From the NCBI GenBank assembly GCA_033762255.1, contig JANRLT010000035.1:1-41130 (forward strand): a stretch of 41,130 nucleotides of DNA. The letters run 5' to 3'. Each line of letters begins with the position of its first letter. The stretch's first letter is position 1. The notes under the pieces are model-generated. The model saw only the letters and a program-made list of their open reading frames with translations, was not told the origin of the DNA and did not search any database. Shown piece after piece: positions 1 through 41,130 of the stretch. This stretch comes from Pirellulales bacterium (GTDB taxonomy: Bacteria; Planctomycetota; Planctomycetia; Pirellulales; JALHPA01). Position numbers and translations under genes: made by a program.

Positions 1-141
1 TGTCCACAAACCTTTGGAGAACTGGATTTTAGCGGGTTTATGAAGGATATGTTAGGGGAAGCCGCTGTCGCCGTGATTCTGGCTAGCAATTATAACGGCT
101 CCGGTTTGCTACTCAAAACTAAAAAGGAAACGCGCGGATAA
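1..141 (+). CDS. C-terminal end of an unrecognised protein (5' end outside the window)
   Basis: An open frame runs from the first base to a TAA at 139-141 and encodes the last 46 residues of a protein. The tail holds a short hydrophobic stretch (AVAVILASNY) followed by a basic end (KTKKETRG). No family is recognisable from so short a piece. The frame is open from the edge and is followed by a long non-coding region, which supports a true gene end, but codon evidence is thin. Confidence 0.4.
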   Translation, partial: CPQTFGELDFSGFMKDMLGEAAVAVILASNYNGSGLLLKTKKETRG

Positions 142-631
142 TTGTCTCATTTTGCGAATGGCATTTCGCTCGGGCCTTTTTCTGCGATGCTGTCAAGGGG
201 GTAAAACAGGAAAACAATTAGGAAATTTGCAAGCATTTCACGCATTATTCCGCTTGCTAGCAAGAAAATAATCGCTGCCAATCCCGCGCGCCGAGATAAT
301 ACAGGCGATTTAGGCAAACAAAAATGTTAATTTGGGTAATTTGACTGTTATTTTTCCATGAGGAAAGCTTGTCACTCCAAAATGTCTAGGTAAACTGTGG
401 GAACTTTTCCGGATTCTCATTTTGAGTTTTTAATCCCCACTTTAAGGAGAACTAACTATTCCTGAGTAACGGCTGAGGTGTGCGAATCTGATCAAGCCAC
501 GCTTTTGTCTCGCCAAGCGTTGGCCCACCTCGCCGCCCCGTGGACAACCTTGTTTAACTTCTCCCTCGGGGAAGTTCCCACCGCTTTAGGTTTGTCCTTA
601 CCCAGTTTGACAATTTTTAAGGAGATTTCTT
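142..631 (+). promoter_or_regulatory. Gene-free region and possible structured 5' leader of the thioredoxin-like gene
   Basis: No convincing gene is seen. A perfect 12-base palindrome, CTTGCTAGCAAG, sits at 253-264. From 475 to 576 several complementary segments could fold in RNA: GAGGTG (475-480) with CACCTC (526-531) enclosing ACGCTT (499-504) with AAGCGT (515-520), and a separate hairpin AACTTCTCC (556-564) with GGGGAAGTT (568-576) around a three-base loop. An AAGGAG at about 444-449 is not followed by an ATG. The fold is an inference from pairing only. Confidence 0.35.
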
Positions 632-1054
632 GTGTCCACAGTAGCTTTGTTGATGATGAACATGATGCTAGCCAGCGAACAGCCCCGCACTTATGCCGAG
701 GCTTATCGCCAAACCAATGAAAATGGCAAGCCTCTGGTGGTGTTGGTAGGAACCAAATGGTGCCCCGGTTGCATCAAGATGAAGGAAGAAGTCATTCCAC
801 AAATGCAAGAGCATGGAACCCTGTCCAAGGTCAACTTTACAGAGGTCGACGCCGAGACCGACACCGAATTGGCCGGACAATTACTAAACGGCCGCAAATT
901 GCCCCAATTGGTCATGTTTATCAAAACTGATTCCGGCTGGAAAAAAACGCAGATGGTCGGAGCCAAGTCTGAGGCCGAAATCGACGCTTTCTTACAAAAT
1001 AACATGGCCAAACCAACAGTCCGCTTTAGCAGTGTGCAAACTCCAGCTAGGTAA
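632..1054 (+). CDS. Thioredoxin-like protein
   Basis: This 140-residue protein carries a thioredoxin-fold core with the active-site sequence WCPGC at about residues 43-47, preceded by the beta strand KPLVVLVG and followed later by the cis-proline-like segment KLPQLV. Such proteins exchange dithiols and disulfides. The N-terminus (VALLMMNMMLA) is hydrophobic and could be a short export signal, but it lacks a clear basic n-region, so location is uncertain. The start is GTG at 632, chosen because AAGGAG lies at 619-624 with good spacing. WCPGC differs from the WCGPC of classical thioredoxins and would alter the redox potential. The substrate is unknown. Confidence 0.75.
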   Translation: MSTVALLMMNMMLASEQPRTYAEAYRQTNENGKPLVVLVGTKWCPGCIKMKEEVIPQMQEHGTLSKVNFTEVDAETDTELAGQLLNGRKLPQLVMFIKTDSGWKKTQMVGAKSEAEIDAFLQNNMAKPTVRFSSVQTPAR

Positions 1055-1140
1055 TCGCCCTGTTTAATGTCTCAAAATGCGACTTCCGGAAAAGATGTAG
1101 CATTTCTGGTACTGACCAGGACAACTGATTAAAAAAACAA

Positions 1141-1172
1141 AGAGGAACTGGCCAAAAAAAGCCAGTTCCTCT
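1141..1172. terminator. Bidirectional intrinsic terminator between the thioredoxin-like gene and the Fur gene
   Basis: AGAGGAACTGGC (1141-1152) pairs perfectly over 12 bp with GCCAGTTCCTCT (1161-1172) around an A-rich loop. On the minus strand the stem is followed by TTG and a run of T (complement of 1131-1140), a good terminator for the Fur gene; on the plus strand the tract GTTGTT is weaker but usable for the thioredoxin-like gene. Confidence 0.8.
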
Positions 1173-1316
1173 GTTGTTAATGCCATCGACAAAAAATGTT
1201 TGACCGTAACGCCTGCAAACACCCCAAAATAATCCAACGCCTAAGCGTCATGTGGAAATTAAATTCTGGAGGGAAAAACCAACTCTGGGGCGACAGGCGG
1301 TCTTTTAATCAAGCGT

Positions 1317-1817
1317 TTACACTAAATCCAGCTTGCGCTTTCTTTGCTTTGAGATTCGGCATTCCAAGCAAACACCCGTGATAATCCAGCGGTGGCCGCT
1401 TACACGAAACTGGTACTGCTTGGCGACTGATTCCCTCAATTCCTGTAGTTCGGAACTTTGGAATTCAATTAATTTATCACAATCCGTGCAGTGGAGATGA
1501 TCATGTTGGGGGTAGCCGTAGTCATGCTCATAGACGGCCCGCCCATTCAAGGTCATCTTGCGTAAGAGCCCGGCATCGACCATTTCCGAAAGTGTCCGAT
1601 AGACAGTGGGCCGGCTGACATGTTCCTTATGTTCTGTTTGCAATAAGTCCGCCAAGAGTTGATCCGCGTCAAAATGCTCATGTCGCGCAGCGACCTGTTG
1701 CACGATGATTCTTCGCTGCTGGGTGACTCGTTTTCCACGACTTTGCAAAAACTCTTCAAAACGAGCCAAAGGTGTCAACGCAACCTGCACCGTTTCTAAT
1801 TTGTATTCTGTCGTCAT
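1317..1817 (-). CDS. Fur-family transcriptional regulator
   Basis: The 166-residue protein has the Fur layout: a winged-helix DNA-binding domain at about residues 20-90 (with the VSRPTVYRTL recognition region) and a C-terminal dimerisation and metal-binding domain with the HDHLHC motif. Two CxxC pairs, C110/C113 and C150/C153, form the usual structural zinc site; H105, H107 and H109 are candidate regulatory metal ligands. Length is slightly above the usual 140-150. Fur, PerR and Zur cannot be separated by eye. It is divergent from the sufR-like gene and shares a 250-base intergenic region with it, so iron- or peroxide-linked control of Fe-S assembly is a reasonable inference. The basic tail (KQRKRKLDLV) is unusual. 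Confidence 0.85.
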   Translation of the reverse strand: MTTEYKLETVQVALTPLARFEEFLQSRGKRVTQQRRIIVQQVAARHEHFDADQLLADLLQTEHKEHVSRPTVYRTLSEMVDAGLLRKMTLNGRAVYEHDYGYPQHDHLHCTDCDKLIEFQSSELQELRESVAKQYQFRVSGHRWIITGVCLECRISKQRKRKLDLV

Positions 1818-1997
1818 AATAATCCTAACTATCTGTTAAATATAGAGTTGCGCAAAACAAGCCTATTCCTCCACGGTTGATCGCTCATTTCCATTTTAGG
1901 CGATCAAACCGAGGTTACAAGCTTAACAAAAATTTGCCCTTCGTCCTGGGCGATTCTCTTTATAAAACCCAGACAGAAGGCCAAAAATGAGACCAGG

Positions 1998-2016
1998 AGA
2001 TATTTTTCAAATATCT
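1998..2016. promoter_or_regulatory. Palindromic operator candidate upstream of sufR
   Basis: AGATATTT (1998-2005) and AAATATCT (2009-2016) form a perfect 8-bp inverted repeat around TTC. It ends three bases before the -35 hexamer of the sufR promoter. Position and symmetry fit an operator for a dimeric regulator, either the SufR-like protein itself or the divergent Fur protein. Which one binds cannot be told from sequence. Confidence 0.5.
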
Positions 2017-2018
2017 TA

Positions 2019-2046
2019 TTGTCAAAAATGCCAAAAGTCCTAGAAT
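2019..2046 (+). promoter_or_regulatory. Sigma70-like promoter of the suf locus
   Basis: TTGTCA (2019-2024), a 16-base spacer and TAGAAT (2041-2046) each match the vegetative consensus at five of six positions and lie just upstream of the ATG at 2068. Planctomycete promoter consensus is not well fixed, so this is a candidate. Confidence 0.5.
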
Positions 2047-2067
2047 ATAGTTACAAGATCGATTTAC

Positions 2068-2793
2068 ATGAAAACTGTGCCAACAACCATCGAAAGTTCT
2101 GACGCCGGACTGATTTGCCTGTTGCGCAATCAGGGTCCACAGAGTATTTCACAAATCTCGCAGTCCATGAATGTTACAGCTACGGCTGTGCGTCAGCGGT
2201 TGGCACGACTGATGAGTTTGGGTTTGATTGTCAGAAAACCTTGGAAAGCTCCTCGCGGACGTCCTGGGCATCATTACACCCTGACCGAAGAAGGATTACG
2301 GAGCGGAAGTAACAACTTTGCCGATTTAACGATCGTCATTTGGCAAGAAATTCGGGACATCCGTGACCCCCAAATTCGCACGGGCTTACTCCAGCGTCTG
2401 GCCCAGCGATTTGCCAAGGAATATGCCCCGCGGGTGCAAGGATCATCCCTTCGGGAACGATTAGAGTCGATCGCCCGCATTTTTACCGAAAAAAGCATTC
2501 CTTTTAACGTGGAGACCGCCACCTTCGAGTCACCCAGTAAAAACAACGTTATTAGCACAAGTGATCCAGATAATAAGGTTAGCGGGACAAATAGTGCATC
2601 GCTAACCCCAAATTCATCCGCTTTGCCGATCCTCACCGCCCATGCATGCCCTTACCCGGCACTGGCAGAACAGGATCGGGGAATTTGCGCGGTGGAAAAT
2701 TTGATGTTAAGCGAGTTAGTGGGCCAACGGATGAAACTAACAGAGTGCCGGTTAGACGGCGGGGCCTGTTGCCGCTTTGAAACCTCGCCTTAG
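2068..2793 (+). CDS. sufR: SufR-like Fe-S sensing transcriptional regulator
   Basis: The 241-residue protein has an N-terminal winged helix (about residues 12-75; SISQISQSMNVTATAVRQRL, then the GRPGHHYTLTEEG wing) as in DeoR/ArsR-like SufR. The C-terminal part carries C194, C207 (spaced by 12), C227 and the pair C234/C235, matching the Cys cluster by which SufR holds a [4Fe-4S] or [2Fe-2S] cluster. In known systems the holo-form represses suf genes. It stands first in the suf locus, as expected for an autoregulated sensor. A Ser/Asn/Thr-rich linker (about 150-190) separates the domains and is longer than I would expect. No strong ribosome-binding site is seen before the ATG. Confidence 0.8.
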   Translation: MKTVPTTIESSDAGLICLLRNQGPQSISQISQSMNVTATAVRQRLARLMSLGLIVRKPWKAPRGRPGHHYTLTEEGLRSGSNNFADLTIVIWQEIRDIRDPQIRTGLLQRLAQRFAKEYAPRVQGSSLRERLESIARIFTEKSIPFNVETATFESPSKNNVISTSDPDNKVSGTNSASLTPNSSALPILTAHACPYPALAEQDRGICAVENLMLSELVGQRMKLTECRLDGGACCRFETSP

Positions 2794-2868
2794 GCGTCTA
2801 TAATGCCGGGCTGGGTTTGTGTGGAATAAATGCAATTTTTACAACATTTTATGAGGATTACGTCAAAC

Positions 2869-3471
2869 ATGACACTCCCCTGGATTGAAGGCCGGTTTGA
2901 AGAAAACGTCATCACCACCACGGTAGAACAAGCGATCAATTGGGCCCGGCAATCCAGTTTGTGGCCGATGACCTTTGGGCTGGCGTGCTGCGCGATTGAA
3001 ATGATGGCCGCGGGGGCCAGCCGGTATGACCTTGATCGGTTTGGTGCGGGTGCGTTTCGCGCAACACCCCGCCAGGCGGATTTGATGATTGTGGCGGGAA
3101 CGGTCACCTACAAAATGGCCAGCCGGGTGCGCCGTTTATACAACTTGATGCCCGATCCCAAGTACGTGATTGCCATGGGTGCCTGCACCACGGGTGGCGG
3201 TCCCTACTTTAAGTGGGGTTATCACGTGGTCAAGGGCGTGGACTTGGTCGTGCCCGTTGATGTTTACGTGCCAGGTTGCCCGCCGCGTCCCGAATCGCTT
3301 TTGGAAGGGCTAATGCGGATTCAGGACAAGATCATGGGACATAAAATTGCCAAGCGTTTAGAGGGTCCGGGCAAAATAAGCGATGAACTGCCTGTGCCGC
3401 ACCATTCCGGGTATGTCAGTCCCCCCTTTGACACGGATCTGGTCTTTGATCATCAAAAAATTACCGGCTAA
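2869..3471 (+). CDS. nuoB: NADH-quinone oxidoreductase subunit B (orphan NuoB)
   Basis: The 200-residue protein is a NuoB/PSST-type subunit, which in complex I binds cluster N2. The ligand motifs are intact: [10 protein letters not shown] with the adjacent Cys pair, GACTTGGG, and VPGCPPRPE. Start chosen at 2869 ([10 protein letters not shown]) because GAGGA lies upstream and family members begin here; ATGs at 2830 and 2851 are in frame. No other complex I subunit is adjacent: the neighbours are sufR and sufC. It may be the genome's only NuoB, placed with its cluster-assembly genes, or a paralogue with another role. The C-terminal extension of about 40 residues ([12 protein letters not shown] onward) contains Pro/His-rich sequence. 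Confidence 0.9.
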
Positions 3472-3614
3472 CGGCCAAACATTAACATTCGAAAACCCGT
3501 TACATTCCGGCCAGGAATTGTGATTATTGCCAATGACCCGCCTCATCGCGGACGTCTCAAATGATCCCTGGCATTTGATTCACCTATCTTACCTTGTATT
3601 GACGCACGGAAAAC

Positions 3615-4436
3615 ATGAAAGAAGTTTTACGCATTTCGAATTTGCATGTCAGCATCGATGGCAAGCCCATACTAAAGGGGGTTGACCTGGAAATTGGCCG
3701 CGGAGAGACCCACGCGCTCATGGGACCCAATGGTTCCGGCAAGAGCACGTTAGGCTATGCGATCATGGGCCACCCCAACTACGAAGTGACCGACGGCTCC
3801 ATCGAGTTGATACTGGAGGATGGCAGTGCGATCAATATTTTGGAACTAGAAGCCGATGCCCGTGCTCGCCTGGGAATCTTTTTGGCCTTTCAGCGGCCAA
3901 TGGCGATTCCCGGCGTCAAAATGGCGGACTTTTTGCGTCATGCCACGACCAACGTTCGCCGCCCTGATCGCAAGGAAGGAGAGGAGCTTCTCCCCATGAA
4001 GGAATTTCGCCAAGACCTGCGCGGAAAAATGAGTCAATTAAAGATGGACGCCGAATTTGCCCGCCGTTATGTCAACGAGGGCTTTTCCGGCGGCGAAATG
4101 AAGCGATCGGAAATTTTGCAACTGGCCATGCTGGCCCCGAAATTTGCGATACTTGACGAGACTGACAGCGGTCTGGACGCCGACGCCGTACGATTGGCCA
4201 GTCAAAGCATTGCCGAAATTGGCGGCTCCAACATGGGCATCTTGATCATCACCCATCATGAGCAACTGCTGGAACATAACACACCGGACAAGACCCATGT
4301 GATGATGGGAGGCCGGATTGTAGAAACTGGCGGCCCGGAATTGGCGGCGGAATTGCATAAGCAAGGTTACGAGCGGCTTCGTTCGGCACATCCCGAAGCG
4401 GCCGCCGCTGAACGAGAAATGCTGGCCGCCTCCTAG
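3615..4436 (+). CDS. sufC: Fe-S cluster assembly ATPase SufC
   Basis: The 273-residue protein is an ABC-type ATPase of the SufBCD scaffold, acting in the cytoplasm. Visible motifs are Walker A GPNGSGKST (37-45), the SufC form of the ABC signature FSGGEMKRSEILQL (157-170), Walker B FAILDETDSGLD (with D181/E182) and the switch histidines at 214-215. Length is slightly above the usual 245-260 because of an Ala/Glu-rich tail (HPEAAAAEREMLAAS). It lies 143 bases after nuoB and 225 before sufB, wider than in a tight operon, so internal promoters are possible. The assignment is secure. Confidence 0.95.
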   Translation: MKEVLRISNLHVSIDGKPILKGVDLEIGRGETHALMGPNGSGKSTLGYAIMGHPNYEVTDGSIELILEDGSAINILELEADARARLGIFLAFQRPMAIPGVKMADFLRHATTNVRRPDRKEGEELLPMKEFRQDLRGKMSQLKMDAEFARRYVNEGFSGGEMKRSEILQLAMLAPKFAILDETDSGLDADAVRLASQSIAEIGGSNMGILIITHHEQLLEHNTPDKTHVMMGGRIVETGGPELAAELHKQGYERLRSAHPEAAAAEREMLAAS

Positions 4437-4661
4437 GGACCGCTGTTGACCGTTCTAAGGATTAGCCATTTACAGCAACAATTTTGGCAGCGCGGACAGC
4501 GATGCGAATCGGATGGCGCTTTAGCAAAGCTGTCAACTAACCTGATGATCTTAGCCTTAACATGTTATTGCTAAGGGAGATCCATCTTGATTGCATTTAC
4601 TGCGTTGCCCGGATTTCAATCACTCATATTTGCACCACTATAAATAAAAGTAGGTACTCCC

Positions 4662-6089
4662 ATGGCTGCTGACACACTCACAACCACTTTGCCTCCGACC
4701 GAGTCGGACCAGATTGGTGAAATCAACAAGTATGATTTTCGCACCGTTTCTACCCCAATTTTTAAGGCGCGTAAGGGCTTGGACGCCGAGATTGTCAGTC
4801 AAATTTCGGAAATGAAGAATGAGCCTGACTGGATGCGGCAATTTCGGTTGGAGGCCCTGCAAACTTTTTTTGATAAGCCGATGCCTAATTGGGGGGGAAA
4901 GATCGACCTGGATTTCCAGGATATCTTTTACTACCTCAAGCCAGCCGATCATCAGGGCAAATCCTGGGACGATGTTCCAGAGGAAATCAAAAAGACGTTT
5001 GACCGCCTAGGAATTCCCGAAGCGGAAAAAAAATATTTGGCCGGGGTTAAGGCCCAATTTGAAAGCGAAGTGATATACGGTTCGCTTAAAGAAGACCTTG
5101 CCGAAAAAGGGGTCATCTTCACCGACACTGACACCGCCGTGCGGGAATATCCCGACCTGGTTCGGGAGTATTTTGCGACGATCATTCCCCCCGCGGACAA
5201 CAAATTCGCCGCGCTCAACAGCGCCGTATGGTCCGGAGGTTCGTTCATTTATATTCCCAAAGGGGTCAAAATTGACTTTCCCCTGCAGGCGTATTTTCGC
5301 ATCAATGCCGAAAGCATGGGCCAGTTTGAACGGACACTGATCATTGTGGACGAAGGGGCCCAAGTTCACTATGTGGAAGGTTGCACGGCCCCCATGTACA
5401 CCACCGAAAGCCTGCATTCGGCCGTGGTGGAAATCGTGGTTAAAAAGAACGCCCGCTGCCGCTACACCACCATCCAAAACTGGGCGAACAACATTTACAA
5501 TTTGGTGACCAAGCGGGCGGTCGCCTATGAAAATGCCCTGATGGAATGGATCGACGGCAACCTGGGGAGCCGACTCACGATGAAGTACCCCGCGGTGTAC
5601 ATGCTGGAGCCCGGCGCCCGGGGGGAGATACTGTCGATCGCGTTTGCCTCCTCCGGCCAGCACCAGGACGCCGGGGCCAAGCTGGTCCACGGCGCGCCGC
5701 GAACCAGTGGCCGGATCATTAGCAAAAGCATCAGCAAAAACGGCGGGCGCGCCAGCTATCGTGGACTGGTCAAAGTGGAAAAAGGAGCCGAAAAATCCAA
5801 AAGCAATGTGGTTTGCGACGCTTTGATCCTGGACTCTAAAAGCCGCAGCGACACTTATCCGTACATTGAACTTGAGGAGCAGGATGTGGCCATCGGCCAC
5901 GAGGCCAGCGTGTCGCGCATTGGCGAGGAACAACTATTCTACTTGATGAGCCGCGGCCTAACCGAGGCCGAGGCCAGCACCATGATCGTCAGCGGCTTTA
6001 TCGAGCCTTTGGTCAAGGAACTTCCCATGGAATACGCGGTCGAAATGAATCGTTTGATCGAATTGCAAATGGAGGGTTCGGTGGGCTAG
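4662..6089 (+). CDS. sufB: Fe-S cluster scaffold protein SufB
   Basis: The 475-residue protein has the length and sequence of SufB, the scaffold subunit on which the nascent Fe-S cluster is built within SufBC2D. The family core is evident: [19 protein letters not shown] at about 185-203, the beta-helix, and [13 protein letters not shown], in which C385 corresponds to the catalytic Cys near the SufB-SufD interface of E. coli SufB (from family knowledge). The ATG at 4662 follows a weak TAGGT. It is followed 57 bases later by sufD, consistent with one transcript. Nothing appears truncated. Confidence 0.96.
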
Positions 6090-6146
6090 GCCGGCTTCCG
6101 CCAATGAACCTTGGTATTTTCCCGTAGCATGTTTGGATAACTTTTA

Positions 6147-7457
6147 ATGACGCCCACGACTCCTATTGGCCCGCATTCCACCGAATCCTTTGAACAGTTC
6201 CTCAGTCAACGCTCTGAGCCGGCATGGCTTACCGAACAGCGCCGGCAAAACTGGGCGTTGTTTGAACGTCTCCCCCCTCCTTCACGGCGTGACGAGGAGT
6301 GGCTGCGGACCGATATTCGCTTATTTCGCTGGGATCAATATCCCCTGCCAACAGCCGGGGCCAGTAGTTCTAAACTGACTGCGACACCATTATTGACCGA
6401 TGGCGTTGACCTGTGCGGGCGCACGGTGGCATTGGATAGTCACTTGATCACATCGGAACTAGACCCCGCTCTCTCCCGCCAGGGGGTGATTTTTTGTGGC
6501 CTGGAACAAGCGGCAGCCAGCCACCCCGAATTGGTCCAGCGTTATCTGGGATCGGTCGTGGCGGCGGATACGGATCGCTTTTCGGCATTGCAGGGGGCCT
6601 GCCATAGCGGTGGCACGTTTCTATATGTTCCCCGCGGGGTAAAGCTCTCCCAACCGCTGCACACGTTGACGGCTCTTAGCCCTCAAAATTCCGACTTTAG
6701 CCATTTATTGGTCGTGTTGGAGGCCGGGGCCGAGGCCACCTTGCTTAGCGAGACCGCGGGGGACCAGCATGCCGGTGGACTGCATAACGGAGCCATCGAA
6801 CTGATTTGTCATCCTGGGTCAAAGTTGCGTTATGTCAATTTGCAAAATTGGGGCCAGGGAACCTGGCACTTTGCCCAGCAAAAGGCGCTCGTCCATAGCG
6901 GCGCCCAACTGCAGTGGACGATCGCTGCGCTTGGCTCCCGCTTGGCCAAGGTCAACCAGCATGTGGCGCTCATTGGGCCAGACGCGCAAACACAGGTCAA
7001 TGGCGTCATGTTTACCGAGGGAAAGCAGCATTTATCCTACAATACGCTGCAGCACCATGTGGCCCCCCATTGTCAGAGCGATCTCTTATATAAAGGCGCG
7101 CTCCAGGATAAATCGCGACTGGTCTGGCGCGGAATGATCAAGGTTGATCCCGCCGCGCAAAAAACCAACGGCTATCAGCGTAACGATAATCTGATGCTCT
7201 CGGACGAGGCCCGGGCCGACTCTATCCCCGGTTTAGAGATCGAGGCCGACGACGTCCGCTGCACCCACGGCGCGACCGCCGGACGCGTTGATCAGGAACA
7301 AATCTTTTATTGCCAAACCCGCGGCCTCACCCGCAAAGAAGCCATTCGCACCGTCGTCACCGGCTTTTTTCAGCAGGTCTTTGACCGGATTACGATCGAA
7401 AGCGTCCGTAATGCCCTGGGCGGGGCGATCAATCGCCGCATTCGTGAATTTGCCTAA
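6147..7457 (+). CDS. sufD: Fe-S cluster assembly protein SufD
   Basis: The 436-residue protein is the SufD paralogue of SufB: the shared beta-helix sequence ALQGACHSGGTFLYVPRGV is at about 148-166, and the C-terminal CTHGATAGRVDQEQIFYCQT segment carries the conserved histidine (about residue 374) that sits opposite the SufB cysteine at the heterodimer interface. The N-terminal alpha-helical region (EPAWLTEQRRQNWALFERL) is typical. Gene order sufC-sufB-sufD is the common one in this lineage. The ATG at 6147 lacks a strong ribosome-binding site and may rely on readthrough from sufB. Confidence 0.95.
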   Translation: MTPTTPIGPHSTESFEQFLSQRSEPAWLTEQRRQNWALFERLPPPSRRDEEWLRTDIRLFRWDQYPLPTAGASSSKLTATPLLTDGVDLCGRTVALDSHLITSELDPALSRQGVIFCGLEQAAASHPELVQRYLGSVVAADTDRFSALQGACHSGGTFLYVPRGVKLSQPLHTLTALSPQNSDFSHLLVVLEAGAEATLLSETAGDQHAGGLHNGAIELICHPGSKLRYVNLQNWGQGTWHFAQQKALVHSGAQLQWTIAALGSRLAKVNQHVALIGPDAQTQVNGVMFTEGKQHLSYNTLQHHVAPHCQSDLLYKGALQDKSRLVWRGMIKVDPAAQKTNGYQRNDNLMLSDEARADSIPGLEIEADDVRCTHGATAGRVDQEQIFYCQTRGLTRKEAIRTVVTGFFQQVFDRITIESVRNALGGAINRRIREFA

Positions 7458-7533
7458 ATTCGGGTATGTCCGGCGAAATTTAGATAATTGCAAAATAGCA
7501 TTCTCATACAAACGATAGAGGGGAATCACCGTC

Positions 7534-7848
7534 ATGGCGGAATATATGAGAGTTGCCGCGGTGAGCGAGATCGCCGATCCAGGCAAACTATTGATCGAGG
7601 TGAATGGCGAATTGCTGGCGCTTTTTCACGTGGGTGGAAAATTTTACGCCCTGGACGATGTTTGCACTCATGATGGCGGCCCCCTGGCCGATGGCAAATT
7701 GGACGGTCTGACCATTGCATGTCCACGACATGGGGCCAAATTTGATATTTGCACCGGAAAAGCCCTTACAATGCCCGCTACCCGGGCCACCCGCGCCCAT
7801 CAAGTCGAAGTGCGTGGCGACGCGGTTTATGTTAAACTGGCGGAATAG
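7534..7848 (+). CDS. Rieske [2Fe-2S] ferredoxin-like protein
   Basis: The 104-residue protein is a single Rieske domain of the non-haem-dioxygenase ferredoxin (NirD/BphF) type. The cluster ligands are clear: CTHDGGPLADG supplies Cys and His, and CPRHGAKFDICTGKAL supplies the second pair. A GAGGGGA at about 7518-7524 sets the ATG at 7534. Rieske proteins commonly accompany sufBCD in several phyla; proposed roles include electron donation to cluster assembly, but this is not proven. It follows sufD by 76 bases on the same strand. Confidence 0.92.
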   Translation: MAEYMRVAAVSEIADPGKLLIEVNGELLALFHVGGKFYALDDVCTHDGGPLADGKLDGLTIACPRHGAKFDICTGKALTMPATRATRAHQVEVRGDAVYVKLAE

Positions 7849-7893
7849 GCACATACTAAAGTTTAACGGCTATTCCAACGGGGGTATTACTTT

Positions 7894-8541
7894 ATGTCCA
7901 CCGTCATCTTGACAGAATCGCCCCTAACCACGGCTCCCCCCGCGGACGACGATGGTGTTTCTCCGATAGTGGTGCGATTTGCGCCTCTTATCACCCTGGA
8001 TGACCAGGCCTTCATGCAGTTCGCCGACCAAAATCCCGAATATCGCTTTGAACAAAATTCCGCCGGAGAATTGGTTATCATGGCACCCACGGGGATGCAA
8101 TCGGGATCATCGAATTTCGGCATTATAGGCCAATTGTTTCTGTGGAGCCAAAAACATCGTTTCGGCAAATGCTTTGAATCCTCGACGATGTTCAACCTGC
8201 CCAATGGCGCCCGCCGCTCGCCGGACGCCAGTTGGATTACGCAGGAAAAATGGGATCAATTATCAAAGAAACAACGCCAACTATTTGGGCCATTTTGTCC
8301 CGACTTTGTTGTGGAGCTGCGCTCGCGCACGGACCGGCTACGCGATCTGCAAGCCAAAATGCAAGAGTACCTGGCCAATGGCGCGCAACTGGGTTGGCTG
8401 ATCGACCCGCTAAACAAAACCGTCCACGTTTATCGACCTGGACTACCTGTTGAGATTTTGACCAATCCCCTTATGGTCTCCGGAGATCCGCTCCTTCCTG
8501 GATTTGCGCTGGAACTAAATGAAATTTGGGAACCCACCTAG
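7894..8541 (+). CDS. Uma2-family (DUF820) putative restriction-fold protein, copy 1
   Basis: This 215-residue protein has the Uma2 layout: an N-terminal segment with YRFEQNSAGELVIMAPTG, then RRSPDASWI and the PD-(D/E)XK-like core PDFVVELRSRTD, where Asp and Glu are the candidate nuclease residues, followed by KMQEYLANGAQLGWLIDP. The family is abundant in cyanobacteria and planctomycetes; its physiological role is not established. It starts 45 bases after the Rieske gene. It is closely similar to the next gene along its whole length, so the pair arose by tandem duplication. Confidence 0.85.
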   Translation: MSTVILTESPLTTAPPADDDGVSPIVVRFAPLITLDDQAFMQFADQNPEYRFEQNSAGELVIMAPTGMQSGSSNFGIIGQLFLWSQKHRFGKCFESSTMFNLPNGARRSPDASWITQEKWDQLSKKQRQLFGPFCPDFVVELRSRTDRLRDLQAKMQEYLANGAQLGWLIDPLNKTVHVYRPGLPVEILTNPLMVSGDPLLPGFALELNEIWEPT

Positions 8542-8550
8542 AGGTGCCTT

Positions 8551-9198
8551 ATGGCTACTGTCACAATAAACGCTGTCCCATCCACAACTCTCGCGGATAA
8601 TGACGGCATTGCCCCTATGGCGGTCCGGTTAGCACCGCTTATTCAGTTGGATGACCAGGCCTTCATGCAATTGGCCGACCAAAACCCGGATTACCGCTTT
8701 GAACAAAATTCCGCTGGAGAACTGGTGATTATGGCCCCCACGGGAGGAGATTCAGGTAATCAAAATTTTGATCTATTGTTACAACTGGGCATGTGGCATA
8801 AGAAACATAAATTGGGCAAATGCTTTGATTCCTCAACGATGTTCGTCTTGCCGAATCGAGCACGTCGCTCGCCCGACGCCAGTTGGGTGGCAAACAGTCG
8901 TTGGAACGCTTTGACAAAAGAGCAACAAAGATCATTTCCACCTATCTGTCCAGACTTTGTGATCGAGTTACGGTCCCCATCCGATCAACTCCATGTATTG
9001 ACAGACAAAATGGCCGAATACCTGGCCAATGGCGCGCAACTGGGCTGGCTGATCGACCCGCGAAACAAAACCGTCCACGTTTATCGACCTGGCAGCGAAC
9101 CGGTTATCCTGCAATCTCCGCCGTCCGTTTCCGGTGAGCCGCTGTTGCCGGGGTTTACACTTGATACCACGGAGTTATTCTCTATTTCAGTGGAATAA
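8551..9198 (+). CDS. Uma2-family (DUF820) putative restriction-fold protein, copy 2
   Basis: A 215-residue paralogue of the preceding gene, separated by only nine bases. It keeps the same blocks: DYRFEQNSAGELVIMAPTGG, RRSPDASWV, PDFVIELRSPSD and the EYLANGAQLGWLIDPRNKTV segment, which is almost identical to copy 1. The middle part (about residues 68-130) and the extreme C-terminus have diverged more. The GAGGTG just before the ATG may be its ribosome-binding site. Both copies interrupt what is otherwise an Fe-S locus. Confidence 0.85.
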   Translation: MATVTINAVPSTTLADNDGIAPMAVRLAPLIQLDDQAFMQLADQNPDYRFEQNSAGELVIMAPTGGDSGNQNFDLLLQLGMWHKKHKLGKCFDSSTMFVLPNRARRSPDASWVANSRWNALTKEQQRSFPPICPDFVIELRSPSDQLHVLTDKMAEYLANGAQLGWLIDPRNKTVHVYRPGSEPVILQSPPSVSGEPLLPGFTLDTTELFSISVE

Positions 9199-9262
9199 CC
9201 TTGTCATCACGCGTGGGCCTCTCCGTGTATTGATAAAACTCATTCCCTATCACATTAAAATT

Positions 9263-9955
9263 ATGCCTCTCACCGAAGAACTCATCCGCGAATCACTCAA
9301 GCAGGTCATCGACCCGGAATTGTTTGTCAATATTATTGACCTGGGCCTGGTGTATAACGTCACAACCGCCCCGGCAACCAGTATTGCCCAACCCGCGACC
9401 GTCGACGCACCGCATGGGACTGCGGCCATCGATGCCCATCATCAGCCCGCCATCGTGCCGCACGTACATTCCGCCGATTGCAACCATCATGGCCATACCG
9501 CGCACACCACTGGCCAAGCGGGCGATATTGCCGCAACCTCAAATCTATCTTCAGTGACAAACACGGCCACGACCACCAGCATTCCCGCCACGCCCCCCGC
9601 GCAACCCGCGGTACTGGATCTGGCCTCGGCGGTCGCCGCGGGGCAGGGGACTGCCGACGCCCCATTGACCGGAACTTGTGGAGGCGAATCACTTTCCACT
9701 TCAGGAGATTGTTGCGCGTCAGCCGACGGTAATAATGCCACGCCGCATATTCAACCAGAGTTCGAAGATATCTTTATCGAAATGACGCTGACCAGCCCCG
9801 CCTGCCCCGCGGGTCCGCAACTGATTGCCAATACCAAACAAGTCCTCGGCCGTCTCGAAGGTGTCAACAAAGTCGAAGTCCGCCTGGTCATGATTCCTCC
9901 CTGGACGCCGGATAAAATGACCGAGGCCGCCCGTGATCAATTGGGTATTTTTTAA
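9263..9955 (+). CDS. sufT: SufT/MIP18-family (DUF59) protein with a His/Cys-rich insertion
   Basis: The ends of this 230-residue protein form a DUF59 domain: ESLKQVIDPELFVNIIDLGL at residues 10-29 and, after about 130 residues, FIEMTLTSPACPAGPQLI with the conserved Cys (C181) and the family end PPWTPDKMTEAARDQLGIF. DUF59 proteins (SufT, PaaD, MIP18) help to mature Fe-S proteins. The insertion (about 34-167) is low-complexity, Ala/Thr/Pro-rich, with a His cluster (H51, H59, H60, H67, H69, C73, H75, H76, H78, H81) and C139, C150, C151. Start taken at 9263, where the family begins; the frame is open further upstream but overlaps the Uma2 gene. Confidence 0.88.
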   Translation: MPLTEELIRESLKQVIDPELFVNIIDLGLVYNVTTAPATSIAQPATVDAPHGTAAIDAHHQPAIVPHVHSADCNHHGHTAHTTGQAGDIAATSNLSSVTNTATTTSIPATPPAQPAVLDLASAVAAGQGTADAPLTGTCGGESLSTSGDCCASADGNNATPHIQPEFEDIFIEMTLTSPACPAGPQLIANTKQVLGRLEGVNKVEVRLVMIPPWTPDKMTEAARDQLGIF

Positions 9956-10188
9956 AATGGTCGCCAAACTTAAAAATTATTTTCATAACGAATAATTATC
10001 TTTGGCTGCAACTTAGGCGTAGCGCATTTTGACTGGCGCGCTTTTCCCTGCGCTTCCAGAAAATTTCTTGCATTTCCGCGCGCAGAGGCCTAAACTACAA
10101 CTTCTTATCCGATTCGCCTGGTCATTCAGCATAATACCCGGGCTATGTGTCGCTTTCTCCTTTATTGTCCTTATTCCCCTTAAAAACC

Positions 10189-11355
10189 ATGCCCCAGTTC
10201 CAACTTGACCGCCGCGCGTTTGTCTCCACCAGTCTCGCCGCCAGCGCCGCCCTGGCCGCGTCCGCCAATGCCATCGCCCAGGCCGATCCAAAGAAGATCA
10301 AGGTCGCGGTCATTGGCTGCGGCAGCGTGTCAAATATGTACCTGCCGCATTTGTCCAAATCTCCCCATGTGGAACTTGTCAGCGCGTGCGACATCATCCC
10401 CGAACGGGCCGCCGACCAAGCTAATAAATTCAATATCCCTAATCACTATCCCCATATCGATAAACTGCTCGCCGGCGCGCCGTTTGATTTGCTGGTCAAT
10501 CTGACCGACATGCAGGAGCATGAGCGGCTTAACAAAATCGCGATCACCGCCGGTAAACACGTCTGGAGCGAAAAACCGCTGGCAAACTCCCTCGCCGCGG
10601 GACAGGACCTCTTGGCCCTGGCCAAAAAACAGGGCGTGCGCATCTGGGGCGCCCCCGCCATGGTCATGAGTCCGCAGTTCGCCTTTATGGCCCAATCCTT
10701 TAACGCCGGCAAGTTGGGCCGTCCCGCCGCCGCTCATGCCACCTATGGGCACGAAGGCCCCGGCTGGTCCGCCTTTTTTTATGAGGCTGGCGGCGGCAGC
10801 ATGCCCGATCTGGCCGTGTACAACTTTACCACGCTGACCGGCATCCTTGGCCCGGCCAAATCAGTCGTTGCCATGACCAGCATTGTCACGCCCGAACGCC
10901 ATGTGACCAAGGGGGGGACCATCAAAGTCGCCGCCGAGGATAACGCCATGGTTCTCATGGAGCATAACAACGGCCTGATCTCCCACGTGCAAAGCGGCTT
11001 TAACTACTTTAACCCCCACGGCCACGACGGCAGCCAGGAACAGCGGCACACCGTCACCATCGTCGGCAGCAAGGGACACATGGGCCTGGTGGGATACGAC
11101 TGGGCGCCCCAAGGGGTCGATCTGGCGACGGAGGACCAGCCCCAGCCCCAGCGGCACGCGACCGACGCGGGGGATTTTGTGTGGCAAATGGGGGCTTCCC
11201 TGGCCGCCCGCACATTGGCCACCGGCGAAAACCTGCTGATCACGCCGGAGCACGCGCTGCACGTGCTAGAGATCATGCAAGCCGCGCGGGAATCGCAAAA
11301 AAACGGCCAGCGAATCAAGCTAACGTCAAACTTTAAATGGCCGGTGGTGGAATAG
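10189..11355 (+). CDS. Gfo/Idh/MocA-family oxidoreductase with twin-arginine leader
   Basis: The 388-residue protein begins with a leader with the twin-Arg pair in LDRRAFVSTS and an Ala-rich hydrophobic stretch, as in exported planctomycete Gfo/Idh proteins. The NAD(P)-binding Rossmann motif KVAVIGCGSVSNMY follows at about 38-51, and EKPLANS is the conserved family motif with the Lys. The family oxidises or reduces sugars and derivatives using NAD(P); the substrate here is unknown. The start at 10189 (MPQFQLDRR) gives a normal leader. Neighbouring genes give no pathway. A 7-bp hairpin follows the stop. Confidence 0.88.
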   Translation: MPQFQLDRRAFVSTSLAASAALAASANAIAQADPKKIKVAVIGCGSVSNMYLPHLSKSPHVELVSACDIIPERAADQANKFNIPNHYPHIDKLLAGAPFDLLVNLTDMQEHERLNKIAITAGKHVWSEKPLANSLAAGQDLLALAKKQGVRIWGAPAMVMSPQFAFMAQSFNAGKLGRPAAAHATYGHEGPGWSAFFYEAGGGSMPDLAVYNFTTLTGILGPAKSVVAMTSIVTPERHVTKGGTIKVAAEDNAMVLMEHNNGLISHVQSGFNYFNPHGHDGSQEQRHTVTIVGSKGHMGLVGYDWAPQGVDLATEDQPQPQRHATDAGDFVWQMGASLAARTLATGENLLITPEHALHVLEIMQAARESQKNGQRIKLTSNFKWPVVE

Positions 11356-11370
11356 GGGAAAAAAGTAGTA

Positions 11371-11388
11371 GGCACGGTCCTCCGTGCC
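11371..11388 (+). terminator. Stem-loop after the first Gfo/Idh gene
   Basis: GGCACGG (11371-11377) and CCGTGCC (11382-11388) pair around TCCT. There is no T tract, so it is a weak terminator or an unrelated small dispersed repeat. Confidence 0.35.
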
Positions 11389-11453
11389 GTAAATGCATGG
11401 GTGATTCAAGCACTTGCGGTTTTAAGTTGTGCCATTGCGCATTCTGCCAGGAA

Positions 11454-11528
11454 CCGGGTACCCCAGGAACTTGTTCCTGTGCCGCGCAGCGGCAAGAAGC
11501 AATTTCCTTGCCAACACACTTGAATCCC
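11454..11528 (+). repeat. REP-like element, copy 1 (forward)
   Basis: A 75-base unit starts with CCGGGTACCCCAGGAAC and ends with TTGAATCCC. It contains the palindrome CCAGGAAC-TT-GTTCCTG and a second stem GCCGC-GCA-GCGGC. It repeats immediately as copy 2, six bases further on, and in inverted form beyond the RAYT gene. Confidence 0.85.
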
Positions 11529-11534
11529 AACATA

Positions 11535-11609
11535 CCGGGTACCCCAGGAACTTGTTCCTGGGCGGCGCAGCCGCAAGAAGCAATTTCCTTGCCAGCACAG
11601 TTGAATCCC
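11535..11609 (+). repeat. REP-like element, copy 2 (forward)
   Basis: It repeats copy 1 over 75 bases with few changes. The second stem reads GCGGC-GCA-GCCGC: relative to copy 1 one base pair is swapped on both sides, so pairing is retained. It ends 14 bases before the RAYT start codon. Confidence 0.85.
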
Positions 11610-11623
11610 GTTAAACTTATTCC

Positions 11624-12145
11624 ATGTCCGACAAACGGCGGATCACCGATGATGAACTATACGCCCACTTCCTCAGCTTTTCAGTCGCACGGCGGCGAAA
11701 ATTGTTCAGCCTCGACCATCCCAAGCGGATCCTCCTGGGCGTGCTCAATCAACAACTGGAAAACTGGCAGGCACGCTGCGTGGGCTTTGTCATCATGCCG
11801 GACCACGTGCATGCCATCATTTGGTTGTCCCAAATTCAGCAGCTTTCGGATTTCATGCGGGACTGGAAGCGGCACTCCAGCTTTCACATTCGCAACTGGT
11901 ATCGCGACACGGCTCCCAAGTATTTTGCGGAATTCAGCCTGGGGGACAAATTCTGGCAGGCAAAGTACTATCCGTTTGCGATCTATACTCGCAAAAAAAT
12001 GGAAGAGAAGCTCACTTACATGCACCAAAATCCCGTCCGCGCGGGACTGGTCGCCAAAGCCGCCGATTGGCGGTGGAGTTCCGCGCGTTGGTATCATGGA
12101 CGCCGCAGCGTGGGCGTGCCGATCCGCTGGGTGGAATGTGACTAG
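11624..12145 (+). CDS. REP-associated tyrosine transposase (RAYT, Y1_Tnp)
   Basis: The 173-residue protein is a Y1-type HUH nuclease of the RAYT group. The metal-binding HUH motif is in MPDHVHAII (H61, H63) and the probable catalytic Tyr is Y132 in LTYMHQNPVRAGLV; RWSSARWY is the usual C-terminal signature. RAYTs are single-copy domesticated relatives of IS200/IS605 transposases that cut and join REP hairpins. The gene is intact and is flanked by two forward REP copies and one inverted copy, the classical RAYT/REP arrangement. The ATG at 11624 directly follows REP copy 2, so the repeat may influence its translation. Confidence 0.93.
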   Translation: MSDKRRITDDELYAHFLSFSVARRRKLFSLDHPKRILLGVLNQQLENWQARCVGFVIMPDHVHAIIWLSQIQQLSDFMRDWKRHSSFHIRNWYRDTAPKYFAEFSLGDKFWQAKYYPFAIYTRKKMEEKLTYMHQNPVRAGLVAKAADWRWSSARWYHGRRSVGVPIRWVECD

Positions 12146-12182
12146 AATTGCGAAAGGTGAATCAAATGGGATACATACTCCC

Positions 12183-12235
12183 GGAAATGCTTCTTGCGGC
12201 TGCGCCGCCCAGGAACAAGTTCCTGGGGTACCCGG
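12183..12235 (-). repeat. REP-like element, copy 3 (inverted, truncated)
   Basis: The complement of this stretch reads CCGGGTACCCCAGGAAC followed by the GTTCCTGG arm and the GCGGC-GCA-GCCGC stem, matching copy 2. It lacks the last 20 or so bases of the 75-base unit. It lies 37 bases after the RAYT stop and completes an inverted REP flank. Confidence 0.85.
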
Positions 12236-12447
12236 TTAAATTTAAGCGGTCAACTGGCGATGCGACTGAAGCAAATACCAATTTTGTGGATATTGGGCAT
12301 CAACTGATTCCCAATACACCATGACTGTTTTTACACGCACAACTGTAACCCTTACCCGGTGAGTCAATGCTTTATATTTGTGCCGGAACGATTCTACTAA
12401 TATGCAGATGCACGCTATCACGATCACGGGCCATCGTTCGTGTAAGT

Positions 12448-13050
12448 ATGCACCGATTGGCATTCCTCATTTTGTTGAGTTGTATAATGTTACCCGCAGC
12501 GGAAATCAACAATCAGACAATTGATTATTATAGAGCAAAAGTCAATCAAGCAAAGTCCAGTCTTCCTGATTACGAAATCAATTATATTTTTTTAAAGTTA
12601 ATGTTACAAGACATTAGTTCAGCGGTTACTGAAGCGCATATCCATCAATGCATCGATATGTTAATGGAGCTTAAGTCACCGATTGCAATAGATCTTTGTG
12701 TCAAACATTTGCTTGACAAACCTGCGTTTAGCGGTAAATTTATTTTTGTGTTCGCCAACAATCCGCCCACCACATATAATAAATTATGTGATTATCTGCT
12801 TACAACAAACGAGGAAGGTCTGCATAAACTGATAGATTATATATCCAAAAATGAACTTCCTGCTAAAGCTCGTGAAAAATATATCTATTATGCCGCTTGT
12901 TGTTTAGTTCATAGTCAAGATAAAAAGCCGTTGCAAATCCAAGCCTATCTGCAATACCTGTACTCCCGTTATGAAGAAAAGCTAATTGATGATATAGGAA
13001 ATGCCATACAAAAAGTTAAGATCGAGAGTCCCAGTGGTAGAGGTCGTTAA
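12448..13050 (+). CDS. AT-rich secreted protein of unknown function
   Basis: From the ATG at 12448 the 200-residue product begins with a clear signal peptide (MHRLAFLILLSCIMLPAAE). The rest is mostly helical-looking, with repeated patterns of Leu, Tyr and Lys (DYLLTTNEEGLHKLIDYI), reminiscent of helical-repeat proteins, and no motif I recognise. An in-frame ATG at 12367 would add a second hydrophobic segment and is less likely. The gene is markedly richer in A and T than its neighbours and follows the RAYT island, suggesting later acquisition. Homologues and function are unknown. Confidence 0.6.
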   Translation: MHRLAFLILLSCIMLPAAEINNQTIDYYRAKVNQAKSSLPDYEINYIFLKLMLQDISSAVTEAHIHQCIDMLMELKSPIAIDLCVKHLLDKPAFSGKFIFVFANNPPTTYNKLCDYLLTTNEEGLHKLIDYISKNELPAKAREKYIYYAACCLVHSQDKKPLQIQAYLQYLYSRYEEKLIDDIGNAIQKVKIESPSGRGR

Positions 13051-13230
13051 GATACACTCCCCATGCATCTTGCCTTTCTTTGGGAATATGGCGCGGGATT
13101 GGGGCACCTTGCCCAGATTGTGCCCGTTGCCGCCGCCTGCGCCGCGCAGAGCCTTCACGCAAATGGCAGACAGCCGTTATAATTTAAGGGCTTGTCAGTT
13201 TTTTTACGTATTGCCTGGCTGCGTGCCTTT

Positions 13231-14823
13231 ATGAATTGTAATTTTATCGTTCGCGCGCTTGTAATGGGGGTGCTTGGCAGTGGAGCTTTTGTGGGGATTG
13301 CCACCACATCCAACAGGACGGATTCCCAGCCTGTTTCACGACAGACTCCATACGCGGAAATTCAATGCCTGGACGCCGACACCGGACGCGGCATCCCCCT
13401 GGTCGAGTTGGAAACCGTGCATGGACTGCGCTTTGTTACCGATAACGCGGGGCGGGTGGCGCTCCATGAACCTGACCTGCTCGATCAAGAAATCCACCTT
13501 TCCATTCACGCCCACAATTATCACGTACCCGCAGACGGATTTGGCTTTCGCGGCGCGCGAATCACACCCCGTGTCGGCCAACCCGCCTTGATCAAACTCT
13601 CCCGCAGTCAACCAGCCGAGCGGCTATGTCGTTTGACGGGGACGGGGCTTTTTCGCGATAGCCTGCTGTTGAAATATGACATTCCCCCACAATCGGCGGC
13701 CCCCTCGGGCAACGTCGCTGGACAGGATTCCATTCAAGCAGCCCGTTACGGCGATAAAATTTTTTGCCTGTGGGGGGACACGCTACGCCTGGCGTATCCC
13801 CTGGGGCTGTATCGCATGGCCGGTGCCACACTGCCAATTCCCAACCCCACCGATCCGGAAAGCGACCCGGCCGACGGGTTGGCTTATCAATACGTTACCG
13901 ACGAAAAGTCCGGCTTTGTCCGGGCCATGATGCCCTTGCCCGAGCGACCCGCGGGGGTTATCTGGATCTTTGGCCTGGGCGTGGCGCCGGATGCCAGCGG
14001 CAAACCTCGGCTGTTTGGCCATTACTCGCGGCGCAAGGGTCTGGATGGCGAGTACGAACAAGGGATAGCCGTCTATCATGATGAACTAAAAATCTTTCAG
14101 CCCGCTTATGAACTCCCCTTGGGGGAAGTCTGGCGGCGACCGTCGGGCCATCCGCTGCTGCATGAGGAAGATGGCCAAAAATGGATATATTTTGGCAGTC
14201 CCACTCCGAATGTCCGCATACCTGCCAAATGGGAAGCCGTTATCGACCCCGCCCAGTATGAGGCGTACACTTGTTATGACCCCCAATCGGCGGGAGGAAA
14301 GTGGCGTCCACTGTTGAGTTCAAATGGTGAGCCACAGTGGCGTTGGCAGCGAGACTTGCCCCCGGTTACTTCAAAGCAAGAAGCCGAGTGGGTTGCCGTG
14401 GGAATCATCAAGCCGGAATTTACCCGCTATTTGCCTGTGAATGTTGCGGATGGCATGGAACGGGTGCAACTACATAGCGGCACTGTCCGCTGGAACGCTT
14501 ACCGGCGGCGTTGGATTCTTATTGCCGGCCAAATCCAGGGCACCGCATCGCATTTAGGCGAAGTCTGGTATGCCGAGGCCAAGCATCCCACCGGACCCTT
14601 TAGCAAAGCCAGCAAAGTTGCCACGCATGACCGGCAGACATTTTATAATGTGTGCCACCATGACTGGCTGGATAAGCAGGCTGGCCGGGAGATCCACTTT
14701 GAAGGGACCTACACCAACGAGTTTTCCGGCAATCCACACAAAACTGCCCGTTACAATTATAATCAAGTGCTCTATCGCCTGAACCTGGATGCGCGGGAGT
14801 TGCGGGAAGCACGGGTGGAATAA
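13231..14823 (+). CDS. Secreted protein with putative regulatory-like N-domain and beta-propeller-like body
   Basis: The product (530 residues from the ATG at 13231) has a hydrophobic leader (IVRALVMGVLGSGAFVGIA) likely to direct export. Residues about 40-120 look like a carboxypeptidase-regulatory-type beta sandwich (DADTGRGIPLVELETVHG, then TDNAGRVAL). The remainder has repeated Trp/Gly-rich beta segments (IFCLWGDTLR, GVIWIFGLGV, KWIYFGSPTP, EVWYAEAKHP) and resembles a five-bladed propeller of the glycoside-hydrolase-43/DUF4185 kind, so a role on sugars is possible. No catalytic triad could be placed with confidence. An in-frame TTG at 13192 is an alternative start. The ACP-like gene follows after 25 bases. 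Confidence 0.65.
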   Translation: MNCNFIVRALVMGVLGSGAFVGIATTSNRTDSQPVSRQTPYAEIQCLDADTGRGIPLVELETVHGLRFVTDNAGRVALHEPDLLDQEIHLSIHAHNYHVPADGFGFRGARITPRVGQPALIKLSRSQPAERLCRLTGTGLFRDSLLLKYDIPPQSAAPSGNVAGQDSIQAARYGDKIFCLWGDTLRLAYPLGLYRMAGATLPIPNPTDPESDPADGLAYQYVTDEKSGFVRAMMPLPERPAGVIWIFGLGVAPDASGKPRLFGHYSRRKGLDGEYEQGIAVYHDELKIFQPAYELPLGEVWRRPSGHPLLHEEDGQKWIYFGSPTPNVRIPAKWEAVIDPAQYEAYTCYDPQSAGGKWRPLLSSNGEPQWRWQRDLPPVTSKQEAEWVAVGIIKPEFTRYLPVNVADGMERVQLHSGTVRWNAYRRRWILIAGQIQGTASHLGEVWYAEAKHPTGPFSKASKVATHDRQTFYNVCHHDWLDKQAGREIHFEGTYTNEFSGNPHKTARYNYNQVLYRLNLDARELREARVE

Positions 14824-14848
14824 CCCATTTAGCGATCGATGGTGAGTC

Positions 14849-15535
14849 GTGGGTTTAGACAGCGTCGAACTTGTCATGAGTGTTGAAGAGCATTTCGGTA
14901 TTCGACTCAAAGGGGACGAATGCGCTGAAATAAAGACGGTGGGTGATTTAGTACAACTATGCCAAAAATATTTGCTCGCCGCCCATGAGCCCCGTTGCCG
15001 ACATATCGGCGCTTTTTATCAATTGCGCGAACTGGTGCGGCAGATTTTGCATGATCCGTCAGCGCGCATTCGCCCACGCGAGAGCATCGCCGCCCGACTG
15101 ACAATTAGGCATAGAAAGATTTTGTGGCAAAGATTATCAACAGTGTTAAAGGGGGAACCCCATTCACTCCGCCGACCGCCACTGCTGCGTCGGGCACTCA
15201 TCATGCTCTGGGCGATATTGGCGGCGGTGTGGATCTGGCCGGCTATGGCGTGGGATGTGCGAATATTGCCCCTCTCGCTCCTGTTTTGTGTTGCCACGGT
15301 ATATGTCCTGCACATCATCACTCTCCCCCTACGCTGGCATCCCCCGAAAGATTATCAAACTTTTGGCCAGGTAACCTTGCAAGCCGTGGCAGCCCAGGCG
15401 GCGACAAAGTCGACTGACAGGACGGATTTTGTCTCAACTTTTTTGCAGGTGCGCGGGATTATTCTTAACAACCTGAACGTCAAGCCAGATGCCGTCACCC
15501 CCGCCACGCGGTTTGTGGAGGATTTGGGCTTTTGA
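14849..15535 (+). CDS. Acyl-carrier-like membrane protein with permuted carrier halves
   Basis: The 228-residue product begins with GTG and the sequence GLDSVELVMSVEEHFGIRL, the second half of an acyl carrier domain including the phosphopantetheine-accepting Ser, then KTVGDLVQL. Two hydrophobic segments lie at about 112-165 (RRALIMLWAILAAVWIWPAM and LPLSLLFCVATVYVLHIITL). The C-terminus ends with VRGIILNNLNVKPDAVTPAT and then RFVEDLGF, which is the first half of an acyl carrier domain. A hairpin of two membrane spans would put both termini on one side, allowing them to form one carrier. I recall related proteins starting MGLDSVE in other bacteria, so this is probably a family, not a frameshift. 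The acyl substrate is unknown. Confidence 0.7.
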   Translation: MGLDSVELVMSVEEHFGIRLKGDECAEIKTVGDLVQLCQKYLLAAHEPRCRHIGAFYQLRELVRQILHDPSARIRPRESIAARLTIRHRKILWQRLSTVLKGEPHSLRRPPLLRRALIMLWAILAAVWIWPAMAWDVRILPLSLLFCVATVYVLHIITLPLRWHPPKDYQTFGQVTLQAVAAQAATKSTDRTDFVSTFLQVRGIILNNLNVKPDAVTPATRFVEDLGF

Positions 15536-15748
15536 ACCCGCCTGTTTACATGGAATTGCGGATCATACGGGGTTTGTGGACACTCGGTTTGATTTTGTGC
15601 CACGGGTTGTGCTAAGGTAATTGGCGGGAAATATTTTTTTGTATATTATTGCCAAGATTTTTGCACCAAACGCGAAACACCAATTATCCACACGCGGAGG
15701 GCGTGTCGCGGTGATCTTGGGCGGGCTATTTTTGCATAGGAATGAATC

Positions 15749-16291
15749 ATGGACATTGGCGATCAACTGCAAAAGCTGCAAAAATTGTATGAAAGCGGCG
15801 GTCTGTCACACGCGGAATACGCCAAAGCGAAGGATCTGCTGCTGAATTCGGCGGCGGCCTCCACCACGCCCAATTATTATCAAGCGCCGGATTTTTCGGC
15901 CGCGGCGGAGAATTTTGTTCCAGAAGCGCCCTTACCCGTGGCGCAGCCGGTGATCACCGATGCGGAGACGCGACAATGGGGGATGTTTATCCATTTTTCG
16001 CTTTTGGCCGGGTTTTTAGTCCCCTTTGCGGGGTTGATCCTGCCGATTTTGATATGGCAGGTGAAAAAGAACGAATTGCCCGGCGTGGATATTCATGGCA
16101 AGATCGCGGTCAATGCGATCATCACATTTTTGATATACGGCATATTCAGCATCCTGCTTTGCTTTGTGCTGATCGGTATTCCACTGCTATTTGCGTTAGG
16201 CTTGGCGGGGATCATTTTTCCCATTATCGGCGGCATTAAGGCCAATAACGGCGAGGCCTGGAAGTATCCCCTGCTGATTGAGTTTATTTAG
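15749..16291 (+). CDS. SHOCT-DUF4870 membrane protein
   Basis: The 180-residue protein has an N-terminal SHOCT-like oligomerisation helix pair (LQKLQKLYESGGLSHAEYAK), a Pro/Ala-rich linker, and a DUF4870-type membrane part of three to four helices at about 75-165 (FIHFSLLAGFLVPFAGLILP, IAVNAIITFLIYGIFSILLC, FALGLAGIIFPIIGGI). DUF4870 members are small inner-membrane proteins of unknown role. The ATG at 15749 is preceded by AGGA. The 213 bases before it hold no gene. Confidence 0.85.
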   Translation: MDIGDQLQKLQKLYESGGLSHAEYAKAKDLLLNSAAASTTPNYYQAPDFSAAAENFVPEAPLPVAQPVITDAETRQWGMFIHFSLLAGFLVPFAGLILPILIWQVKKNELPGVDIHGKIAVNAIITFLIYGIFSILLCFVLIGIPLLFALGLAGIIFPIIGGIKANNGEAWKYPLLIEFI

Positions 16292-16425
16292 TAATGGGAT
16301 GATCAGGCAGCGCGACATACAGCCAATGGCGAACCCCGGCTCATTGACATTAATTCTTTGCGGGATAACAATCTGGGAACTGTGTGGGTGACTATTCCCA
16401 TTTGATTCTCAACTAAGCGGCCAAT

Positions 16426-17535
16426 ATGCCCTGGCGCGAGAAATTGTTGTGCTGGTTTGGGCCTAGCTTGTTTGCGGGAATATCCTCGGGCGATTGGTGG
16501 GCGCTATTGCGTGAAAACCGCTTGGCAGTTGATCCGCCCTACTGGCTGCGCGCCGCAATCATTAGCGGCGGTAGTCTTTCCAACGCCCTTTTGCGCCGCC
16601 TTGAAGACTGGTTGTACAGCGCACGCATTTCCGCGACACAGATTCAACCGCCGTTGTTTGTCCTGGGGATTTGGCGGAGCGGCACCACACATTTGCATAA
16701 TTTGTTGGCCGTGGACCGCCGGTTTGCCACACCAAATTGGTATCAGGTCTCGTATCCGCACACTTTCCTTACGACCGAGGGGATTTACTCCAAGGCGTTG
16801 GGGGTTTTGATGCCCCGGCAGCGGATGCAAGATAACATGCGTTTCGGGTTGGAGTTGCCAGCCGAGGAGGAAATGGCCCTTTGCATACTGACGCGATATT
16901 CACCGATGCTCGGTTGGGTCTTTCCCCGCAATGCGGATCGCTATAACCGGTATGTCTCTTTGCGCGGCGTACCAGAGACGGAGATTATGGCATGGAAAGC
17001 CGCGCTGCTGGGGTTGGTCCGAAAACTTACTTATAAGTATCAGCAACCACTACTGCTTAAATCCCCCAGCCACACCGCGCGCATTAGGCTGCTATTGGAA
17101 TTGTTTCCCGATGCCCGGTTTGTGCATATCCACCGGCATCCGTACGCGGTGATTCGCTCGACGCGGCACACGGTGCGACGGTTTCACGAATTCCTTAGTT
17201 TGCAGCGTACAACCCTGGACGCTGATGAATGGTCGATTAGCCAATACCGAAATGTATATGAGGCGTTTTTTGCGGAGCGTGATTTAATCCCGCCGGGTCG
17301 CTTTTATGAAGTGCGGTATGACAAACTGGATACCGATCCCCTCACCACGATTCGCGACATCTATTCGGCGCTAGGCCTACCAGATTTTTCCACGGTCGAA
17401 TCAAAGTTGCGTAGTTATCTCGCATCACAGGCAAACTACCAAAAGAATCGTCACGAGGAGTTAGACAGCGAAACCAAAGTACGCATCGCCCACGAGTGCC
17501 CTCGCTGCTTTGACGAATGGGGATATGAGCGGTAA
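16426..17535 (+). CDS. Sulfotransferase-family protein
   Basis: The 369-residue protein carries both PAPS-binding signatures of the Sulfotransferase_3 type: the 5'-phosphosulfate loop LGIWRSGTTHLHNLLAVD at about 80-97 and the 3'-phosphate region LFPDARFVHIHRHPYAVIRS at about 225-244, preceded by LLKSPSHT. Such enzymes transfer sulfate from PAPS to hydroxyl groups of sugars, lipids or proteins. Length and spacing are normal. Planctomycetes encode many sulfotransferases and sulfatases. No PAPS synthesis gene is close. The ATG at 16426 has no strong ribosome-binding site. Confidence 0.88.
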   Translation: MPWREKLLCWFGPSLFAGISSGDWWALLRENRLAVDPPYWLRAAIISGGSLSNALLRRLEDWLYSARISATQIQPPLFVLGIWRSGTTHLHNLLAVDRRFATPNWYQVSYPHTFLTTEGIYSKALGVLMPRQRMQDNMRFGLELPAEEEMALCILTRYSPMLGWVFPRNADRYNRYVSLRGVPETEIMAWKAALLGLVRKLTYKYQQPLLLKSPSHTARIRLLLELFPDARFVHIHRHPYAVIRSTRHTVRRFHEFLSLQRTTLDADEWSISQYRNVYEAFFAERDLIPPGRFYEVRYDKLDTDPLTTIRDIYSALGLPDFSTVESKLRSYLASQANYQKNRHEELDSETKVRIAHECPRCFDEWGYER

Positions 17536-17840
17536 ATCGCCTGTAGAATGAGAGTTAGCATTTCTGGCTAAGTTATGTAAAAAAACCACCCTAGCTGTTA
17601 AATCATACTATTCCCCGCACCGCCCATCGTGCATTAACATATCATGCCGCATGCGGTACTCTATCACGAAAGAATGCTAGCATTCGCGCGGGAAATTCGC
17701 CTTGACCACGCTTGCCGGTTCATCTTATTTTAGTATTGCTGAATTATGGGAAGGGACTCCCACCGCTCGCGCTGGGCGCTGCCGACAGGATGTTGGCCAG
17801 CACCCAGGATATTTACTTTTTTTTGGTATGGAGACCCGCC
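17536..17840 (+). promoter_or_regulatory. Gene-free region upstream of the CsrA-receiver gene with two palindromes
   Basis: No gene is seen in these 305 bases. Two perfect palindromes are present: CCGCATGCGG (17647-17656) and GAATGCTAGCATTC (17672-17685). The second shares a TGCTAGCA core with palindromes in other intergenic regions of the window. The GAGACC at 17831-17836 may contain the ribosome-binding site for the ATG at 17841. Confidence 0.4.
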
Positions 17841-18701
17841 ATGTTAGTCCTTTCCCGCAAGGAAAACGAAGAAATTGTCTTTCCCCATCTGGGCATTACT
17901 GTGGAGATTTTGCGTGTCGCGGGCAAGACTGTCCGCGTCGGCGTAAATGCCCCGCAATCCGTCGAGATCTTGCGCGGGGAGCTGGCCAAGCTGCAAGAAA
18001 ACGCGTCCGCATTGCATGCACGGACGACGCCGCACGCCACGCCCGCCACCCCGCTCAGTCACGCCACGCGCAACCAATTAAATAAAGTTAGCCTGGCCCT
18101 GGGTCTGATGGCCAAACAACTAGAAAAAGGTTTTACCGCCCAAGCGGAAGAAACGCTAGAGCATGCCATTTTGTTGATGCAGCAATTGGACGATTCCGTG
18201 GGATCGGAAGCGCCCGCAAGCGCGATAGCCGCGGATCGGACAAACACATTTGCCAATCCCGCCAACAAGCGGGCCCTGTTGGTGGAGGATGACCCCAACG
18301 AACGGGAGCTGCTGGCAGGTTATTTACGATTAAGCGGCTACGAAGTGCAAACCGCGGAAGATGGCATGGCGGCTCTGGCCTGCCTGCGCGAGCGGCCCGC
18401 GGATTTGGTGGTGTTAGACATGCAAATGCCTCGTATGAACGGGGCCGAGACCGTGCAAGCCATTCGAGCCAACCCGCAGCTTGACCATACCGAGATCGTG
18501 GTTGTAAGCGGTCTGGCCCAGCACGAGACTAAACTGTCGAACGATGAGCGCGGGGTGCAGGGCTGGCTACAAAAACCGCTTGATCCCGCAAAATTGACCC
18601 GACATTTAGAGAACACCCTTGTGCGTCATCCTACCGGCAAATCCCCCGCTGGTCAAAAATCCCCGGGCAATCCCAGGCCGGCATTGACGGGACATATTTA
18701 A
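17841..18701 (+). CDS. CsrA-response regulator receiver fusion protein
   Basis: From the ATG at 17841 the first 50 residues are a full CsrA domain (MLVLSRKENEEIVF, VRVGVNAP, VEILRGEL), keeping L4, R6 and the Arg matching R44 of E. coli CsrA that bind GGA in RNA. A helical linker (about 74-118) could mediate dimerisation, and residues about 144-262 are a receiver domain with acidic pair D150/D151, phosphoacceptor D193 (LVVLDMQMP) and K245. The fusion suggests RNA binding controlled by phosphorylation. It is convergent with a hybrid histidine kinase 11 bases away. An upstream in-frame start is possible but would place 43 unrelated residues before CsrA. Confidence 0.88.
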   Translation: MLVLSRKENEEIVFPHLGITVEILRVAGKTVRVGVNAPQSVEILRGELAKLQENASALHARTTPHATPATPLSHATRNQLNKVSLALGLMAKQLEKGFTAQAEETLEHAILLMQQLDDSVGSEAPASAIAADRTNTFANPANKRALLVEDDPNERELLAGYLRLSGYEVQTAEDGMAALACLRERPADLVVLDMQMPRMNGAETVQAIRANPQLDHTEIVVVSGLAQHETKLSNDERGVQGWLQKPLDPAKLTRHLENTLVRHPTGKSPAGQKSPGNPRPALTGHI

Positions 18702-18712
18702 CTTGACGGCAA

Positions 18713-21700
18713 TCAACGGGTCGCCGCCAGCGGCGCTGGCGGCTTGCGTTGGGTCCACCTTTCGGCCAGGATTTTTCGCAAGTGATCCACGGTGATCGGC
18801 TTGACCAGATGCGCGTCAAAGCCCGCCTGCAATGCTTGTTCGATATCCCCCGCCTGGCCAAAACCGGTCAGGGCGATCAAGTGGATGCCAGCGAATGCGG
18901 CGTTCTGGCGTATGTGGCGGGCCACTTCGTGCCCATTCATTCCGGGTAAGCCGATATCAACCAGCGCGACTTGCGGTTGCCAGGTCTGAAGCTGGACCAG
19001 GGCTTGCTCTCCGGTGGCCGCGGCCAAGACCTGATGGCCGTCAAGTTCCAGAAGGGCTTGCAGCATTTTGCGATTATCCTCGATATCTTCCACGATTAAG
19101 ATTTTAAGCGGTTGGCCCGGGGAACGCAGCGAAATGTGGGCGGAATCCAAATTGCCAAGATGGGGCTGATGGACGGATAACGCGTTGTCGGCGGCGACCT
19201 CGCCATTGCCGGATTCCGCCACCGCCGGCAGCCAGACATGAAACGTGCAGCCCAGGCCCGCCCCGGGACTTTCAGCGCGGACTTTTCCTCCGTGGCTTTC
19301 GACCAAAGTTTTTACCAGGGTCAATCCCACACCCAGGCCACCTTCGCTACTTCCGCGGGATTCGGTAAGTTGGATAAAAGGCTCAAAAATACAGTCTAAT
19401 TTATCGTGGGGAATTCCCACCCCCTGGTCAATCACGGCCATATGGACCCATTCGGCTTCTCTGCGCAGGACGACGCGGATGGGAGCGGCGTGACGAGAGT
19501 ATTTTGCCGCGTTGTGAATTAAATTCACCATGACTTGAATTAAGCGCGTGGCGTCGCCGCGTACTAAAAGCGGTTCGGACGGAGTGTCAAAAAACAACTC
19601 GCTGGCGTGCTGGCGTAATTGTGGTTCGACGGTCTCACGGACAATATCGCGCAACCCGCGAAGATCGACCAGTTTAAAATTGAGATTAATCCGATTTTCA
19701 GAGATTCTGGCCACATCCAACAAATCCAACAGCAGATCGCGCATGATCGAAACTTGACGCGTGATCGTGGAAACCGCGTCCCCGCGCATGGCGTCGGGCG
19801 TGCGCTGATCGCGTAAAAGCTGGCTGGCATTGAGGATCGCGTTGAGCGGATTGCGCAATTCGTGCGACAGCATGGCCAAAAATTGCTCGCGCTGGCGGAC
19901 TTGATTGCGAATTTCCCGTTCCATGGCGATGCGCGGGCCAATATCGCGCGCGATCTTGGAAATGCCGATGACCTTGTTCGCGGCGTCCACCACGGGAGAG
20001 ATCGTGACCGAAACCTGCACCAACTGGCCCGATTTGTGCACGCGGACGGTATCGATCGCCAAGACCCGCTCGCCATTTAATATTTTGGCCTGATTGGCGG
20101 GTATTTCCCCTTGTCTGTCCACCGGCACCAACAATGTAATGGGTTGGCCGATCATTTCGGCGGCGGTGTATCCATACAGCCGCTCGGCTCCAGCGTTCCA
20201 ACTGGTGATAGAGCCATCGAGCGCGTGGCCAATAATCGCGTCATCCGTGGATTCCACGATTGCCGATAGCCAACGCAGTTTGCCGCGTAGCATTTCCAGT
20301 GAGGAAACATCCACCCACATGAGCACGATGCCATCCACCTGATCCCGCGAAAAATACGGGAGCAGCCGCATCAGGTACATGGTGCCATTGTCAGAGGTGG
20401 TTTCGGATTCGTATGGTTCGCCGGTGCGCAGCACATCTTGAAGACGTTGATCCAGGTTATCTAGTCGAATTTTTGAGGAAAAAGTATGGATCGGCCTGCC
20501 GATGTCGCGTTCCATTAGTTCAAATATGCTATGTACCCTGGAGGTAAATCGTCGAATCCGCAATTCACGGTCTAAAAACACCGTGGCTACATCGGTATTT
20601 TCCAACAGGTGGTGCATATCTCGATTTAGTTCGGCCAGTTCCTCGTTCTTGCGTTGATGCTCGGCATTGACGGTGTAAAGTTCTTCATTGAGGGAATGCA
20701 ATTCCTCGTTGGTGCTTTGCAATTCCTCGTTGGAGGCGATTAACTCCTCGTTTGTCGCTTGCAATTCCTCATTGCTGGTCTCCAATTCTTCCACCGTGGC
20801 CTGCAAATTTTCCTGTGAAAAACGCAAATCACTTTCCAGTTGGCGAATTTGATCGCGAGAGGCGTCTAGTTCGGCGGGCGCGGCTTCCATCGCGGGGGCA
20901 GCTAGCGGGAGAACTTGGACCGGCTCAAACGAGATTAAAAAATACCGGTCTTGGCCGCCGGACTGCTTTAGCGGAGCAACCGTCAAATTAAAATTTTGCG
21001 GACCATCGTCCCCCGGAATGCCAATATTGCCAAATCGCACGCTGCCACGATCCTTGATCGCGCGCTGTAGCGCACCTGACAGCGTGGTCCGAATCTCCCT
21101 GGGTATCAAGTCCAACACATCAAGCGTGGGCTGGCGCGAAGGAAACCGTAAAAACTTTTCTGCTCCGCCAAAGGTGTCAATTAAGGCCCGCGACTCGTCA
21201 ATGAGCAGGCTGGGCGGAATGTACAGTTGCAGCAGTTCATCATAAATGGGTGCAAGCCCATGGGACATACGGGAACCCATGGCCCGCGAACGCCGTTGCT
21301 GAACCTGCTGGACCACGCCCAGGGCCGAGGTTACCGGTGCGCGTAAATTGTGGGCCAAACGGACATCGCGGATTTTGCGATACAAGCGCGCCCGATCATT
21401 GAGCACCTCGAACTCGCCGCTCAGTTCTCCCGGTGATTCACTCCCGCCTAACAGTAATTCGCCACCCACCCGGAGCCCATAATGAAACAGGGAAATAGCC
21501 CGGGATTGGGCCGCTGGTTGAAAATAAATCAATAGGTTGCGGCAAGACACAAAATCGAGATCGGTAAAAGGGGCGTCCCGCAGCACATTATGGGGAGCAA
21601 ATACAATCAGCTTTCGCAGATCCGCGGTTACCTGATATCCATCCGCGCGGGGCAAAAAGTATTTTCTAAGGTAGTCAGTGGGGATACCACGCAGCACCTC

Positions 21701-22840
21701 CGGGCGAAAAAAGCCGCGGCTGGCATGTTCCAGGGACTTTTTATGGACATCGGTGGCAAAAATTTTCAAGGGCACGACGCAATTCGTGGCCAGCATCGCC
21801 TCTTGCCAGGCAATCGCCAGGGAGTAGGCCTCCTCGCCGGTGGCACAGCCCGCCACCCAGGCACGGATTCCCATCTCGCGGGTATCCTGCCGCAATATGC
21901 GGGGAAAAACCGTTTGAATCAAGAGTTCAAATATTTCGGCATCGCGAAAAAACTGCGTCACGCCAATGAGCAAATCACTGTAGAGCAGGTCCAGTTCCGC
22001 GGGATTAGTCGCGATTTTTTCGGCATACTGGTCGAGATTTTCCGCTCCCGCCATGGTCATGCGGCGGTAGATGCGCCGCATGACGGTGGTTTCCTTATAG
22101 ACGGAAAAATCGATTTCATACGTTGTGCGAAATTGCTGAAAGATCGAGTCCAAACCATGCAAATGGTTGCCGCCATCCTCCGACGGCAATTTCTTTTTGC
22201 GACTCGCCAGCGGGTTGTCCGCAAAATTTAACAGCTCTTTGCCAATATCGCCCGGGGGCAAAATCAAGTCCACAAAACCCGATGCCTGGGCGCTGGCGGG
22301 CATGCCGTCAAACTTGGCAGTTTCCAACGACTCGCTAATTACCAAGCCCCCTTCGCGATGGATATGGGCGATCCCCCGTGTGCCATCCGAACCGCTGCCG
22401 GAAAGGATGATCCCTATCGCATGTTTGCCCGCCTCTCGCGCCAGGGACTCAAAAAAATGATCAATCGGCAGTGTCAGTCCCCGAGTCAAATCCTTATCCG
22501 TTAAATGCAACCGTCCGTCGGCAATGATCATTTCCTTGCGTGGGGGCAGCAGATAAATCGAATTTGCCTCCACTAGCATGCCGTCTTCCACCACATGGAT
22601 GGGCATAATGGTGTCCCTGGCCAATAGCTCATACATCATGCTCTTAAAGTCGGGGGACAAATGCTGGATAATAATGAAGGCCATCCCCGTGTCTGGCGGA
22701 ACTTTGCGAAAAAAAAGTTCGAGTGATTCCAGACCGCCAGCAGATGCGCCAATCCCCACGAGGTAGCGGGGACGTTTCCATCCGGAATTTTCCCCAGCAT
22801 CTTCCGTGGCGACGGTTTCAGCATTAAAATCTTGTGGCAT
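18713..22840 (-). CDS. CheB/CheR hybrid sensor histidine kinase with receiver
   Basis: The 1375-residue protein contains, in order: a CheB methylesterase domain (about 25-212; triad S33, H60, D152), a CheR methyltransferase domain (about 225-495; SAM loop [12 protein letters not shown]), a linker domain, a long coiled coil with repeated [10 protein letters not shown]-type heptads (660-745), PAS (about 745-850), PAS (about 855-965), HisKA with H993 in MLSHELRN, HATPase_c (N1110; GVGIPHDKL and GLGVGLTL) and a C-terminal receiver (phosphoacceptor D1295, K1347). No transmembrane segment is seen, so it is cytoplasmic. All catalytic residues appear intact. No chemoreceptor is nearby; its target could be the convergent CsrA-receiver protein, which is an inference. 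Confidence 0.95.
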
Positions 22841-23386
22841 TATTCATTCCTCCACCGCTTGTATTTGCATATTTAATCTCTTCAGAATCCTAGGCGACAG
22901 CAAGAAATGGGCCATATCACGAACCGATTTTGGCATCCGAAAACTTAGTCAGCCATTGTTTGGCTCTACGTGCAAGAAAATAACTTCGTTCTATAAATAA
23001 TTCTAAATTATTTTGTATTTAACGTTAAATATTTTTTAAATGACACACACCTTATTTCCTCCACTGGCGGCAGCTGGGTGTCATTTTTGCAGTCCCTGTG
23101 GATCTCGAGCGTAAGATTACTTTGCGGACTGAGGAACCATAGGTTTTTTTGCAAAGAGGGACCGCCTATCACGGTCCAGAACGAGGAGGATCATTAGTAT
23201 TCTTGAATCAGATTACCATCACGCGTCAAGAGCGTCATTAGCTGGGGATGGACAAAAAGCTTTTCTTTGCGAACGGTGGGTATCTGACACTTTGTTACTT
23301 ATGTCGTCGGCAACGACATGTCACCAAAATATGTCGTCAAAACGCGATTTTAGCGACATGACCCCCTAAAAACACCGATTTTTACG
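22841..23386. other. Gene-free region between cysE and the hybrid kinase, with inverted repeats
   Basis: No gene is seen in 546 bases. AATGACAC (23039-23046) and GTGTCATT (23078-23085) form an inverted repeat with a 31-base interior. ATGTCGT (23301-23307) and ACGACAT (23313-23319) form a palindrome around CGGCA, and ATGTCGT recurs at 23331-23337. The AT-rich stretch 22985-23040 would suit the promoter of the leftward kinase gene. The repeats close to 23300 lie just after the cysE stop and may be regulatory or part of its 3' end. Confidence 0.35.
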
Positions 23387-24343
23387 CTAAATCTGATAGT
23401 CGTACTCGCTCTTTAATACGGTTTCTTGGCCGCGGATTTGCAAACGCGGTTTTTCCATGACCACGGTGCTATGCGGTTCCACGCTTTTGGTAAGCCACAC
23501 GCTGGAGCCAATGACCGAATGATGCCCCACCACCGTGCGGCCCCCCAGGACGGTCGCGTTGGCATAGATCACGACGTAATCCTCGATCGTGGGGTGCCGC
23601 TTGGTTCCCCGGACCAGATTGCCGCTATCATCGGTCTGAAAACTTAGCGCCCCTAGCGTCACCCCCTGGTACAGCTTTACATGGTTGCCGATTTCGCACG
23701 TTTCGCCAATCACGACGCCCGTGCCGTGATCAATAAAAAAGTGTGTGCCGATCGTGGCGCCGGGATGTATGTCAATTCCCGTGCGGGAATGCGCGGCCTC
23801 GGTCATCATCCGGGGAATAAAGGGGATACCCAACTGATGCAGCAGATGCGCCAGGCGGTAAATGGTGATTGCCTCCAACCCCGGGTAGCAAAAGGTGATT
23901 TCATCGATATTGCGGACGGCCGGGTCACCTTCGTAGGCGGCCTGCACATCCAAAGAAAGTTCCTCCCGCAATTGCGGCAGTTGCTCTAAAAATTGGATCG
24001 CCTTGGCCTGGCCCAGCGCCTCAAAGTCGCGGTCGTCGGTACACATGTCGCTGGCGCCGGCGTCATGCCGCAACGCCCGACCTATTTGCTGGGTCAGTTT
24101 GTCATGCAGACCGTCAATCAAATCGCCGACATGGTACAGCACGTTCCCCAAATGCAGTCCTTCGCGGCGGCGAAAGCCCGGGTACAAAATTTCTTTTAAA
24201 TCCTCGCAACAGCCTAGTATCACCTCGGTGCTAGGGAGGGGGCAATGACCCAAATGATGGATATGTTGCAGTTCGGAATAAGTCTGCACAATCCGTTGGG
24301 TCAAATCAGGCAGCATTTCCTTCAAACGGATATCAGTGGACAT
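23387..24343 (-). CDS. cysE: Serine O-acetyltransferase
   Basis: The 318-residue product is a left-handed beta-helix (hexapeptide) acetyltransferase that makes O-acetylserine for cysteine synthesis. The family core is clear: [18 protein letters not shown], then [28 protein letters not shown] and the C-terminal helix repeats ([17 protein letters not shown]). The long helical N-terminal half (about 200 residues) matches the larger SrpH/EpsC-like form. Start at 24343 ([10 protein letters not shown]) is preferred; the frame is open for 87 more codons but those lack family character. Cysteine is the sulfur source for Fe-S assembly, but the gene is not adjacent to suf. Confidence 0.92.
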
Positions 24344-24631
24344 GAGGCATTTCGCGCGGATTGAATTTTGCAAACAACTGTTAATATAGGTGATCTGCAA
24401 AGAATTTGCAGGTGCGTTCCCAACCCTCCCTGACAAATGCCATCGGCTGCATGCTCGCGCGATTGCAGCAAAATCGCTAGAGGCCGCAGGGCTTAACAAT
24501 ATCGCATGGCCTTGATTATCCCGAAAAATCCCGCAAACTAAATTCCAGCACACCCTGTGAAAAAATTTTTTGGGGCCAGCGGGATTTATCCAACCTTTTG
24601 CCACTTATCAATTTAGGACGACTCACATCTT

Positions 24632-25129
24632 ATGACAAAAATTGCCGCCATCACCGCTGCCTACCAATTTAACCGGGCAAAGACACTCGAACTGCTGACC
24701 AAGGTGGAGCAATTGCCCGATCCGCAAGGGATGTTAATTTGGCGTCCAGGCCCGGGTCGGGCACATCTTGCCTGGCAATTGTTACACGTTGCAATTACCG
24801 AGGAGATTTTTGCCACAGAACGTCTGGCTCCACAAAAAAAGCCACCATTTGCCCAGCTTTGGCCCAATTACCGGGGTGGCAGTACACCCGTGGATAGCGC
24901 TCCCCCTGTGTCCGAAATCCGCGATTTACTGAATAAAACCCGCCAGAATTTGCAGGATACGCTATCCCAGTTACCGGATGACCAGTTAGGGGTTGTTCCC
25001 ACGACGATGGCTGCCCGCGGGCTGACGCTGGAACAAGTGCTGCACCTACTGAGCTGGCACGAGGCCCATCATCAGGGGCAGGCGCATTTAACGTTGAATT
25101 TATATAAAGCGGCATACGGATTAGTGTAA
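24632..25129 (+). CDS. DinB-like four-helix protein
   Basis: The 165-residue protein matches the DinB/YfiT-like metal-dependent fold: the conserved metal-ligand histidines are H52 (LAWQLLHVAITEE) and H143 with H147 (SWHEAHHQGQ). Members include thiol S-transferases, but most have no known role. GGACGACTC upstream gives at best a weak ribosome-binding site for the ATG at 24632. It is divergent from cysE across a 288-base gap in which I see no other gene. Confidence 0.85.
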   Translation: MTKIAAITAAYQFNRAKTLELLTKVEQLPDPQGMLIWRPGPGRAHLAWQLLHVAITEEIFATERLAPQKKPPFAQLWPNYRGGSTPVDSAPPVSEIRDLLNKTRQNLQDTLSQLPDDQLGVVPTTMAARGLTLEQVLHLLSWHEAHHQGQAHLTLNLYKAAYGLV

Positions 25130-25201
25130 AATGTTGCGGATTTTGACTATAATGCTTTTCCCGCCCAGATATTTCTCTACCCGCCGCAAATCAGGATTAT
25201 T

Positions 25202-26371
25202 ATGCTCGTCATCCGGTTGCCTCGTGCCAGCCTCATCATGAGCTGGTTATTGTTTACGTCTTGGGTCGGAATTTTTTCCGTTTCTGCGGCGGAAGTCGAC
25301 CCCCAGGCCGTTCCCAAGGCGATCGCTGCAGCCGCCATCACGACACAACCTGTCCCAAACCCGGCCGCCGAGGCGCGGACCGCCGCGCAGATGCAGCCCT
25401 ATGACGAGCCGATCCACGGGACGGATGTCAAATTCAAGATGCTACCAATCCCCGGTGGCAAGTTTACGATTGGCAGCCCCGAGAATGAACCAGGCCGCAA
25501 AGCGGACGAAGGCCCCCAACAAGAGGTGACGATCGCTCCTTTTTGGATGGGAAAGTGCGAAGTAACTTGGGACGAGTACGAACTCTTTGCTTATTCCATG
25601 GATTGCACATTGCAAAAGGCGAACAACATTGCCTCCAATCCCAACGACCAGCAAGCGGATGCCTTGGCCCGCCCGACAAATCCTTACACCGATATGACAT
25701 TTGGCATGGGTAAACGGGGATATCCGGCGATTAGCATGACACACTATGCCGCGCGGATGTATTGCATTTGGCTATCGATTAAAACCGGCAGGTACTATCG
25801 ACTGCCCACCGAGGCGGAATGGGAATACGCCTGCCGTGCGGGGACAACCACGGCGTACTCGTTCGGCGATGATCCGGCGGAGCTGGATGATTACGCTTGG
25901 TACGTGGACAACAGCGAAGAGACCTACCATAAAGTGGGCAAGAAAAAACCGAATCCGTGGGGCCTGCATGACATGCATGGCAATGTCAGCGAGTGGTGCC
26001 TGGATCAATATGACGCCGATCGCTATCGCCAATTGACCGGCCCGGCGGCAATTAATCCGCTGTTGCCGACGACCAAGCTATACCCCCATGTGTCGCGCGG
26101 GGGGGCCTGGACCGATGACCCGGTATTATTGCGCAGCGCGGCCCGGTTGGCGTCGCACCCCGACTGGAAAGATCAAGACCCGCAAATCCCCCGCAGCGTT
26201 TGGTATCATACCGACGCACAGTTTAGCGGGTTTCGCGTGGTGCGACCGCTGACGGAACCGACGGCGGAGGAAAAGAAAGCCCTGTGGAATCTAGGGATCG
26301 ATGTCGAAGCGGTCAACGCCAAGGTGCAGTATCCCTGCATCGGCATGCCACAAAAGGAGGAAGAAGAGTGA
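25202..26371 (+). CDS. Secreted FGE-sulfatase-domain (SUMF1-like) protein
   Basis: The 389-residue protein has an N-terminal signal (LIMSWLLFTSWVGIFSVSAA) and then a formylglycine-generating-enzyme-type domain from about 75: MLPIPGGKFTIGSPENEPGR, MGKCEVTWDEYELF, LPTEAEWEYACRAGT, NPWGLHDMHGNVSEW and SRGGAWTDDPVLLRSAAR. In true FGE two cysteines lie in the segment corresponding to RGGAWTDDPVLLRSAARLAS; here they are absent, so this is probably not an active formylglycine enzyme but a member of the wide FGE-fold group, such as ligand-binding or other oxidase-like proteins. The role is unknown. Confidence 0.85.
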   Translation: MLVIRLPRASLIMSWLLFTSWVGIFSVSAAEVDPQAVPKAIAAAAITTQPVPNPAAEARTAAQMQPYDEPIHGTDVKFKMLPIPGGKFTIGSPENEPGRKADEGPQQEVTIAPFWMGKCEVTWDEYELFAYSMDCTLQKANNIASNPNDQQADALARPTNPYTDMTFGMGKRGYPAISMTHYAARMYCIWLSIKTGRYYRLPTEAEWEYACRAGTTTAYSFGDDPAELDDYAWYVDNSEETYHKVGKKKPNPWGLHDMHGNVSEWCLDQYDADRYRQLTGPAAINPLLPTTKLYPHVSRGGAWTDDPVLLRSAARLASHPDWKDQDPQIPRSVWYHTDAQFSGFRVVRPLTEPTAEEKKALWNLGIDVEAVNAKVQYPCIGMPQKEEEE

Positions 26372-26380
26372 GTAACAATT

Positions 26381-26408
26381 AAGAATTAAAAATGAAGAAT
26401 TAAAAATT
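26381..26408 (+). repeat. Short AT-rich tandem repeat after the FGE-fold gene
   Basis: Two tandem 14-base units, AAGAATTAAAAATG (26381-26394) and AAGAATTAAAAATT (26395-26408). Function unknown; such AT-rich units are common in intergenic DNA. Confidence 0.6.
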
Positions 26409-26498
26409 GATATTCAAACATCAATCAGCGTTATTTCCCGTCCAGGATTTTAGAGCTTTTAAAGATTCTCGCTTGCTTATCGCGTTTTTTCCGGTCGA

Positions 26499-26846
26499 TC
26501 ATAGCTGGAGTGTTATTCGAAGAGCTTGATCAACCAACGTCATATCCGGTATTTTTCCTAATGTACGAATGAGATGTGTATGCAAGATGGTCCTAAGATT
26601 ATCGGTCATAATAATAGAGTCCGTTAAAAGTCCGCTTACATTGCCAGGAAATCCTGAAAGCGGAATAAATACCCGACATGGATGATTCGCACGTGTCAAG
26701 TTACTTGTTATCATTGCCACGACTAGTTGCGGTAACCCAGTCCGCAATTCATTTGCTTGTACAACCAATACGGGGCGGGGCTTGGCTGTTACTAAATTTG
26801 AGTCGGGGTATAAAGCCAAAGTAATATCACCGCGTTTATAAGTCAT
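26499..26846 (-). CDS. MazF/PemK-like toxin
   Basis: From the ATG at 26846 the 115-residue product has the PemK/MazF pattern: KRGDITLALYPDSNL at the N-terminus, KPRPVLVVQANEL, and AMITSN. These proteins are sequence-specific mRNA endonucleases. Its start overlaps the end of the upstream antitoxin gene by 11 bases, so translation is likely coupled. The frame is open for 27 more codons upstream, but those overlap the antitoxin and lack family character. Confidence 0.82.
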   Translation of the reverse strand: MTYKRGDITLALYPDSNLVTAKPRPVLVVQANELRTGLPQLVVAMITSNLTRANHPCRVFIPLSGFPGNVSGLLTDSIIMTDNLRTILHTHLIRTLGKIPDMTLVDQALRITLQL

Positions 26847-27096
26847 TGTAACAATCCATTTCCGGCTGATCCCAGTCAACGGCTGCCGCACCGAAACCAT
26901 AGCGTAATTCAGCGGCTTGAGCCGCATCCACCCCCATTGAGCTTAGGTCTATTGGCCCAGGCCGTGATTCAGCTGGTTCTAAAATGGTCTCTGGATCTAA
27001 AAAAGTTACAATCACCCGCGATTCCTGCACATTATCGGGCTTTTGAAGCAACTCGATTTTGCCATTTCGGAAAATTCCTTCGACGGATGTAAGCAT
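26836..27096 (-). CDS. Putative antitoxin of the MazF-like pair
   Basis: The 86-residue protein precedes and overlaps the toxin gene, the usual antitoxin position. The N-terminus (EGIFRNGKIELLQKPDNVQE, then SRVIVTFL) resembles the AF2212/DUF104-type antitoxin beta hairpin and not a MazE AbrB domain. The C-terminal half is acidic (DWDQPEMDCYNDL), fitting a toxin-binding tail. Antitoxin identity is inferred from context and this resemblance. Confidence 0.7.
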   Translation of the reverse strand: MLTSVEGIFRNGKIELLQKPDNVQESRVIVTFLDPETILEPAESRPGPIDLSSMGVDAAQAAELRYGFGAAAVDWDQPEMDCYNDL

Positions 27097-27500
27097 GTTA
27101 ATACTTTACAGATAAATCAAGTCTGATCATTACCCCCCCAATTTTACCCTAGGCGATATTTCTTGTTTACGCAAGACGCAAAGTTAAATCAGACTGCCTC
27201 GGATTGTCAACCTGCGTCTTCTCCATCCGTTTTTGACGGCATATTTGATAAAATCTCAGGAATTCTGCTTGCTAGCATTGCGTTTGAACGGCAAAATTGA
27301 TTTTCGGGGAGTAAAAATGCTTCATTTCGCCGACGTGATCAAGGTGTTTACAATTACGGCATGCTCCGCGATTTCCAGAGCATTTGTGACTAGCCCTAAG
27401 CTGGATATATTCCGCACATAGCCGAATACACGGACGTAACAATATTTATCAACCCAACATCCCAATACAAGTTTTTTTCCATCACACAGGAGCACCTATC
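27097..27500. other. Gene-free region between the toxin-antitoxin pair and the second Gfo/Idh gene
   Basis: No convincing gene. AAGACGCA (27173-27180) and TGCGTCTT (27213-27220) form an 8-bp inverted repeat with a 32-base interior. A TGCTAGCA palindrome lies at 27269-27276. AGGAGC at 27488-27493 is the ribosome-binding site of the next gene. A 62-codon frame at 27233 has no recognisable features and is not called. Confidence 0.4.
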
Positions 27501-28865
27501 GTGAGTCAGCCTTCCCACCAGTCCCAATCCCGCCTCATCACCCCCCGCCGCGATTTCCTGAAAGCCGGCTCCGTCATTACCGCCGGTAGCGTGCTGGCAG
27601 GTGTTTCCACTGCGGCCCGCTTCGCCCACGCGGCGGATGGCTCAGACATCAAATTGGCCCTCATCGGTTGTGGCGGACGGGGGACCGGCGCCGCCAGCGA
27701 CATGCTCAGCACCACCCATCCGGTTAAATTGTGGGCGATGGCCGATATGTTTTCCGACCGGTTGCAGGGAGCATATAACTCGCTGAGCGGCGAGTTCCAG
27801 GAAAAAGTCAACGTGCCAGAGGATCGCCGGTTCACGGGCTTTGACGCTTACAAACAAGCGATCGACAGCGGCGTCGATATTGTGATTTTGGCAACGCCGC
27901 CGGGCTTTCGGCCGATCCACTTTGAACACGCGGTCAAGGCCAACAAGCACGTCTTTATGGAAAAGCCCGTCGCCACCGATCCCGCTGGCGTGCGCAAGGT
28001 GCTGGCCGCCGCCGCCGAGGCCAAATCCAAAAAGTTGGGCGTGGGGGTCGGCCTGCAACGCCGCCACCAACAAGGTTACATCGAAACAATCTCGCGCCTG
28101 CAAGAAGGGGCCATTGGCGATATCGTTTGCACACGCGTGTACTGGAATGGCGAAACCCCTTGGGTTAACCGCCGCGAGGACCTGGAACGCCAAAAGGGGG
28201 GCAAACTGACCGAAATGGAATACCAACTGCGCAACTGGTATTACTTTGTGTGGATTTGCGGCGATCACATTGACGAGCAGCACATTCATAATCTGGACGT
28301 GAGCAACTGGCTAAAGAATGCCGCGCCGGTCAAGGCCAACGGCATGGGGGGTTGCCAGGTTCGCAAAGGAAAGGACTATGGCGAGACCTTTGACCACCAC
28401 TGTGTCGAATTTGAATATGCCGACGGCACCAAGATGTTCAGCCAGTGCCGCCACATTCCGGGCTGCTGGAATAGCGTGAGCGAGTTTGCCCATGGCACGG
28501 CCGGGTCATGCAATATCGGCGGGCACGATATCAAGAGCAAAAGCGGCAACTGGCATTACGACCAAAAGGCCGCCAAAAAGGGTACTCCCGGCAACCCGTA
28601 TCGGATCGAGCACCAGGATTTGCTGGATAGCATCACCTCGGGCAATCCGTACAACGAAGGGGAATACGGCGCCATGAGCACCATGACCGCCATCCTGGGC
28701 CGTATGGCGACCTACTCTGGCCAGGAATTGACCATGGACGCCGCGCTCAATTCCCAGATTGACCTAATGCCCAAGGAATTCAGCCTGACGGCCAATCCCC
28801 CCAGCATGCCGGGTCCGGACGGGATGTACAACATTCCTATGCCAGGCAAAACCAAGGTGGTGTAG
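27501..28865 (+). CDS. Gfo/Idh/MocA-family oxidoreductase with twin-arginine leader
   Basis: The 454-residue protein has a Tat leader (RRDFLKAGSVITAGSVLAG, ending near FAHAAD) and a Rossmann domain starting IKLALIGCGGRGTGAASDML. The family motif EKPVATDPAG follows, and the C-terminal domain includes CGDHIDEQHIHNLD, which holds histidines typical of the sugar-binding face. It resembles the large planctomycete group of exported Gfo/Idh enzymes; substrate unknown. Start is GTG at 27501 with AGGAGC at 27488. It is followed by an intrinsic terminator. It is a different subgroup from the 10189 gene. Confidence 0.92.
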   Translation: MSQPSHQSQSRLITPRRDFLKAGSVITAGSVLAGVSTAARFAHAADGSDIKLALIGCGGRGTGAASDMLSTTHPVKLWAMADMFSDRLQGAYNSLSGEFQEKVNVPEDRRFTGFDAYKQAIDSGVDIVILATPPGFRPIHFEHAVKANKHVFMEKPVATDPAGVRKVLAAAAEAKSKKLGVGVGLQRRHQQGYIETISRLQEGAIGDIVCTRVYWNGETPWVNRREDLERQKGGKLTEMEYQLRNWYYFVWICGDHIDEQHIHNLDVSNWLKNAAPVKANGMGGCQVRKGKDYGETFDHHCVEFEYADGTKMFSQCRHIPGCWNSVSEFAHGTAGSCNIGGHDIKSKSGNWHYDQKAAKKGTPGNPYRIEHQDLLDSITSGNPYNEGEYGAMSTMTAILGRMATYSGQELTMDAALNSQIDLMPKEFSLTANPPSMPGPDGMYNIPMPGKTKVV

Positions 28866-28917
28866 GCTCTAGAGAGGCATTCCAACCCCTTCATCGAATG
28901 TTGAAAATTTAGGACAA

Positions 28918-28952
28918 CAGGCGGACGGAAATAAGAAATTCCGCTCCGCCTG
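28918..28952 (+). terminator. Terminator-like stem after the second Gfo/Idh gene
   Basis: CAGGCGGA (28918-28925) pairs with TCCGCCTG (28945-28952), and CGGAA (28926-28930) with TTCCG (28939-28943), giving a 13-bp stem with one bulged C. ATTTATTT follows. A good hairpin with a modest T tract. Confidence 0.65.
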
Positions 28953-29069
28953 ATTTATTTCGGAAGTTCATTTTTGAATACATCGAGTAATAATTGCTGT
29001 GGGTAATTAGCCAATGTATCCACCTTACTTTCTACATGAAAGTAATATCCCTGGATTTGGAAATACGCT

Positions 29070-29618
29070 ATGAAAACAAATTTGGTTGCCACGCTTGATG
29101 ACCTTGCCCAACTGTCTGAACACCAAAAGGCGGAACTGATAAACGGAGAATTGGTGCTGATGTCTCCCACAGGTGGAATGCCGGGGTATGCTGCGGGTGA
29201 AATCTTTGCCAGCTTGCGGGAATATGCCAAACTTACTAGGTCCGGTCATGCCCTGGCCGATAACATGGGCTTTGTGGTGAACTTGCCCCATCGGCGTTCG
29301 TTCAGTCCCGTTGCGGCATATTACGTTGGGAAACTTACGATGAATTTTTTGGTAGGAGCGCCAAGCTTTGCCGTGGAAGTGCGTAGCGACTGCGATTATG
29401 GCACGGAAGCGGAACGCGCAATGGCTGAAAAACGGGCGGATTATTTTGCGGCGGGAACAGCCGTGGTGTGGGATGTCGATTTATTAGGTCCGGAAACTAT
29501 CCGTGTGTATCGTGCGAGTAACCCCTACCAGCCCACTGTCTTTTATCGGGGCGACATAGCCGATGCCGAACCCGCGCTCCCTGGCTGGCGATTTGCGGTG
29601 GATGAGTTGTTTGTGTAA
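29070..29618 (+). CDS. Uma2-family (DUF820) protein
   Basis: The 182-residue protein has the Uma2 pattern: KAELINGELVLMSPTGGMPG, RRSFSPVAAYYVG and the nuclease-like PSFAVEVRSDCDYG, then KRADYFAAGTAVVWDVDL. The candidate metal residues are the Glu in VEVRS and a nearby acidic residue; the canonical PD is replaced by PS, which may affect activity. It is shorter than and clearly different from the tandem pair at 7894-9198. The ATG at 29070 has no strong ribosome-binding site. Confidence 0.8.
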   Translation: MKTNLVATLDDLAQLSEHQKAELINGELVLMSPTGGMPGYAAGEIFASLREYAKLTRSGHALADNMGFVVNLPHRRSFSPVAAYYVGKLTMNFLVGAPSFAVEVRSDCDYGTEAERAMAEKRADYFAAGTAVVWDVDLLGPETIRVYRASNPYQPTVFYRGDIADAEPALPGWRFAVDELFV

Positions 29619-29628
29619 ATGATTTCGC

Positions 29629-30108
29629 CTACCAGCTATTGCCAATCAAGGTGAGGAGGGCTACTAAAGCAAAGTACGTCAAGAGACTCAAGACTGAGAC
29701 AATGATCCCCAAAAACCATTTTCCGAAAGTTGGCAACTTTGATCTAGCAAGTAGCAAATTGACATTAAAGCCGATAACACCCACAACCGTTCCCAGTACC
29801 TTATCTAACATGATGAGCAACAAGGGAAGGCCCCAGAAAAGTATCTCATACCACTGCAATCGTTTTACGGCTCCATAAGAAACGCCTTCGATAACAATTC
29901 GCGGTACATCTAACATTGCAAAAAAATCTTGTTCCCACTTTGCTGTGTATTTTTTACCCGCACTGGATTCCAACAAAAATCCTCCGTTTTTGGTTTCCTT
30001 CGCCATTGGTTGGTTGTTTACAAATAACTCGGGACCAGTGAACCACTTTCCCCGTTCAATTTCAACCACGTCATTTTCAAAACCAGGAATATGCAGTCTA
30101 TATCGCAT
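29629..30108 (-). CDS. Membrane protein of unknown function
   Basis: From the ATG at 30108 the 159-residue protein has a soluble N-terminal half (VVEIERGKWFTGPELFVNNQ, then KYTAKWEQDFF, a beta-rich look) and two or three hydrophobic segments at the C-terminus (YEILFWGLPLLLIMLDKVLG, VVGVIGFNVNLLLA, WFLGIIVSVLSLLTYFALVA). No family recognised. It is convergent with the Uma2 gene, 10 bases apart. Confidence 0.6.
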   Translation of the reverse strand: MRYRLHIPGFENDVVEIERGKWFTGPELFVNNQPMAKETKNGGFLLESSAGKKYTAKWEQDFFAMLDVPRIVIEGVSYGAVKRLQWYEILFWGLPLLLIMLDKVLGTVVGVIGFNVNLLLARSKLPTFGKWFLGIIVSVLSLLTYFALVALLTLIGNSW

Positions 30109-30486
30109 GTTGATACGCCCGATTACTGTGCGGAAATTCACCTTACACAACCTTGAACCTAACTAACTTATCAAAGTCAGCCAACTATAAAAGCCCTGGC
30201 AATCTGCGCAATCTAGCTAAACCCTGGCGCGTATTCCGCTTATGCTCATATTAACGGACCTAACGCTCCGAGAATCTCTTACGAAGCGGTAAGGTGTGCT
30301 GGATTTGCCGAATTTGCGGCAGACAACGCGGGGACTTGTGGAAAATCTATCGCGATTTGACCCAGTTGCGATATTAAATTCCCTGTCCAGCCCGCGCACA
30401 GGCTTACCCTTATAGCCAGCTTGCTAGCAAAAATCGTCTAGCATGGCTCTTATCCACAATTTGCTCGGACCCTGTTGGGAGGAATT
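30109..30486. other. Gene-free region upstream of the BBP2 barrel gene
   Basis: No gene is seen. The palindrome TTGCTAGCAA is at 30421-30430, about 57 bases before the barrel start codon, a suitable place for an operator. GGGAGGA at 30478-30484 is the ribosome-binding site of the next gene. Confidence 0.4.
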
Positions 30487-32127
30487 ATGTCCTGGTCCCG
30501 TTTTCGGCTTTCCGCCGCGATTAGTCTGTCGCTGTTAACCGGTACTTGGCTGGGGGCGTGTTGCGCTCCCGCAACGGCGCAGGCCGCCATTGGTGAAGCG
30601 AGCGTCGGCGACAGCGAGGATTTTGCCCAGGCAGGGCAACCCCCCGCGCCTTTGACCGATGCCGTCGACGAAGAACAGCCTGTTCCTTTCGCCTTGCCTG
30701 GTACGAAACGCCAAGCTCAAGTTGCACCCGTCCCCTCAGCCGCGGCGGGCACGATATCCGCGCCAACCACAGTAGCCCCCGTAAATCCCCCGGCCGCGGA
30801 GACTAATGCTTCGGTGGATTATGACCCTAGCGCCTCTTCCTGCACCGATGCTGGCTGTACCGCCGCTCCCACTTGCACTAGTGAACCAACTTGTACCAGC
30901 GAGCCTTATTGCGACACTTGCGGCCCTAGCGGCTGCGAACTGGAATGCCCCGAACCAGAAGACCCCTGGCGTCTCTTTGGTCATTGTTGCTGCCTCAAAG
31001 ACCACGGCCTGGATATCCGCGGTTGGGCGGCGGGTGGTATTTTTACCAATTTTGACACACCCGCCAGCAACTTTAATGGGCCCGTGACATTCAACGACCG
31101 CGACGCCGAATTTCAACTCAATCAACTCTATATGATCGGCGAGAAGACCATCGACACCAGCGAATCGGGCTGGGATCTGGGGGGTCGTGTCGATCTGCTG
31201 TACGGCACGGATTACCGCTACAATATCGCCCGCGGTTTTAGCGCGCGTGATAATTTTACCTCCAAGTGGGAATCCGGCCGCTTTTATGGCCTGGATGTGC
31301 CGCAGTTTTATGGCGAACTTGGCGTACAAGACCTTAGCGTCAAAGTTGGCCGTTTTTACACCATCATTGGCTTTCAGGTGGTCACCGCGCCGGACAACTT
31401 CTTTTACAGCATTCCCTATACATTCCAATACGGCGAGCCCTTCACCCATACCGGAGCCTTGGCCACCTGGACGCCAAATGAACAGCTGTCGTTGATGGCG
31501 GGGGTAACGAACGGCTGGGACAATTTTGAGGATGTGCTGGGTCACCAGTCACTGCTGTATGGGGCTACATTTACCAGCAGCGATAGCCATGACAAACTCG
31601 CCTTTGCCATGCATATCGGCAAGGACGAAACCACTTTTGGCAACCCCGACGGCAACCTGGGCCAACGCTGGGTTTATAGCGTGGTCTACACCCGCGTTAT
31701 TACCGATCGCCTATCCTATGTCGCCCAGCATGACAATGGCCGCCAGGATAACTATAATAACACCGGCGAGGTGGGGCACTGGTATGGCGTGAATCAATAT
31801 TTATTTTACAAAATCAATTGCTGCTGGACCGCCGGTCTGCGGGCGGAATGGTTTCGCGACGATGACGGATTTCGCGTGGCGGCCCCCGGTGATTACGCCG
31901 CCCTGGGCATGAGCAATAATCCCGCCTCTGCGGGAGGTTGGGCGGGCAACTTTTATGATGTCGCGCTAGGTCTGAACTGGAAGCCAACTAGCAACCTGAC
32001 CGTCCGGCCGGAGATCCGCTATGATTGGTATGACGGCCCGGATAACGCTGGCGGCAATGAGCCTTTCGAAGACGGAGCCGACAACCAACAGTGGCTGGCG
32101 GGCTTTGACATTATTTATCTGTACTAA
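30487..32127 (+). CDS. Outer-membrane beta-barrel protein (BBP2/porin-like) with Cys-rich N-region
   Basis: The 546-residue protein begins at ATG 30487, five bases or so after a strong GGGAGGA site. It has a signal peptide (AAISLSLLTGTWLGACC), an Ala/Pro-rich stretch, then a Cys-rich segment (about 115-175) with repeated TCTSEP units and CCCL, and then a barrel domain of about 370 residues with alternating beta strands (WDLGGRVDLLYGTDYRYN, YGELGVQDLSVKVGRFYT) ending in the aromatic LAGFDIIYLY, as in outer-membrane barrels. It matches the BBP2/DUF1597 family of planctomycetes. Transport substrate is unknown. A strong terminator follows. Confidence 0.85.
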   Translation: MSWSRFRLSAAISLSLLTGTWLGACCAPATAQAAIGEASVGDSEDFAQAGQPPAPLTDAVDEEQPVPFALPGTKRQAQVAPVPSAAAGTISAPTTVAPVNPPAAETNASVDYDPSASSCTDAGCTAAPTCTSEPTCTSEPYCDTCGPSGCELECPEPEDPWRLFGHCCCLKDHGLDIRGWAAGGIFTNFDTPASNFNGPVTFNDRDAEFQLNQLYMIGEKTIDTSESGWDLGGRVDLLYGTDYRYNIARGFSARDNFTSKWESGRFYGLDVPQFYGELGVQDLSVKVGRFYTIIGFQVVTAPDNFFYSIPYTFQYGEPFTHTGALATWTPNEQLSLMAGVTNGWDNFEDVLGHQSLLYGATFTSSDSHDKLAFAMHIGKDETTFGNPDGNLGQRWVYSVVYTRVITDRLSYVAQHDNGRQDNYNNTGEVGHWYGVNQYLFYKINCCWTAGLRAEWFRDDDGFRVAAPGDYAALGMSNNPASAGGWAGNFYDVALGLNWKPTSNLTVRPEIRYDWYDGPDNAGGNEPFEDGADNQQWLAGFDIIYLY

Positions 32128-32212
32128 AGCTTCGGCATTTTTTGCCCCCTCATCAAAACGCTTTTCGACAGTGTGCTCGTTAGTTTTTGAACGGGCATTG
32201 TTGATACCTGGC

Positions 32213-32255
32213 AACGCTTTGTGGATCTCCCGCACGATCCACAAAGCGTTTTTTT
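32213..32255 (+). terminator. Strong intrinsic terminator after the BBP2 gene
   Basis: AACGCTTTGTGGATC (32213-32227) pairs perfectly over 15 bp with GATCCACAAAGCGTT (32236-32250) around an 8-base loop and runs into a T tract (32249-32255). Confidence 0.92.
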
Positions 32256-32559
32256 GGCTTTATAGAACGGCCACGCCAGCGGTTTGCACACATTTTCTAC
32301 ACGACTTGCTAATCGGGTTAGCTACTGCTTGTCTCTTTAATGGCAGAGAGTCTCAAATTATTTGCTTAACGCCATTTAAAAATTTCCCTAAACCCATTCA
32401 AATTTTGGACTTGCGCAAATCAACAATAATTCGCCAAGCGTCCTTTAGCTTGGTTGGCACAGTGATTGCGTTACTAAATAGCCGTGATAGCAGAAACAAC
32501 TAGGGTTTAAAAACAACCCTGATCTGCACCCCAAAATATTATTCAGACGCGTGTGTGGG

Positions 32560-32646
32560 GGGTGTCACGAACTGTTTACAGAAGAAGAGTTGGGCCTTCT
32601 TCTGACAGTCCTTCGGGATTGGGCCAGTTCGTGACACCCTGTTTTT
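32560..32646 (+). ncRNA. Three-way-junction inverted-repeat element, candidate structured RNA
   Basis: GGGTGTCACGAACTG (32560-32574) pairs over 15 bp with CAGTTCGTGACACCC (32625-32639). Inside are two more hairpins: CAGAAGAAG (32579-32587) with CTTCTTCTG (32596-32604), and CAGTCC (32606-32611) with GGATTG (32616-32621) closed by a C-TTCG-G tetraloop. A T tract (32642-32647) follows. The UUCG loop and T tract suggest an RNA ending in a terminator. It could instead be the paired ends of a small non-autonomous element. It lies in an 836-base gene-free stretch (32128-32963). Confidence 0.5.
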
Positions 32647-32722
32647 TGCAAGAGGCGGTCGATTGTGTCAGGCCCGACATGCTTACCCCCCCAATCCAGG
32701 TGACTCTTTGTGTGACCGTAAG

Positions 32723-32782
32723 GATGCCCCAACGGCTTGGGAGGGTGCTCCGCCTAACCCCCCAGGCCGGGGCGTCTTTTTT
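32723..32782 (+). terminator. Long branched terminator-like hairpin upstream of glnB
   Basis: GATGCCCC (32723-32730) pairs with GGGGCGTC (32769-32776); inside, GGCTTGGG (32734-32741) pairs with CCCAGGCC (32761-32768), and GGGT (32743-32746) with ACCC (32757-32760). G-U pairs occur but the helix is long and is followed by six T (32777-32782). Its transcript could begin near the preceding three-way junction. The 181 bases to the glnB start hold no gene. Confidence 0.6.
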
Positions 32783-32963
32783 CTGTAGTTGAGATCTCTT
32801 AACACCGGTTAGGTCAGTTACTACTGCACCATTCCTGTTGTTTTATCTTTCAGCTTCATCGCGGAAGCGAAATGGTTTACCATAATAGATGTTCGCACCG
32901 GGCAATATTTGCCTTGGGGGGCAGCTATTTCTTCTGAACCATTGTTGACGGCTAAACATTCGC

Positions 32964-33311
32964 ATGAAACTGATTCTTGCCATCATTCAACCCAGCCGCC
33001 TAGAGGCTGTCAAAACCGCCCTGACCGAAGTCGAGGTCTTTCGGCTGACAATTATGGATGTACAGGGTTTTGGCCGCCAAAAAGGGCACGCCGAAGTCTT
33101 TCGCGGACATGAGATCTCCGTCAATCTGGTCCGCAAAGTGCAACTCATGATTGCGGTTAATGATGACTTTGTGGAGCCAACGATCGAAGCCATCATCAAA
33201 GGGGGGCGCACCGGCAAGCAGGGGGAAATAGGCGATGGCAAAATTTTTGTCCTGCCGCTTGAGGACTGCATTCGCATCCGCACCGGCGAACGGGGAGGCG
33301 AAGCGATTTAA
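32964..33311 (+). CDS. glnB: P-II nitrogen regulatory protein with atypical T-loop
   Basis: The 115-residue protein is a P-II trimer subunit that senses ATP/ADP and 2-oxoglutarate and regulates nitrogen metabolism by binding partners. Visible: MKLILAIIQPSRLEAVKTAL, the T-loop start GFGRQKGHAEVFRGHE, and the B-loop KGGRTGKQGEIGDGKIFVL. Numbering matches E. coli GlnB: residue 46 is Phe, 49 His and 51 Ile, so the uridylylated Tyr51 and the cyanobacterial phosphoserine 49 are both missing. No amtB or glnA is adjacent, so partner is unclear. The ATG at 32964 has no ribosome-binding site that I can see. Confidence 0.93.
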   Translation: MKLILAIIQPSRLEAVKTALTEVEVFRLTIMDVQGFGRQKGHAEVFRGHEISVNLVRKVQLMIAVNDDFVEPTIEAIIKGGRTGKQGEIGDGKIFVLPLEDCIRIRTGERGGEAI

Positions 33312-33564
33312 TCGCCATTGCTGTTACGCCAGCATGGTATTCCAACGCTTGATCGACTTATCAAAGCGAACATTCGGGGGTGATATTTTCGTCAATTTCC
33401 CCCAGGGCCACGCTAGCACATAGGTGTTTTCCCGCTTGGTAACCGAAGATTTTACCTAAAGCAATTAAGTCGATTCCCCCGCAAAGCCGATGCAAACAAC
33501 AGAGTGACTGTCCGGGGCATTTGCCCTGTTTCTTGTTTAACCGGTTTCCGCACAAGGACGTGTT

Positions 33565-33996
33565 ATGCAGCGGTTTACGGCGACTTTGTTGATCGGATTA
33601 GCAATCACCCCCGCACTGGTTCAGGCCCAACAGCCCGCGGATCAACTGCCGATTAAGCCGACTATCTCCAGCGGCAGCAGCACGGTGGAAGTGACTCCCA
33701 CCCCGGAAATGTGGTTTTATGACCAGGAACGCCGTCGGCAAGAAAATCCTGTTATTCAGTCGCAATTGCGGGCGATGCAAATCGCCGAAGCCCGCCAAGC
33801 GCGGTTAACCGCCTTGCGCTGGTTTGGGTATTCAAACTCCCGTCCCCGCGCCGGGACCGATCCCGTGCATGGCAGCTATGCTCCGCGCTGGGTGGGGAAT
33901 GGCGAAGTTCCCGGTGAATGGCGCGGAGTCAACGCCGCTGGTCAACCAAACATTGGCGGTTTGTGGCTGTATGACCTGCCCCGTCGGCATTATTAA
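33565..33996 (+). CDS. Small secreted protein of unknown function
   Basis: The 143-residue protein has a signal peptide (FTATLLIGLAITPALVQAQQ) and a mature part with a charged helix (YDQERRRQENPVIQSQLRAM) and Trp/Pro/Gly-rich C-terminus (YAPRWVGNGEVPGEWRGV). No motif recognised; such short secreted proteins are common in planctomycetes. AAGGA upstream of the ATG supports the start. The 294 bases that follow (33997-34290) hold no gene I would call; CGGCTG/CAGCCG near 34203 is a weak stem. Confidence 0.65.
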   Translation: MQRFTATLLIGLAITPALVQAQQPADQLPIKPTISSGSSTVEVTPTPEMWFYDQERRRQENPVIQSQLRAMQIAEARQARLTALRWFGYSNSRPRAGTDPVHGSYAPRWVGNGEVPGEWRGVNAAGQPNIGGLWLYDLPRRHY

Positions 33997-34301
33997 ACCA
34001 CATGCGGGCGGGTGGACATGGCGAGCAAATATTGTTGCTTTAAGGAATGAAAAATCTGCCACCCAGGTAAACCAAAGTTACCCGCCATGGCGGCGAAGGA
34101 GAAAATGCCAGAATTGCCACAAGATAAGCTCTGCCGTGGGTGGCAGGATGGGAAAAAGTAATAGAGCCGGGCGAGAAGCGAAATAAATGCTAAAAATAAT
34201 GCGGCTGTGTGCGATTGATAAAGCCAGCCGTAAGTTCAAAAACCATACGAATATCAGACTGTTGTTACGCTAAACGCGGATAGCGACAACGTGCAAAAGA
34301 G

Positions 34302-34321
34302 TGGCCGCCCGGGGACTCGAA
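34302..34321 (-). other. Candidate attachment site: 3' part of a tRNA gene
   Basis: Read on the minus strand, the stretch gives TTCGAGT (T-loop), CCCCG (3' side of T-stem) and GGCGGCC-A (acceptor side and discriminator). The expected partner CGGGG upstream of the T-loop is absent, so only the tRNA 3' part is present. This is what integration into a tRNA gene leaves at the end opposite the intact tRNA. The intact tRNA would lie beyond the right edge. Confidence 0.5.
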
Positions 34322-34361
34322 TTACCCCAGAAAATGCGGCAAATTCTCATAGTTCCCCCTC

Positions 34362-34384
34362 AGGTAGCGCACAAGGTAGCGCAC
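34362..34384 (+). repeat. Tandem direct repeat near the left attachment site
   Basis: AGGTAGCGCAC occurs at 34362-34372 and 34374-34384, separated by one base. About 40 bases from the att core, it could be an integrase arm-type site or only a short codon repeat. Confidence 0.5.
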
Positions 34385-34614
34385 TTGCTACTATCTCCCC
34401 CGAAATTTGCGATAGCGATCTAGCAGACCTGATCCGCCAGTTAGTGGCCGTCTGGCCGTCCCTCGATTCAACCGCCAAGGATTCTATTCGTGGCGTCCTG
34501 GCCGATCTGTCTCCCTCTCGCGCCGTCCCGGCAGATAGGCGGGTGCGCGGAAAGCACTAGCAGATTTTCAGTTTTCTGGATTTTTATTTGACCCCCCGAT
34601 TAGGAGATTTTTCA

Positions 34615-34800
34615 ATGAGCAGTTATCTGGCCCAGTGGAATGACAAGGTTACCGAATTAGCCAAGAGCCGTTTTAACGGCGACCGTGCCAAGGCAACTAG
34701 TTGGCTAGTTAAGAACGATGCAAAGCTTCACGCCCTGATGCTGGCAGAGGGTAACGGCGGCAACGCCCAAAAGGCAATGGCATACGCCAACAGCAAGTGA
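34615..34800 (+). CDS. Small protein of unknown function
   Basis: The ATG at 34615 follows TAGGAGAT with ideal spacing and encodes 61 residues (SSYLAQWNDKVTELAKSRF, then NGDRAKATSWLVKNDAKLHA). It is predicted to be helical and positively charged in part. The leader TAGGAGATTTTTCAATGA is the same as that of the next gene. No family recognised. A 79-base gap follows. Confidence 0.7.
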   Translation: MSSYLAQWNDKVTELAKSRFNGDRAKATSWLVKNDAKLHALMLAEGNGGNAQKAMAYANSK

Positions 34801-34879
34801 CAACCCAGGGGCTTGCCCGCCACTTTGGCCAGCGGCCCCACAATTTTGAATCAACCCCCAAATTTTAGGAGATTTTTCA

Positions 34880-35569
34880 ATGACAACGTTTTTAGAAACC
34901 CCCCGCGCAATTTGTCTGGCCAGCATTGGCCGGGAACGGCTAGCCAGTCTGCGAAAGCTACTGTCCCCAGGCGAAATTAGTTGTTTGATTTGCGTGCCGA
35001 ACAGGCAGCAAACTAACTTGCTCCCGGTGACGATGCAACTAATCAACCTCATCGACGAAAGCACGTTGTTTGTCGGCGACCTGGACCCCAAGAAACTGGC
35101 GGATTGTGCGAGCGTGAACGGAGCGGACCTGCGGAGATTGTACCACGTCGATTCGCTTAACTGCGATGACCTGGAATGTTTCGCCGACCAATTCCAACAG
35201 GTGATTTTGTGGCTCCCGCCAAACTCGCAACGCGGCCATGAAACTTTGCAACTGGCTCAGAAGCTTGCATCGGCGGGTGCGGGGGGTTTGGTTTGCGGCT
35301 ACGCGACTGTTTCAACCGACCGGCACATGCAAACTATCGCACGCTCGCCGATAGCTGGCATCACCGAACAGGCGGCAAGAACGTGGCTCTTGTGCGATCC
35401 CACACGAAGCCGAACCCAGGTTATTCAACCGAAAGTTGACCCCGAATGTGATCGGGGGTTTGCCGTCGTCATCGATGGGGACAAAGCCACAATCGGCGAC
35501 CAGTTGCCAGCGGGACACAACGCACTAGGTAGCGTCCGGTTTTCGGATAGGGGGTGCAATCATGAATGA
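34880..35569 (+). CDS. Unknown protein, possibly a degenerate RepA/RecA-fold ATPase
   Basis: The 229-residue protein has no family I can name with certainty. Its layout parallels RecA-like RepA ATPases of such elements: GEISCLICVPNRQQTNLLPV stands where a P-loop would be but lacks the G-x4-GK-S/T pattern; VILWLPPNSQ stands where Walker B would be but lacks Asp; and IAGITEQAARTWLLCDPTRS resembles the GSSGITQFCRVVWSLHKADK segment of the ATPase at 38219. It may be a non-catalytic paralogue. The ATG at 34880 has TAGGAGAT upstream. The last 8 bases overlap the next gene. Confidence 0.6.
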   Translation: MTTFLETPRAICLASIGRERLASLRKLLSPGEISCLICVPNRQQTNLLPVTMQLINLIDESTLFVGDLDPKKLADCASVNGADLRRLYHVDSLNCDDLECFADQFQQVILWLPPNSQRGHETLQLAQKLASAGAGGLVCGYATVSTDRHMQTIARSPIAGITEQAARTWLLCDPTRSRTQVIQPKVDPECDRGFAVVIDGDKATIGDQLPAGHNALGSVRFSDRGCNHE

Positions 35570-35768
35570 CTACCGCGAAAGCCGACACATGCCAACGCCA
35601 GCGGCCAACAGTTGGCACAAGCCAAGCCCCCCGCCGTTCAGCCGACGCAAGCCGGTTGATGGGACTGCCAAACGGGTGGCGGAACTGGAATCCTCTGGCA
35701 TGTCCAGAATTGACGCCCTTAAGAAATTGGTGCGGGAGCTAAAGACCCCGCCACCTCGACGAACTTAA
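35562..35768 (+). CDS. Small basic protein of unknown function
   Basis: The 68-residue protein is rich in Pro, Arg and Lys in its first half (HKPSPPPFSRRKPVDG), followed by an amphipathic helix (AKRVAELESSGMSRIDALKK) and a basic tail. It overlaps the previous gene by 8 bases and has GGGGG upstream as a possible ribosome-binding site, so coupling is likely. DNA binding is conceivable from the charge only. A terminator lies about 95 bases downstream. Confidence 0.6.
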   Translation: MNDYRESRHMPTPAANSWHKPSPPPFSRRKPVDGTAKRVAELESSGMSRIDALKKLVRELKTPPPRRT

Positions 35769-35862
35769 ACGGCGGGGAACATCCCCCGCAAGCTAGCTTG
35801 GTTTCGATTTGCACGGCTGTTTGGTTGTTTTAAAGCTTTGCAATGGGTTAAAGCCAAGTGCG

Positions 35863-35900
35863 CCCCGTGTCCCGCCTCTTGCCGGGATGCGGGGTTTTTT
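35863..35900 (+). terminator. Intrinsic terminator ending the first gene group of the element
   Basis: CCCCGTGTCCC (35863-35873) pairs, with two G-U pairs, with GGGATGCGGGG (35884-35894) around a 10-base loop, followed by six T (35895-35900). Confidence 0.85.
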
Positions 35901-36336
35901 CGTTTAAGGCAGACCCCCCCCTTACCCCCCAGGGGTGTCAAATATTTCTTGGAAAGAAAGTATTTTGGTTCGGGGGGTAGGATGCTTAGCGACCGCAAAT
36001 TGAGATTCTTTGCGGAAGAACCTAGCAAGGGGGGGTACCCTATTGTAGGTACTTTCTGGCCGAAAGTTTCAATGCGGTCGAAAAAAATCGCGGAATCTCT
36101 TGCGACTTTCCACCTCCACGATTGAGTTCCTTTGCGGTGCGGGTTTGGGGGGTGCTGGCGGGGGGTGACTGTAACCTTTGTCCAGTAATGGACATAATGT
36201 AAGTAGCGGTGATCGTCGATGGTTAGCTACCTCGGCGATGTAATCAACCGGCGCGGCGTGTGGACTCTCTTTGCCTACCGCACAGACATTCGCCGCGCTG
36301 GTATCCGCTATCTCTCTAGGCAAAAGGCAGGATGCG
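35901..36336. other. Gene-free region of the element with many short inverted repeats
   Basis: No gene is called. Short inverted repeats are dense: TTTCTT and AAGAAA around GGA (about 35946-35960), GTACC and GGTAC (about 36035-36052), ACTTTC and GAAAGT around TGGCC (about 36051-36067), and TGTCCA-GTAA-TGGACA (36179-36194). TACCCCCC near 35925 and GGGGGGTA near 35974 are also complementary. It could be a control or origin region, but nothing is decisive. Confidence 0.35.
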
Positions 36337-37074
36337 ATGGCACAAGTCACGGAACGGCTGTTGGACGCGCTCACCCATGCGCAAGAGTTACGCCATAAGG
36401 TAATGCTAACCGGCGGGCTACTGGCCACAGGTGGCAAGACCAAACAGGTACAGACGGCACAACGGCAATTAGCCGATGAGTTGCACGCCATACAGCGAAT
36501 ATGGCCGGTGGTGGACTCTCCCGCCATGAAGTCCCGGCTAATGAAGCTGGCGACGATGAACGCCAAGGGTGATGATCGTCCGGGTGTAGTCGGCATAAGT
36601 TTTCATTCGTGGCACGCTGCGGGTATCCATGCCGTGGCCGTTGCGATCCGGTTTGCCTATATGTCACTAAAGCCGTCCAGTGAAGTCCCGTTTGACGATG
36701 ATCTGCTAGGACAAGTGGAACCCCTCGACGCGATCACCCTCGACACCGTGGCCGAGTTGGGACGGCGGCTAACGTCGATCCATATTCAACCCCTCATCGT
36801 GGCCGTGGAACGGGAATCGCTTTTGCTTGGTGGCAAGCTATCCGGCGAGCGCAAGAAACGTGGCGTCAAAGGCGCGGGCGTGGCCGTCGAAAGGCGGGAG
36901 GAATCTCTTTATTGGAAATACCGCGATTCTGGCCAAGGGGTGGAGGCATACGGACGCGCCCACCACAAGGCAGGGGTGCCTGCTTTTAGAAAATTGGTTA
37001 ATCGGGTAAAGGCCCGGATCAAGCGTGGAACGTGTTATTATCCCCAAAAACGGCAGAAATACGCGGACGTGTGA
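36337..37074 (+). CDS. Unknown element protein
   Basis: From the ATG at 36337 (preceded by AGGCAGGA) the product has 245 residues. The first part is helical (VTERLLDALTHAQELRHKVM), the middle has SFHSWHAAGIHAVAVAIRFA, and the C-terminus is strongly basic (LSGERKKRGVKGAGVAVERR, then RVKARIKRGTCYYPQKRQKY), suggesting nucleic-acid binding. No family recognised. An in-frame TTG at 36271 is an alternative start. It is followed by a large inverted repeat and the HTH genes. Confidence 0.6.
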   Translation: MAQVTERLLDALTHAQELRHKVMLTGGLLATGGKTKQVQTAQRQLADELHAIQRIWPVVDSPAMKSRLMKLATMNAKGDDRPGVVGISFHSWHAAGIHAVAVAIRFAYMSLKPSSEVPFDDDLLGQVEPLDAITLDTVAELGRRLTSIHIQPLIVAVERESLLLGGKLSGERKKRGVKGAGVAVERREESLYWKYRDSGQGVEAYGRAHHKAGVPAFRKLVNRVKARIKRGTCYYPQKRQKYADV

Positions 37075-37095
37075 CACCCCCGTCAAGCGAAAAAC

Positions 37096-37173
37096 AATTG
37101 TCACCGCTAAAATTCTCTAGGCGATTCCGTGCCGTTAAACGCGGCACTCTCTTGTTCGCCGCCGGTGACAATT
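37096..37173. promoter_or_regulatory. Nested inverted repeat upstream of the excisionase-like gene
   Basis: AATTGTCACCG (37096-37106) and CGGTGACAATT (37163-37173) form a perfect 11-bp outer arm pair. Inside are GGCGA (37120-37124) with TCGCC (37156-37160) and GTGCCG (37129-37134) with CGGCAC (37142-37147). It could be a cruciform protein-binding site, an excision or transfer site, or a structured leader. Confidence 0.5.
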
Positions 37174-37268
37174 AAACATCCTTGAAATTGTTTTGGTGGA
37201 ACTACTGGTAAAAACTCATTACCGCCAAAGCTGGCATATCGCCAGCGGCAAGGATAAGGAGTTTTCTC

Positions 37269-37472
37269 ATGGAACCGGCAGTTGAATTTAGGACGCTATT
37301 CACGCGTCGAACCGCCGCAACGCGGTTAGGACTCTGTACCAAGTCTGTTGATAACCTGGTGCGCGATGGACTCTTGAAGGTGGTGCGGATCGGTAAAGCC
37401 GTCCGCTTTGATCCCGCCGACATAGACGCATTTATCGAAAGCCGCAAGTGTGGAACAGGGGGTGCGCGATGA
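37269..37472 (+). CDS. AlpA/excisionase-like helix-turn-helix protein 1
   Basis: The 67-residue protein is a MerR-like HTH_17 domain: TRRTAATRLGLCTKSVDNLV for the recognition helices, then the wing VVRIGKAVRFDPADIDAFIE. Such proteins act as excisionases or transcriptional activators of integrated elements. AAGGAG at 37255-37260 supports the ATG at 37269. Its stop overlaps the start of the next gene in ATGA. The large inverted repeat upstream is a possible target. Confidence 0.85.
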   Translation: MEPAVEFRTLFTRRTAATRLGLCTKSVDNLVRDGLLKVVRIGKAVRFDPADIDAFIESRKCGTGGAR

Positions 37473-37741
37473 TTGCAACCCCCCAGGTACGCGATCCCGC
37501 CTATCACTTGCGGCGAATTGAAGCCGTCCCCGTGGATCGTCTGGCCGTAGATGCCGTCGATCTGGCCAAGCTGATTGCGGTCAGTGAATCCACGATCCGG
37601 CGCTGGACTGCCAGCGGCACGATCCCCAGCGTGCTAATTGGATCGGTGCGAATTTACCCCCTCGAACATATCCGCCAGTGGTTGGCGGAAATGGTTAGTT
37701 CCCCTTGTGCCGCACAGCGGCAGGAAGCGAGTCAGTCATGA
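37469..37741 (+). CDS. AlpA/excisionase-like helix-turn-helix protein 2
   Basis: The 90-residue protein is a second HTH_17 protein (AVDLAKLIAVSESTIRRWTA, then wing VLIGSVRIYPLEHIRQWLAE), coupled to the first by a four-base ATGA overlap and to the next gene by another. The two may act as a heterodimer or on different sites. Its tail CAAQRQEASQS is encoded by a sequence resembling the REP element at 11454, so the natural C-terminus may have been replaced. Confidence 0.82.
   Translation: MIATPQVRDPAYHLRRIEAVPVDRLAVDAVDLAKLIAVSESTIRRWTASGTIPSVLIGSVRIYPLEHIRQWLAEMVSSPCAAQRQEASQS
37700..37727 (+). repeat. REP-like fragment at the 3' end of the second HTH gene
   Basis: The stretch CTTGTGCCGCACAGCGGCA, followed by GGAAGC, resembles REP copy 1 (CCTGTGCCGCGCAGCGGCA, then AGAAGC), with the GCCGC/GCGGC stem kept. 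In this reading frame both encode CAAQRQEA. The similarity covers under 30 bases. Confidence 0.5.
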
Positions 37742-38133
37742 ACTGGGAAGATTTTGATGAGTACAGCCGCCTGGTGTACGACAGCCTCAAGGATGACATC
37801 AAAGAATCCTCAAAGCGTGCTGAAGATCGGACCATCGCAGATGTTGAATTGAATCGTATCCGGTTTTTGTTGTCCTACACAAATTCTGAAATTGACGATT
37901 CTTGCGTGGATGTGGGATTCGCGGAATGTGTGTTGGGGATCGACCTCGACCAATGCAATCCGTATGAGATTTGCAGCGATGATGGACACCGCCAGTTGCT
38001 TCCGTACAGGCGTCGAACGCGCGACGGTGACTGGGTCGTGCCAACTGTAGAAGTGGTGATTTGTATTCGCGAAAACTTTAAGTGGGACCACCGCGAATTG
38101 CATTTTGTAAACAGCAACGGCCAAGGTGTTTAA
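37738..38133 (+). CDS. Unknown element protein
   Basis: The 131-residue protein starts at ATG 37738, overlapping the stop of the HTH gene as ATGA. It is acidic and helical at the start (EDFDEYSRLVYDSLKDDIKE), with a CxxD-rich middle (CVDVGFAECVLGIDLDQCNP) and beta-like end (VVPTVEVVICIRENFKWDHR). No family recognised. The stop lies within a small stem, ACGGCCA (38117-38123) with TGGCCGT (38137-38143). Confidence 0.65.
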   Translation: MNWEDFDEYSRLVYDSLKDDIKESSKRAEDRTIADVELNRIRFLLSYTNSEIDDSCVDVGFAECVLGIDLDQCNPYEICSDDGHRQLLPYRRRTRDGDWVVPTVEVVICIRENFKWDHRELHFVNSNGQGV

Positions 38134-38167
38134 CCCTGGCCGTGCCGTCTGTAATCAACCCCTCTTA

Positions 38168-38197
38168 GCGGTGGACGTGTTAGCGCACGTCCGCCGC
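38168..38197 (+). promoter_or_regulatory. Hairpin immediately upstream of the RepA-like gene
   Basis: GCGGTGGACGTG (38168-38179) pairs with CACGTCCGCCGC (38186-38197) over 12 bp with one G-U pair around TTAGCG. It has no T tract, ends 8 bases before the AAGGA ribosome-binding site, and could be an operator or control of the replication gene. Confidence 0.55.
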
Positions 38198-38218
38198 GAT
38201 TCATAAGGATTATAGCCA

Positions 38219-39400
38219 GTGGACAAGGCACAAGATAGATATTGTTGGATCGTTTCACGCCTACTCAAAAATCACGCTGTAAACGGTGAAATTGGCCGTT
38301 TAACAGGCGATTACCGCACTCAGGCGGAAAAGCTGCGCGACCTGCCATTCACGGATCGGCAAGCTTTTTTTGAGACAAAGATTCTCCCCGATGACTCCCT
38401 CGAGCGCGACCGGATGATCCGGCTGGTGCTGGCGGCTGATCCGTGGAAAGACCCGGATCAACCGACCACATTCGCTGATTTATCCGGTAAGATTGCCGCG
38501 ACGGAATGGGAATGGCAGGACTGGCTCCCGCGTGGATTCTTAACCCTCCTGGTGGCTGAACAGTCTATTGGCAAGTCCTACTTTGCATTAACCGCCATAG
38601 GCCGTGCAATCCTTTGTGGCGGTATCTGGCCAGACCGCACGCCAGCACAGCACGATCCCAAGAGCCGGATTCTTTGGTGCGAAAGCGAAGGTATGTTAGC
38701 CGCGCACTTGGAACGCGCCAGCAAGGCCGGATTACCTCTTAGCCGAATTCTGATTTGGAATGACGATCCATTCTCCATTCCAAATTTGCGCGATCCCCGC
38801 GACGCCGACAAGCTGCGGGATGTCGTGGCGATCCATAAGCCGCGATTGCTGGTGCTGGATTCATTCAGCGGTGCCCACAACGGCAAGGAAAATTCCAGCG
38901 ATGAAACATTGCCGGTTACCCGACTGTTGGCAGAGATTGCGGCACGTAATCAAATAGCTGTCCTGGTTATTCACCACTTACGAAAACAGACCAAAGGCGA
39001 TGACGAACTAACCCTATCTCGAATTCGTGGATCGTCTGGAATCACGCAATTTTGCCGCGTCGTGTGGAGCCTCCACAAAGCCGACAAGCGCAAGGCCGAA
39101 ATCGAACTGGCTCAGTTAAAGAATAACTTGGCCGTACCGCCGGAACCGGTAGGCGTCCGCATGGATCAAGGCCAGTTTGCCTATTGCGATCTACCACAGG
39201 TCGCGCCGACCGCCGGTGCTAGTGCAACGGACTGGCTGCGGGATTATCTGTCCAATGGCGGAAGGCGACGGCAGGACGCTGTCGACGCCGGAAAAGCTGC
39301 GGGACATTCCCAGCGAAATATCGACCGCGCCAAGACCGCGCTTGATTTGGTGGCTACTCAGGACGGCAAGGAAACGATCTGGACTTTACCTGAATTTTGA
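38219..39400 (+). CDS. RepA-like RecA-fold ATPase/helicase (AAA_25)
   Basis: The 393-residue protein starts with GTG at 38219, nine bases after AAGGA. The RecA-like domain at about 95-315 has Walker A VAEQSIGKSYFAL (G118-K119-S120, with Ala in place of the first Gly), Walker B LLVLDSFSG (D214), VIHHLRK, and RGSSGITQFCRVVWSL, as in RepA helicases of small replicons. The C-terminus (about 335-393, SNGGRRRQDAVDAGKAAGHS) looks like a winged helix. Role inferred: replicative helicase of the element, acting with the iterons and primase that follow. Confidence 0.85.
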   Translation: MDKAQDRYCWIVSRLLKNHAVNGEIGRLTGDYRTQAEKLRDLPFTDRQAFFETKILPDDSLERDRMIRLVLAADPWKDPDQPTTFADLSGKIAATEWEWQDWLPRGFLTLLVAEQSIGKSYFALTAIGRAILCGGIWPDRTPAQHDPKSRILWCESEGMLAAHLERASKAGLPLSRILIWNDDPFSIPNLRDPRDADKLRDVVAIHKPRLLVLDSFSGAHNGKENSSDETLPVTRLLAEIAARNQIAVLVIHHLRKQTKGDDELTLSRIRGSSGITQFCRVVWSLHKADKRKAEIELAQLKNNLAVPPEPVGVRMDQGQFAYCDLPQVAPTAGASATDWLRDYLSNGGRRRQDAVDAGKAAGHSQRNIDRAKTALDLVATQDGKETIWTLPEF

Positions 39401-39415
39401 TCCCTCAAGGGAACC

Positions 39416-39556
39416 TTTGCCAACGTTCCCCCCCTAGGGTGCAAAAGCTTGGCAAACGTTCATTTTTTCGACGTAACCCTTTACCAAATAACAACTAATG
39501 TTTTGCCAAGCAGTTGGCAAACGTTCCCCCCTTGGCAAACGTTTTGGCAAACGTTC
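39416..39556 (+). repeat. Iteron array, candidate replication origin
   Basis: TTGGCAAACGTT occurs at 39449-39460, 39514-39525, 39532-39543 and 39544-39555, the last two directly tandem. A degenerate copy TTTGCCAACGTTC is at 39416-39428. TTGCCAA (39503-39509) faces TTGGCAA (39514-39520) as an inverted repeat. The array lies between the RepA-like gene and the primase start, the usual place for an iteron origin. Translated, it would encode repeats of WQTF, but the primase most probably starts after it. Confidence 0.8.
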
Positions 39557-39562
39557 ATTCCC

Positions 39563-40621
39563 ATGCAAACGGACTTGCAATCCCTCATCGAAAACGATCT
39601 TGGCCCTGGCCGTCGATCCGGTAACCGGACATTTTGGATTTGTCCGTTCCATGAGGAAAAATCTGGCAGTCTGACCGTCACGCCGGACGGCGAAAGGTAC
39701 AAATGTTTCGGGTGCGGTAAATCCGGCGACGCTATCGCTTGGCTAATGGATCGGCACAGTCTCACATTCAGGGACGCCGCCGACCGGGTAGGGAAAGTCC
39801 TGGATCGGCCAAAAAAACTGAGTCTGAATTCAGACGCAGTTAATTCACCCCCACAACCCCGATTCAAGGCCGCTAGCACGCCGCCAGAAGCCGACTGGCG
39901 GGACAAGGCCATAACGATCATCAAACAGGCGGAAACACGTCTCCACAGCCGCGATGGATTTGACGCGCTCAATTATCTTTTCCTGCGCGGACTGACCCTC
40001 GACACGATCAAGGCAGGACACCTTGGACTGACCGCCGACGGCGGCATATCGATCCCCTGGTTTGACGCCAGCGGCACGCCGGTATTTATCCAAGTGCGGC
40101 AATTACGGAAACTACCCAAATACAAGGCGATCCCTGGCGGCAAGCGTGTTGATTTTTACCCGCGACGTCCGCGTCCTGGTCGGCCATGTTTGATCGTGGA
40201 AGGGGAGTTTGACGCGCTCTTGGCGGCACAGGACATAGGCGATTGCATCGACGTTTGCACTCTTGGCGGCGCGGCTGACAGCCTATCCTCGAGCGCGGCA
40301 ATGGCATTGTGTTCCGCCAGTGTGGTTTTGATTGCGACCGACAGCGATAAAGCCGGGGATTTGGCGGCTGAAACGCTACGCAACGTGGTCCTAAATTCGA
40401 TCCGTGTTCTCTGGCCGGTAGGCAAAGACGCGACCGAATGTTTCGGATTGCGCCGCACGCTGCGGGTAATGCAGGCCGACCTCCCCCGATGTTCCGCCGG
40501 GAAATGTGACTCTTGGTGGATCGGGGACAAAGGACGTCTGCATTGTGGCGTTTGTCGGCCCTACGGAGATGCCTACGAAGGGATCGTCCTACTGGCCGAT
40601 GGCGCGGTGGTGGAAAGATGA
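39563..40621 (+). CDS. CHC2-TOPRIM primase-like protein
   Basis: From ATG 39563 the product has 352 residues. The DnaG-type zinc ribbon WICPFHEEKSGSLTVTPDGE then YKCFGCGKSGD gives C27, H30, C48 and C51. A TOPRIM domain follows at about 205-275 (CLIVEGEFDALL with E213 and IATDSDKAGD with D260, D262). A second Cys set (C310, C315, C328, C331; KCDSWWIGDKGRLHCGVC) at the end may be another zinc knuckle. An upstream in-frame start would translate the iterons and is disfavoured. Likely element primase; it overlaps the next gene in ATGA. Confidence 0.88.
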   Translation: MQTDLQSLIENDLGPGRRSGNRTFWICPFHEEKSGSLTVTPDGERYKCFGCGKSGDAIAWLMDRHSLTFRDAADRVGKVLDRPKKLSLNSDAVNSPPQPRFKAASTPPEADWRDKAITIIKQAETRLHSRDGFDALNYLFLRGLTLDTIKAGHLGLTADGGISIPWFDASGTPVFIQVRQLRKLPKYKAIPGGKRVDFYPRRPRPGRPCLIVEGEFDALLAAQDIGDCIDVCTLGGAADSLSSSAAMALCSASVVLIATDSDKAGDLAAETLRNVVLNSIRVLWPVGKDATECFGLRRTLRVMQADLPRCSAGKCDSWWIGDKGRLHCGVCRPYGDAYEGIVLLADGAVVER

Positions 40622-40830
40622 AAACAACCAAACGCAAGGCGCGCCTAGGGGAAGTTCAGCTAGAACTATTCCCGGAACCGACCCGCCAGCAGGTGGCCGC
40701 GACGATGACATTCGTGGCTATCCCCCAGCGGGAACCTACCGATGCCGACCGGGAAGGGATTGCCAGATTTGTGGCCGAAGCCAGAACATACCGCGACCGT
40801 CCGCCTGATCCGCATACACTACCCTTTTAG
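40618..40830 (+). CDS. Small element protein of unknown function
   Basis: The ATG at 40618 overlaps the primase stop. The 70-residue product starts basic (KTTKRKARLGEVQLELFPEP) and ends with PPDPHTLPF. The motif QLELFPEP resembles a beta-clamp-binding motif (QLxLF), so interaction with the DNA polymerase clamp is possible; this is inference. Upstream in-frame codons exist but lie inside the primase gene. Confidence 0.6.
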   Translation: MKTTKRKARLGEVQLELFPEPTRQQVAATMTFVAIPQREPTDADREGIARFVAEARTYRDRPPDPHTLPF

Positions 40831-40966
40831 CAAAATTCGACCGCGTAATAGGCCGCTACGCTGCGATTCGTGGCGTCCCTCGACTAGGAACACCATGACA
40901 GCAACTGGCCGTTATAACGCAAATTTGAACGCCAATTGTTAGGGACTGGCAGGGGGTGTTATCTGC

Positions 40967-40995
40967 TTGATAAAATTGCAAGCAACCCATATAAT
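40967..40995 (+). promoter_or_regulatory. Sigma70-like promoter of the XRE regulator, probably leaderless
   Basis: TTGATA (40967-40972), a 17-base spacer and a perfect TATAAT (40990-40995). Transcription would start about 7 bases later, at or next to the ATG at 41002. No ribosome-binding site is present. A leaderless message, as for some phage repressors, is predicted. Confidence 0.7.
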
Positions 40996-41001
40996 TCCAA
41001 T

Positions 41002-41130
41002 ATGGCAAAGTTTCATTCATTTACCGAACAGCTAATACGGATCATCAAACGATCCAAGTTATCGCGGTATGCAATTTACAAACGCACGGGAATTGACCAA
41101 GCGGTGTTGTCACGTTTTGTTAGTGGCAAG
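41002..41130 (+). CDS. XRE-family helix-turn-helix regulator (3' end outside the window)
   Basis: The 43 residues seen (MAKFHSFTEQLIRIIKRSKL, then SRYAIYKRTGIDQAVLSRFV) match an XRE-type HTH, with a clear turn between RTGIDQAVLSRF. The gene runs off the right edge. By position near an element end it is likely the element's repressor, and an integrase gene may follow. Confidence 0.8.
   Translation, partial: MAKFHSFTEQLIRIIKRSKLSRYAIYKRTGIDQAVLSRFVSGK

Follow-up and report, generated by a model that had tools for sequence, protein, structure and literature searches.

A hairpin with a conserved CCGCCU loop, linked to sigma-54 promoters and to amtB and glnB in Pirellulales, as a candidate regulatory RNA

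What occupies the long gene-free stretch upstream of glnB in this planctomycete genome, and is it an RNA, a mobile element or merely a signal for the neighbouring genes? The window, that is, the whole stretch of 41,130 nucleotides analysed here, belongs to a genome of 5.47 Mb in 72 contigs. Between the end of a BBP2 porin open reading frame at 32127 and the start of glnB at 32964 it leaves 836 nt without a gene, as the first-pass annotation stated, and in this gap that annotation had described nested perfect pairings. These are indeed present (32560-32647): a 15-bp outer stem (P1) encloses a 9-bp hairpin (P2), whose loop between the two arms is AGTTGGGC, and a UUCG hairpin, and T's follow (Table 1). 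The computed fold of this element, hereafter A, contains all three helices and reaches -50.9 kcal/mol on the plus strand, compared with -33.9 +/- 3.3 kcal/mol for 200 dinucleotide shuffles (z -5.15; 0/200 as good). The reverse strand folds well too (z -5.8), but without the T tract. On the other side of the gap, 3' of the porin gene, a strong terminator hairpin with 15 bp and a T run (32213-32250) separates the porin from the nitrogen unit. Elsewhere in the window, at 38219-40621, an AAA_25 ATPase gene lies beside a CHC2/Toprim primase-like gene, perhaps left over from a mobile element or phage.

Table 1. Coordinates of the features upstream of and including glnB in the window
Feature	Position	Strand	Remarks
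sigma-54 (-24/-12) promoter TGGCACAGTGATTGC	32455-32469	+	exact consensus TGGCAC-N5-TTGC; between porin terminator and A
Conserved 5' flank of A, GCGTGTG	32549-32555	+	GCGYGTG in G001, G019, G035, G033; related GGCGTGCG in G017
A, outer stem P1, 5' arm	32560-32574	+	GGGTGTCACGAACTG; perfect 15-bp inverted repeat with 3' arm
A, hairpin P2	32579-32604	+	9 bp; arms CAGAAGAAG (32579-32587) and CTTCTTCTG (32596-32604)
A, conserved part of P2 loop, GTTGGGC	32589-32595	+	identical in five genomes, CTGGGC in the sixth
A, UUCG hairpin, CAGTCC-TTCG-GGATTG	32606-32621	+	6 bp including one G-U; lineage-specific
A, outer stem P1, 3' arm	32625-32639	+	CAGTTCGTGACACCC; pairs with 32560-32574
T tract (T6) after A	32642-32647	+	branched intrinsic-terminator shape; T4-T7 here in all six homologues
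B, terminator-like hairpin	32714-32783	+	R1 match 76.8 bits; only copy in genome; z -4.1
B, apical loop CCGCCT	32750-32755	+	
glnB (nitrogen regulatory protein P-II)	32964-33311	+	PF00543, E 1.2e-27

A search of relatives retrieved A from the genomes G001, G019 and G035, and their alignment revealed two conserved blocks: A itself and, near 32716-32780, another hairpin, B. The covariance model of A finds copies at the same place in the window (W), G001, G019, G035, G033 and, more weakly, G017. These are six genomes, including the window's own, from three families of Pirellulales, and every homologue of A stands in the same neighbourhood of sigma-54 promoter and B. Compensatory substitutions, which the first-pass annotation had named among the checks of its proposal, are present in both the outer stem and the 9-bp hairpin, with none of 500 shuffles reaching the covariation score. 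Over W, G001, G019, G035 and G033, 100% of the cells in the 15 pairs of P1 are paired and 6 of these pairs have changed on both sides, as have 5/9 pairs of P2; the model of A was built from four of these five sequences, so the counts lean towards it. Slid controls for A are 36-47% paired, which makes the pairing signal of A a non-trivial one. The UUCG arm, on the other hand, is missing in two genomes (G019 and G035) and takes another form in G001, G033 and G017, and a conserved three-way junction was rejected because this arm is not retained among the homologues. Thus, the part of the earlier proposal that called A a structured RNA is supported, with P1 and P2 covarying at one fixed place in the relatives, while the three-way junction does not hold as a trait of the family. 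In two loci of family f17 (L057 and L070) a shared stretch, CTGGGTCGGTGGGTGGGAT, takes the place of the UUCG arm between P2 and the 3' arm of P1. Since other lineages carry a different long hairpin between the promoter and B, at A's place, A is a quickly changing terminator-like domain.

None of the families in Rfam accounts for the locus. At gathering level there is no match in the window, nor in six homologous loci that include two arrays (see below); below that level, the interval 32400-32980 gives only chance miRNA scores (E > 5), and the models of the glnA and Downstream-peptide riboswitches do not match it even at E up to 10. We therefore rejected assignment to a known RNA family. The other origin that the first-pass annotation had offered, a small mobile element, fares no better. 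The genome search finds A once and B once, where a REP, a MITE or the end of an insertion sequence would be expected in several dispersed copies, and mobility was rejected on this single copy and the fixed neighbourhood of sigma-54 promoter and B; for A, the single copy refutes current mobility. It is also most improbable that A is a domesticated palindromic repeat of the REP/MITE type that was captured upstream of glnB. Dispersed palindromes with a similar stem (GGTGTCAGGAACC... then TTTT) do exist in relatives, with 12 motif copies in G017 and 13 in G001, but the window's own genome has none of them, and A is found once, in one position and one orientation, with its 5' flank and the loop GTTGGGC conserved across families. 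The further order-wide matches to the model of A, in G017 (C98, C60), G144 and G237, turned out to be dispersed palindromes and not homologues. REP/MITE-like palindromes of two types, GGTGTCAGGAACC... and GGGTGCCACTGCTGGC..., each followed by T's, also occur around 1500 in L163-L167.

Hairpin B, which is more conserved than A, and the sigma-54 promoter had both been missed in the first-pass annotation. BLAST with B matched 151 of 396 Pirellulales genomes, and a covariance model of B raised this to 233/396, or 174 of the 252 good-quality genomes and 86 of the 144 genera. Among 343 genomes sampled from the phylum, the model gave only two matches outside the order, both marginal (E about 0.006) and neither of them convincing. 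The 36 stretches retrieved by a scan of named genomes all came from planctomycete assemblies, with some doubtful species labels. The covariation in B is extensive: in an alignment made without fitting to the structure, 12 of its 21 pairs have changed on both sides, and 62 cells have changed in this way as opposed to 21.5 +/- 3.8 after shuffling (0/500 shuffles). Across 46 aligned sequences the apical CCGCCU never varies, and it is present in 86/91 loci, which were chosen by their match to B, many of them from metagenome assemblies. Of the five loci without it, four lie behind a divergent AmtB and one on a short contig. In the former (L210, L212-L214), B-type hairpins follow an AmtB about 30% identical to the query, and L211 has the same hairpin on the short contig; the altered loops of L210-L214 read CCGCAA, CCGCCA and TCGCCTGG. 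A conserved small open reading frame in B, with an AUG after AAGG, was rejected since homologues do not preserve the frame and the covariation agrees with an RNA. Many families also conserve a small hairpin (about CTTCGGCTC-TTGCCT-GGGCCAGAAG) some 20-35 nt upstream of B, as seen in L052-L055, L057, L058, L062, L070 and L079-L083, with GGTCCC/GGGACC in G017.

The neighbourhood of B was analysed in a set of 90 loci. Leaving out 17 amtB loci that are cut at the 5' end, a sigma-54 consensus precedes the unit (amtB, or B in loci that lack amtB) in 66 of the 73 assessable loci, and over the same 73 loci the reverse strand and the pattern read backwards each give 1. The promoter thus stands in the right orientation, and, with its activity predicted from the consensus, A and B would form one sigma-54-dependent transcript. 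B follows amtB in 53/90 loci and precedes glnB in 68/90, at 135-530 nt; the window itself lacks an amtB upstream of B. In 15 amtB-B loci glnB is absent for about 1-3 kb, many of these have a convergent gene next, and in G001 the arrangement promoter-A-B faces a convergent cyclophilin gene. The amtB-B loci without a nearby glnB and the convergent next genes link B to nitrogen-regulated transcripts and not to glnB alone.

This layout bears on the possibility that glnB is controlled in cis by A and B as leader elements, be it as attenuators or as a riboswitch, with read-through set by nitrogen status. Such a role would suit the glnB gene that follows B at short distance in most loci, as well as the terminator shape of both elements and their place between promoter and gene. 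We nevertheless consider it unlikely, as the 15 loci just described offer no nearby glnB to control and often a convergent gene in its stead, as no conserved alternative antiterminator was identified, and as a single attenuator would not be expected to comprise up to 21 hairpins.

Such arrays are found in family f7, where tandem B-type hairpins follow amtB, 21 of them in L219 (3001-5051), 15 in L092 (428-2066), 9 in L094 (1101-2066) and 5 in L220 (2947-3572); the array of L092 is a 108-nt repeat, and no glnB lies within 3 kb downstream of that of L219. All 45 hairpins of L092, L094 and L219 keep CCGCCT on differing stems, and most array copies have no long T tract. The window holds one CCGCCT hairpin only. 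Neither termination nor attenuation readily explains a loop repeated so often, and its repetition suggests that CCGCCU binds something. Accordingly, a role for A and B as plain intrinsic terminators, keeping sigma-54 or amtB transcription out of glnB, seems quite improbable to us. By inspection, both A and B have a GC-rich stem followed directly by a U tract, as do most loci with their T-rich tails, and B also stands at 3' ends that face convergent genes, all of which a plain terminator would explain; the automatic terminator scan, which takes loops of 3-8 nt only and no branched stems, lists neither. A terminator, however, needs no hexanucleotide loop that is invariant across an order, nor does it need 15-21 copies that share one loop and mostly lack a long T tract.

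Taken together, the comparison of genomes shows both structures, the links with the promoter and with amtB and glnB, the fixed loop and the arrays. The reading that we favour, and hold to be probable, is that A is the 5' structured domain of a noncoding transcript of nitrogen starvation that would act through the loop of B. Sigma-54 with an NtrC-type activator would start transcription near 32480, the start sites and the nitrogen response both being predictions from the promoter consensus. The RNA would fold into A, whose long covarying stem, hairpin loop GUUGGGC and T tract have the shape of a terminator at which transcription may end, and as a terminator-like 5' domain A would limit or tune read-through. 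Polymerase reading past A would make B, a second terminator-type hairpin that shows CCGCCU at its apex, and glnB could be reached by some read-through or from a promoter of its own. B would be the functional core; in most of the order it closes either a sigma-54 amtB message or a short sigma-54 transcript at the 3' end. We infer that this RNA is expressed and that B probably acts in trans, offering CCGCCU to an RNA or protein partner in the manner of a regulatory RNA from a 3' UTR. Action in trans rather than only in cis is suggested by the 15 amtB-B loci without a nearby glnB, by their convergent next genes and by the layout of G001. On the opposite side, B precedes glnB at most loci, where it may act in cis as well, and the loops of the group with the divergent AmtB (L210-L214) depart from CCGCCU.

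As for the partner, CCGCCU does not appear to be a general anti-Shine-Dalgarno seed. In the window's genome its complement, AGGCGG, shows no enrichment before ATG (398 occurrences, and 396 of the pattern read backwards), and this candidate was rejected. A second candidate lies within the unit, where the P2 loop of A and the loop of B can form 7-8 contiguous pairs (shuffled-loop p about 0.01-0.07), with U-G, U-A and C-G variants at one position. A scan of the whole A leader for pairing with the B loop gave no excess over shuffles except in G001, and the pairing of the two loops, through which A may bind B, is suggestive as a lead only. More tentatively, we can imagine an order-wide RNA that is produced together with the ammonium transporter or driven by a sigma-54 promoter of its own. 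Via CCGCCU it would sequester or recruit one specific partner, an RNA-binding protein or an RNA, in some lineages as a sponge with as many as 21 hairpins, and a matching loop in A would control it; this extended version is possible, but doubtful.

A search of the literature for a nitrogen-related small RNA of planctomycetes found none, and regulatory RNAs of this phylum are hardly described in what was searched. Several described RNAs come close to the unit. GlnZ is a small RNA derived from the 3' UTR of glnA in Enterobacteriaceae, nitrogen-regulated and with a conserved seed sequence (PMC9731577). B likewise lies at the 3' end of a nitrogen-assimilation mRNA where it follows amtB, but its parent gene is amtB, or none, and not glnA, it forms hairpin arrays, and we claim no sequence relation. 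The alpha-r14 (NfeR1) and 'cuckoo' RNAs of alphaproteobacteria, which belong to nitrogen stress and NtrBC, carry an identical unpaired motif on differing hairpin stems, the anti-Shine-Dalgarno CCUCCUCCC (PMC10746234). The same design of several hairpins with one loop and differing stems is seen in the three B arrays, whereas CCUCCUCCC does not occur in B loops, the B loop is CCGCCU and the arrays are as long as 21 hairpins. Judged by sequence, B shares its defining motif with neither GlnZ nor the NfeR1/cuckoo RNAs. The glutamine riboswitches of cyanobacteria, glnA and Downstream-peptide, of which the glnA RNAs can be tandem (PMC2864571), resemble B in being found near PII and ammonium-transporter genes; B differs in having no Rfam match, in being a single hairpin and in its location at amtB 3' ends or behind sigma-54 promoters. 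The Rhodopirellula-1 motif is a candidate RNA reported for Planctomycetes and Proteobacteria, without an Rfam accession in the table of that paper (PMC2864571). It is compared with B here by its description only, B not being convincingly found outside Pirellulales; as far as that description goes, the two may overlap.

In sponge RNAs of the CsrB/RsmZ type, many hairpins with a repeated GGA loop motif titrate a binding partner. The B arrays similarly repeat one loop motif over many hairpins, but this motif is CCGCCU instead of GGA, and GGA is not kept (AAGGUU in L092, AAGCUGG in L219). With one to 21 hairpins in tandem, the natural loci provide a ready dosage experiment for a titrating RNA, and the CCGCCU loop is a search handle for the partner of B. 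Altogether, the fixed CCGCCU loop across the order and its arrays point away from a mobile element and towards a regulatory RNA that has not been described before. An RNA of this kind, shared across the order, tied to sigma-54 and constant in its loop, would open a direct way into the nitrogen control of these bacteria.
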